Shown here one piece after another: positions 1-49,186 of a stretch of DNA of 49,186 bases. The first letter of the stretch is position 1, and the number at the start of each line of letters is the position of its first letter. A program made the position numbers and the translations under genes. The notes beneath the pieces were generated by a model. The model was not told where the DNA came from, made no database searches, and saw only the letters and a list, made by a program, of their open reading frames with translations. The stretch lies in contig MWEH01000107.1 of NCBI GenBank assembly GCA_002070965.1, forward strand, positions 1 through 49,186. Direction: 5' to 3'. The DNA comes from Firmicutes bacterium ADurb.Bin080 (GTDB lineage Bacteria > Bacillota > Clostridia > Christensenellales > DTU072).

Positions 1-195
1 AGGGGAGGCCTGTCCCTTTCTCCTTCTTCCCTCCTCCTAATTACTTCCCTCTCTAACTCCCTTTCCTCTTTATGCGATTGTGTAACAAATGTATTGTAAT
101 CCTACAACCATAGCCACATGCTATTGAAAGTATGAAGTCCACAAAATTATTAAGATTTTTTTCTAATCAATATAAGACCCAGCAGGTGTCCTTAA
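1..195. other. Intergenic region with a pyrimidine-rich tract
   Basis: I see no gene here. Positions 18-72 are almost all C and T on the plus strand. The rest is AT-rich and leads into the promoter of the polysaccharide exporter. The tract may be the end of a feature that lies outside the window. Confidence 0.5.
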
Positions 196-224
196 TTGAC
201 AGTATTTCCTTGAAATGTTATTAT
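196..224 (+). promoter_or_regulatory. Sigma-A-type promoter of the polysaccharide export operon
   Basis: TTGACA (196-201), a 17-base spacer and TATTAT (219-224) sit about 40 bases before the first exporter gene. The -35 matches consensus perfectly and the -10 at five of six positions. Confidence 0.75.
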
Positions 225-263
225 CAATTCAATTTATTAATATTAATTTTTAGTTGAGGTATC

Positions 264-1082
264 ATGGCCTTTCTCAATAATAATAAAAGTAAAGCAAACA
301 TTGTTATGCTGAAAAAATCTGTATTTGTACTCAATTCACTTGTTAGCAAGAATATACGAGCTCAATATCGCAACTCCACTTTAGGAGTTGTTTGGACTGT
401 TCTAAACCCTCTGCTTAACATGCTTGTCATGGCGTTAGTTTTTGGCCAATTTTTTGGGAGGACGATGCCCAATACCGATTATCCTGTTTATGTTCTTGCC
501 GGAAATACTGTTTTCGGACTTCTTAGAATGACCACAACGAGTGGTTTAACTTGCATGGTGGAAAACTACGATATGTTGACTAAAACCAGAATCCCTTACT
601 ATGTCTTCCCTGTCTCACACTTACTTTCTGCAGTAGTAAACTTTGGATTTTCCTTCATTGCTTTGCTAATTGTAATGCTCATCCGAATTCCAAACGGAGT
701 GAAGTTTTATTGGACTATGCTTATGACAATTGTTCCGTTTTTGCCCGCCCTGATGCTTTTCTCTCTTGGAATAGCTTTAATTCTTGCTACTATGTATGTA
801 AGATTTAGGGATATAAAGCATTTCTATGGAGTAATTTTGACATTGTGGACATATTTAACCCCTCTGTTTTATAACGATGCCATCCTATCCCCCAAAGTAA
901 GATACGTAATGAACTTTAACCCAATGTATCATTACGTAAAGTATTTTAGAGATATTGTTCAATCAGGGATTGTTCCTTCCCTTGAAAGCCACTTCATAAT
1001 ATATGGTTGTGGAATTGCTGCATTAATTATTGGATTATTGGCTTTCGGTTCTCAAAAGAAAAAATTTATTATGTATATTTAA
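264..1082 (+). CDS. ABC-2 type polysaccharide export permease (Wzm/TagG family)
   Basis: This is the membrane subunit of an ABC exporter that would move a lipid-linked polysaccharide across the cytoplasmic membrane. The 272-residue product has the usual family length and about six hydrophobic segments. Near residues 32-45 it has the family signature around RAQYRNSTLGVVWTVLNP, which precedes the first helix. A GAGG ribosome site stands four bases before the ATG, and a strong promoter lies upstream. The matching ATPase gene follows seven bases after the stop, so the two are surely translated together. The substrate (teichoic acid, O-antigen-like or capsular polymer) cannot be told from the sequence. 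Confidence 0.9.
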   Translation: MAFLNNNKSKANIVMLKKSVFVLNSLVSKNIRAQYRNSTLGVVWTVLNPLLNMLVMALVFGQFFGRTMPNTDYPVYVLAGNTVFGLLRMTTTSGLTCMVENYDMLTKTRIPYYVFPVSHLLSAVVNFGFSFIALLIVMLIRIPNGVKFYWTMLMTIVPFLPALMLFSLGIALILATMYVRFRDIKHFYGVILTLWTYLTPLFYNDAILSPKVRYVMNFNPMYHYVKYFRDIVQSGIVPSLESHFIIYGCGIAALIIGLLAFGSQKKKFIMYI

Positions 1083-1089
1083 GGTATTT

Positions 1090-1935
1090 ATGGAAGATAT
1101 AATAGCTGAACTTCAAAATGATGACGATCTCATCCCTCCCAATAATTCGACAATCTTAAACGATTTATCTAATGATGTGGAAAAAGAGATACTTATTGAC
1201 GTTAAGAATGTTTCCATGCTTTTTAGACTGCCGGCTGAAAAAATAGACAACCTAAAAGAGTATTTTATCAAATTTGTAAAAAGGAAGATCAAATACAAAG
1301 ATTTTTGGGTTCTTAAAGATATTAATCTTCAAGTACGTAGAGGCGAGTCCCTCGCGTTAATAGGTCGAAATGGAGCTGGAAAGAGTACTCTCTTAAGACT
1401 AATTGCAGGAATCATGGAGCCAGCTAAAGGAGAAATATCTACAAAAGGTGTAATGGCTCCCTTGCTAAAGCTGGGTGCAGGATTTGATTCTAATGCCACT
1501 GGAAAAGAGAATATTTATCTCAACGGGGCTATTTTAGGCTTCAGCAAGAAGGAAATGGCTAAAAAATATGACAGCATTGTCGAATTCTCTGAACTAGGAG
1601 AATTCATGAATGTTCCTATCAAAAATTATTCTTCAGGAATGATGGCAAGACTGGGATTCTCAATTGCCGTAGACGTAAAACCAGATATCCTAATTGTAGA
1701 TGAGATTTTAGCAGTAGGAGATGCTCCCTTCCAAAAAAAATGTAAGACACGTATTAAGCAGCTTCAAGATAGTGGCACAACTTTTATAGTGGTTTCACAT
1801 AGTATGGAAACACTAAAGAGTTTATGCCAGAAGGCGATTTGGCTAAAAGACGGAAAAATCGAGTTAAGCGGAAGTGTCGGAGATGTATCTTCTGCATACA
1901 CTAAGTACTGCAATGAATTATCTTTAGATAAATAA
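1090..1935 (+). CDS. ABC transporter ATP-binding protein, polysaccharide export (Wzt/TagH family)
   Basis: This is the ATPase partner of the permease directly upstream. It shows a Walker A motif (GRNGAGKST), the signature YSSGMMARLGFS, and a Walker B DILIVDE followed by the H-loop SH. I start it at the ATG at 1090, which has an AAGG ribosome site. An in-frame ATG at 1030 would overlap the permease and add 20 hydrophobic and basic residues foreign to the family. The first 35 residues are acidic and variable. The protein ends soon after the ATPase core at 281 residues, so it lacks the C-terminal carbohydrate-binding domain of Wzt proteins that recognise a capped O-antigen. Recognition of a specific chain end is therefore unlikely. 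Confidence 0.92.
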   Translation: MEDIIAELQNDDDLIPPNNSTILNDLSNDVEKEILIDVKNVSMLFRLPAEKIDNLKEYFIKFVKRKIKYKDFWVLKDINLQVRRGESLALIGRNGAGKSTLLRLIAGIMEPAKGEISTKGVMAPLLKLGAGFDSNATGKENIYLNGAILGFSKKEMAKKYDSIVEFSELGEFMNVPIKNYSSGMMARLGFSIAVDVKPDILIVDEILAVGDAPFQKKCKTRIKQLQDSGTTFIVVSHSMETLKSLCQKAIWLKDGKIELSGSVGDVSSAYTKYCNELSLDK

Positions 1936-1973
1936 TAGTTATTTTTCCCTATTTTATTTTAGCGGAGATCTAA

Positions 1974-3089
1974 ATGGAACAACTAAAAAGAATCAAAGTG
2001 GCTCAAATCATTGGGAACTCAACTTGTGGAGGAGTCCCTAGTTTCGTAATGAATTACTTCAGGAATATCGATAGGGAAAAAGTTGATTTCTACTTTTACA
2101 CCTACGGCCCTTCTGAGTTAGATGCGGAAATTCTTCAATTAGGTGGAAAAATTCTTCACATGCCCGATGTAAGAAATATTTTTAAATCAATACCTTTTCT
2201 AAAAAAATCTTTTTCACACTACAAGTTTGATATAGTTCATTCCCACATGACCACTCTTTCTCTATCTCCTCTTTTTGCGGCAATTCTTTCGAAGATAAAA
2301 ATACGCATATGTCATGCTCATTCAACTACAAATCGTAAAGAGGGAACTTATATCATAAAGAATCTGTTAAAACACTTTTCAAAGCCCTTCGCTTCAAATC
2401 TTGCCGGCTGCAGCCACCTTTCTATGAATTGGCTGTTCGGTAAAAAAAAGGGGGCTTCTTCCGTTTTGATTCCCAATTCAATTGATCTATCCCTTTTTCT
2501 TAAAAATCCGCTTAGATCTATCGAACTAAAAAAGAATCTAAAAATTGAAAAAAATTTTGTTATCGGTAATATTGGAAGACTTGAAATCCAGAAAAACCAT
2601 TTGTTTCTAATTGACTGTTTTCTTAAAACTCTTGAAACCCTCCCAAATGCGGTTTTAGTTTTAGTGGGTAAGGGCAAACAAGAGGATCTCATTCGTGAAA
2701 GAATTCTTTCATATAATATTGCTGATAAAGTAATTTTTCTTCCGGAAATCTCGGACATAGTAAGATATTATGAGATATTTGATATCTTTTGGTTACCTTC
2801 TTTGTATGAGGGACTCCCATTAGTCGGGGTGGAAGCCCAGGCAATGAATTTACCTTGTCTTTTTTCTGAAACAATCAGCAAGGAAGCTGACTTAACCGGT
2901 AATACTATTTTCCTCCCAATAAATAATCCTTCGATTTGGGCAGAAGCAACTCTGATGATTGCGCGAGAAAAACCAACTTATGACAATTTGCCAACGCTCA
3001 AAGCAAAAGGTTACGATATTAAGGATTCCGCGCCTAAACTTCTGGATTATTATAATTCGCTCTTATCAAATGGAAAAAATCCTAGATAA
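1974..3089 (+). CDS. Glycosyltransferase family 4 (EpsF-like)
   Basis: This is a GT-B fold retaining glycosyltransferase that probably adds one sugar to the lipid-linked repeat unit on the cytoplasmic face. The N-terminal half begins with the GT4 pattern VAQIIGNSTCGGVPSFV, in which a glycine-rich loop binds the acceptor. The C-terminal half has the strand IGNIGRLEIQKNH and the nucleotide-sugar motif PSLYEGLPLVGVEAQA, with the two glutamates seven residues apart that are typical of GT4. The length of 371 residues is normal. It lies 38 bases after the exporter ATPase with a GGAGAT ribosome site, so it is in the same operon. The donor sugar is unknown. Confidence 0.9.
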   Translation: MEQLKRIKVAQIIGNSTCGGVPSFVMNYFRNIDREKVDFYFYTYGPSELDAEILQLGGKILHMPDVRNIFKSIPFLKKSFSHYKFDIVHSHMTTLSLSPLFAAILSKIKIRICHAHSTTNRKEGTYIIKNLLKHFSKPFASNLAGCSHLSMNWLFGKKKGASSVLIPNSIDLSLFLKNPLRSIELKKNLKIEKNFVIGNIGRLEIQKNHLFLIDCFLKTLETLPNAVLVLVGKGKQEDLIRERILSYNIADKVIFLPEISDIVRYYEIFDIFWLPSLYEGLPLVGVEAQAMNLPCLFSETISKEADLTGNTIFLPINNPSIWAEATLMIAREKPTYDNLPTLKAKGYDIKDSAPKLLDYYNSLLSNGKNPR

Positions 3090-3238
3090 TGAAAAATTCA
3101 AAAAGAAGCCTTTTTCAAGGCTATACTTTTATAGCAAAAAAAATAGTTATATACTGTATGTAATGAAAAACAATTAATTAATGATTTTCCCAATTCATCA
3201 AAAACGAATACTTTCATTAATCAGCGGTAGAGTAAATT

Positions 3239-4111
3239 ATGAGTGTTAAGATTTTTTCTATATACCACAAGGAAATGGAGCCTATTATCAGCAATGATTA
3301 TATTTCCCCTCTTCTTGTTGGAGCAAAAAATGATAGTACCTCTAGTTTTCTGAAAGACAATTCAGGAGAAAATATTTCAGAAAAAAATTCTTTTTATAAT
3401 GAACTTACTGGAATATACTGGGTCTTCAAAAATTATGAAAAAATTGGGGATCCAGATTATGTTGGGTTTTGCCATTATAGAAGATACTTTTCTTTTTTAC
3501 ATTCTGATAAACACTACTACGAATTGGACATCTCAAATCCTATAGTCCAGAACTTCATAGATTTACCTGATTCAGATATTGAAAAAATTACCGATTATGA
3601 CTTTATAGCGCCAATCCCTTCTAGGAGAAAAAGTGTTTACTGGAATTATAAAATGGCACACGGGACAAGCGATATTATAAAAGTTAAAGATATAATTGCC
3701 TCCAAACATCCCGAATATATTGATGCATTTGAAGATTATTTCTCTGGAAACAGAGCTTTCTACCACAACATGTTTATTTTCCGAAGAAAGGATTTTTTTG
3801 ATTACTGCACATTCCTTTTTGGGGTATTATTTGAGCTAGAAAAACAAATAGATACAAAGAACTATAGAATGTTCATATCGGAACGATTGACCGGTGTCTA
3901 TATAAAAAAAATGGAACAAAACGGGTTAAAGGGGCTTTATCTTCCTACAGTGGTTCTTTCCTCCCCTAAAAAAACTTTTAAAGATTCAATTTCAGAAGTA
4001 AAAATTAACTTAAAAAACAAGGAAATGAGCTTTCTTTATGCGGTAAAACCCTTGATTGTTTTCTTGTTACCAAAATCAATTCTACGGAAAAAACGCGAAA
4101 AAAGAGCCTGA
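3239..4111 (+). CDS. DUF4422 family glycosyltransferase
   Basis: This protein of 290 residues is typical of DUF4422 glycosyltransferases found in capsule and exopolysaccharide loci. The diagnostic pieces are an N-terminal strand KIFSIYHKEM, the block EKNSFYNELTGIYWVFKN, and the motif DYVGFCHYRRYF near residue 75. A central block around YHNMFIFRRKDF also matches. It ends in a basic amphipathic tail (residues about 265-290) that may hold it at the membrane. It follows the GT4 gene after 149 bases with no clear terminator, so it is probably co-transcribed. It converges with the priming transferase on the other strand, 30 bases away. Confidence 0.85.
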   Translation: MSVKIFSIYHKEMEPIISNDYISPLLVGAKNDSTSSFLKDNSGENISEKNSFYNELTGIYWVFKNYEKIGDPDYVGFCHYRRYFSFLHSDKHYYELDISNPIVQNFIDLPDSDIEKITDYDFIAPIPSRRKSVYWNYKMAHGTSDIIKVKDIIASKHPEYIDAFEDYFSGNRAFYHNMFIFRRKDFFDYCTFLFGVLFELEKQIDTKNYRMFISERLTGVYIKKMEQNGLKGLYLPTVVLSSPKKTFKDSISEVKINLKNKEMSFLYAVKPLIVFLLPKSILRKKREKRA

Positions 4112-4141
4112 TAATAATACAAAGAACCCTATTCTCAAATC

Positions 4142-4786
4142 TTATTCGAGTTGATCTTTTGCTTTTACGTCTTCCCCGTTTAAGATAGATAATATCTCTT
4201 TGTCAACATGTTCAACAAAGGATTTTTCACCCTTGAGAACTACTAATATCGTTTTAAAAAAAATAACTATATCTTTAAAAAATGCCATTTCAGTGGCATA
4301 TTTCATGTCATAATAATTTCGTTCACATATTTCCAAATGCCCATTCCCTTTAATCTGAGCCAAACCCCCAAGTCCTGGCCTCACCTTTAATTTGATTTTC
4401 TCCCATTCTTTGTATTCAGCCAAGTATTCAGGCTTAAGTGGTCTTGGTCCTATAAAACTCATTTCTCCTCTTATTATATTTAACAGCTGAATCGCTTCAT
4501 CAAGTTTAACTTTTCTAATAAATCTCCCCACCTTTGTTAGATTGACATTATCGTCGTTAATCACCGGGTGCTCTTTATCAAACTCAACTTCCGTTGACAA
4601 CATAGATCTAAATTTATACATCAGGAAAGGCTTACCGTCCTTTCCCGTTCTTTCCTGTCTAAACACAGCCTTTCCAGGACTATCAATACGTATCAAAATA
4701 ACTACAAGCAAGAATACTGGAGACAATAATATAAAGCCAATCAAGGCAAAAACAAAATCTAAAATAGATTTTACATATTTATACAA
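4142..4786 (-). CDS. Priming sugar-phosphate transferase (bacterial sugar transferase family)
   Basis: This is a polyprenyl-phosphate sugar-1-phosphate transferase, the enzyme that starts each polysaccharide repeat unit on its lipid carrier. One membrane segment (LDFVFALIGFILLSP) is followed by the family core: FRQERTG, YKFRSM, and FIGPRPL with RPGLGGLAQI. It is the short 214-residue form without the extra N-terminal membrane domain of WbaP. I choose the TTG start at 4786 because GGAGAT stands six bases upstream and the resulting start matches short family members. A GTG at 4846 would begin only about three bases after the predicted transcript start. It is read opposite to its neighbours, from its own strong promoter. 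Confidence 0.85.
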   Translation of the reverse strand: MYKYVKSILDFVFALIGFILLSPVFLLVVILIRIDSPGKAVFRQERTGKDGKPFLMYKFRSMLSTEVEFDKEHPVINDDNVNLTKVGRFIRKVKLDEAIQLLNIIRGEMSFIGPRPLKPEYLAEYKEWEKIKLKVRPGLGGLAQIKGNGHLEICERNYYDMKYATEMAFFKDIVIFFKTILVVLKGEKSFVEHVDKEILSILNGEDVKAKDQLE

Positions 4787-4855
4787 TTTTTTATCTCCAA
4801 AATAGTGAAATTTAATTAACCATGGTTTCCTTTGAAAACCATTCACCTTTGATTT

Positions 4856-4883
4856 ATTATAGCACGACTTGATACTCTGTCAA
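4856..4883 (-). promoter_or_regulatory. Extended -10 promoter of the priming transferase
   Basis: Read on the minus strand, this is TTGACA, a 16-base spacer and TATAAT, with TG one base before the -10. It is a near-perfect promoter. The expected transcript start near 4849 leaves a leader of about 60 bases before the TTG start at 4786. Confidence 0.85.
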
Positions 4884-5128
4884 ATATTCGCAAAACTGAA
4901 AAATATCTTATGGCAAACCTTTCTGAAACAATCCTGAAATAATGAAATAAAGTGTGACAATGTACCGACAAATAATTTATAAATCATACTTGGCAAAAAA
5001 TATAGCAAAATCCTCCTATTCATTTTCAAATATCATACTAATGGTCTTTTTTTCATATTTCATATCTAGTAATTCAACGATTTCGTAGAGTAATTTTATG
5101 CAAACGAAGTATGAAAAATTTGGTAAAC
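4884..5128. other. Intergenic region between divergent polysaccharide promoters
   Basis: This AT-rich spacer holds no open frame I can support and no clear hairpin. It separates the minus-strand promoter at 4856-4883 from the plus-strand promoter at 5129-5157, so it could carry regulator sites for both, but I recognise none. Confidence 0.5.
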
Positions 5129-5157
5129 TTGTTCTTTATTTGATTATTTATTATAAT
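5129..5157 (+). promoter_or_regulatory. Promoter of the polymerase/galactosidase operon
   Basis: TTGTTC (5129-5134), 17 bases and TATAAT (5152-5157) precede the GTG start at 5190 by 32 bases. The -10 is perfect. The -35 is weaker, matching at TTG and the final positions only in part. Confidence 0.65.
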
Positions 5158-5189
5158 TATGAGTATATAGTTCATATGAGGGGAATAAA

Positions 5190-6635
5190 GTGTACAAACC
5201 TGAAACAAAGTCGACAACCAAAAAAGATCTTTTCTTAAAGATTTCCAAAGTTGTTACCAAGATATTTTATACTGAAATTCCTATGGCAATTCTCTCTTTC
5301 TTTATCTTTTTTTCTTGGTTTTTCGAATTAGAAATTGTCGCTTTTTCCCTAGTTATTATTTATGCTTCTATTTCCCTTATATTTGTTGATGATACTATCC
5401 CCTTAATGCCGGCGATTATTCTTACCACTTTTGCGGTTGCAGATGGAGTTAATATTGTAAAGTATATTAATTTTGCATATGCAGCAATTATTATCGTAGC
5501 GGCTCTTTTGTTCCATATGGTGTATTATCGAAAAAAAATTCGCTTTGGAAAGATGTTCCTCCCGCAAGCACTTGTTGCCCTGGCTCTTATTCTTGGTGGT
5601 TTGGGAAATATCTCTAAAGAATATTATTTAGGAACACTTGCATTGAATCTTCTCCTTGGGATAGGTATTTTATTAATGTATTTTCTTTTTTACCTATATA
5701 GAGGCAAAAATGAAGAACAAGATACTTCTAGATATTTTTCAAAAATGCTTTCTTGGGGGGGAATTATCGTTGCTTTTCAAGTCATAACCTATATTCTTCG
5801 TTCAGGTCAAAGTATTACTTCGCTATCAACAGAATTTATGGATTTAGGATGGGGTATAGACAATAATGCAGCTACCCTACTTTTATTAACGGCTCCTTTA
5901 ACTCTCTTCCTCGCAACAAGAAAAGATACCTTAAGGCCCTCACTTTATGTGTTATCCGCCTCAGTTCAGTACCTCGCAATAGTCTTTACTTTTAGCCGGG
6001 GGGGAATCTTTTTTGGTTTTATTTCTTTTGTCGTTGCTTCTGTTTTTTTATTAAAAAAGTCCGAACGAAAAAAAGAAGTTTTGGTTACTGGAAGCATCCT
6101 TTTGCTAATTGGATCTCTGATACTCATTTTTAAGTCTTCCAGTATTGCCGACCTGATTAGAAGCTTTTCTTTTCAAGGATCTGGGGACAACGGTCGCCTA
6201 GCCCTTTACAAGGAGGCCTGGCAATCATTTCTTTCCCATCCACTTTTTGGCGTAGGATTAGGTTATCAGGGCCCAAATTATGAAATAAGATCTATTTCCT
6301 TCTATTTCTTCCATTCAACGTTTTTCCAAATAATTGCATGCACAGGGCTATTTGGATTTATTGCTTATTCGTATCTATATTTCCGAAGATATCAAATTGT
6401 ATTTAAAAACATATCTAAAACTGTTTTTGCGATTTTCGCTTTAATCGGTATGTTTGGATTCGAAGCATATTCTATGATTGACACCGGGACCTTTGTCCCA
6501 TTCCCTTCAATGATGTTGATTATGTTTCTTACTATGATATTGGAAGAAAGTATACCCTCTTCAACCCCATTAAATGATTTGATTGTCGATTATATTATTT
6601 CTAAGAATAAAAGAGAACCTGTAGATAGCTTATAA
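5190..6635 (+). CDS. Wzy/O-antigen ligase-like polysaccharide polymerase
   Basis: This 481-residue integral membrane protein has about 11-12 hydrophobic segments. It would join polysaccharide repeat units or transfer the finished polymer to an acceptor on the outer face of the membrane. The family signature lies near residues 340-395: a periplasmic stretch GNGRLALYKEAWQSFLSHPLFGVGLG ending at a histidine in FFHSTFFQ, as in the Wzy_C domain. The start is GTG with a strong AGGGG site nine bases upstream; no ATG is available nearby. It is the first gene of a two-gene operon with the GH27 protein. An ABC exporter and a Wzy-like protein usually belong to different export routes, so ligation is possible. 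(The quoted stretch differs slightly at its first residue, which reads SGDNGR.). Confidence 0.8.
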   Translation: MYKPETKSTTKKDLFLKISKVVTKIFYTEIPMAILSFFIFFSWFFELEIVAFSLVIIYASISLIFVDDTIPLMPAIILTTFAVADGVNIVKYINFAYAAIIIVAALLFHMVYYRKKIRFGKMFLPQALVALALILGGLGNISKEYYLGTLALNLLLGIGILLMYFLFYLYRGKNEEQDTSRYFSKMLSWGGIIVAFQVITYILRSGQSITSLSTEFMDLGWGIDNNAATLLLLTAPLTLFLATRKDTLRPSLYVLSASVQYLAIVFTFSRGGIFFGFISFVVASVFLLKKSERKKEVLVTGSILLLIGSLILIFKSSSIADLIRSFSFQGSGDNGRLALYKEAWQSFLSHPLFGVGLGYQGPNYEIRSISFYFFHSTFFQIIACTGLFGFIAYSYLYFRRYQIVFKNISKTVFAIFALIGMFGFEAYSMIDTGTFVPFPSMMLIMFLTMILEESIPSSTPLNDLIVDYIISKNKREPVDSL

Positions 6636-6658
6636 TTTTTTCATATAAAGGAGAGTTT

Positions 6659-8302
6659 ATGAAACGCAATGGAATGTGTCCCCTCTGTTTTTTAAAAAAG
6701 ATTCTTGTACGCCCCATAAGGGTCAAGGATATCTATTCGGATAATCCTTACTTAAATGAAGCAGCAAAAACCCCTCCTATGGGATGGTCAAGCTGGAACA
6801 CCTTTAGAAACAACATAGATCAAGAGGTAATATATGATATCGCTCTTGCAATGAAAAACACTGGGCTCAGAGATGCTGGGTACCTTTATGTAAACATCGA
6901 TGACAATTGGGTATCTTCAAAGCGTGATGAAAAAGGAAATTTGGTTGGAGACCTAGTTAGGTTTGCAGATGGAATACCTTCTCTTGTCAGTAAAATTAAC
7001 AAACTCGGATTAAAGGTCGGGATTTATTCCTCAAACGGAACCTTAACTTGTGAGGATCTCCCTGCAAGTTTGTATAACGAAAAACGAGATGCTGAAACTT
7101 TCGCTTCCTGGGGAATTGAATATTTCAAGTACGATTTTTGCCATAACGAGTCCATTTCAAAATATGCTCCTTTAATTTATGGAATAACACTTTCCAAGGT
7201 TGGGCAGAGAGAGGCTAAAGAGTATTTTACAAAAGATGCTATGCTTAAGGGATATGCAAAAATAATGAAAAATTCTGATGTCCCATCTGGCGTTATGGTC
7301 ACTGGTCTGGATGAAAATGCAGGAATAATTGAATTTTCAAATATAGAGGCTGACTCTGAAGGAGAATATGTACTTACAATAGAGATTGTAAAAAAAGGAA
7401 AGTTCAAAAAATTCTTAGTAGCTGAAATCAACGATACCGAAGAGTATCACATATACTTTCCTGAACAGAAGATATGGAATCATACTGCAAGATTTCAAAC
7501 AACCGTGTATTTAAAAAAAGGAATTAATACCATTAAATTTTATAACCCCATAAGAAACAATATTGACAGCGCAATACTACAATACAGATATATGGGGAAA
7601 TGTTTATTGGATGCCGCTAATAAACGAGCTCTATCCCAAGGGGAATACAAACCAATTACCTTCTCTATTTGCGAATGGGGATTTAGAAAGCCTTGGCTAT
7701 GGGGAAATTCTGCGGGAAATCTATGGAGAACTACCCCGGATATCCGGCCGATTTGGAGTTGGATAATGACAATATATGAAAGAAATGTAAAACTCTATCA
7801 ATATGCTGGAAAAGGAGGATGGAATGATCCGGATATGCTGGAAGTTGGGAATGGAAAATTAACTAAGGATGAAAATATAGCTCATTTCGCAACCTGGTGT
7901 ATGATGAATGCTCCTCTGATTCTAGGAAACGATTTAAGAATAATCACAAAAGATATTCTGGATATTGTCACAAATAAAGATCTTATAGAGATAAACCAAG
8001 ACTCCCTAGGGAAACAAGCAAAGCGGATAAAAAGAGGTATGCTTGACATCTTGATAAAACCCCTTGAAAACAACCGTGTAGCTGTATGCTTTCTTAATAA
8101 ATTTGGGATGCAAAAAAAAGTATCAGTTAATATTAAATCTATTTTATCCGACCCTTATGTGAAAGAAGTAAACCTTTCAGAGGAAACTAGTATATACGAC
8201 GTAATTGAGAAGAAAGAATCATATGGGACGAAACTAACCTGCGCGGTTAATAAGCATTCTGCCAAAGTTTTCATACTAGGAAAACCACGGCAAGATTCGT
8301 AA
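6659..8302 (+). CDS. GH27 alpha-galactosidase-like protein with an inserted beta domain
   Basis: The first part of the barrel shows PPMGWSSWNTF, NIDDNW, KVGIYS and KYDFCHN, where the aspartate of KYD is the GH27 nucleophile. The second part shows CEWGFRKPWLWG, a TTPDIRP segment whose aspartate fits the acid/base, GWNDPDMLEVG, and APLILGNDL. Between them, about residues 175-320, is a beta-rich insert resembling a CBM35/CBM6-type carbohydrate-binding domain. There is no signal peptide; the protein begins with a basic, cysteine-containing segment, so it should act in the cytoplasm. That is odd for a GH27 inside a polysaccharide locus and suggests turnover of intermediates or of imported sugars. 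An AAGGAG site precedes the ATG, 23 bases after the polymerase gene. Confidence 0.85.
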   Translation: MKRNGMCPLCFLKKILVRPIRVKDIYSDNPYLNEAAKTPPMGWSSWNTFRNNIDQEVIYDIALAMKNTGLRDAGYLYVNIDDNWVSSKRDEKGNLVGDLVRFADGIPSLVSKINKLGLKVGIYSSNGTLTCEDLPASLYNEKRDAETFASWGIEYFKYDFCHNESISKYAPLIYGITLSKVGQREAKEYFTKDAMLKGYAKIMKNSDVPSGVMVTGLDENAGIIEFSNIEADSEGEYVLTIEIVKKGKFKKFLVAEINDTEEYHIYFPEQKIWNHTARFQTTVYLKKGINTIKFYNPIRNNIDSAILQYRYMGKCLLDAANKRALSQGEYKPITFSICEWGFRKPWLWGNSAGNLWRTTPDIRPIWSWIMTIYERNVKLYQYAGKGGWNDPDMLEVGNGKLTKDENIAHFATWCMMNAPLILGNDLRIITKDILDIVTNKDLIEINQDSLGKQAKRIKRGMLDILIKPLENNRVAVCFLNKFGMQKKVSVNIKSILSDPYVKEVNLSEETSIYDVIEKKESYGTKLTCAVNKHSAKVFILGKPRQDS

Positions 8303-8323
8303 ACTAAAAGAAGTATAAATATT

Positions 8324-8351
8324 AAAAAAGGTAGCCTAAGCTACCTTTTTT
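8324..8351. terminator. Bidirectional terminator between the GH27 gene and tuf
   Basis: The stem AGGTAGC/GCTACCT with a four-base loop is flanked by six A's on the left and six T's on the right. It can therefore stop transcripts from both converging genes. Confidence 0.9.
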
Positions 8352-8372
8352 AATATAATTCTAAGGCTGATA

Positions 8373-9575
8373 TTATTTCTTAATATCTGCTACGACACCT
8401 GAACCAACTGTTCTTCCGCCTTCACGAATAGCGAAACGGAGACCCGGCTCAATTGCGATAGGTGTAATAAGTTGAACTTCCATATCGATGTGATCTCCAG
8501 GCATAACCATTTCAACTCCATCAGGAAGCTTAATGTTTCCAGTAACATCGGTTGTACGGAAATAGAACTGAGGACGATATCCGTTAAAGAATGGAGTATG
8601 GCGTCCACCTTCTTCTTTAGTAAGCACGTAGACCTGAGATTTGAATTCTGTGTGAGGATTAATCGTTCCTGGTTTAGCAAGAACCTGCCCTCTTTCAATG
8701 TCTTTTCTATCTATTCCACGGAGGAGGCAACCTACGTTGTCACCAGCAATAGCTTGATCCAAAAGCTTTCTGAACATTTCTACGCCAGTTACCGTTGTTT
8801 CAGTTGTGGGACGGAGTCCTACGATTTCTACTTTATCTTGGACCTTAACGGTTCCTCTGTCAATTCTTCCAGTTGCAACTGTACCACGTCCGGTGATAGT
8901 AAATACGTCTTCAACAGGCATTAAGAAGGGCTTGTCGGTAGGACGTTCAGGAGTGGGAATATATGAATCGATGGCTGCGAGAAGTTCTCTAATGCAATCA
9001 CAGGCGGGATCGGTAAATTTGCCAGCAATAGCAGCTTCCATTGCTTTTAATGCGGAACCTTTAACTACTGGAATATCATCTCCAGGGAATTCGTACTCAG
9101 TAAGAAGCTCTCTAACTTCCATCTCAACAAGTTCAAGTAGTTCCGGATCATCAACCTGATCGGTTTTATTCATAAAAACAACGATGTAAGGAACTCCAAC
9201 CTGTCTCGCAAGAAGGATATGCTCACGTGTTTGAGGCATTGGGCCATCAGTAGATGCAACAACTAGAACTGCTCCATCCATTTGAGCAGCGCCCGTAATC
9301 ATGTTCTTAACATAGTCAGCGTGTCCAGGGCAATCAACGTGTGCATAGTGACGGGTTTCAGTCTCGTACTCAACGTGTGATGTGTTGATGGTTATTCCTC
9401 TCGCCTTCTCTTCTGGTGCCTTGTCGATTTCATCATACTTCATTGCGGCACCATGACCACCAGCAGCGACTACCATTGTGATTGCAGCTGTCAATGTAGT
9501 CTTGCCATGGTCAACGTGGCCAATGGTTCCTACGTTAACGTGCGGTTTATTTCTTTCGAATTTTGATTTTGCCAT
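8373..9575 (-). CDS. tuf: Elongation factor Tu
   Basis: EF-Tu carries aminoacyl-tRNA to the ribosome as a GTP complex. The 400-residue protein is full length. It has the P-loop GHVDHGKTT, switch region [18 protein letters not shown], the base-recognition motif NKTDQVDD, and the C-terminal end VVADIKK. The ATG follows a clear AGGAG-type site. It sits behind fusA as in many bacteria but has its own strong promoter in a 177-base gap, and it ends in a bidirectional terminator. The S10 ribosomal operon that commonly follows tuf is absent; a polysaccharide locus follows instead. Confidence 0.98.
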
Positions 9576-9622
9576 TTAAATTTCCTCCGATATATATTAT
9601 TTATTTTATCACTTATTGTGAA

Positions 9623-9651
9623 ATTATATATTAATTCCACATACATGTCCA
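9623..9651 (-). promoter_or_regulatory. Promoter of tuf
   Basis: On the minus strand: TGGACA, 17 bases, TATAAT. The -10 is perfect and the -35 has one mismatch. A GAAGCT/AGCTTC inverted repeat (9659-9681) lies just upstream, between fusA and this promoter, but has no U run on either side. Confidence 0.8.
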
Positions 9652-9752
9652 CTTTTTTGAAGCTTTTTTCCCTTTAGCTTCGTACTAATGAAAGATAGCA
9701 CAAATTGATGGGTCATGTCAATATTTATAGAAAATATTGCATATATTATGCA

Positions 9753-11828
9753 CTAATTATCCTTTTTCTTCCCAGTAATCTTTTCAAATTCACTCTTTGG
9801 GACTTCAACATAGGATGCAAATTGCATTGTATGGTTGCCTCTTCCTTGGGTAGCGGATCTAAGGTAAGTAGCATACCCGAACATTTCAGACAACGGAACT
9901 TCCGAATCAACGACTTGAAGGCCTTTGCGATCATTAATACTTTTAATTGTACCTCTTCTTGAATTCAAGGTAGATATAACATCCCCAAGATAATCGTTCG
10001 GGGCAACGACCTCGACAGCCATAACAGGCTCAAGAATCGTTGGCCTTGCTTTTGCTACTGCATCTCTCAGAGCCAGACTTCCTGCAATTTTAAAGGCCAT
10101 TTCAGAGCTGTCAACCTCATGATAAGATCCATCAATCAGACGTACTTTATAATCCACAAGCTCGTAACCTGCAAGTACTCCCGATTTACCCGCATCAAAG
10201 ATTCCTTCTTGTACTGGTTTAATGTATTCTTTTGGAATACTTCCACCAACTGTTTCGTCCACGAACTCCTTACCAGAACCAGGCGCTTTCGGCTCGATAA
10301 TAATGACTGCATGTCCGTATTGTCCTCGTCCACCAGATTGTCTTATGAACTTACCTTCTCCTCTTGCTGTTTGAGTAATCGTCTCACGGTATGCCACATG
10401 TGGTTTTCCTACATTCGCTTCAACCTTATATTCCCTTAGGAGTCTATCGACAATAATTTCTAGATGCAGTTCTCCCATACCAGCGATAATTGTTTGACCA
10501 GTTTCGGCGTCAGTATATGTTTTAAATGTAGGATCCTCTTCAGAAAGCTTTGATAGAGCAAGTCCCATTTTTTCTTGTCCAAGTTTTGTCTTTGGCTCAA
10601 TGGCAACTTGAATAACTGGATCGGGGAACTTCATATTTTCCAAAACAATAGGATGTGAAGTATCACATAGGGTATCTCCCGTTGTTACTGTCTTCATCCC
10701 AACAAGTGCTATAATGTCCCCTGCATAAGCCTCATCAATATCCGTCCTGCTGTTTGCATGCATTCTTAAAATACGTCCAACTCTTTCCTTTTTGTCCTTC
10801 GTACTATTGTATATAGTTGTGCCAGTTTTTATTACTCCACTATACAATCTGAAGAAAATCAGTTTTCCAAAATATTGGTCAGCCATAATTTTAAACGCAA
10901 GCCCGGAAAGTGGTTCAGAGTCGCTTGGGTGTCTCACAATTCCCTCTTTTCCATTATATTCCCCACTGATACTAGGTACATCTAAAGGAGAAGGGAGAAA
11001 ATCTACTATTGCATCAAGGAGTTTTTGTACTCCTTTATTTCTATATGAAGAACCGCATAAAACCGGGGTCATCTTCAAAGAAACCGTGCCTTTTCTAATA
11101 GCCGCAATCATTTGCTCCTCAGTGATTTCTTCGCCATCGAAAAACTTTTGCATTATATCATCATCAAAATCGGCGCATCTCTCGATCAAATTTGATCTTG
11201 CTTCCTCGGCTCTCTCTTTATATTCCTCGGGTATCTCAATTATTTCAAATTTTTGTCCCAAATCATCTTCGTGATAAATCTTTGCATTGTTTTGGACTAG
11301 ATCAATATACCCTTTAAAGGTATCCTCTTGTCCAATAGGAAGAACTATTGGAATAGGGTTAGCATGCAATCTTTCATCCAACATCTCGACAACATTGAAG
11401 AAATCTGCACCATTAATATCCATTTTATTTACAAATGCTATTCTTGGGACCTTATACTTTTCGGCTTGGTGCCAAACAGTTTCAGATTGTGGTTCGACTC
11501 CGCCCTTCGCGCAAAAAACAGCTACAGCTCCATCAAGAACCCTCAAGCTTCTCTCGACCTCAACAGTAAAATCTACGTGCCCCGGTGTATCAATAAGGTT
11601 AATTACATGATCCTTCCAAACGGCGGTCGTTGCAGCAGAGGTTATTGTAATACCTCTTTCCTGCTCCTGCACCATCCAGTCCATTGTAGCCGCACCGTCG
11701 TGCACTTCTCCGATTCTGTGATTTACACCTGTATAGAAAAGAATACGCTCGGAAGTCGTAGTTTTCCCGGCATCTATATGTGCCATAATACCGATATTTC
11801 TAATTTTTTCAATTGGGTAGTTTCTCAT
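9753..11828 (-). CDS. fusA: Elongation factor G
   Basis: EF-G drives translocation of tRNA and mRNA on the ribosome. The 691-residue protein shows the full domain order: GTPase domain with [15 protein letters not shown], the switch [18 protein letters not shown] and NKMD. Domains II-V follow, with the conserved GMGELHLEI and GQYGHA segments. Its ATG follows an AGGAT site. It lies 134 bases after rpsG, and the gap contains a hairpin at 11887-11909. It ends close to the promoter of tuf. Confidence 0.98.
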
Positions 11829-11886
11829 TTTCTTATCCTGTTATATCTTAGGAGTCAAAGCTCCAAATTGCTCTATAAACATAGCA

Positions 11887-11909
11887 AAACGGTACGTTAC
11901 ATACCGTTT
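11887..11909 (-). other. Hairpin between rpsG and fusA
   Basis: AAACGGTA and TACCGTTT form a perfect eight-base stem around a seven-base loop, extendable by GC on the outer side. On the minus strand it is followed by only a short TTTT, so it could be a weak terminator, a processing site or a protein-binding leader. Its function is unknown. Confidence 0.5.
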
Positions 11910-11962
11910 CGCATGAAAGTCTTACTTATTAATCTTAAGAAGAAAATTTCTGTCTTAAGCCA

Positions 11963-12433
11963 TTACCAACGGAAATGCGCAAAGGCTTTATTGGCCTCGG
12001 CCATCCTGTGGGTTTCTTCCTTCTTTTTGAACGCGCTTCCTGAACTGTTATATGCTGCCATTATTTCTTCTGCAAGCCTTTCTTTCATTGTTCTTTCAGA
12101 ACGCTTTCTAGCATAGGAGACCAACCAACGGATACCGAGGGTTTGCCTGCGATCAGGCCTAACCTCCATAGGAACTTGATAGTTTGCGCCTCCTACTCTG
12201 CGGGCCTTAACTTCAAGCACTGGCATAAGGTTGTCCAAAGCCTTTAAGAAAACTTCATTGGGAGCGAGATTAAGTTTTTTCTCGATAATTTCAAAAGATT
12301 CATATACAATCTTTTGCGCAACACTTCGTTCTCCACTCCACATAATTTGATTAATTAACTTTGTGATTGTTTTTGAATTATACACTGGGTCCGGTAATAC
12401 ATCTCTTTTCGGTACCCCACTTCTTCTTGGCAT
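11963..12433 (-). CDS. rpsG: 30S ribosomal protein S7
   Basis: S7 nucleates assembly of the 30S head. The product has the normal 156 residues and the typical start [15 protein letters not shown], followed by the [17 protein letters not shown] block and the basic [12 protein letters not shown] segment. A strong AGGAGG site lies before the ATG. It follows rpsL by 79 bases in the str operon. Confidence 0.98.
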
Positions 12434-12512
12434 TTAATTATCCTCCTGATATTTATTAATGCGCTTCGACTCAATAGTTAATCCGGGACAGAGTCCACAT
12501 GCCCGGTAAAGA

Positions 12513-12884
12513 CTATTTGGGTCGTTTAGCGCCGTATTTTGATCTTCCCTGTTTGCGTTTCGCAACACCTGCAGTATCCAATGTACCACGAATGATGTGA
12601 TAACGAACTCCAGGAAGGTCTCTGACTCTTCCGCCACGTACTAAGACCACGCTGTGCTCTTGTAAATTATGGCCTTCTCCAGGAATGTATATAGTTCCTT
12701 CGAGACCGTTTACAAGACGAACCTTTGCGATCTTTCTTACCGCGGAGTTAGGCTTCTTGGGGGTAGTTGTTGTCACAGCTAGACAAACTCCTCTCTTTTG
12801 CGGGTTTCCCTGCATGAGCGGGTTCTGTTTCTTGTCCACTTGACGGGTTCTCCCCTGCCTAATGAGCTGATTAATTGTCGGCAT
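12513..12884 (-). CDS. rpsL: 30S ribosomal protein S12
   Basis: S12 is part of the decoding centre. The short 123-residue bacterial form is seen, with [11 protein letters not shown] at the start, the streptomycin-determining loop [13 protein letters not shown] and the [11 protein letters not shown] loop. The lysine in PKKPNS is the wild-type residue at the classical streptomycin-resistance site. It follows the L7Ae-like gene by 61 bases. Confidence 0.98.
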
Positions 12885-12945
12885 ATTATAGGTTCCTCCT
12901 TTATTTGCTAGGATGCGGTTTCAACCCTTTTCGCTTCCTGCGCGA

Positions 12946-13200
12946 TCACTTAAGCTCTCCTGTTACCGAACAACTCACCTCAAGACCCATTATCTGTCCA
13001 AGTTCTTCCTTAGAACGAATGTAAGACATCGGAATTTTATTCAATAAACAAATACTGCTCAATTGATTTTTTAGTTTTTCATCGGCATTTAAGGCTATTG
13101 TGACCGATTTGATTCGATTTTCCTTAATGCCTCGTGTCACTTCTCTCAAACCTGCTACAACTGCAGGGCCTGCGGAATTACTGCTTTTTTCTCCTTCCAT
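12946..13200 (-). CDS. rplGB: L7Ae-like K-turn-binding ribosomal protein (YbxF family)
   Basis: This 84-residue protein belongs to the L7Ae/L30e fold family found just before rpsL in Bacillota, where members bind kink-turn RNA. The core reads VVAGLREVTRGIKENRIKSVTIA, followed by the segment IPMSYIRSKEELGQIMG, as in YbxF. The first 12 residues form a short serine-rich extension. An AGGAT site precedes the ATG. It is the first gene of the str operon, transcribed from the consensus promoter at 13272-13300. Confidence 0.85.
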   Translation of the reverse strand: MEGEKSSNSAGPAVVAGLREVTRGIKENRIKSVTIALNADEKLKNQLSSICLLNKIPMSYIRSKEELGQIMGLEVSCSVTGELK

Positions 13201-13271
13201 TCTATCCTGTTAAAACCAACCTTTTTGGCAAAAACACAATGATGGTATGCCATTTTTTCACAAGCTAGTAA

Positions 13272-13300
13272 ATTATATCAAGCGACCTATACCTTGTCAA
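13272..13300 (-). promoter_or_regulatory. Perfect consensus promoter of the str operon
   Basis: On the minus strand this is TTGACA, exactly 17 bases, TATAAT. It serves rplGB-rpsL-rpsG-fusA with a leader of about 65 bases. The gap between it and tsaD (13301-13458) holds no clear terminator or gene. Confidence 0.9.
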
Positions 13301-13458
13301 ATGTTTTTGTTATATACATAGTCAAGGTAATACATATACATAGGGCAGTTTTTTATAAAAAATAAGTCTCTTCTTTCCTTACTTTCTCTTCGTGTTTTTT
13401 AAAAGTGTAAAAATCTAAATTGAAATGAGAAATAAATGTTTTATTCATTGCTTTAAAA

Positions 13459-14514
13459 TCAAAGGGAAGGATCTGCATCTAAAGACAAGTCGGAAGGTAA
13501 TGCCCCGGCCTTAATCTCTTCAAAAGCAGCAACCCCTATCATGGCCGCATTATCAGTGCAGTATTTAACATCTGGAAGAATAACCTCTACTCCGTTTTTA
13601 TTCCCCTCCTCAGTCAGCATGTTACGAAGATAATTATTTGCTCCCACTCCTCCTGCAAGCAATACCCTTTTTATTCCGGTTCTTCTGCAGGCTTCAATTG
13701 TATTATCTACAACATAGCTTACTGCGGAAAGCTGAAAGGAAAAAGCCAAATCTTCTTTGTTAACTTCTTCCCCTCTTGCAGAAGCGTTGGACAAAGTGTT
13801 TATCACCGCTCTCTTAATGCCACTAAAAGAAAAATCTAAATGATTTTCCCCTTTAAAGGGCCTAGTAAAAGAAAAAGTATTCTTACCATTCTTTGCCAAT
13901 TTTTCTACTGCAGGGCCACCGGGATACCCGAGTCCGAGAACTCTTGCGACTTTGTCAAAACTCTCCCCAATCGCATCATCTCTGGTCTCTCCGAGTATCT
14001 CTATATTCCTATCTAAAAATCCTTCAACCTTAAAGATACTACTATGTCCTCCACTTGTTACTAAAGCAATAAATGGAGGGTCTATATCCGGCCTTGTTAT
14101 ATAATTAGCAGCTATATGCCCTTTTATATGATTAATGCCTATAAATGGGATACCTAACCCGTAAGCCAAAGCTTTACCATAGCATAAACCCACCAGTAAA
14201 GCTCCCAACAGCCCGGCCCCGTAAGTAACTGCTACTACTTCAATATCCTTCAATTCTATTCCTGCCCTACTTAGAGCTTCATCTGTAATACTGTCTATTG
14301 CAAGAATATGATTCCTTGAGGCAATCTCGGGGACAACCCCCCCGAATCTTTTATGAATGTCAATCTGAGAAGAAATAACAGAGGATACTACCTCACGGCC
14401 TCTCACAACCGCACAAGCAGTCTCATCGCAACTGCTTTCATAGGCAAGTATATAATAATCCTTTCTATCCCTTAAGGATTCAAAAGCCAGCTTTGCTTTT
14501 TCGTAATAGTTCAT
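13459..14514 (-). CDS. tsaD: tRNA N6-adenosine threonylcarbamoyltransferase TsaD
   Basis: TsaD transfers the threonylcarbamoyl group to A37 of ANN-decoding tRNAs. The 351-residue protein has the ASKHA-fold start ILAYESSCDETACAVV, the metal-binding HIKGH, the TSGGHSS loop and the C-terminal DNAAMIGVA. The conserved FDKVARVLGLGYPGG is also present. The ATG has an AGAGGA site. TsaB and TsaE are not in the window. It stands between recD2 and the str operon, an insertion in the usual rpoC-rpsL order. Confidence 0.97.
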   Translation of the reverse strand: MNYYEKAKLAFESLRDRKDYYILAYESSCDETACAVVRGREVVSSVISSQIDIHKRFGGVVPEIASRNHILAIDSITDEALSRAGIELKDIEVVAVTYGAGLLGALLVGLCYGKALAYGLGIPFIGINHIKGHIAANYITRPDIDPPFIALVTSGGHSSIFKVEGFLDRNIEILGETRDDAIGESFDKVARVLGLGYPGGPAVEKLAKNGKNTFSFTRPFKGENHLDFSFSGIKRAVINTLSNASARGEEVNKEDLAFSFQLSAVSYVVDNTIEACRRTGIKRVLLAGGVGANNYLRNMLTEEGNKNGVEVILPDVKYCTDNAAMIGVAAFEEIKAGALPSDLSLDADPSL

Positions 14515-14699
14515 TTGTTCCTCTTTTCTACTCTGTATGCTCTTGTGAATATATTTTTATACATTAGGTAATACTTTTAGCTATTATTTGTTAATTGTTC
14601 CCATTTTTTTACATAAAGAACAATGTTCCTCCCTGCCAAGTTTATCTATACAGAAAGATTGTTTTTCGATAGTAATTATATTCTTATCTACTAATAGAA

Positions 14700-17006
14700 T
14701 CAAACTTCTTCTTCGAGAAACGGGTCCTCGTTGGACGGAAATATTGTTTCAATTCTTCTGTTTTTTAAAATTTCTTTTATCCTAGATGCAGAACTTTCAT
14801 TTGGTGTCTCCGCTTCCTCCAAAAGAAAGTATTTCAGAAGAGACTTCCTTGATATTATCTGAACATTCTTTACCATTTTCGCAAGATCATTTTCTGAGCC
14901 AACAATAACCACTGCATTTCTGGCTCGGGTAACAGCAGTATAGAGCAAGTTTCTGTTCATTAAAAAACTGCCGCCACTCAAAGCAAGAATTACAACGGGA
15001 AATTCACATCCTTGACTCTTGTGAACGCTAACTGCATATGCAAGCATAATGTCCGAATGGTACCCCGGTCCATATACAGCTTTTTTACCATCTTCAAAAA
15101 TAACCTCAACATCTCCTCTCACAATACTTGATATGATTCCTATTTCACCATTAAAGATGCCCGCTCCATCCTCAACGAAATTATCTTCATTTTTAACCCA
15201 CGTAATATCGTAATTATTTACAGTCTGCATCACCCTATCTCCAACCTTAAATGTATATTCCTCTAAGGTTATTTGCTCTTTGTTTCTATTAAGCAGAGCT
15301 TGTAATTCCTTATTTAAGTTCGAGACTCCTGCTATACCCTTTTTTGTGGGAGAAAGAACCTGCATGTCTTTCCAATCAAGTGAAAAATACGATGGAAGTC
15401 TGCTGACAATCAAATCTTTGATTTGAACAACTGTTTCTTCTTGGGATTTGGTCCTTAAAAAAAAGAAATCCCTCGATTTATTGTCTAATAGAGGCATTAT
15501 TCCCGAATTTATCCTATGAGCGTTTTCTACTATCAAACTACCCGCCTCTTGTCTATATATCTCAGTCAAAGATATTACTGGGAGAACCTCGGTGCAAATA
15601 ATATCCCCAAGAATATTTCCTGCGGCAACACTAGGAAGCTGATCCTTATCTCCCACTATAACTAGTCTTCCTCCCTTTTTTAGGGCCTTAATTAGCGCAT
15701 TAAAAATAAAAATATCCGCCATACTTACTTCATCTAGTATTACCATATCAGCTGTAAGTGGATTGCTTTCTCCGTGTATAAATTTCAAAATGCCCGAGCT
15801 CATATCTACTCCCAGAAGTCGGTGTATCGTGGAAGAAGTCTTCCCAGTCGCTTCTTCCAGCCTTTTACTTGCTCTACCCGTGGGAGCCGCAAGAACAGTT
15901 TCTTTGCCGATACTCTCATTGATTTGGATAATGCACTTAATTATTGTAGTTTTCCCTGTTCCGGGGCCACCAGTTATAACCATCACACCTTCGTTAATAG
16001 CCTTTGATATGGCTTCTTTTTGAGTAGGGTGCAAATAAATATTCTGTGCATCTTCATATTCTTTTATCTTCGGAAAAACATCTATATGTAGTGTCTCCGC
16101 TTCTTCTTTAAGCTTCATCAGTTTTTTTGCAATAGCCTTTTCGGTATTAAAAAACAGAGGAAGAGATAATAATTCCTTCCCCTCATCTTCAGGTTCTGGA
16201 TTATATGAAATAAGTTCTCTTCGTTTAATCATTTCTGGAATGATTTCCACGATAGAATCATAAGGAACAACCTGAAGCAGTTCCAATGACAATCTAATCA
16301 GTTCTTGTTTTTCTAAACAAGTGTTTCCTTTTGAGGAAGAGTTGCTTTCAAGAATATATCTTAACCCTGCAACCATTCTAAATTCACTTTGTTTATCTAT
16401 TCCCATGGTTTCAGCAATTTTATCTGCCGTAATGAAACCTATTCCATCAATATCTTCAATTAAACAATATGGGTTTTTCTCAATTTGATTTCTAACATCT
16501 TCGCCATAAAACTCACAGATTTTAAAAGCCTTACTTAGGGAAATTCCGTACTTCTGCAAAAAAAACATATTATCTCGGATGCTCTTGTGCAGTCTATATC
16601 CAGCGGCAATTTTTCCTCCGGTCTTTTCACCAATACCCTTAATTCTTTTTAGAACTTCTGGTGTTTCATCTAAAATAGATAACGTTTTCTCTCCAAGGTA
16701 ATCTACAATCTTTTTTGCCGTTTTTGGCCCAATGAAAGGGAATAAGCCACTTGATAGAAAATTTGCAATCTCCTCCTTTCCTGCTGGAGCGATAAACTTC
16801 ACTGATTCAAAAACGAATTGCTCCCCTCTCTTTTGTTGATATACTACATCTCCAGTCAATTCTAAAACTTCTCCCTCGGTAATCTGGGGAAGATACCCCA
16901 CAGCAACTATAGGAGTCCCATCCTCGCATAAAAAATGCATTACTGTATATCCGCTCTCTTCGTTTCGGAAAATAATATAATCTACTGTTCCTCGTTCGTT
17001 AGTCAT
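14700..17006 (-). CDS. recD2: RecD2-type ATP-dependent DNA helicase
   Basis: This is a 5'-3' superfamily 1B helicase of the RecD2 type, which works in DNA repair without RecBC. The 768 residues cover an N-terminal OB-like region and helix-hairpin-helix segments (GIGEKTGGK, DGIGFITADKIAE), then the helicase core. The core shows Walker A GGPGTGKTT, Walker B VILDEVSM, GDKDQLPSV, and the C-terminal motif AYAVSVHKSQGCEFPVV with YTAVTRAR. The RecB-contact features of E. coli RecD are absent, as expected. The ATG follows GAGGT. The 185-base gap towards tsaD has no clear signal. Confidence 0.95.
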   Translation of the reverse strand: MTNERGTVDYIIFRNEESGYTVMHFLCEDGTPIVAVGYLPQITEGEVLELTGDVVYQQKRGEQFVFESVKFIAPAGKEEIANFLSSGLFPFIGPKTAKKIVDYLGEKTLSILDETPEVLKRIKGIGEKTGGKIAAGYRLHKSIRDNMFFLQKYGISLSKAFKICEFYGEDVRNQIEKNPYCLIEDIDGIGFITADKIAETMGIDKQSEFRMVAGLRYILESNSSSKGNTCLEKQELIRLSLELLQVVPYDSIVEIIPEMIKRRELISYNPEPEDEGKELLSLPLFFNTEKAIAKKLMKLKEEAETLHIDVFPKIKEYEDAQNIYLHPTQKEAISKAINEGVMVITGGPGTGKTTIIKCIIQINESIGKETVLAAPTGRASKRLEEATGKTSSTIHRLLGVDMSSGILKFIHGESNPLTADMVILDEVSMADIFIFNALIKALKKGGRLVIVGDKDQLPSVAAGNILGDIICTEVLPVISLTEIYRQEAGSLIVENAHRINSGIMPLLDNKSRDFFFLRTKSQEETVVQIKDLIVSRLPSYFSLDWKDMQVLSPTKKGIAGVSNLNKELQALLNRNKEQITLEEYTFKVGDRVMQTVNNYDITWVKNEDNFVEDGAGIFNGEIGIISSIVRGDVEVIFEDGKKAVYGPGYHSDIMLAYAVSVHKSQGCEFPVVILALSGGSFLMNRNLLYTAVTRARNAVVIVGSENDLAKMVKNVQIISRKSLLKYFLLEEAETPNESSASRIKEILKNRRIETIFPSNEDPFLEEEV

Positions 17007-17085
17007 CTATTACCTCAAATACTATCTGTTTCCTCAAATATCACCCTATATCCAATTATACATTGAAAACATAGTATTAAAAACA

Positions 17086-17114
17086 TAAAAACCGCCCCAA
17101 ATCTTAAAGGGCGG
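17086..17114 (-). terminator. Terminator of metK
   Basis: On the minus strand CCGCCC and GGGCGG form a GC-rich stem around an 11-base loop, followed by TTTTTAT. Confidence 0.85.
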
Positions 17115-17146
17115 GATTTTACTCAAGTGTCTCAAAATGTTTTATT

Positions 17147-18322
17147 TTACTTTAACCCAAGATATTGTTTTATCTCATCAACTTTGTCGCATCTCTCCCA
17201 TGGAAAAGAATCTCTTCCAAAATGTCCGCAACTTGCGGTTTTAAGATAGATCGGACGACTGAGTTGGAGTTTATCTATCATTGCTTTGGGTCTTAAGTCG
17301 AAAACTGACAATATAGTCTCCACTATTTTTTCCTCGGAGACAATCCCTGAACAATAAGTGTTGACAGAAACTGATACGGGTCTCGCTTTTCCAATAGCAT
17401 ATGACGCTTGAATTTCGCACCTTTTAGCTGCCCCGGCCGCCACTATGTTTTTTGCCACGTATCTTAAAAAATACGTTGCACTTCTGTCCACTTTTGTCGG
17501 ATCTTTTCCGCTGAAGGAACCTCCACCATGAGCAGCGTATCCTCCATATGTATCGACAATAATTTTTCTTCCAGTTATCCCGCTATCTCCGGCTGGACCT
17601 CCGAGCACAAATCTACCTGTGGGATTAATATAATACTTAGTATTTCTATCTAAAAGTTCTGCTGGAACAACATATTCGATTACCTCTTTTTTTATGTCTC
17701 TTCGAAGAACTTCCATTGTAATCTCTGGGTTATGCTGAGAGGATACTACTATTGCCTCCACCCTTTTTACCTTGTCTCCTTCATACTCTATTGATACCTG
17801 GGTTTTGCCATCTGGTCTTAAGTATGGGATAATCCCTTTTTTCCTTACCTCGGTAAGTCTTTTTGCAAGATCATGAGCAAGTTGAATCGCCATTGGCATA
17901 TAACTCGCTGTTTCATCAGAAGCATATCCGAACATTATTCCTTGGTCGCCCGCTCCTATTCTGTCATATTCCTCATCCGTCTCTCTATGTTCCAGACTAT
18001 TATCAACTCCAAGAGCAATGTCCGGAGATTGTTTACCCAAAAGGATTTTTATCTCACATGTATCTCCAGAAAAACCAAGTTCAGGTCTATTATATCCAAT
18101 ACTCTTTATTGTCTCTCTTGCGACCTTTTCAACATCCACATCTACTTTTGAGGTTATCTCTCCCATAATTAACACAAATCCAGTTGTTACAGCAACCTCA
18201 CAAGCGACACGGCTTTCTGGATCTCCTTTAAGAAATTCATCCAATATAGCATCTGCTATCTGGTCACAAACCTTATCTGGATGTCCTTCAGTGACACTTT
18301 CAGATGTAAAAAACTTTTGCAT
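17147..18322 (-). CDS. metK: S-adenosylmethionine synthetase
   Basis: MetK makes S-adenosylmethionine from methionine and ATP in the cytoplasm. The 391-residue protein has [17 protein letters not shown], the ATP motif [12 protein letters not shown], and the P-loop-like [17 protein letters not shown]. Only 97 bases separate it from rpoC, too few for a SAM riboswitch, and most of that gap is a terminator hairpin. I see no promoter of its own, so it may depend on read-through from rpoC. Confidence 0.98.
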
Positions 18323-18336
18323 ATATACCTCTCAAC

Positions 18337-18369
18337 ATAAAATCCGGAATAATTAATTAATCCCGGATT
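18337..18369 (-). terminator. Terminator-like hairpin after rpoC
   Basis: AAATCCGG and CCGGATTT pair around an AT-rich loop, and TTTT completes the pattern on the minus strand. It lies just before metK, so it probably reduces rather than blocks read-through. Confidence 0.65.
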
Positions 18370-18419
18370 TCACGATTTGCACTTAATTCTTGCCCCGTTT
18401 AATACGGGAAACAATACTT

Positions 18420-21400
18420 TTAGTTATCCTCGGGATCTATTACGATATCTAGGTCTTCTCCCAAAGGTGGTTTTCTATCAATTACTGCATCCTCAGGCAA
18501 ATTTACTCCTGATTTTTCGTACGTTACCGAACGATATCTCTTCATTCCAGTTCCTGCAGGAATAAGCTTTCCAACAATTACATTTTCCTTTAATCCTATG
18601 AAATTGTCTGATTTTCCGCCTATTGCAGCATCCGCCAAAATCTTTGCAGTTTCTTGGAAAGATGCAGCAGACAAGAATCCTTCGGCTGCTGAAGCTGCCT
18701 TGCTTATACCTAGCAGTGTTCTTTTTCCCTTTGGTGGGGCTAGCTCTTTTACGGCGAGAGCATCGTTTTCTTCATTAAAGATATTTACTGGCACAACCTG
18801 GCCAACAATGAAGTTGGAGTCACCTGTTTCAGCTACCTTAATCTTGTTGGTCATCTGTCTCAAGATAATTTCAATGTGCTTATCTTGAATATGAGCATTA
18901 TTGCCCCTATACGTAGATTGGACTTGAACAATAAGGTATTCCTGAACTGCTGGAAGTCCCTTGTATTGATTAATTTCCTTGGGATCCAATGGCCCAACCA
19001 TAATTGGGTCACCCTTTTCAATGATGTCACCTGTTTTTACAGTAACAATTGAATTCTTAGGAATTTTTACATCCCAAGTGCTCGGAGTATCCTTGTCCTT
19101 GATAGGCTGTGAGTTGAATACTGTAATATGCTTCATTGCTGCTTCTGTGTCTTCAACAGTAACAGTACCACTTATGGCAGAAACAACAGCACATCCCTTT
19201 GGCCTTCTGGCTTCAAACAACTCTTCAACTCTTGGTAGACCGACTGTAATATCCGCTCCGGATGCAATTCCTCCAGTATGGAAGGTTCTCATAGTAAGCT
19301 GAGTTCCAGGTTCTCCAATTGACTGAGCAGCAATAATTCCAACTGCTTCACCCAATTTAACTGGGTTCCATGAAGACATGTTAGCGCCGTAACATTTAGC
19401 GCATATGCCTTTCTTTGACTTACAAGTTAAAACTGAACGAATCTTTACTTCCTTTATTCCCGATTCAGATATAGCTTTCGCTTGGTCTTCAGAGATCATC
19501 TCACCTTTCGAAACTAAAACTTCTCCTGTTATGGGCGAGATTATGTCATTAACCGAATATCTTCCAGCGGTTCTTTCTATAAGGGTCTCAATAATTTTTC
19601 CAGCACTATCTTTCAATTCTTTGACTAAGAAGCCAGCTGTGTCTCCACAGTCTTCTTCTTGTATGATAACATCATGCGCTACATCGACTAAACGTCTTGT
19701 GAGATAACCGGAGTCAGCAGTCTTCAAGGCTGTATCGGCTCCTCCCTTACGAGCTCCGTGGGAAGCTATAAAGTATTCCAAAACAGTCAGTCCTTCGCGG
19801 AAAGAGCTCTTAACTGGAATCTCTATCGTTTTACCAGTAGGATCGACCATTAGTCCACGCATTCCAGAGAGCTGTTTAATCTGGCCCATGTTTCCTCTAG
19901 CTCCGGAATCAACTATTATCCAAATATTATTGAATTTATCATAGGTCTCAAAGTTCTTTTTAAGGTCAGTTTCAACGTCTTCTGTTGCCTTCTTCCAAAT
20001 TTCAACGATTTCCTTGTATCTTCCGTTCTCGTTGACAATACCTCTTTTGAAACTCTTTTCAATCTCAAGAACTTTCTCATCTGCTTTGGCCAAGATATCG
20101 TTTTTACTTCCTGGAATTTGCATATCAAAAACACTAGCTGTTATGGCTCCAATCGTTGAGTACTTAAATCCTAGAGATTTAATGTTGTCCAGCATTAAGG
20201 ATACTTCAGTTGCTCCCTTCATTTTGAAGCACTTCTTTATAATGTCAGATAAGACGGACTTTTTCACAAGTGTATCGATGGAAAGATCCACCATGCTATC
20301 TTTATCTCTTTCGATGAAGTAGGAACCATCTTTCTTTGGCACATAAATACCTATGTCTTGAGGAATCGCTCCGTTAAAAATTATCCTTCCAACAGTAGTT
20401 TCCAGCCTCTTTCTATAAACCATCCCGTCTTCTTCTTTGCTCATACGGACATGGATCTTAGCTTGCAGACCCAGCTGCCCAATCTGATAGGCCATTATTG
20501 CCTCTTCTTTTGAGGAGAAGAATCTGCCCTCTCCCTTTGCTCCCTCCTTAATTAAAGTAAGGTAATATGATCCTAAAACCATATCCTGGGTTGGGCTGAC
20601 CACTGGCTGTCCATCAGATAGCTTGAGAATATTATTAGTTGAAAGCATTAAAAATCTAGCTTCGACTTGTGCCTCCACGGATAGTGGAACGTGTACTGCC
20701 ATCTGGTCCCCGTCAAAGTCTGCGTTAAATGCAGTACAAACTAGTGGATGAAGTTTAATTGCATGGCCATCAACCAAAACAGGTTCAAAAGCCTGTATTC
20801 CTAATCTATGCAAAGTTGGCGCACGGTTTAAAAGAACTGGATGGTCTTTTATTGCTTCTTCAAGAAGATCCCAAACTACTGAACGCTCTCTTTCTACATA
20901 CTTTCTGGCTTGTTTTCCGCTTGGGACAATCCCTTTATCAACCGCTAAACGCATCACAAAGGGCTTGAATAACTCCAGAGCCATCTCCTTGGGAAGTCCA
21001 CATTGATATAGCTTTAATTCTGGGCCAACGACGATAACCGAACGTCCGGAATAGTCGACACGTTTTCCTAATAGATTAAGTCTAAACCTTCCTTGTTTCC
21101 CACGTAGGTAGTCAGTCAGTGATTTTAAAGGTCTACCACCCGATCCAACTAACGGTTTGCCTGGCTTACCATTATCAATCAAACTATCAACAGCATTTTG
21201 CAGCAATCTCTTCTCGTTTTGGATAATAAGCTCTGGGCAACCCTGTTCTTTTAATTTCTTAAGTCTGTTATTGCGGTTAATGACTCTTCTATAAAGGTCA
21301 TTAAGGTCGCTATTTGCATATCTGCCTCCATCAAGCGGGACCATAGGGCGAAGTTCGGGAGGAAGAACGGGAATAACATCCAAAATCATCCATTCCGGCT

Positions 21401-22070
21401 TATTTCCTGAAAGACGGAAGGATTCAATGAGCTCCAGTCTTTTTGCAAGCTTCAACTTCTTGCTTCCATTTGCTTGAACTAATTCTTCCCGAACACTCAC
21501 TGATTCTTTCTCGACATCAAATTCTCTTAAGAGAACTTTCATTGCTTCTGCGCCCATACCTGCTTTAAAAGCAGCAAGTCCAAACTTGGTCTTATATTCC
21601 TCATATTGTGAGGGACTAATAACCTGCTTCTTTTGAAGCCCTGTCTCAGGGTTTGCACTAAGAACAACATAAGCGCCGTAAAAAATAACGCTTTCAACCT
21701 GCTTTGCGGACATATCAAGCAGCATACTCATTCTTCCGGGAACTCCCCGGAAATACCAAATGTGTGCGACAGGAGAAGCGAGCTCAATATGGCCCATTCT
21801 CTCCCTTCTGACAATAGATTTAGTTACTTCAACTCCGCATTTATCACAAATAATACCCTTGTATCTTGGCTTCTTGTATTTTCCGCAAGAGCATTCATAG
21901 TTCTTTTCAGGTCCGAAAATTTTCTCACAGAAAAGACCGTCTCTTTCGGGCTTCTGAGTTCTGTAATTGATAGTCTCAGGTTTTGTAACCTCACCATAAG
22001 ACCATTCTCTAATTTTTTCGGGAGAAGCAAGTGAAACTTTCATCGAATCAAAATTATTGATTTCCACCAT
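18420..22070 (-). CDS. rpoC: RNA polymerase subunit beta-prime
   Basis: This is the 1216-residue catalytic subunit. The N-terminal zinc ribbon shows [20 protein letters not shown], the active-site loop is [12 protein letters not shown], and the bridge and trigger regions contain [22 protein letters not shown] and [21 protein letters not shown]. The second zinc site (C...[13 protein letters not shown]) is also complete. Its length fits the Bacillota form with no large lineage insert. The start ATG comes right after the rpoB stop, and its ribosome site lies inside the last codons of rpoB, so the two are translationally coupled. Confidence 0.98.
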
Positions 22071-25000
22071 TTATTTATCCTCCTCTTCTGTATCTTCTGA
22101 GCTGTTATCTTCGCCTTCATCTTCATCTGAAATACCTAACTCTTCCATCGTATCAAGGTCAAGTGTCAGATCTGAAAGTGATTTCGTATTATTACCAAGA
22201 TCAAAGTCAAAATCCTCACCTGCAAACTCACTTTGCAACAAAGACTCTGTCTCATTAAATCCTTTTAATCCGCCAAAAATCGAAAGCCCGTCAATATCAT
22301 CCTCCATTAAAGAGTCTAATGGGGACTTCCCAGATTCTGGGCCAAACGAAAATTCACCATCGTCAAACAAATCATCATCAGTCTTTACTAACAACGAATC
22401 ATCAAACGACTCAATCCCTGAATCCTCCATGATCTTCTTTGTAGCCTTCTTGAACAACGCAAATACATCTCCTTCCTCTTTTGACTCATCGGTAGGTTCA
22501 GTCCTATGCGATTGCAGATAGTCATCTGCTTCTTCCGCTGAGGACGGAATCGGGATTTCCTCCGCACCTTCTGTCAATAGCTTGACATCAATGCACAAAC
22601 TTTGGAGTTCTTTTTGCAACACTTTAAAGCTTTCAGGAATCCCTGGATCAGCGGTTACTGAAGACTCGAGAATGCTGTTATACATCTTGTTTCTTCCGTT
22701 TACATCATCTGATTTTACTGTAAGCATTTCCTGAAGCATGTAAGCTGCTCCATAAGCTTCGAGTGCCCAGACCTCCATTTCTCCAAATCTCTGTCCTCCC
22801 ATTTGAGCCTTTCCACCCAGAGGTTGTTGAGTAACAAGAGAGTAAGGACCGATTGAACGAGCATGAATTTTGTCATCAACCAAATGTATGAGTTTTAGCA
22901 TATACATATATCCAACGGTTACTCTGTTGTCAAACGGTTCTCCTGTTCTGCCATCAAATACCTTGAACTTCCCGTCAACATACTTGATTCCAGTCGCTGG
23001 ATCCGTGTAATGCACTCCATTTTCCGTAAGTATATCTTTTATGTCATTTTCGGTCGCCCCATCAAATACAGGGGTCGCGATTTTTATTCCTAAAGCCTTA
23101 CAAGCATATGCCAAGTGAACTTCCAAAACCTGCCCTATGTTCATACGACTAGGAACTCCCAGAGGATTAAGAACAATCTGAAGGGAAGTCCCGTCTTCTA
23201 AGAAAGGCATATCCTCTTTAGGCAACACCCTGGATATAACTCCCTTATTTCCATGTCTTCCAGCCATCTTATCTCCGACGCCAATTTTTCTCTTCTGGGC
23301 AATATATACTCGCACCAATTTCAAAACATTAGCAGATAGTTGTTCGTCTTTGTTTTCTCTAGTGAAAACCTTAACATCAACTACTGTTCCGCCTTCGCCA
23401 TTTGGAACCTTCAAGGATACATCCCTGACATCTCTTGATTTATCTCCAAAAATTGAACGAAGCAGTTTTTCTTCTGGGGTAGGTTCAGTCTCTCCCTTGG
23501 GGGTAACTTTTCCAACCAAATAATCTCCTGCTCTAACTTCCGCGCCTATCATGACTATTCCATTTTCGTCTAGATATTTCAAATAATCTTCATTGACATT
23601 TGGAATGTCTCTTGTGATTTCTTCGTCACCAAGCTTGGTTGTTCTGCTATCAATCTCGTATTTATCGATGTGAATAGAAGTGAATACATCCCCTTTAACT
23701 AGTTCTTCACTAATTAAAATGGCATCTTCGTAGTTATATCCTTCCCATGGCATAAACCCAACTAGGATATTTCTTCCAAGCGCGAGCTCACCTTTATCAG
23801 TACTTGGGCCATCTGCGATTATCTCATTAGCCTTGACTTTCTGTCCATGAATGACTAGTGGCTTCTGATTCATGCAAGTCCCTTGATTACTACGAGTGAA
23901 TTTCTGCAATTCGTATTTAATAATTCCGTTCTTATTCTTTACTTCAATAAAATCAGCGGTTACTCTCGATACAACACCTTCCTCTTTTGAAACTACGCAT
24001 ACACCACTGTCAAGAGCGACTTTGTACTCCATACCAGTTCCAACTATTGGAGCTTCTGGGCGAAGCAGTGGTACCGCTTGCCGTTGCATGTTTGATCCCA
24101 TCAAAGCACGCTGGGCATCATCATTCTCTAGGAAGGGAATCAAGGATGTAGCAATGGATACCAATTGTTGAGGAGAAACGTCCATATAATCGACTTCTGA
24201 ATTTGGATACTCTTTTATTAAATCTTGGTACCGACACAAAACACGTTTCTTAACAAATCTTTGATTCTCATCAAGGGGTTCGTTTGCCTGAGCAACTACA
24301 TATCTATCCTCTTCATCAGCTGCCAAATATTCAACTGTTTCAGTTACTACTCCCGTCTTCTTGTCAACTTTACGATATGGAGTTTCAATGAAACCATATC
24401 TGTTTACTCTTGCAAAAGAAGACAGAGAGGTAATAAGACCTATATTTTGTCCTTCAGGAGTCTCTATTGGGCACATTCTTCCATAATGAGAGTGGTGAAC
24501 GTCACGAACTTCAAAGCCAGCTCTTTCACGGTTCAAACCTCCTGGTCCTAAAGCAGACAATTTTCTCTTATGGGTGAGTTCGGCAATTGGATTGGGTTGA
24601 TCCATAAATTGAGACAACTGAGATGTTCCAAAGAATTCCCTAATGCAGCTAGTTATCGGCTTAACGTTTACCAAGCTCATCGGGGTTATATCTTCAGGTT
24701 TCTGTGAAAGCATTCTCTCCCTGACAATCCTTTCCATTCTGCCCATTCCCTCACGGAATTTGATTTGGAGCAATTCTCCAACCGCTCTAACCCTTCTATT
24801 TGAAAGATGGTCAATATTATCCCCTTTTCTAAACTTAAATCTCATCAAGGCATTTGCATTAGTCGCAGCAATAATGTCATCAATAGTTAAATGTCTTACT
24901 ACGAGCGATGATGCATTAGCGATAATGGAGGCTTTTAGAGTCTCCATGTCCCCTTCAGCTTGGTCTATTAGTTTTTTTAGAACCGGGTAGTAAACATTTT

Positions 25001-26282
25001 CTTTAATCCCAAGGGTTTCGGGAGATACATCAATAAATGCATCCAATTGAACAGTATTGTTCCCAACAACCTTTGTATATCCTTCAGGAATGGTGAGAAG
25101 CTCGGCATTATCCTTTATCGCTTTTTTGAAAGCTTTATCATTCTTATCGCCTTCGTGAGCCTTTCTGATTTCCCTTAAGAACGGAAGATAAACTTTCCCT
25201 TCAATTCCGACCTCTTGAGGGTCAATCTGTTCATGCTCATTAAGATATCCTGATTCGTGGACCTTAATATCCTTAAATCCCTCAGGGGTCTTTACATACA
25301 CTTCATTAATCCCGGCATTTTGGATCTCCCAACCTTTTTTCAAATCCATTACTTCGCCGGCCTCAAAAAGGATTTCTCCCTCTTTAACCACATCTTTTGC
25401 AAGGGTTAAGCCTTCAATCCTTCTTGCAAGTGAAAGGTGTTTATTGAACATGTATCTTCCAACTCTTGTAAGATCATACCTTTTTCTGTCGAAAAATAAA
25501 TTAGGCAGATGTACTTCAACACTATTTGCTAAGGGGTTTTCCCCTGGTTTAAGCTTTGTGTATGCCTCAAGTTTGGCTTTCTCTATGGTAGTAACATCTC
25601 CATCTTTATCCAATGTATTCAAAATCAATGGATCATTTCCAAATATTCTAGCGATATCCTTAGAGTCACCAAAGCCTAAAGCACGTAGCAAAATAGTAGC
25701 ATTGATTTTTTTCTTTCTATCAACCCTGACAGAAAGAGTATCTTGTATTTCTTGAATAAACTCTAACCAGGCTCCTCTAACTGGAATAGCCTGTGTACTA
25801 AACCTCAGAATCCCGTTTTTATCAAGGACACCTTCTTCGCAGTATACCCCTGGGCTTCTTACTAACTGACTTACAACGACTCTTTCGGCACCGTTAATAA
25901 TAAATGTGCCATTATCGGTCATTTTCGGATATTCACCCAAAAATATTTCCTGTTCGTTAATTTCTCCAGTTTCTTTGCTGGTCAAACGAACTTTTACACG
26001 AAGGGAAAAAGTATAGGTAACGTCACGATCTTTGCACTCTTTGACGCTATATTTGCACTTATCTTCGATTTTAATATCCAGAAAATCGAGTTCGTACTTG
26101 TTACTAGTTCCAACCATTGGCGAAAAATCGTCCAGAACTTCTCTTATTCCTTCAGTTAAGAAAGATTCATAGGATTTTTTCTGGACTTCAATGAGATATG
26201 GAATATCGACAGTTTCTTTAATTTTTCCAAAAGATTCCCTTACGACATTACCAAGCTTGACTGTGTGAGTTCTTTGAGACAT
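22071..26282 (-). CDS. rpoB: RNA polymerase subunit beta with a long acidic C-terminal tail
   Basis: This is the 1403-residue beta subunit, clearly longer than typical Bacillota RpoB (about 1150-1200). The rifampicin region ([31 protein letters not shown]), [19 protein letters not shown] and the C-terminal [23 protein letters not shown] are intact. Two things account for the extra length. A segment of roughly 60-70 residues lies before LTIDDIIA (about residues 330-450), and 157 residues follow the usual end [15 protein letters not shown]. That tail is rich in D and E and ends in an almost pure acidic run. It may act like the acidic end of the delta subunit RpoE; this is inference. The start codon lies behind AGGAGCG. 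Confidence 0.97.
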
Positions 26283-26735
26283 TAGTTACGCTCCTTTTTT
26301 ATAAAAAATTATACGGAATAACCGTCACGTTAAGTTAAATTGTAGTAAAATTATTTATTTCGAAAAATTTTCTGTTTATTATTTTTGATTGATTTTGGCA
26401 TAAATAAGTAATAAAAAAGTTTATCATACCCAAACAAAATCCTTTTTGACGCATATCACGCAAGTTAACATTTTATCTTGTAAAGTCAAGCATGTCAACT
26501 ATTTTAAGGACTATATATAAAAAAATATGCACATATACACGTACGCACAAGTATTAATTATACACAAACAAATTTTGATTGCAAGTACATCATAAATATT
26601 TTATATAAATTGTTCCTAGTTAAAATCAATTCGCTATAATAAACTTCCACAATTCTCGTTGTCTTTTGTCAAGTATATTTGGGGTTATGAAAGTAAAATG
26701 CTTTTAAAACGTGCAAAAGAATCCAGTAGCTAAAA
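26283..26735. other. Long leader and upstream region of rpoB
   Basis: This 453-base gap has no gene I can support. It holds the rpoB promoter (26470-26498), giving an mRNA leader of about 180 bases that is AT-rich and lacks an obvious stable hairpin. A perfectly alternating purine-pyrimidine tract lies at 26525-26549. The remaining part up to ispDF is AT-rich and shows a TATAAT on the plus strand (26634-26639) with no good -35 and no gene downstream. Confidence 0.6.
26470..26498 (-). promoter_or_regulatory. Promoter of rpoB-rpoC
   Basis: On the minus strand: TTGACA, exactly 17 bases, TAAAAT. The predicted start near 26463 gives an untranslated leader of about 180 bases, long enough for post-transcriptional control, although I recognise no known leader family in it. 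Confidence 0.8.
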
Positions 26736-27857
26736 CTATGCAAGAATCACCATCGCATAAGCGCTAGTAGCCCTCGACTGCCCTATATCCCCTAATCCTT
26801 CCCCGGTTTTTGCAGATATAGCAACATCCGTATATGGTATTTTGAGTAAATTCGCAAGTTTAACTCTCATCATAGGTATATAATCTGCAAGTTTTGGTTT
26901 TTCCAATAGTATTGTAATACTAACGTTATTTATTTTATATTTTTTCCCGTGTACTATATTCATTACTTCAGATAGCATTATTGCACTGTCTATACCTGAA
27001 TACTTGACATCCGAATCGGGGAAGTGGCTCCCTATATCCAGCTCTCCCGCCGCTGACAAAAGCGCATCTATTAAGGCATGTATCCCGACATCTCCATCTG
27101 AATGAGCAAGGCATCCAAGCTCAAAATCAATTTCAATCCCACAAATAATTAGTTTTCTTCCGTAAGTTAAAGGGTGAATATCATAACCAAATCCTACTCG
27201 AGAGTTAATCCCGGTTAAGTCTCCTGGATCAGTGATCTTCCTATTCTTTTTTTCACCCAGGATAATATATGGTTCTCTTACAAAAGACAGATATATCTCG
27301 CTTTCATCAGTAATATCCTTGTAACTCCTATCAGAGTTTTTCAAATTTTCAAACGCAAATACAATTTCTGAGGTTAAGTATCCTTGGGGAGTCTGAACAG
27401 ACCAATATTTCGTTCTGTTACCCACTCCCACAATCTGATCATCTTCTACCCTTCTAATACTGTCAGTAATTGGCAATCCAGGAATGCATGAACCCTTTTC
27501 TTCAACCCCATTCATTACCTCTCTTATAAGTTTTGCCGAAACAAACGGACGAGCACCATCATGGATTAATACTCCGTTAGAGGAGACATGCTTCAGGCAA
27601 TTAGCAACCGACTCCTCCCTGCTACTCCCTCCTTCAACAAGTAAAATTTCATAAGATTGGTGTCTTGATACAATATCATTTGCCCAACTTCTTATCTCTT
27701 CGGAAATAGCGATAATAATCTTCTCGATTCCTGGAATCCCAATGAAAGCTTCAAGGGATCTTTCAAGTATTGACTCCCCTGAAATTGGCATCATCATTTT
27801 ATTAGTTCCCATCCTGACACTTTTTCCAGCGGCAAGTAGTATCAAATCAAACTTCAT
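26736..27857 (-). CDS. ispDF: Bifunctional IspD/IspF isoprenoid enzyme
   Basis: Two non-adjacent steps of the methylerythritol phosphate pathway are fused in 373 residues. Residues 1-215 are the cytidylyltransferase IspD: LLAAGKSVRMGTNKMM, HDGARPFVS and the VQTPQGY loop. Residues 216-373 are the cyclodiphosphate synthase IspF, beginning RVGFGYDIHPL with the metal-binding D-x-H, then AHSDGDVGIHALIDALL and the end SAKTGEGLG. The ATG follows AAAGGT. Fusions of this kind are well known in alpha- and epsilonproteobacteria and are less usual in Bacillota. It lies downstream of the S4 gene on the same strand. Confidence 0.95.
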   Translation of the reverse strand: MKFDLILLAAGKSVRMGTNKMMMPISGESILERSLEAFIGIPGIEKIIIAISEEIRSWANDIVSRHQSYEILLVEGGSSREESVANCLKHVSSNGVLIHDGARPFVSAKLIREVMNGVEEKGSCIPGLPITDSIRRVEDDQIVGVGNRTKYWSVQTPQGYLTSEIVFAFENLKNSDRSYKDITDESEIYLSFVREPYIILGEKKNRKITDPGDLTGINSRVGFGYDIHPLTYGRKLIICGIEIDFELGCLAHSDGDVGIHALIDALLSAAGELDIGSHFPDSDVKYSGIDSAIMLSEVMNIVHGKKYKINNVSITILLEKPKLADYIPMMRVKLANLLKIPYTDVAISAKTGEGLGDIGQSRATSAYAMVILA

Positions 27858-27963
27858 AATATACCTTTTTGCCTATATCGACCCCGATACAGATTCCCTT
27901 TAATTCTATTCTCTGTTTTCCTCAACTCGAAACACATAAAAAGCGTTGATTATTTCGTCTCTT

Positions 27964-27986
27964 GTCGTAAGAATCCATCTTACGAC
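27964..27986 (-). other. Hairpin over the stop codon of the S4 gene
   Basis: GTCGTAAG and CTTACGAC form a perfect eight-base inverted repeat with a seven-base loop. One arm contains the last sense codons and the TAA stop of the S4 gene. There is no U run, so it is not a standard terminator. Confidence 0.45.
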
Positions 27987-28234
27987 TGAGTGTCGACAAA
28001 TTCGTATAAGTTTCCCGATTCTTCTTTATTTACGTCTTTTTCCGGAATGATTAACACCTTGAAAGACATGTCCTTCTCCCCATAACGCAAAGTAATAATA
28101 TCTCCCGGTTTAAGTTGCTTACCAGCTTTGGAGATTAAACCATTGACCTTGATTCTATCTAACGAACAGGCTTCTGAGGCGATCGACCTTCTTTTTAACA
28201 AACGGCTTACTTTTAAAAACTTATCTAATCTCAT
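27980..28234 (-). CDS. S4-domain RNA-binding protein (RlbP/Hsp15-like), leaderless
   Basis: An 84-residue protein that is essentially a single S4 domain: MRLDKFLKVSRLLKRRSIASEAC, followed by VNGLISKAGKQLKPGDIITLRYG. Single-domain members bind ribosomal RNA and assist stalled or damaged 50S subunits; I infer that role here. The ATG has no ribosome site. A TAA stop lies in frame two codons upstream and a TATAAT box ends only six bases before the ATG, so transcription should start at the ATG itself. It is transcribed towards ispDF and divergently from rplI. Confidence 0.9.
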   Translation of the reverse strand: MRLDKFLKVSRLLKRRSIASEACSLDRIKVNGLISKAGKQLKPGDIITLRYGEKDMSFKVLIIPEKDVNKEESGNLYEFVDTQS

Positions 28235-28240
28235 TTTTTA

Positions 28241-28269
28241 ATTATATCACATCGGTATATTATTGTTAA
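28241..28269 (-). promoter_or_regulatory. Extended -10 promoter giving a leaderless mRNA
   Basis: On the minus strand: TTAACA, 17 bases, TATAAT, with TG one base before the -10. Six bases (TAAAAA) separate the -10 from the ATG at 28234, placing the expected +1 on or next to that A. Confidence 0.8.
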
Positions 28270-28428
28270 AAATCATATTGCACAATAATATAAAGTTTTA
28301 ATAACGATATGTTTTTGAATAGATTTCAAAAATTAGCCATGGATATGTGTTATGCCCGTCGTTAAGTAATCGACAACATAAAGTTGCATCAGCTATATTG
28401 AAAAAATAGAATAGACTATAGCCATAAT

Positions 28429-28457
28429 TTGACTTAATTTTATTGCTATGCTAGTAT
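28429..28457 (+). promoter_or_regulatory. Promoter of rplI
   Basis: TTGACT, 17 bases, TAGTAT, with TG one base before the -10 (extended -10). It lies 27 bases before the ATG of rplI. Confidence 0.8.
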
Positions 28458-28484
28458 TAATTTATCAATCTTTTGGAGATGCAT

Positions 28485-28931
28485 ATGAAAGTACTTCTAT
28501 TACAAAATGTAACTGGCCAAGGGAAAAAAGGAGACATAATCGAAGTAAATATCGGCTATGCGAGAAATTTTTTAATCCCCAAGAAACTGGGAATAGAAGC
28601 AACTCCTTCTGTCCTTAATGAAATCAAACAAAAGGCGGCTAAAGATCAAAGAGAACTTGAAAAAGAAATTGCTTTGGCAAATGATTTAGTCAAGAAAATT
28701 CAAGGGGAAACGTTTATTATTAATGTTCGTTGCGGTCAGGGGAAAATGTATGGAAGCGTTACCGCTATGGATGTTCAAAAGTCAATGCTTGAAAAGGGTT
28801 TCGAAGTAGATAAACGAAGAATCATTCTCAAAGATACCATCAAAGAGTTAGGTGATTACCAAGCTGAGCTTAAAATAATGGCTAATATTTCCGCTACTAT
28901 AAACTTGCACGTACAAAGTGATGAAAAATAG
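28485..28931 (+). CDS. rplI: 50S ribosomal protein L9
   Basis: L9 is a two-domain protein on the 50S surface that limits frameshifting. The N-terminal domain reads MKVLLLQNVTGQGKKGDIIEVNIGYARNFLIPKK. A long charged helix then connects to the C-terminal domain with the conserved RCGQGKMYGSVT. The product has 148 residues, as usual. I start it at the ATG at 28485, which lies six bases after GGAG; a TTG 12 bases upstream overlaps that site. It is the only plus-strand gene in this core and has its own promoter and terminator. Confidence 0.97.
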   Translation: MKVLLLQNVTGQGKKGDIIEVNIGYARNFLIPKKLGIEATPSVLNEIKQKAAKDQRELEKEIALANDLVKKIQGETFIINVRCGQGKMYGSVTAMDVQKSMLEKGFEVDKRRIILKDTIKELGDYQAELKIMANISATINLHVQSDEK

Positions 28932-28984
28932 CCCTTCTTTTCAATTCGCCTCGCGAAGAAACTTTTATATTTTTTAATAATCAA

Positions 28985-29017
28985 CAAAAAAATAGCCACA
29001 ATTAGTGGCTTTTTTTA
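28985..29017 (+). terminator. Terminator of rplI
   Basis: AGCCAC and GTGGCT pair around AATTA and are followed by a run of T's. A's on the other side may allow weak function in reverse. Confidence 0.88.
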
Positions 29018-29048
29018 CTATGCAACGAAAAAAAAGTATCCCGGAAAA

Positions 29049-29076
29049 TAAAAAAACCACAAAAAGTGGTTTTTTG
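29049..29076 (-). terminator. Terminator of the rplJ-rplL operon
   Basis: On the minus strand AACCAC and GTGGTT form a stem around TTTTT, with A's before it and a T run after it. The symmetry means it could also act on the plus strand. Confidence 0.82.
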
Positions 29077-29089
29077 TTGTACAGGCAAA

Positions 29090-29126
29090 TACGTACCAAC
29101 CACTAATAGCGTAGCGTTGGTACGTA
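29090..29126 (-). repeat. Long inverted repeat downstream of rplL
   Basis: TACGTACCAAC and GTTGGTACGTA are perfect 11-base arms around a 15-base loop. It lies between the rplL stop and its terminator and has no U run of its own. It may protect the mRNA 3' end, bind a protein or be a processing site. Confidence 0.7.
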
Positions 29127-29145
29127 CTACTAATTTGTAGAATAA

Positions 29146-29523
29146 TTACTTTATTTCTACTTCTGCGCCGGCTGCCTTTAGTTTCTCTGCCATGGCTTCA
29201 GCTGTCGCCTTGTCGGCTCCTTCCTTAATTGCTTTCGGAGCGCCATCGACTAGAGCCTTTGCTTCAACAAGTCCTAATCCGGGTAGAATTTCTCTAACCG
29301 CTTTAATAACCTGAATCTTTTGTGCTCCCGCTGACTTAAGAATTACATCAAATTCTGTCTTCTCTTCGACAACTTCAGCTGCGGCTGCAGGGCCACCTGC
29401 TGATACGGCTACTGCTGCTGCGGCGCTAACACCAAACTCAGCTTCAAGTGCCTTCACAAGTTCATTAAGTTCAAGTACTGTTAAACCTTTAACTTCTTCA
29501 ACTAATTTTTTAATGTCTGCCAT
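29146..29523 (-). CDS. rplL: 50S ribosomal protein L7/L12
   Basis: This stalk protein recruits translation GTPases. The 125-residue product has the N-terminal dimerisation helices, an alanine-rich hinge (residues about 35-55) and the C-terminal domain with [11 protein letters not shown] and [14 protein letters not shown]. It follows rplJ by 21 bases, as is normal, with a GGAGAG site. Confidence 0.97.
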
Positions 29524-29544
29524 TTTTCTCTCTCCTTTATCTAA

Positions 29545-30042
29545 TTATTTTGATTCTTGTTGTTTTGCTATTGCATCTATGGTCCGAGCAAACGATGATA
29601 TCGGTGCAAGGAGCATGCTTAGTAGTTGTGCTATCAATGTTTCTTTGGATGGTAACTTAGACAATTCATTACATTCTTGTTCAGAAAGAAATTTCCCATC
29701 TACCATTCCGCATTTAATCTGCATTTTTTTGAATTCAGCTATTTTCTGGGCGCTAACTTTTGCTGGGGCAACGACATCGTCGATTGATACTGCAAGTGAC
29801 GTAGTCCCTTCCAAGAATTTGTCAAAATCCTTATACCCTAAGTTATTCAAAGCTATTTTTAGTAGTGTGTTCTTAAGTACATGATATCTTACACCGTTTT
29901 TACGATATGAGTTACGCAAATCAGTATCTTCTGCAACGTTCAAACCCTTGTAGTCGACGATAACAAAAGCTTTTGCGTTCTCGAGCATCTTCTTGATTTT
30001 TTCAACTTGTGATTCTTTTTGGTCTCTAATTGCTTTGGACAT
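29545..30042 (-). CDS. rplJ: 50S ribosomal protein L10
   Basis: L10 anchors the L7/L12 stalk to 23S rRNA. The 165-residue product has the typical VEKIKKMLENAKAFVIVDYKGL, the RKNGVRYHVLKNTLLKIA segment, and a C-terminal helix that carries the L12 dimers. The ATG has a strong AGGAGG site. A 178-base leader upstream carries structures expected for autogenous L10 control. Confidence 0.97.
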   Translation of the reverse strand: MSKAIRDQKESQVEKIKKMLENAKAFVIVDYKGLNVAEDTDLRNSYRKNGVRYHVLKNTLLKIALNNLGYKDFDKFLEGTTSLAVSIDDVVAPAKVSAQKIAEFKKMQIKCGMVDGKFLSEQECNELSKLPSKETLIAQLLSMLLAPISSFARTIDAIAKQQESK

Positions 30043-30060
30043 TTTTACCTCCTATATTAT

Positions 30061-30096
30061 TTAAGCTCCGTTTCCATACAGAAGAACGGAGCTTAA
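30061..30096 (-). other. Strong hairpin directly before the rplJ ribosome site
   Basis: TTAAGCTCCGTT and AACGGAGCTTAA form a perfect 12-base stem around 12 bases. It ends about ten bases before AGGAGG of rplJ. It lacks a U run, so translation or mRNA stability is a more likely target than termination. Confidence 0.6.
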
Positions 30097-30175
30097 TTCA
30101 CTCTTTCTCTTCTGCGTGCGATTGATTTTTGAGCTTGCGCTCGCACGGTCCTGGAAGCCTTTATTCAATTGTGAT
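30097..30175 (-). promoter_or_regulatory. Probable L10 (rplJL) leader RNA
   Basis: In the minus-strand transcript, GGCUUCCAGGACCGUGCGA pairs across to UCGCACGCAGAAG, enclosing a GAGC-GCAA-GCUC hairpin. The asymmetric purines beside the GUGCGA/UCGCAC helix resemble the kink-turn of the known L10 leader, by which L10 or the L10-L12 complex represses its own operon. The match is by eye. Position, just before rplJ, supports it. Confidence 0.6.
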
Positions 30176-30220
30176 TTTAATACCAGACAAGTAATAAGTC
30201 AACCGATTAGGTTAAGATTA

Positions 30221-30916
30221 CTATTGTGCGGGTTTCTGCTTGTAGTTAACCTTCACTCCAGGACCCATTGTTGATGACAAAACAATACTTTTCAAATAGG
30301 TTCCTTTTGAAGATGATGGCTTAGCTTTAATTATAGCGTTCATTAGGGCATCAAGATTTTCTTGAAGTTTATCTAAACCAAACGATGCTTTTCCGATCGG
30401 GCAGTGAACTATGGATGTTTTATCCACTCTGTACTCCACTTTTCCAGCCTTAATGTCTTTTACAGCTCTTGCAACATCCATTGTAACGGTTCCTGTTTTA
30501 GGTGTAGGCATCAATCCTTTGGGGCCTAATACTTTACCAAGTCTACCAACTAATCCCATCATATCTGGAGTTGTTACGCAGGCATCAAAATCCGTCCAAC
30601 CAGCTTGAATTTTTGCAACAATTTCCTCAGCACCCACCATATCCGCACCAGCAGCCGTAGCTTCCTCTGCCTTTTGCCCTTTGGCAATAACCAAGACTCT
30701 TACTACCTTTCCTGTTCCATTTGGAAGAACAACAACCCCTCTTACCTGTTGATCAGCGTGCCTAGCATCCACACCCAACTTTAAAGCAATTTCGATCGTT
30801 TCATCAAATTTTGCTTTTGCAGTGCTTAATACTATAGATAGTGCTTCTCTCCCATCATACTGTTGTTGTCTGTTAAATAGTTTAAGGGATTCAACATATG
30901 CTTTTCCGTGTTTCAT
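30221..30916 (-). CDS. rplA: 50S ribosomal protein L1
   Basis: L1 forms the mobile stalk next to the E site. The 231-residue protein shows the family core around [16 protein letters not shown] and the signature [15 protein letters not shown], and ends at [16 protein letters not shown] site precedes the ATG, 11 bases after rplK, so the two are one transcript. A 178-base gap with the L10 leader separates it from rplJ. Confidence 0.97.
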
Positions 30917-30927
30917 ATCCGTACCTC

Positions 30928-31356
30928 CTACTCTTCCACTACAGTGACACCCATGCTTCGGGCGGTACCGGCTATCATACTCATCGCAGTTTCCACAGAT
31001 GCAGCATTAAGATCAGTCATCTTTAATTTTGCAATTTCAGTAAGTTGTGCTTTGGTTATTTGCGCTACTTTTGTTGTGTTTGGTTTTGCACTCCCGCTGT
31101 TTAAGTTGCATGCTTTTTTGATCAAAACTGCAGCTGGGGGAGTCTTAGTAATAAATGAGAAAGATCTATCAGCAAAAATGGTTATAACTACCGGTATAAC
31201 CAAGCCGACTTGTTCCTTTGTTCTCTCATTAAATTCTTTTGTAAAACCGGGGATATTAATTCCGTGAGGTCCTAAAGTAGAACCTACAGGGGGTCCTGGG
31301 GTCGCTTTTCCACCAGGAAGTTGCAGCTTAACTACTGCGTTTATTTTTTTTGCCAT
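30928..31356 (-). CDS. rplK: 50S ribosomal protein L11
   Basis: L11 helps form the GTPase-associated centre. The 142-residue product has the canonical start [24 protein letters not shown] and the C-terminal RNA-binding domain with [12 protein letters not shown] and [11 protein letters not shown] start at the ATG at 31356: it lies nine bases from GGAGG and gives the usual N-terminus, while the ATG six bases upstream is too close to that site. Confidence 0.97.
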
Positions 31357-31440
31357 AGTCATTTACCTCCGTGACTATTAGGTTCAAACGAATAGCAATT
31401 AAAATATTTTGCCATTCTCCCAATGCAAACCCGAAATGGG

Positions 31441-31971
31441 TTAGTCGATTTTTTCCACTTGATTAAAGCTCAGATCGACTGGAGTTTTATGTCCCATCAT
31501 ATTAACTAAAACTTTAACCTTCTCTTTTTCAAGTGAGATACTAAGAACGGTCCCAAGAATAGACTCAAGCGCTCCGGATACAATCCTGACTTCGTCTCCA
31601 ACCTTAATATGCCAGTCTTCAACTTCCACTTTTTCAAGCCCCATTTTGCGGGTCTCATCATCTGTAAGCGGAATAGGTTTTCCTCCCGGACCAACAAATC
31701 CAGTTACTCCTCTTGTATTTGTTACGTAATACCATAGTTTATCGGTCATAACCATTTTTAAAAACACATAACCGGGAAACTTCTTTACTTCTCTAATTTT
31801 TCTTTTTCCATCTTTTTCAACGGATTCTTGTAACATAGGTATATTTATCTCACGAATATAATCCTCAAGATTGTTCTGCTTAATAATATTCTCTAAACTC
31901 TGCTTTACTAGAGTTTCATAAGTAGAATATGTATGAATCACATACCATTTTGCGTTTTCTTCTATACTCAT
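31441..31971 (-). CDS. nusG: Transcription elongation/antitermination factor NusG
   Basis: NusG binds RNA polymerase and couples it to the ribosome or to Rho. The 176-residue protein has the N-terminal NGN domain (WYVIHTYSTYETLVKQSLE, FPGYVFLKM, TRGVTGFVG) and a C-terminal KOW motif (VGDEVRIVSGALESILGTV). It starts two bases after the secE stop. Confidence 0.97.
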   Translation of the reverse strand: MSIEENAKWYVIHTYSTYETLVKQSLENIIKQNNLEDYIREINIPMLQESVEKDGKRKIREVKKFPGYVFLKMVMTDKLWYYVTNTRGVTGFVGPGGKPIPLTDDETRKMGLEKVEVEDWHIKVGDEVRIVSGALESILGTVLSISLEKEKVKVLVNMMGHKTPVDLSFNQVEKID

Positions 31972-31973
31972 AA

Positions 31974-32474
31974 TTAATTACCTATTCCAACTAATAATCT
32001 AAATAGTGAGGTTAGTCCCGAATCAAAAGCCGTAATCACAACCAAAAAGAAAAATACGACCAGTAATACAGTTCCAATGTTTGACCATACTCCAGTTACC
32101 TTAGCCGAGCTCTTAAAGGGTGGCCAAGTAACCGCCTTCATCTCTGCTTTCATCCCTCTGAACCAAGCGGCTAAACGCTTTCCAGCAGAGGTCTTTTCAT
32201 CTATTCCCTTTCTTTTATTTGTTGTGTTCTTTTGAACGGGTCTCTTTGTCGTTGCCATAGACTTATATTGATCAGATGTCACGACTTTATTCCCTTTTTC
32301 AGGAGCAGTAACAGAAGGAGATGCAGAAGCCACCTTAGCACGTCTTTTTGCCTTTTTGGTCATAATAACGGCTGTGTCGGAAAAATTTTCTCCACCATTA
32401 ACAGCAGACTCTTTTACATCTGGTGTTTCAACAACGGATTCAATGTTTTGCTTCTGGTACTTGTGCTTAGCCAT
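31974..32474 (-). CDS. secE: Preprotein translocase subunit SecE with an N-terminal extension
   Basis: SecE clamps SecY in the Sec channel. The last 65 residues are the minimal SecE: an amphipathic segment with AEMKAVTWPPFKSSAKVTGV followed by one membrane helix (GTVLLVVFFFLVVITAFDSGL). The first 95-100 residues are a hydrophilic, lysine-, serine- and threonine-rich extension that looks disordered and has no counterpart in the usual 60-70-residue form. It starts eight bases after rpmG. Confidence 0.92.
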   Translation of the reverse strand: MAKHKYQKQNIESVVETPDVKESAVNGGENFSDTAVIMTKKAKRRAKVASASPSVTAPEKGNKVVTSDQYKSMATTKRPVQKNTTNKRKGIDEKTSAGKRLAAWFRGMKAEMKAVTWPPFKSSAKVTGVWSNIGTVLLVVFFFLVVITAFDSGLTSLFRLLVGIGN

Positions 32475-32482
32475 GAGGCCTC

Positions 32483-32632
32483 CTACTTGCTTTCTCTATG
32501 AAGCGTATGTTTCTTGCAAAACTTGCAATACTTACTTCTTTCGATCCTATCGGGATGCTTTTTTTTGTCTTTCATTGTATTGTAATTGCGCTGTTTGCAC
32601 TCTGTGCAGGCAAGCACTATTTTGTCATACAT
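32483..32632 (-). CDS. rpmG: 50S ribosomal protein L33 (zinc-binding form)
   Basis: The 49-residue protein keeps both CxxC pairs (residues 9/12 and 36/39), so this is the zinc-binding paralogue. I start at the ATG at 32632, placed behind GGAGG; longer frames add 11 residues that do not match L33. It opens the rpmG-secE-nusG-rplK-rplA operon. Confidence 0.95.
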
Positions 32633-32706
32633 TTTTATACCTCCAGCCAGATCTCTTCCCGGCATTTTTTATCAAAAAAATTGCACCCCTTGAAAAGTGC
32701 TTTTAT

Positions 32707-32735
32707 ACTATAACATTAACAAATATCGTTGTCAA
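32707..32735 (-). promoter_or_regulatory. Promoter of the rpmG-secE-nusG-rplKA operon
   Basis: On the minus strand: TTGACA, 17 bases, TATAGT. The start would lie about 75-80 bases before the rpmG ATG. Confidence 0.82.
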
Positions 32736-32818
32736 TGAAATTTTCTTTTGCGAGAACACCTTATGTTCCCAGACAACTGTTCCTAAATTTTCAAATTGTT
32801 GAGATTTGTGTGCTTTGC

Positions 32819-33046
32819 TTACTTATTTTTTTTCTCTATGAATGCAACTATGTCTCCGACTGTTTTCAAGGAAGCAATCTCATCATCCGAAAATTCGACA
32901 TTAAATTCATCTTCAATCACTATAAGCATCTGTACGATGTCAAGGCTATCAGCTTTCAAGTCTTCTACAAGCTTTGAATCGGGGGTAATGATTCCCTCTT
33001 TTATTCCAAGTAATTCTGCTATATGTTTTCTGACTTTTTCTAACAT
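32819..33046 (-). CDS. acpP: Acyl carrier protein
   Basis: ACP carries growing acyl chains on a phosphopantetheine arm in fatty acid and phospholipid synthesis. The 75-residue acidic protein has the attachment motif DSLD at its centre (KADSLDIVQMLIVIED). It stands alone, not in a fab cluster, between the ribosomal genes and the unknown membrane-protein operons. A GGAG-type site precedes the ATG. Confidence 0.95.
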   Translation of the reverse strand: MLEKVRKHIAELLGIKEGIITPDSKLVEDLKADSLDIVQMLIVIEDEFNVEFSDDEIASLKTVGDIVAFIEKKNK

Positions 33047-33093
33047 TTTTATCTCCGTTTCTCCTCGCGCATAGGCACGAGTGTAATATATAT

Positions 33094-33122
33094 ACCATAT
33101 ATTAAATCATTTAGTTTGTCAA
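33094..33122 (-). promoter_or_regulatory. Probable promoter of acpP
   Basis: On the minus strand: TTGACA, 17 bases, TATGGT. The -35 is perfect and the -10 weak. The rest of the gap, 33123-33250, shows nothing else I can name. Confidence 0.55.
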
Positions 33123-33250
33123 TTTAAATTGCTTTTGGAAACCGCATCCATTCCGATAATCCTGTAAGCTCATTTTTTACCATTCAATATCATACCGTTC
33201 GTTTCTTCTCGTCAAAATTTCTCCACAAAAATATATAACCACTCTTTCCA

Positions 33251-33280
33251 ATAAAAAAAGAGAGGCCTTCGCCCCTCTTA
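33251..33280 (-). terminator. Terminator of the second motif-protein operon
   Basis: On the minus strand AAGAGGGGC and GCCTCTCTT pair (one A-C mismatch) around GAAG and are followed by TTTTTTTAT. It lies about 25-50 bases after the last gene of the operon. Confidence 0.85.
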
Positions 33281-33303
33281 AAAATTATTCATATTTTTTA
33301 TTT

Positions 33304-34293
33304 CTAGTCTTCTATTATATAAGTTTTTTTGGATGGATCATCTCTTTCCACAATATAAGCATTTTTCTTTGCAAACAGTGGTAGGAACAATAGAAGGATT
33401 GAACCAACAAGTGCAGCAAGCAAGCCCCATCCCCATCCTATCGTTGCCTCTGCCCCTCCTGGCATAAAGAAGTCGGAAATGTTCTGGGATCTCAATGCAG
33501 GCTCAACTTCTGAGTTAGACATTGCCATCAGCCCTACAAAAGCTAGTACACAAAAAACAATGTTTATTAAAGCAACAATACTGAAAGATCTTGGGCTACG
33601 CTTCTTCAAATATCTAGCTAAATACTTAATAACTAAACAAAGCAATAGAAAAGCAATAAGTGTGACCAATATCGGGAAGGCATAAACTACAATTTTGCTT
33701 AAAGTATCCATAGTAGCTTTGTTTGCAACAATATTATCGCTGTACTCCGATCCTGAATCAAGCCCAAAAATGTCTCCAATTGCCATAATCGTTTCAACTC
33801 CGTTCATATCAAAGGCTTGTCTGGAGTCATCTGCCTGAAACACCGCGACTGATAAGATTAACAAAAGAACTAATGCTATCACGGAAACCAAAAGTGCAAC
33901 TATACTAACTCCTCTAAACGCCTTCTTTACGTATACAGGTGCTTTAGGAGAAGTTTTAGGCTCAACTGGTCTTGAATACGGATCATATTGAAGCATTGGT
34001 TGATTTTGAGAAGTGTACGGAACTAGTGCTATAGGCTGAACAATGGCGGGCATTTGTATAATTGATGAAGGAACGGGAACCGCATTATTAGTGTTAGTAC
34101 TAACTCTAGAAAGTTCGGGTTTCGATTCCCCAACACAGTAGATAGCTCCATCAGGGCCGGCAACCGGTTTTTGAGAGGGTAACGGGGGTAACGAAAAACC
34201 TAAAGTACTTTCATCAACGGGAACCCATCTCCCTCGGTCAACAACGTGACTATCTTGCATCGGATTAACTTTTGAACTATTATTCTTTTCCAT
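33304..34293 (-). CDS. Four-helix membrane protein with the QLTPIVQPI-type motif (unknown family, member H)
   Basis: I do not recognise a named family. The 329-residue product has a proline-rich cytoplasmic N-terminus. The motif, here QMPAIVQPIALVPYTSQNQP, is at residues 80-99. Then come a basic stretch, helix 1 (about 127-150), an external loop of about 50 residues, helix 2, a basic loop YLARYLKKRSPR, helix 3, a short loop and helix 4 with a charged tail. Both ends should face the cytoplasm. I start at the ATG at 34293, seven bases after GAGAGG; an earlier ATG overlaps the previous stop and lacks a good site. It is the last gene of operon II and ends before a terminator. Motif and membrane module are fused here. 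Confidence 0.75.
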   Translation of the reverse strand: MEKNNSSKVNPMQDSHVVDRGRWVPVDESTLGFSLPPLPSQKPVAGPDGAIYCVGESKPELSRVSTNTNNAVPVPSSIIQMPAIVQPIALVPYTSQNQPMLQYDPYSRPVEPKTSPKAPVYVKKAFRGVSIVALLVSVIALVLLLILSVAVFQADDSRQAFDMNGVETIMAIGDIFGLDSGSEYSDNIVANKATMDTLSKIVVYAFPILVTLIAFLLLCLVIKYLARYLKKRSPRSFSIVALINIVFCVLAFVGLMAMSNSEVEPALRSQNISDFFMPGGAEATIGWGWGLLAALVGSILLLFLPLFAKKNAYIVERDDPSKKTYIIED

Positions 34294-34304
34294 ATTCAAA
34301 CCTC

Positions 34305-34661
34305 TCATTCATCCTGTTGTCCGCCACCGTAGTTAGGCAAAAAGTTCACGGGGGCTACAATCGGGGTAAGCTGTACTATTGTTGCTGGTTTCGGAATGGG
34401 AACAGGAGCACTATTTGGCTGAGGGCCATAATGCATTGCTGGAGTAAAGGCTCTTCCATATTCATCAATTGATGTATATGTTGGCAAACCTAAAGGCATA
34501 CCGTTTGATGAAACCTCAAATGATCCTGTATTAGGCATCACTATTGCCTGAGCAGGAGTCTGCATCAAAGGGAACGGCCCACTTTGTGGCTGTCTGGTCG
34601 GAACGCTTGTTCTGGCTACTCCGTCACTTACAGTCTCCGTTTGTCTATTTCTTCTTTTCAT
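34305..34661 (-). CDS. Short soluble proline-rich protein with a truncated motif (unknown, member G)
   Basis: This 118-residue product has no membrane segment. It is rich in P, Q and T, with a basic start and the motif at the very end: PVPIPKPATIVQLTPIVAPV, after which VPYSTQ is replaced by a short glycine-rich, acidic tail. I choose the ATG at 34661 behind AGGAG; a TTG just upstream overlaps that site. It lies 62 bases after member F and 11 bases before member H. It may supply the motif in trans, but lacks half of it. No function can be assigned. Confidence 0.65.
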   Translation of the reverse strand: MKRRNRQTETVSDGVARTSVPTRQPQSGPFPLMQTPAQAIVMPNTGSFEVSSNGMPLGLPTYTSIDEYGRAFTPAMHYGPQPNSAPVPIPKPATIVQLTPIVAPVNFLPNYGGGQQDE

Positions 34662-34723
34662 TCTATCTCTCCTCAACTATAGTATTTACGCTATCACATA
34701 TCCCATACCTAGCGCAACAAACT

Positions 34724-35452
34724 TTATTTTTCATTCTTTGAGAGAAATGCTATCATTACAAGCAATAATCCTATTGCAGCTACAATATACATTCCATAAT
34801 TTACTGTTATTTCGTCCTTTTGAACTAGGGAAATCATAACTGCTACCAAGGCAGTAACGAGTCCAAGAAAACTGAATATCTTTGCGAATACACATGCACC
34901 TTGTTTCTTTATTCTTATAATACTAGATAATAATACAAGTAATGCGCATACAACGGATGCTGAAATCCCCAAAGCGACAACTGTGACAGTATCAAGCACT
35001 ATTGCCCCTGCTGAAAACACGTTAAGCAACATGTCTAATCCGCTGGTCTCATTTGCAATCTGAACATATGTGAAAGCCAAAAACTTACCTACAACATATA
35101 CAGCTATCATAATCAAAGACAAAATAATCAACGCAATAGCAGCCCCACTAACCTTTTTAGATTTTTTAGCCGAGGTTGTCACTACTGCTTCTTCAGCATA
35201 ATTGTCTTCGCTATATGAATAGTCGTCTTCATACTCAGCAGCCTGTGTCGATGCATCATCATACATATACAAGGGTTGTTCTTGAGTTGAATAAGGAACA
35301 AAAGCTATAGGTTGAATGATAGGCGTAAGTTGCATTGGCCCAGAGGGAGAGTGCACAGGAACCTGGTTCCCAGGTTTTTTTGCTGGCTGTGGTCTCTGCA
35401 TTGTGGGCGGAGCTGGTTTTTGAGCAATTGATTGTTCATCTTTTTTTCGCAT
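34724..35452 (-). CDS. Four-helix membrane protein with the QLTPIVQPI-type motif (unknown, member F)
   Basis: The 242-residue product starts with a proline-rich segment, then the motif at residues 40-60 (MQLTPIIQPI and FVPYSTQEQP). A strongly acidic, tyrosine-rich stretch (about 65-90) and a basic KKSKK lead into four hydrophobic helices (about 101-125, 148-175, 187-210, 220-238). It is the smallest membrane member, with a short first external loop. I use the ATG at 35452, behind GGAGG; the TTG 15 bases upstream is the ribosome site itself. Topology and motif link it to members A and H. Function unknown. Confidence 0.75.
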   Translation of the reverse strand: MRKKDEQSIAQKPAPPTMQRPQPAKKPGNQVPVHSPSGPMQLTPIIQPIAFVPYSTQEQPLYMYDDASTQAAEYEDDYSYSEDNYAEEAVVTTSAKKSKKVSGAAIALIILSLIMIAVYVVGKFLAFTYVQIANETSGLDMLLNVFSAGAIVLDTVTVVALGISASVVCALLVLLSSIIRIKKQGACVFAKIFSFLGLVTALVAVMISLVQKDEITVNYGMYIVAAIGLLLVMIAFLSKNEK

Positions 35453-35509
35453 ATTTATTTCCTCCAAAAATATTTCAAGACATATACTGTCTTACTTCCC
35501 AAAATATAA

Positions 35510-35743
35510 TTATCCCTCGTATTCGCCACCCTCATCATCAAACTCTGCCATAGGTTGTTCTTGAGTAGAGTAAGGAATAAGGGAAATCGGTTGGACCACT
35601 GGTGTCAACTGTATAAAGTCGGCAGGCTTAGCAACTGGAACAACTCCACAATTATTCATGACCTTAAAAGTCACCCTTGGTCTAAATGAAATGGGCTGTG
35701 CAGGTCTACCAATATTATCTTCTTTTTTTACTTTTTTCGACAT
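35510..35743 (-). CDS. Short motif-only protein (unknown, member E)
   Basis: This 77-residue soluble protein consists of a basic start (MSKKVKKED), a proline-containing spacer, the full motif at residues 32-64 (GVVPVAKPADFIQLTPVVQP, then LIPYSTQEQP) and an acidic tail (EFDDEGGEYEG). It is closely similar to member C in layout and motif, although the two lie in different operons. It starts 22 bases after member D, a motif-less membrane protein, behind an AGGA-type site. I infer that D and E together equal one fused protein such as F. A cytoplasmic location is likely. Confidence 0.7.
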   Translation of the reverse strand: MSKKVKKEDNIGRPAQPISFRPRVTFKVMNNCGVVPVAKPADFIQLTPVVQPISLIPYSTQEQPMAEFDDEGGEYEG

Positions 35744-35765
35744 ATTCTTTTCCTCCGCTTAATCT

Positions 35766-36833
35766 TTATTTATCAAAAATACTATATGGAACCTTTCTTC
35801 TTGCAAACAAGGCTAAAAGCATTATGACTATTGGCGCTACGAGTACTGCAAGCGTCCCGTATCCTGACACTAAGGGAATCGGCGCCACATCAATTTCTGG
35901 ATCAATGGCAGTAGCTGGTGGTGCGGTAAAAGCACCCGTTAAAAAATCAAGAGCCTTGGTGAAATCAATAACGCTAACCAAAGTAACGCCATCATCCAAA
36001 TACTTGGGCGCTCCGCTGAAAACACCAGATGCAACGAATCCTCCGATAAAAGTCATTACTCCAGCAAGAACCATAATCAAAGCGAAAATGAAAAAGCCTT
36101 TAAATATTCTTCTTCCAAACATCGAAAACAAGCTCAAAATAAATATTAGTACTGCACCCAGAGCAGAAACAACTAAAGCAACCGGGAAGTATGGGAAAGC
36201 AATTTTCGCAACCATCATCATAGGATCTTGTTCCCTTGCTTGTGCAAGAAGCTCTTCTTCAGTAAGTTCGGGGGCCTCTTCAGGTTCTTCATCAGCAGCT
36301 TCAGCCTCAACTTCTTCCTCGGGAGCTCCCATTATTTTCTCGTACATTTCATCATAAAACGGGGAGAGAGAAACACCATTTGCATCTACCATAGGCTGCT
36401 TAAGAATTGCAGAAATTCCTCCGTAGATAGGATCCATCATGGATATATATTTGCTTTGATCGACGTAGGGTAACATTATCGCGTTGCCATCGTCATCTAA
36501 CTCACCAGTATCAGTTTCCAATCTTTCATCAAGTGGAGTAAGATCCTTTTCAACTAGAAAAGAAGTGTAGTTAGGGAGAATATTTAAATAATTCAAAAGA
36601 ATAATAGCAATCCAAATCAAGGAAAAAACCATCATAAGAAAACAAACGCCTCTTCTCATAATGAAGAAGTATTCTCTTTCTTTCCTTCTCTTCCTTTTTA
36701 CTGGAATTGCTTTTTGCTGCGGACGGGCATTTGGATTTTGTTGAATTGGTCTAGGCCTATTGGGTGGCCCATAAGATGGGCGAACTGAGACACTGACATT
36801 TCGTGGATTTCCCGGTGCTGTCTGATATGCCAT
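35766..36833 (-). CDS. Four-helix membrane protein without the motif (unknown, member D)
   Basis: The 355-residue product has a basic, proline-rich N-terminus ending in KRKRRKERE. Helix 1 (about 59-80) is followed by an external loop of about 120 residues that is very acidic towards its end (EEVEAEAADEEPEEAPELTEEE in part). Helix 2 (about 204-228), a short basic loop and helix 3 follow, then a second external loop of about 45 residues and helix 4 with a basic tail. It lacks the QLTPIVQPI motif, but the next gene (E) consists of little else. It is the first gene of operon II; a GGGAGGGG site precedes the ATG. Confidence 0.72.
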   Translation of the reverse strand: MAYQTAPGNPRNVSVSVRPSYGPPNRPRPIQQNPNARPQQKAIPVKRKRRKEREYFFIMRRGVCFLMMVFSLIWIAIILLNYLNILPNYTSFLVEKDLTPLDERLETDTGELDDDGNAIMLPYVDQSKYISMMDPIYGGISAILKQPMVDANGVSLSPFYDEMYEKIMGAPEEEVEAEAADEEPEEAPELTEEELLAQAREQDPMMMVAKIAFPYFPVALVVSALGAVLIFILSLFSMFGRRIFKGFFIFALIMVLAGVMTFIGGFVASGVFSGAPKYLDDGVTLVSVIDFTKALDFLTGAFTAPPATAIDPEIDVAPIPLVSGYGTLAVLVAPIVIMLLALFARRKVPYSIFDK

Positions 36834-36843
36834 ATCCCCTCCC

Positions 36844-36861
36844 TTAGAGTTTAGTTTTCAT
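36844..36861 (-). CDS. Possible leader peptide MKTKL before member D
   Basis: Five codons plus TAA, with AGAGGA nine bases before the ATG. The stop lies about ten bases before the ATG of member D, so ribosomes ending here could restart on the main gene. Such a short frame can arise by chance; the ribosome site is the main support. Confidence 0.3.
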   Translation of the reverse strand: MKTKL

Positions 36862-36888
36862 TAGTGTTTGTCCTCTTGATAAAAGACC

Positions 36889-36909
36889 GGATAATTTTTT
36901 TGCTTATCC
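36889..36909 (-). other. Leader hairpin of operon II
   Basis: GGATAA and TTATCC pair around an A-rich loop on the minus strand. A second mini-frame, MNLKG (36904-36921), ends inside the first arm of this hairpin. No U run follows directly. A regulatory role is possible but unproven. Confidence 0.35.
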
Positions 36910-36969
36910 TTTCAAATTCATGGAAAAATATACTAAAAGAGTATTCCCCCACTTTTTGATATTATTATT

Positions 36970-36998
36970 AGTTTATCACAAGAGCATATAGAATTCAA
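36970..36998 (-). promoter_or_regulatory. Probable promoter of motif-protein operon II
   Basis: On the minus strand: TTGAAT, 17 bases, TAAACT, with TG one base before the -10. The leader to member D would be about 130 bases. An alternating purine-pyrimidine tract (37015-37035) lies 16 bases upstream of the -35. The rest of the gap, 37036-37131, holds nothing I can name. Confidence 0.55.
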
Positions 36999-37131
36999 CA
37001 ATAATTTATATAAAATGTGCGTGCGCGTATATATAGCAAAAGTGTGAAATTTTACGTAGGATTTGTATCTTGATTAACGCCCTAATTCTAGCAGGTAAAA
37101 CCGGATTTATGTTAAATAATCTCTTTTTGTA

Positions 37132-37159
37132 CAAAAAAAAGCGGAGCTTTAACTCCGCT
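37132..37159 (-). terminator. Terminator of motif-protein operon I
   Basis: On the minus strand AGCGGAG and CTCCGCT pair around six bases and are followed by eight T's. It stands 20 bases after the stop of member C. Confidence 0.92.
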
Positions 37160-37178
37160 AATTATTAAAATAATTTAA

Positions 37179-37439
37179 TTAATAAATATCATCGTATTGA
37201 TCGTCATCTTCAAATGTTGCGAGTGGCTGCAATTGAGTAGAATATGGAACCAATGGAATCGGCTGAACAATAGGAGTCAGTTGTATAAAATCGGAGGGAG
37301 GAGCAATTGGTACTGGGCCCCTATTATTAAGTTTTCTCCAACTTGCAGTGGGTTGTTTAGGTCTCCTTAGAGCCTCTTGCCTTCTTGCAGCTTCTTCCCT
37401 AGCTCTCTGCTCTTCCATCATTCTTTTCTTTTTGCTCAT
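37179..37439 (-). CDS. Short motif-only protein (unknown, member C)
   Basis: This 86-residue soluble protein begins with a charged helix rich in K, R and E (residues 1-27) that could be a short coiled coil. Then come a spacer, the full motif (GPVPIAPPSDFIQLTPIVQP, then LVPYSTQLQP, residues 41-72) and an acidic tail ending DDDQYDDIY. It is the last gene of operon I and follows member B, a motif-less four-helix protein, by 18 bases behind a GGAGGAT-type site. The B-C pair mirrors the D-E pair of operon II. No known domain is seen. Confidence 0.7.
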   Translation of the reverse strand: MSKKKRMMEEQRAREEAARRQEALRRPKQPTASWRKLNNRGPVPIAPPSDFIQLTPIVQPIPLVPYSTQLQPLATFEDDDQYDDIY

Positions 37440-37457
37440 AATACTATCCTCCTACTA

Positions 37458-38309
37458 TTACTGAACTTTCTTTTTGCTACGAAACGCAAAGAAGCTAAAT
37501 ACAAACACAAGCAAGGATATTCCCAGCATTATGATGCCACCATAGGCAAGCATCATTGGTAGGGGTACTGTAGCAACAAAAGGTATGAAGTTCATTATTT
37601 CAGCAAAGTTCATCCCCGCCGCCCAAATAAATCCTCCAAACACTACCAGAAGATTCATAACAAACATTAAAATGCCGCTAAGTACAAAAAGCTTTCTTCT
37701 CTTAGGAGTAAATGCTGCGACAAGTAATCTTATCAGGAAAATTACTGCTATTATGAGTCCCAATGCAAATGCAATCGGAAGGGCATAATATGCTATCATT
37801 TCTACTGTACCTACATTGGCAATATTAACCATACATTCATCATAAAAATAGGATGTTTCTGCGAGATCGGGCATGAAGGACTTAACAAAACCCATGACCA
37901 CATCTCTGTCTGAAACGGCAATTCTTGGATCCCCCTCGTTAACAGGTGCTTTGGAAAATAACGAAGTATACTCCGGTAAAACAGCAAAGAATGATAAAGC
38001 GGCAACTGCTACATAAGCAAGAACTAAAACGAGTAAAAGTATTACAAAAAACCCTCTCTTTGATTTCATTGGCAAAGTACGAGTTTTTGCTCCACCAGCG
38101 CCCATTCCTGATTCTAAATCATCATAATTTTCTGCTCTTCTATAAGAATTTCTACTAATTTGAGCCTTGGCTTCCATTCTTTGGGTTTTTGCTGCGACAT
38201 AGTTAGCTACATAAGGGGAAGACATGTCTCTGTTACTTAACAGATAGCTATTTGCATATCTATTTGAATCCGGATTTGCTCTTTGTTGCGAATTAGCATC
38301 GTATCCCAT
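37458..38309 (-). CDS. Four-helix membrane protein without the motif (unknown, member B)
   Basis: The 283-residue product has an N-terminal tail of about 85 residues, polar and rich in N, S, Y and R, ending in basic residues. Helix 1 (about 86-110), an external loop of about 60 residues, helix 2 (about 170-195), a basic loop TPKRRK, helix 3, a short loop and helix 4 follow, ending RSKKKVQ. I use the ATG at 38309 behind GGAGGT; the ATG 12 bases upstream overlaps that site. It lies 40 bases after member A. It has no QLTPIVQPI motif, but member C downstream does. Confidence 0.72.
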   Translation of the reverse strand: MGYDANSQQRANPDSNRYANSYLLSNRDMSSPYVANYVAAKTQRMEAKAQISRNSYRRAENYDDLESGMGAGGAKTRTLPMKSKRGFFVILLLVLVLAYVAVAALSFFAVLPEYTSLFSKAPVNEGDPRIAVSDRDVVMGFVKSFMPDLAETSYFYDECMVNIANVGTVEMIAYYALPIAFALGLIIAVIFLIRLLVAAFTPKRRKLFVLSGILMFVMNLLVVFGGFIWAAGMNFAEIMNFIPFVATVPLPMMLAYGGIIMLGISLLVFVFSFFAFRSKKKVQ

Positions 38310-38349
38310 AATTACCTCCATACCATTATTGCGAACAAAATTTCGCCTG

Positions 38350-39582
38350 TTAATCTAAGTCTTTTTTGTTTCTTTTTTTAACTAAATTTGCCGGAGAGAA
38401 AAAACTAATCAAGAAAGCAAGTAGAGAAATACCTCCAATAATATACATTCCCAAGGCGACATCATCCAAAAAGGTGTTTAATCCCTCAGAAGTGAAGCCT
38501 GCATATTTATTAATTATTCCCACAACCCCGGTTAAGAAAAACAACAAAACAAACAATGGTAACAAAAACCCTTTTCTTTTAGCCGATCCTTTAAGTAATC
38601 TAGCGAAACTTCTGATCACCAGAACTACGGCAAGTATAATAAATATAGTGAAAGCAACAGGTGAAATAAAATCTGTCCATCCTTCATATGTATATCCTAT
38701 CGAATCCCAAAGATGAATTGAAAAAGCACCTTCAACACACTCTCCTATTCCTGTAACAAAAAACAGGATTGGCTTCTGAACAAACCCATTAACGAAGACC
38801 TCATAAATATTGACTACATATGCGAGTATAACCATCGCAAGAGATAGAATCATAAGCAGAAGTCCTACTACTCTAACTGGCTTTGTTTTTTGTCGAAGAA
38901 TAATATCATCCTCTGATTTTTCAATATTTTCTACTCCATAATTTGAAGTCAAATTATGTGCTTCATTAATAGCCTTTTCTTGATTAATCCTCTCCATTTC
39001 TCTTGAATCAATTTCTTCTTGAGAATAAGGTTGAAATCTAAAAACTTGATTGGGCTTGTATTGCCAAATTTCTTGATTGGGATTTACAAAAGGGACGACA
39101 ATAAATGGTTGCACAACAGGATTCGCTTGTCCCCCACCCATAGCTGTTAGCCCTTCTGTTTGAACTATCGGTTGCTGAAGTTGCTTGGGCTGTTGTATTG
39201 CTTCCTCTTCAGGTGGAGTTTTTTCGTTGGTTTGGGTTATATCCTCTTGGACAGGTTGCTGCTCAGGAGTTGCTTCTTCGGAGTATTCATATCCCTGTTT
39301 AACTTTTTTAAGAGCACTTACAAATTCACTTCTTGGTCTTGGCTTTCCACACTTTGAACATCTGTCTTGGTCTATGCTATTTACAGTTCCACAAACAGAA
39401 CACACAAAGGTAATTCTGGATCTATCAATAGTCGCAAGAGCATCTTTTTCAAAGCTTTTCTGCGCTTTCTCCAGAGCTTCCTTCATCGCATTAGAACTTG
39501 AATCACTGAGTGGCTTCCCGCAAGAAACACAAAAACGACTGCTGTCTAAGTTAATCTCCCCACAAGATTTGCATTTAATCAT
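38350..39582 (-). CDS. Double zinc-ribbon four-helix membrane protein with a divergent motif (unknown, member A)
   Basis: This 410-residue protein is the first gene of operon I. Residues 4-21 and 61-78 are two CxxC-x10-CxxC zinc ribbons, with the cysteines at 4, 7, 18, 21 and at 61, 64, 75, 78. A helix and a Q-, E- and P-rich linker follow. The divergent motif NPVVQPFIVVPFVNPNQE is at residues 154-171. After about 60 charged residues come four helices with the shared topology (first loop about 45 residues, basic loop FARLLKGSAKRK). Such ribbons usually mediate protein contacts. An AAGGA site precedes the ATG and a good promoter lies upstream. Function unknown. Confidence 0.78.
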   Translation of the reverse strand: MIKCKSCGEINLDSSRFCVSCGKPLSDSSSNAMKEALEKAQKSFEKDALATIDRSRITFVCSVCGTVNSIDQDRCSKCGKPRPRSEFVSALKKVKQGYEYSEEATPEQQPVQEDITQTNEKTPPEEEAIQQPKQLQQPIVQTEGLTAMGGGQANPVVQPFIVVPFVNPNQEIWQYKPNQVFRFQPYSQEEIDSREMERINQEKAINEAHNLTSNYGVENIEKSEDDIILRQKTKPVRVVGLLLMILSLAMVILAYVVNIYEVFVNGFVQKPILFFVTGIGECVEGAFSIHLWDSIGYTYEGWTDFISPVAFTIFIILAVVLVIRSFARLLKGSAKRKGFLLPLFVLLFFLTGVVGIINKYAGFTSEGLNTFLDDVALGMYIIGGISLLAFLISFFSPANLVKKRNKKDLD

Positions 39583-39639
39583 AATTGTTCCTTATTAGAA
39601 AGGTTATACAACCCCTCAAAAAAATTTCCCATTTAAAAC

Positions 39640-39668
39640 ATTATACAAGAAGGGCTACTATTAATCAA
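39640..39668 (-). promoter_or_regulatory. Promoter of motif-protein operon I
   Basis: On the minus strand: TTGATT, 17 bases, TATAAT. The leader to the ATG at 39582 would be about 50 bases. Confidence 0.75.
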
Positions 39669-39722
39669 TAGATTGATACGTCAAATTACGCTAATCAAAA
39701 CAAAAAAAATACAAAGTAAATA

Positions 39723-41360
39723 TTATTTCTTGTTAAACTTATCTCTTAACTCTACAATGCGGTAAAATCTAAGTTTGCCAGAAAAATATCCAGCCTTCTT
39801 GAAATATGCATTTCTCATGAACTGATAGGGAGTTCCATCCGAAGACTCTAAGACAAATGGCTCAACTACTGCTCCGTCAATTGTTATCAAAGAATGCTGA
39901 TTCAATCTAAGCTTAAAGTCGCTAATTCCATCTTCGATATCATTCAACAACTGGTCGTATTTATACAGTTCACAAGGGACTCCGTACTTGCGTGAAACCC
40001 ATTGAATTGTTCCTTGGACCTTCATATTTGCATTTTCTCCACCGCTCTGGCTATCTTCAATGTAGTTACAATGTATAACCGAAGGCATTCCATTTTTGTC
40101 ATATTCTGTGGATACATGTCTAACGATAAATGCAGACTTTAGCCTTACGATTCCACCTGGAACTAGCCTGATGTATTTTGGGGGAGGATTGTCAGAAAAA
40201 TCCGTTTTTTCTATATATATCTCTTTGGTAATAGTTACATTATGGGAACCTATACTAGCGTCATTGGGATTATCAACAGCCGAATATGTTCTTTCTTCTC
40301 CATCATAGAAATTGTCTATAACAACTAATAATGGTTCCTCAACCGCCATTGCTCTGATAGCATTTCTATTGAGGTTTTCTCTCACACAATAGTCTAGCAA
40401 CTGGGAATCTACCTCACTGTTTGCCTTGGCAACTCCTACCCTTGTGCAAAAATCTCTTATAGCTTCTGCGGGATATCCCCTCTCTCTCATACCACTTAGA
40501 GTAGGCATTCTAGGGTCACTCCATCCGGAAACGAAACCAGAATCGACCAAGCTTTTTAAGAACCTTTTTGACATAATCGTGTTCTTAATATTTAATCTTG
40601 CAAATTCAATCTGTCTGGGTTTTGGGTTAAAATCACAATTGTCAACTACCCAATCATATAGAGGTCTATGATCTTCAAATTCTAGGGTACAAATTGAATG
40701 GGTAATCTTTTCAATAGCGTCTTCTATTGGGTGGGCAAAATCATACATCGGATAAATACACCATTTATTAGAAGTTCTATGATGAAAAGCATGAAGAATT
40801 CTGTAAATTACTGGGTCCCTCATATTCATGTTCGGACTGTTCATATCAATTTTTGCACGCAAAACTTTTTCTCCATCAGCATATTTACCATCTCGCATAT
40901 CAGAAAAAAAGGATAAATTCTCCTCTACTGTTCTATTCCTAAATGGACTTTCTTTCCCAGGGGTTTTCAAATCCCCCCTTGAAGCGCTGATCTCATCAGC
41001 GGTAAGATCGCATACGTAAGCCAAACCCTTCTTTATTAGTTGAACAGCGCAAGTATACATCTGCTCAAAATAGTCGGAGGCGTAAAGCTCCTGGTCCCAA
41101 ACATATCCTAACCATTTGATGTCTTCTTTTATACTGTCTACATATTCTATATCTTCTTTTGTGGGGTTAGTATCATCAAACCTAAGATTGCATTTCCCAT
41201 TAAATTTCTCTTTTATCCCAAAATTAATGGATAAACTCTTTGCGTGTCCAATATGAAGATATCCATTGGGTTCAGGAGGAAACCTTGTAAGTATGCTATC
41301 ATGTTTTCCGGACTCCAAGTCGCTGACAATTATTTCTTCTATAAAATTATTCGCTTCCAT
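39723..41360 (-). CDS. glnS: Glutaminyl-tRNA synthetase
   Basis: This class I synthetase charges tRNA-Gln directly. The HIGH motif is in PPEPNGYLHIGHAKS and the KMSKS equivalent is IMSKRFL. RFDDTNP and the C-terminal anticodon-binding beta barrels (SIGSHNVTITKEIYIEKTDF onward) fit GlnRS rather than GluRS. The 545 residues are full length. Many Bacillota lack GlnRS and use the amidotransferase GatCAB instead, so its presence is informative for the lineage. It lies 33 bases after the GNAT gene and has an AAGG site. Confidence 0.95.
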   Translation of the reverse strand: MEANNFIEEIIVSDLESGKHDSILTRFPPEPNGYLHIGHAKSLSINFGIKEKFNGKCNLRFDDTNPTKEDIEYVDSIKEDIKWLGYVWDQELYASDYFEQMYTCAVQLIKKGLAYVCDLTADEISASRGDLKTPGKESPFRNRTVEENLSFFSDMRDGKYADGEKVLRAKIDMNSPNMNMRDPVIYRILHAFHHRTSNKWCIYPMYDFAHPIEDAIEKITHSICTLEFEDHRPLYDWVVDNCDFNPKPRQIEFARLNIKNTIMSKRFLKSLVDSGFVSGWSDPRMPTLSGMRERGYPAEAIRDFCTRVGVAKANSEVDSQLLDYCVRENLNRNAIRAMAVEEPLLVVIDNFYDGEERTYSAVDNPNDASIGSHNVTITKEIYIEKTDFSDNPPPKYIRLVPGGIVRLKSAFIVRHVSTEYDKNGMPSVIHCNYIEDSQSGGENANMKVQGTIQWVSRKYGVPCELYKYDQLLNDIEDGISDFKLRLNQHSLITIDGAVVEPFVLESSDGTPYQFMRNAYFKKAGYFSGKLRFYRIVELRDKFNKK

Positions 41361-41393
41361 TTTTACTACCTTCTAAAAATCTTTCATATAAAA

Positions 41394-41765
41394 TTAATGA
41401 CCACATTTGTGAGGAAAAACTATATCAGAGGATTTAATAATCATTCCTTTCTCGGAATTCATAAAGCCAAATTGCAAAAAGTAGTCCTCACTGTAATCAA
41501 TAGTAATATATTCACTAACACCAGACAATACATTTAAGAGTGCTCTAGTAAAAAAATCTCCATATCCCTTTTTTCTGTATGATGGTAAAATTCCTATGCT
41601 ATTTATTGCTGAGTTTTCGGGATTAACCTTAAGTTTTGCAATTCCTATCTCTGTTCCTGACTCGCATAATACATATCCCACTCCTCCATCAAATTTCTTC
41701 CCGAAAATTTCCAGGGAAAGTCGGTCTAGAATATTTTTGTCATTTGTACCAGCTACAGAAAGCAT
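41394..41765 (-). CDS. GNAT-family N-acetyltransferase
   Basis: This small 123-residue acetyltransferase uses acetyl-CoA. The cofactor-binding motif is ILPSYRKKGYGDFFTRALL (residues about 59-77), preceded by the NSAINSIG strand. The C-terminal part contains YFLQFGFMNSEKG, a typical GNAT beta-bulge region. It ends in CGH. The acceptor is unknown. It is probably co-transcribed with glnS downstream. No clear promoter was found in front of it. Confidence 0.8.
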   Translation of the reverse strand: MLSVAGTNDKNILDRLSLEIFGKKFDGGVGYVLCESGTEIGIAKLKVNPENSAINSIGILPSYRKKGYGDFFTRALLNVLSGVSEYITIDYSEDYFLQFGFMNSEKGMIIKSSDIVFPHKCGH

Positions 41766-41920
41766 GTATTCTACCTTTTAACTATACATCAAAGTTAGTT
41801 TATTGCGATTTAATAATAAAATTATTTTACTCGATATCTTATGGTTAATAAATAACCTTGTTCAAAATCTTATTGATAATTAATATTGCTATCCAAAATC
41901 TTATGGATTTTTTAATATTA

Positions 41921-42250
41921 CTAATCCTTGGATGTATTCTCCGTTTCATCAAGCAATTTTAAATATTCTTGGTATATTTTATCTAAAGTATCCTCATCGG
42001 TTTCCAAAGAAAGATTGCTCTCTCCATTTTCACTTTCTTCAACCTTGAAAACAAGCACATCATCCTCAGTCATCCCTTCTAGAACCTCAATCGGTTTCAA
42101 TATAGTGTAGAAATTTCCATCTAACGGTATCCCTGCTATTTCCAGAAAATCCACCTCAGATCCATCAGGGGCGGTTAGAGTTATAAATTCTTCTCGCGCA
42201 GTAATAGTCTCTTCACAAGTCTCATCGGTTACAATTTTATTTTCGTCCAT
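41921..42250 (-). CDS. DUF1292 family acidic protein
   Basis: The 109-residue acidic protein matches DUF1292 (YrzB-like) of Bacillota. It has FITLTAPDGSEVDFLEIAG near residues 22-40, and FYTILKP followed by DDVLVFKVEE. Its biochemical role is unknown. An AGGAGA site precedes the ATG. The 155-base gap towards the GNAT gene contains a short repeat of CAAAATCTTAT (two copies) but no gene. Confidence 0.85.
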   Translation of the reverse strand: MDENKIVTDETCEETITAREEFITLTAPDGSEVDFLEIAGIPLDGNFYTILKPIEVLEGMTEDDVLVFKVEESENGESNLSLETDEDTLDKIYQEYLKLLDETENTSKD

Positions 42251-42301
42251 AAATATTCTCCTATTTTTTGTTGTTGCTATTATACACTATCTTATTATTA
42301 A

Positions 42302-42447
42302 TTGGTAGCATATATAACAGTCCCCTATTTTTCCCTACAAAACTAAGTTAACTCATTACCCTTTTCTAATCCTTTGGTAGCAGATCCAATAGGCACCTAT
42401 GTTTTCCCGTTAAAACTTAGTTAACTCATTACCCTTTTCTAATCCTT
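42302..42447. repeat. Two-copy 73-bp tandem repeat before the tRNA gene
   Basis: Copy 1 is 42302-42374 and copy 2 is 42375-42447 (about one base uncertain). Both begin TTGGTAGCA and share an identical 29-base core at 42346-42374 and 42419-42447, which starts AGTTAACTCATTACCC. The middle parts have diverged, so the duplication is not recent. No coding frame spans it. Confidence 0.9.
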
Positions 42448-42472
42448 GCGTATTTTTTAGTCAACTATTAAT

Positions 42473-42501
42473 TTGACATAAAACTGTAAAAAATTTATAA
42501 T
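42473..42501 (+). promoter_or_regulatory. Perfect consensus promoter of tRNA-Arg
   Basis: TTGACA, exactly 17 bases, TATAAT. The start is expected near 42508, about 30 bases before the mature tRNA. Confidence 0.92.
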
Positions 42502-42538
42502 GATTACCGTTGAATATCAATGTTTTCAAGGAATATTT

Positions 42539-42615
42539 GCGCCTTTAGCTCAATTGGATAGAGCGTTGGTCTACGGAACCAAAGGTTGGGGATTCGACCT
42601 CCTCAAGGCGCGCCA
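42539..42615 (+). tRNA. tRNA-Arg (anticodon ACG)
   Basis: A full cloverleaf can be drawn in 77 bases. The acceptor stem is GCGCCTT/AAGGCGC, the D stem GCTC/GAGC, and the anticodon stem TTGGT/ACCAA with loop CTACGGA. The T arm is GGGGA/TCCTC (one G-T pair) with loop TTCGACC. The CCA end is encoded. The A at the first anticodon position is expected to become inosine and read CGU, CGC and CGA. Confidence 0.97.
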
Positions 42616-42643
42616 AAAGGAGAGCTTTTTGCCCTCCTTTTTA
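42616..42643 (+). terminator. Terminator of tRNA-Arg
   Basis: AAAGGAG-A-GC and GC-C-CTCCTTT pair around TTTTT with one mismatch and end in a T run, directly after CCA. Confidence 0.85.
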
Positions 42644-42788
42644 TTTAGGATAGATTTGAATTTTGTTCATAATACTGCTAATATAGTAAAAGTGTTTACC
42701 ACTAAGAGTCCCGGACGTTTTATTGAATATAACAAATGGGAAAAGATTATTAATATATCCAGCAAACAACCTTTATTTTGAGTATTAT

Positions 42789-43658
42789 ATGAAAAAAATT
42801 ATTCTATTACTTATTATTTTTTCCTTTTGTCTCCCATTATCGGGGTGCTCTTCGTCACTGCCAGAATACGAGTATACTTATTATCCAAACAATCATACTC
42901 TAAGCTCAAGTGAGGCAAAGTCCCTATTTATCAGAGCTTTAGACGAGTTGTCAGTTAAACAAAGTGCAACTCTAGAAACCTTAGGTGAAGATGGACAGTT
43001 TAATACATCAACCTATAGCGTTACTCCCCAGGGGCTTCAACTTATTAGTCAAGAAAAACCACTATCCATCAAAGTCTATCGCAGAGGTTTTTCCTCAGAT
43101 TGCATAATTATTTTGACAGAGACCTTTTTTGATTCTGGATACGAATATATGATAGGAGAAACAAACTATACTGTTATAGATTTTATAGAAAACAGAACAG
43201 AATACTATAAATCAGAAGATTCGATTATAAAAAAGGAGAGTTCAACAAAATTCGGAACGGTAAACACTGATTATTATCAACCCGTAATCGCTTCACCATC
43301 AAACGAAGAAACCCTTCCGCTTTCGGAATATGGGGACACAATATCCCAGTACTCTGATTCTCTTGTTTTTCCAAATCTTTATACAGAAAATAGTATCAGC
43401 TTTAGTGAACAAAGCGAATCCTTCTTTTCAGGAACAATGAGTGGTTTACAAGGAGTTATAAGGTTCAATAACTTTACCCCCTCGGGAACAAACACCATGT
43501 TTGATATTTCAATCACTTTATCTCGTGGAATAATATCGGAAATTGACTATAAATCTTACGAATATATCGATTCGATGACAAGAAAAGACTGTTCATGTAT
43601 ACTTTATGTATCATATTCTCCAGAGTGGAATAATCAATATTCTGGAACACCTATATAA
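42789..43658 (+). CDS. Lipoprotein of unknown function
   Basis: The 289-residue product starts with a clear lipoprotein signal: MKK, a hydrophobic core and the lipobox LSGC, giving a lipidated cysteine at residue 19. The mature part is rich in S, T and Y and looks beta-rich; no domain is recognised. I use the ATG at 42789 because it gives the signal peptide; the ribosome site is weak (only GAG). The C-terminus PEWNNQYSGTPI is encoded by the first unit of a tandem repeat that continues past the stop. The hydrolase gene follows after 154 bases. Confidence 0.8.
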   Translation: MKKIILLLIIFSFCLPLSGCSSSLPEYEYTYYPNNHTLSSSEAKSLFIRALDELSVKQSATLETLGEDGQFNTSTYSVTPQGLQLISQEKPLSIKVYRRGFSSDCIIILTETFFDSGYEYMIGETNYTVIDFIENRTEYYKSEDSIIKKESSTKFGTVNTDYYQPVIASPSNEETLPLSEYGDTISQYSDSLVFPNLYTENSISFSEQSESFFSGTMSGLQGVIRFNNFTPSGTNTMFDISITLSRGIISEIDYKSYEYIDSMTRKDCSCILYVSYSPEWNNQYSGTPI

Positions 43659-43785
43659 CCTGCAAAGCAATATACTAAGCCCGATATCAGAGAGGAATAC
43701 TCAATATTCTGGAAGACCAGAATAAACTGCAAAGAATTATCCAAAAGACCAAAACCAGAGTGAAATAATCACTATTCTACCACTT
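43620..43785 (+). repeat. Tandem repeat copying the 3' end of the lipoprotein gene
   Basis: Units start at 43620, 43687 and 43755 (periods 67 and 68; the third is partial). Each carries a version of CCAGAGTGGAATAATCA followed by ATATTCTGGA or its decayed form. Unit 1 encodes PEWNNQYSGTPI and the stop. In matching frames unit 2 still reads SERNTQYSGRPE plus stop, and unit 3 PE-stop-NNHYSTTS. Confidence 0.88.
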
Positions 43786-43812
43786 CAAAATATATATAAA
43801 AGAGGTATTTTC

Positions 43813-44760
43813 ATGAATAGAGCAGAACTATTATTCAAGGTTGTTGATTTAATTTATCACCGCTCACAAAACTGTATACTTTATGATGATGTCATCGCCA
43901 AAACCAATATATCCTATGGAGAAGATAAATTAAATAAACTGGACGTTTACTACTGCGATTCTTCAGAAAAAAAACCTGTTCTCTTTAATATTCATGGGGG
44001 CGGATTTGTTGCGGGAGATAAAAAACATAGAGTCAGCATAGGCCACATTTTTGCAAAAAAGGGATGGTTTGTAGTGAATATAAACTATAGGCTTTCTCCA
44101 AAAAATCCTTTCCCCGCACCCTTACAAGATTGTTTTCAAGCTTTGAATCATCTACTCAACCTTAAAGATGAATTTAACCTTGATTTGGACAAAGTTGTTC
44201 TAACGGGAGATTCCTCTGGAGGTTACTTTGCAGTAGAAATGATTGCCGCTTTAAAGAATTCTGAACTTAGAAACAGACTATCTCTGCCTGAAAGCACTAT
44301 TTCCCCAGCCGGGGTTATGGGCCTTTTTGGGCCATACGATCTACTAACTGCGGTGAACTCAAAGCTACCCTTCGGGATGGTTAGGAGTGTGATCGAGAGT
44401 TTTCTCGGAATTAAAACAGACAAAACCTATGAGTGCTTGAAGAATTATAAGTATATTACCGATATGGCCCCAATTAATCATGTAAGTCCAGACTGGTGCC
44501 CGGTTCTTTTGGCATATGCCGAACAGGACTTCTTTTGTGCAGGACACGCTGAAATGCTTTTCAATAAACTGAAAGAAACAGGCATATATGTGACTGAGAC
44601 ACACTCGTCTGAATATAAAGACAACCACTGTTACCATCTTTCTTACAAAAAAGAAAGAAGCATTGCTGCCTTCCAGAAGTTTTTTGAGTTCTTGGAAATG
44701 ATTAGGGCAGGTGGGCCCACCAAGCAACAAATGACTGATAATTTGAATGAAAGTAATTAA
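43813..44760 (+). CDS. Alpha/beta hydrolase (HSL-type esterase family)
   Basis: The 315-residue enzyme has the oxyanion-hole motif NIHGGGF and the nucleophile elbow GDSSGGY, as in hormone-sensitive-lipase-type esterases. The acid is probably the aspartate in YAEQDFFC and the base the histidine in DNHCYHL near residue 275. There is no signal peptide, so it should act in the cytoplasm. Natural substrates cannot be inferred. An AGAGG site precedes the ATG, and the gene lies behind the lipoprotein on the same strand. Confidence 0.88.
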   Translation: MNRAELLFKVVDLIYHRSQNCILYDDVIAKTNISYGEDKLNKLDVYYCDSSEKKPVLFNIHGGGFVAGDKKHRVSIGHIFAKKGWFVVNINYRLSPKNPFPAPLQDCFQALNHLLNLKDEFNLDLDKVVLTGDSSGGYFAVEMIAALKNSELRNRLSLPESTISPAGVMGLFGPYDLLTAVNSKLPFGMVRSVIESFLGIKTDKTYECLKNYKYITDMAPINHVSPDWCPVLLAYAEQDFFCAGHAEMLFNKLKETGIYVTETHSSEYKDNHCYHLSYKKERSIAAFQKFFEFLEMIRAGGPTKQQMTDNLNESN

Positions 44761-44899
44761 TAAATTCTTTTTTTCTGAACTTTGAAAGCCTAGAAAAATG
44801 CTTATTTTGTTAAAAAAGTTTTCTTTCATAATACGTACGAGTAATATCACCAAAATTTAGTGTTTTCCCCGTGCGCGCGTCAAATATAATAGATAGCCA

Positions 44900-45021
44900 T
44901 TGTGAAAATTTTTGATTGTATTCTTATAATTTATCTGTCTCGAATAATAAAATATATGTCTTGTGAAAATATTTGATAGTATTCTTATTAGCTATCCGTC
45001 TCGAATAATAAATCTTACGTC
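44900..45021. repeat. Two-copy 61-bp tandem repeat at the 3' end of the YcxB-like gene
   Basis: Copy 1 is 44900-44960 and copy 2 is 44961-45021. Both start TTGTGAAAAT, share GTATTCTTAT, and end in GTCTCGAATAATAAA plus a variable stretch and GTC. Copy 2 includes the stop and last codon of the minus-strand gene ending at 45015. A short alternating tract, CGTGCGCGCGT, lies just before copy 1 (44870-44880). Confidence 0.9.
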
Positions 45022-45581
45022 TTTGGTCCCAGCGGATTATACGGGAACTGCATGGATTTCTTTTGTTTCATCTTGAACTTCATCGGATGAAATTTCTCTT
45101 TAATGAACAAAACTAAATCCTCATAATTCCCAGAGGTCATGTTCTCTTTCTTTATGTAATAAATCGTTGCAGGACTGGTATATAAAAAGATTCGATCCTT
45201 TCTAAGGGCGATTCTGTCTACTTGAGTATAATCTCTTACCTCGGTAAAAGATTCTTCCCCGTTTTTTTCGTGGGTCTCTATCGCATATTCATTCTCGTCA
45301 AAAGTAATTGTCCATTTTCGAGTATCACGAGCCAAAAATTCTTCCTTAAATTGTCTCTTCCCGGTATAGAGATATAACAGCACGACAGCAAGTGTCAATA
45401 ACAAGGTAATTCCACTCATTATTAACATAAATATTTGTTGGAAAACAAAATAAAGTACTATTCCCCCAACAAACAATATTCCAAGTAAAATTATTTCTTT
45501 TAGACCAAAATATCTTCTCAAATAATACCTGTTGCACAACAGGTAATCGTTTTTATTAATATCTACATCAGCAACATACAT
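45015..45581 (-). CDS. YcxB-like membrane protein
   Basis: The 188-residue product has a short N-terminal strand region, two adjacent membrane helices (about residues 30-75) and a cytoplasmic domain of about 100 residues. That domain resembles the C-terminal domain of YcxB-like proteins (WTITFDENEYAIETH, VDRIALRKDRIFLYTSPATIYYIKK). The role is unknown. It starts three bases after the stop of the surface-protein gene and has no clear ribosome site, so it probably relies on coupled re-initiation. Its end lies in a tandem repeat. Confidence 0.72.
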   Translation of the reverse strand: MYVADVDINKNDYLLCNRYYLRRYFGLKEIILLGILFVGGIVLYFVFQQIFMLIMSGITLLLTLAVVLLYLYTGKRQFKEEFLARDTRKWTITFDENEYAIETHEKNGEESFTEVRDYTQVDRIALRKDRIFLYTSPATIYYIKKENMTSGNYEDLVLFIKEKFHPMKFKMKQKKSMQFPYNPLGPKT

Positions 45582-45584
45582 CTA

Positions 45585-47513
45585 TTAGTTTAAAAGTGTT
45601 GGATAAACACCATTCTCCACATCTAATCCTGTAAGCGTCCATATCGAGGTGTCGAAACCCATGTTTATTCTCAAATAGGATCCGGCATTAATATCTTGAT
45701 AAGTCAAAATGGTTACAGTGTTAAAATCAGAATAATCAATACCATTTCTTTCAACTGACTGCTCTTCGACACAATATACATTTTGAAATACATCGGAAGT
45801 GTTTGTGCTATGCCCGACAAAATTGTTTACATAAGCTGGATTAGTAGCATTTATAGGTCCTCCCTCTTCTGCAACTCTATTAGAAATACCCTCGACATCT
45901 CCAAAAGCTATGCAATTACCTATTAGCATTTCGTTTGATTGTCCAACCATTCCGCCCGCAAAAACAGGATAAAAAACACCAAGAACCCTAACCTCTTCCC
46001 CATCTGCATTTTCGTATGTTGTTTCCGAAGCATTTGCTATTACATTTCCATAAGATAAACAATGATTGATTGCTTTAAAAGAGATTCCTGAAACATCATT
46101 TTCTTCCACAGGATTGAATATTTGCCCGCTGAAATCCTCCCATCCAAAGTAGGGAATATCAGATACTGCCCTTCCTATTAGCCCTCCTGCGTATTCTGAA
46201 GCAAAAACATCACCCGAAGCATAACAATTATTTACCATACCCCCGGTTGCTATTTCGTAATCGAACTTATTAACCCCTATCAGTCCTCCTGCAGTCCTTC
46301 CCTTTACACCACCTGTTGCATAACTACGATTAATTATTCCAAGTGTATGATTGTATGCAGCTAAGCCACCAACAACCGAAGGATAAGACAATGAACCTTC
46401 GATAAATCCTGTAGCAGAAGATCTTTCTACCAAACCATTGTTATATCCAACCAATCCACCAGCACACTTTCCAAATATTGTTGTGATCGAATGGCAAGAA
46501 GTAATAGTCCCTCCGTATATGGCTTCAACCCCACTACTGCCTGCTACCCCATTACTGCCGACAACGCCTCCGCAGTAAATTTCAGTGGCATTTGAGTAAG
46601 AAATTATCGATCCCTCCGTAGAAACTCCGCTAACAGTTCCTCCGTTTTCAATCCTCCCGACAGCCCCTCCAAGAGACACTTTTGTCGAAGGTTTTGCTGT
46701 AACCCAAAAAGTATCTACAAATTTTCTTCTATATGTCATTTCGGAATTAATTATCTGCCCTTTAGCTGAAGAGTTGAGCAAAGTTCCCCCATCTAATTGA
46801 CCAACTATTCCACCAATCATAAACCGGGATTTTTCTCCTTCTAAGGTAATCTTGTAATCAACTAAAGTTACATTTTTAACCTGTCCTTTCACTTTCCCAA
46901 AAAACCCTATTGGAAGCTCATTAAACTCCTCATCTTCGACTAAATCATTAATTGTCATGTTAGATATCGAGTAACCATTCCCATCAAAAACACCTTCAAA
47001 AGGTGTGACTATATCTCCAATAGGGGCCCATACTCCGTATTGAGATAAATCCAAATCCCTGACTAACGCGTAACTCCCCAAAAGATCATCTTTCACGCTC
47101 AATAATTGCTCCACATTTTCGATTCTAATAGTTAGGTTAGAAATCCACTTCGCATAAATTGTTGTGTTTCTGGAAAAGGTATATGGAAATTCCAATTTGC
47201 TTCCTGAAAAATCGGATGCCAAATACCATCCTTCAAAACGATATCCTACTTTGTAACTAGCACTGGGTGTCGGAACTTGAGAAGGGTTTAAGGTTAAAAC
47301 TTGCATTGAAGCAATCTCTTCAGAGGTACCAGTTGAAAAAGAGACTGTGTACCTGACTTCAGCAGGAGTATCATCTGCTCTAAATAAATTAGTGAGGGGA
47401 ATACCCGAACCCTCCAAAATAACACTATCCGAAGGAATTCCACAGGACACGCAGAAAGCGCCCACTGAAAGGGTCAAAAGAACGACAACAAAAGCGAGAA
47501 GGATTCTACGCAT
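45585..47513 (-). CDS. Surface protein with an InlB-type repeat and GLUG repeats
   Basis: A 642-residue exported protein. An N-terminal signal (MRRILLAF onward) ends near two cysteines; CVSCG may be an atypical lipobox. Residues about 50-120 form one Listeria-Bacteroides (Flg_new) repeat ending GYRFEGWYLASDFSG and TIYAKW. The remainder is a set of GLUG-like repeats such as GGLVGYNNGLVERSSATG and GGLIGVNK, which should fold into a beta-solenoid. Such proteins usually sit on the cell surface and take part in adhesion or carbohydrate contact. I use the ATG at 47513, behind GGAG with five bases between. There is no LPXTG anchor. Confidence 0.85.
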   Translation of the reverse strand: MRRILLAFVVVLLTLSVGAFCVSCGIPSDSVILEGSGIPLTNLFRADDTPAEVRYTVSFSTGTSEEIASMQVLTLNPSQVPTPSASYKVGYRFEGWYLASDFSGSKLEFPYTFSRNTTIYAKWISNLTIRIENVEQLLSVKDDLLGSYALVRDLDLSQYGVWAPIGDIVTPFEGVFDGNGYSISNMTINDLVEDEEFNELPIGFFGKVKGQVKNVTLVDYKITLEGEKSRFMIGGIVGQLDGGTLLNSSAKGQIINSEMTYRRKFVDTFWVTAKPSTKVSLGGAVGRIENGGTVSGVSTEGSIISYSNATEIYCGGVVGSNGVAGSSGVEAIYGGTITSCHSITTIFGKCAGGLVGYNNGLVERSSATGFIEGSLSYPSVVGGLAAYNHTLGIINRSYATGGVKGRTAGGLIGVNKFDYEIATGGMVNNCYASGDVFASEYAGGLIGRAVSDIPYFGWEDFSGQIFNPVEENDVSGISFKAINHCLSYGNVIANASETTYENADGEEVRVLGVFYPVFAGGMVGQSNEMLIGNCIAFGDVEGISNRVAEEGGPINATNPAYVNNFVGHSTNTSDVFQNVYCVEEQSVERNGIDYSDFNTVTILTYQDINAGSYLRINMGFDTSIWTLTGLDVENGVYPTLLN

Positions 47514-47543
47514 GCTTACTCCATATATCTCCACTGTAATCAT

Positions 47544-47572
47544 ATTCTATATCAATAGGTGATTTATGTCAA
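47544..47572 (-). promoter_or_regulatory. Promoter of the surface-protein operon
   Basis: On the minus strand: TTGACA, 17 bases, TAGAAT, about 30 bases before the ATG at 47513. An alternating GCGCGCGTGTGCATAT-type tract (47576-47592) abuts the -35 on its upstream side. Confidence 0.82.
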
Positions 47573-47592
47573 TATTGCGCGCGTGTGCATAT

Positions 47593-47710
47593 TATGAAAA
47601 TATAACGAAAAATAAACAATACTTGATTGTTGCTGCTAAATAAATACGATAAATAATTATATACGAATTTAAAACTTTCCCGATTTATTCTTTCTAATCC
47701 ACATTGAATG
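47593..47710. other. Intergenic spacer upstream of the surface-protein operon
   Basis: AT-rich and without a supportable gene. Together with the promoter, the terminator at 47711-47738 and the stretch 47739-47859 it makes a 346-base gap. That last stretch has two copies of GCACCCTCTA (near 47768 and 47790) and three GTGAC triplet-like copies (near 47835-47855). Confidence 0.5.
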
Positions 47711-47738
47711 AAAAAGAGAGCCGAATACTCGGCTCTCT
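47711..47738 (-). terminator. Terminator of the exonuclease-like gene
   Basis: On the minus strand AGAGAGCCGA and TCGGCTCTCT form a perfect ten-base stem with a four-base loop, followed by five T's. Confidence 0.92.
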
Positions 47739-47859
47739 CTTGTGAAAGGTAAGTATTGTTAATACAATGCACCCTCTATAGATGAAGGTGCACCCTCTAA
47801 ACTTATATTTTTAGGTATATACTCTATTTGACACGTGACTGGCGTGACAGATGTGACAG

Positions 47860-49044
47860 TTATTTTTCTTCATCAAGTTCATTTCTTAGCTTTTCAAATA
47901 AATCAGGAAATAAGTCTCCCAATGTAGGACCATTGAATTCTTCTTTTTCAAACTTAGGTCCTTTTTTCTTTACCATTTGTCTTGGCCTTGGTTTCCTATA
48001 AAAGCTGCTTGCGTCAGGAAACGGCATTGTGCTTAGTTCTTCCTCTGTTACATTTAATATTTTAAGTAATTCATCAAATGGAATAATTTTGATATCCTTG
48101 CCTTCTGCTATTGCATCATTAACATGCTTTAATCTAGAACAGTGTCTAATGTTACCTTCATCATCCTTTGCATCGCAAGTTACAAATATATCATTATCAG
48201 ATGCTCTCATCTTATATGTAGCATTATGATTTGTTAATAATTGAACCAACGATAGCATCTCTTTAAAATGACCAATTTCATAATTTAAACTTACACAAAG
48301 TGATTTGCCATTCAAATCTGGTTCAACAATATCTCCTTGAGGCTTTACTCCATCTAGAAATTGTAGTAACATTCTATAATTACGACCTCTAACAGTATTA
48401 TTGACTCCACTTTTAGCAGCTTCATATCTTTTTTGTTGTCTTATTTCAAAATCGTCATAAGCAATTTGATTATTCTCGCTTTTACCAGAACAAGAATCAC
48501 ATAACTCAATTAACTCTTCTAGCGAACAGTCTAATTGTTCACACATACCTTTAACTAAATTCATTGTTAATTCCGAATCATCATCACTCTTATGAAGATA
48601 CTTTGGCTTCTCAACACTTAATGATTCACCTGCGTTTTCCAAAGATATACTTTTTCTGATATTTGAAAACTCAGAAAACATCTTTTGGCTATCAGCAAAT
48701 TTAAAATTAATTGGATCTAATTTGTATCTTATACAAGCAATTCTTAGAAATCCTGCATCATTAGAAATAGCATGTCCAACTATTAGTTGATCTGGATGTT
48801 CTATTATCTTTTTAATATTTTCATAAAAATATGGAAATTTATTACTTCTATAATAAGTTGACTCAGGATAATAAAGATATAAATCTCTACCATCAGGTCT
48901 ACCAGTAAGATCAAATTTGTTTTCCGGGTTAATTGTAAAATCTTTCTTTTCTAAAATGTTAAACTTGTCATCTGTAATAACATAACCAAATTCACATATA
49001 TTTCTACCATTACAACACTCAATATCGAAAAATAAATATCTCAT
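47860..49044 (-). CDS. DEDDh exonuclease-like protein with a C-terminal BRCT-like region
   Basis: The 394-residue protein starts with a DnaQ-type 3'-5' exonuclease domain: FFDIECC (Exo I), GHAISNDAGFL (Exo II) and HKSDDDSELT (Exo III) supply the four acidic residues and the histidine of the DEDDh class. After a linker, residues about 245-340 (KSLCVSLNYEIGHFKEM to IKIIPFDELLKIL) resemble a BRCT domain; this is less certain. A basic segment RKPRPRQMVKKKG and an acidic end close it. I use the ATG at 49044, nine bases after GGGAG. It may act in DNA repair or proofreading-like trimming. Confidence 0.8.
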   Translation of the reverse strand: MRYLFFDIECCNGRNICEFGYVITDDKFNILEKKDFTINPENKFDLTGRPDGRDLYLYYPESTYYRSNKFPYFYENIKKIIEHPDQLIVGHAISNDAGFLRIACIRYKLDPINFKFADSQKMFSEFSNIRKSISLENAGESLSVEKPKYLHKSDDDSELTMNLVKGMCEQLDCSLEELIELCDSCSGKSENNQIAYDDFEIRQQKRYEAAKSGVNNTVRGRNYRMLLQFLDGVKPQGDIVEPDLNGKSLCVSLNYEIGHFKEMLSLVQLLTNHNATYKMRASDNDIFVTCDAKDDEGNIRHCSRLKHVNDAIAEGKDIKIIPFDELLKILNVTEEELSTMPFPDASSFYRKPRPRQMVKKKGPKFEKEEFNGPTLGDLFPDLFEKLRNELDEEK

Positions 49045-49125
49045 ATGTTTCATCTCCCTTTTACGCTTCTATTATACCTTTAAGCTGGTGCTTAGAATAG
49101 AACATAAATTACACTACTAGAAAAA

Positions 49126-49146
49126 GAGGAATGAATCCTCTTAATC
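49126..49146 (-). terminator. Terminator of a gene beyond the window
   Basis: On the minus strand AAGAGGA and TCCTCTT pair and are followed by TTTC, with CTAG on both outer sides. It would serve a minus-strand gene whose body lies past the right edge. Confidence 0.6.
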
Positions 49147-49186
49147 TAGTTTATGAACTTAACATTAGAATCGAACATCTTAATTC

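Follow-up and report, generated by a model that had tools for sequence, protein, structure and literature searches.

The window analyzed here, a 49,186-nucleotide stretch of DNA from Firmicutes bacterium ADurb.Bin080, carries a run of eight open reading frames on the minus strand whose coordinates we confirmed and whose flanking genes, from a reading of their sequences, appear to be acpP (32819-33046) and glnS (39723-41360). Six of the eight products contain a module of about 38 residues, PVPVxxPxxxIQLTPIVQPIxxVPYSTQxQPLxQYDDE, referred to below as the motif. Copies occur in F, D, C, and A, with a truncated copy in B and a divergent one in H, and the motif is absent from E and G. Genes are lettered H to A in transcription order (H, G, F, E, D, C, B, A), and TM denotes a transmembrane helix. 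The features of the cluster are as follows.

38350-39582, minus strand: gene H, two zinc ribbons (four CxxC) followed by a divergent copy of the motif (residues ~151-178) and a four-TM domain
37458-38309, minus strand: gene G, four-TM protein without the motif, with a predicted claudin-like fold
37179-37439, minus strand: gene F, standalone protein of 86 amino acids with the motif (residues 42-78), encoded immediately downstream of G
37140-37159, minus strand: terminator-like stem-loop and T run at the 3' end of the H-G-F unit
35766-36833, minus strand: gene E, four-TM protein without the motif, closest paralogue of G (hhalign, 99.9%)
35510-35743, minus strand: gene D, standalone protein of 77 amino acids with the motif (residues 35-71), encoded immediately downstream of E
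34724-35452, minus strand: gene C, N-terminal tail with the motif (residues 31-66), then a four-TM domain
34305-34661, minus strand: gene B, standalone protein with a truncated motif copy at its C-terminal end
33304-34293, minus strand: gene A, N-terminal tail with the motif (residues 71-106), then a four-TM domain with a predicted claudin-like fold
33258-33279, minus strand: terminator-like stem-loop at the 3' end of the E-D-C-B-A unit

The hairpins after F and after A point to transcription of the cluster as two units, H-G-F and E-D-C-B-A. A 345-bp noncoding gap (36834-37178) lies between the F terminator and E and probably serves the latter unit as leader and promoter; a search of Rfam matched a known tRNA only, with none of its families found in the gap.

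H is the sole window protein to score above any curated cutoff, through its zinc ribbons (Pfam Zn_Ribbon_1 and DZR, 38.1 bits against a cutoff of 25 and 32.1 against 27.3; E value, 1.2e-9). It resembles proteins of those families in the two zinc ribbons at its start and differs from them in carrying the motif and in sitting among paralogous tetraspan genes. Matches of window proteins to DUF4064, SpoIIM, DUF996, DUF2569, and Yip1 fell below the curated cutoffs, and similar matches were scattered among orthologues. A also matched phrog_1039 ("immunity to superinfection") over residues 102-216 (E value, 6.7e-5), a similarity that may reflect common TM composition.

Conservation and distribution of the motif

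The initial annotation, made from the sequence alone, had placed the motif in six of eight consecutive minus-strand genes. A hidden Markov model (HMM) trained on five of the window copies and iterated over related loci, where it found 83 domains, recovered all six with domain E values from 2e-20 to 3e-12 (1.2e-12 for the divergent copy in H), which excludes chance as their source. The divergent copy is retained in H orthologues, and B orthologues from some other genera (L050 and L053) contain a complete copy. F, D, and B had no family match in Pfam, NCBIfam, or PHROGs, neither Pfam nor NCBIfam gave a match to the motif itself in any window protein, and the motif profile matched no chain among PDB sequences.

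Conservation within the motif is position specific: one Q and one P occur in all 164 distinct copies (100%), and another P, another Q, and a V are found in 98%, 96%, and 94% of copies, respectively. Median pN/pS values for orthologue pairs within the motif were 0.13 for A, 0.28 for C, 0.20 for D, and 0.16 for F, compared to 0.56, 0.60, 0.46, and 0.57 outside it, in comparisons in which synonymous change was saturated, while B displayed little contrast (0.35 in the motif versus 0.45 outside). The motif is thus under clear purifying selection in A, C, D, and F, in agreement with the proposal that it defines an undescribed family kept by selection. Identity between motif copies was 0.66 for the same gene across genomes and 0.47 for different genes, whether within a genome or between genomes. 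Motif types are therefore specific to gene position, and the copies are old paralogues that show no sign of gene conversion or homogenization.

The same proposal had treated the sequence around the motif as low in complexity and different from gene to gene, with only the motif conserved. The tail segments flanking the motif are proline rich and variable, but this description is wrong in one part, as homologous four-TM domains are found in A, C, E, G, and H. Nor is the motif the only element kept, since several standalone motif proteins have a conserved SF(R/K)(V/I)MNN block just before it, A orthologues have a second conserved block, and the four-TM domains are also conserved, although they diverge much faster. 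The block in A orthologues, GRWVPVDxxxLGF...GPDG..YCVG, precedes the motif and corresponds to residues 21-53 of window A.

A search with protein F found matches in 38 of the 39 genomes in the window's family, most of which had several; the single genome without one is 68% complete. The motif profile matched 66 of the 396 genomes of the order, all of them in three families (31 in f1, 29 in f3, and 6 in f14), and none of 397 genomes sampled from the phylum outside the order. In the class sample, the sole match outside the order was weak (G897; E value, 7.9e-4), and we took it to be due to chance since it lies antisense to a gene of 299 amino acids. The viral contigs searched held no relatives. 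The order is probably Christensenellales, in which a DTU072 metagenome-assembled genome (MAG) has been placed (PMC11536998), and related contigs include those of "Candidatus Stercoripulliclostridium," Christensenella sp. UBA3944, Clostridiales bacterium DTU072, and many other MAGs. A known domain, or matches scattered among unrelated proteins, had been named in the initial annotation as outcomes that would argue against a distinct family; both were tested for, and neither was seen.

Four-TM domains and their pairing with the motif

Profile-profile comparison indicates that the four-TM domains of A, C, E, G, and H are homologous (91 to 99.9%), with E and G closest to one another, although the weaker links between multi-TM families may be inflated by common hydrophobic composition. 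Exactly four TM helices were scored in 69 motif proteins; in every one of them, the motif is N terminal to TM1, and K and R are more frequent on the N-terminal side of the membrane (0.26 versus 0.04). Given the positive-inside rule and the zinc ribbons of H, we infer that the N-terminal tail and its motif face the cytoplasm.

Predicted structures of A and G have the same arrangement of four helices, with short strands following TM1 and preceding TM4. For A, the AlphaFold model has a pLDDT of 72.5, with block means of 80 to 95 in the TM helices and values of about 40 to 60 in the motif, which has no secondary structure; the mean pLDDT for G is 73, with higher values in the helices. Searches with the two models by Foldseek and VIA returned mostly claudins, TARPs, and their relatives (MP20, GSG1L, and LHFPL5) as the best matches in the PDB, which is rich in TARP entries. 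The best Foldseek E values for these two paralogues were 0.034 and 0.05, individually not significant, and the VIA scores (Z of 10.7 over 149 residues at an rmsd of 3.7 for A and Z of 11.2 over 164 residues at an rmsd of 4.9 for G) lie below the bar suggested for helical bundles. Profiles of the four-TM domains searched against PDB sequences gave insignificant matches only. Like the claudin/PMP22/TARP superfamily, A and G are predicted to have four helices, with strands in the loop that follows TM1 and a single strand ahead of TM4. They differ in being bacterial, in having no Pfam match over the cutoff, in the N-terminal putative docking motif of their family, and in the missing W-(G/N)LW-C-C signature, which, sought as [GN]LWxxCx(7-11)C, was found in none of 86 motif-bearing four-TM proteins. 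From these models, a claudin-like fold of A and G is plausible, and membership in the claudin superfamily is unproven. Our literature search returned no bacterial claudin-type family, an absence that proves little.

The initial annotation had proposed testing whether motif copies adjoin genes for four-helix membrane proteins, and the loci that we read strongly support such a link. Among 200 motif proteins, 89 have a four-TM domain of their own and 109 are encoded immediately beside a same-strand four-TM gene, for a total of 198, compared to 24 of 441 background genes outside the clusters that lie beside such a gene; a simple rule based on hydropathy was used to call four-TM domains, and because the genomes that supplied the loci are related, the counts do not represent independent events. 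Of the remaining two, one is an H gene (L092) with a four-TM gene at a distance of two genes, and the other (L091) has a four-helix ORF, not among the genes called, directly downstream. What had been missed is that the motif is tied to a four-TM domain in its own protein or in the adjoining one. E-type proteins lack the motif, and a standalone motif gene is the next gene downstream in 32 of 32 loci; G-type genes are followed by one in 19 of 24 loci and preceded by one in 4. Likewise, E and G, the two motif-less four-TM paralogues in the window, each precede a standalone motif gene (D and F, respectively), and a standalone motif gene paired with a four-TM gene is also found in isolation outside the main cluster (L088, L089, L090, and L091). 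Since motif and four-TM domain are paired either in cis or next door, the motif behaves as a tetraspan module that can be fused or separate. Altogether, it represents an undescribed, selected, and lineage-restricted family tied to a cluster of tetraspans.

A putative docking module for a membrane assembly

The initial annotation had suggested that the motif is a docking site for a shared cytoplasmic partner or for the proteins of the cluster themselves. This is now the most economical reading, since the motif precedes TM1 on the side rich in K and R, lacks order in the model, and, where it is absent in cis, comes from a neighboring gene. A docking role is well motivated on these grounds, and it carries over the conjectural character of the original suggestion. 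Because the same motif is found on nearly every component, it most likely recognizes a common receptor surface or joins the components mutually. Since the same flexible element is displayed while the four-TM domains diverge, a common docking surface fits best, whether this is a putative shared protein or the motifs themselves.

On balance, we favor a lineage-specific membrane assembly in which the tetraspans and the zinc-ribbon protein H are joined via the common cytoplasmic motif, which is probably a plug that holds the tetraspans together or to one partner. The main building blocks would be four-helix paralogues that have a predicted claudin-like fold and whose N and C termini are both cytoplasmic, and H, which is membrane bound in the window and soluble in a related family, would be the zinc-ribbon member. 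The motif would act as a flexible cytoplasmic docking module at roughly one copy per tetraspan, either within the protein's own N-terminal tail (A, C, and H) or on a small adaptor, with F presumably serving G and D serving E. The SF(R/K)(V/I)MNN block could be the contact of the standalone proteins to their tetraspan. Bringing the tetraspans and H to one receptor surface, or joining them to one another, might then yield a heteromeric membrane patch.

The weakest alternative is that a low-complexity, proline-rich tail is kept for its composition only, without specific binding. The proline-rich and variable segments on either side of the motif have such a character, but the position-specific conservation and strong purifying selection within it, together with the lack of real matches in unrelated proteins beyond the single antisense one, already contradict this explanation, and we give it almost no credence. 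Alternatively, the motif may dock on the cytoplasmic face of the four-TM domain as a regulatory peptide, intramolecularly in A and C and intermolecularly from D to E and from F to G. The cis/trans complementarity of motif and four-TM domain is consistent with this arrangement, as is the conservation among A orthologues of K(S/T)PRxFS in the loop joining TM2 to TM3. Even so, the low pLDDT and missing secondary structure of the motif in the model of A argue against it, as does conservation of the motif within A, C, D, and F that far exceeds that of the rest of each protein, including the four-TM domain; we regard this arrangement as improbable. It is somewhat easier to accept, though still unlikely, that the motif binds other copies of itself through extended or beta-type stacking, such that tetraspans and adaptors polymerize without a separate receptor. 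Homotypic assembly of this kind would account for the display of the same element on nearly all components, including H, and is consistent with the alternation of hydrophobic residues with fixed Q and P positions across the 164 distinct copies and with the lack of any further conserved gene alongside the cluster in the different families, while the fixed prolines would be expected to disfavor regular beta stacking.

The closest precedent that we found for the favored assembly is AuxB of Staphylococcus aureus, a "bacterial tetraspan" of the DUF4064 family with a cytoplasmic tail motif that binds the adaptor GpsB and a proposed role in building extended protein networks at the membrane (PMC12505970). 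Both systems combine a bacterial four-TM protein with a short linear motif in a cytoplasmic tail. The AuxB motif, SRQAKY, is C terminal, whereas the unrelated motif described here is N terminal, and AuxB is a single protein rather than a cluster of paralogues with separate motif proteins. None of nine genomes searched had a DUF4064 (PF13273) match over the curated cutoff, and no listed match fell inside the motif cluster; by hmmscan, 4 of 27 E/G members matched DUF4064 (best E value, 7e-5), which we treat as a lead only. As a candidate for the shared partner, DivIVA/GpsB (PF05103) had no match in two motif-rich genomes (G005 and G011; completeness, 99% and 94%), and we consider it unlikely to fill this role in the window's family. 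Weak matches below the cutoff were found in G000 and G022, and matches over the cutoff were found in G094 (f3) and G052 (f14). Given the results for DUF4064 and the lack of detectable DivIVA/GpsB in G005 and G011, the cluster may work in a manner similar to AuxB with another partner.

Claudins dock to scaffolds via a short cytoplasmic motif. A tentative and more specific version of the assembly, which we consider possible but doubtful, is a bacterial claudin-like scaffold in which claudin-fold tetraspans and a zinc-ribbon protein share a peptide carried in cis or provided by an adaptor, a form of modular tagging undescribed in bacteria. If the claudin-like fold is correct, tetraspans of this type with docking tails would be present in uncultured Clostridia of animal guts, termites, and anaerobic sites, and they would bear on the origin of such membrane patches. 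More generally, the cluster is a clean case, open to testing, in which a whole set of bacterial paralogues has one short putative docking motif in common, and the natural cis and trans versions of this motif point to its function without a known partner.

Variation of the module among families

The order glnS-H-G-F-E-D-C-B-A-acpP is widely kept in f1. A smaller module is found in f3, consisting of glnS, a soluble CxxC/motif protein, and two tetraspans with the motif in one or both; the H orthologues in this family are soluble, with six to eight CxxC and the motif near the C terminus. In one motif-negative f3 genome (G041), the zinc-ribbon protein and the tetraspans are absent after glnS, which is followed instead by ORFs for a 151-amino-acid protein, two multi-TM proteins, and a 252-amino-acid protein that resemble, in size and TM count, those lying beyond the module in L046. 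Absence of the whole module from G041 suggests, from this one comparison, that the module comes and goes as a unit.

In f14, a termite-gut family, the motif was not detectable by our model in the H protein, so H need not dock via the motif everywhere. Some genomes encode an H that is cut short after the motif or has no TM helices (L099:2644 and L092:667), indicating that membrane anchoring of H varies. The standalone motif gene of f14 occurs in near-identical tandem copies (L102:5271-5486 and 5739-5951), and this duplication is also seen in L097, L103, L106, and L108.
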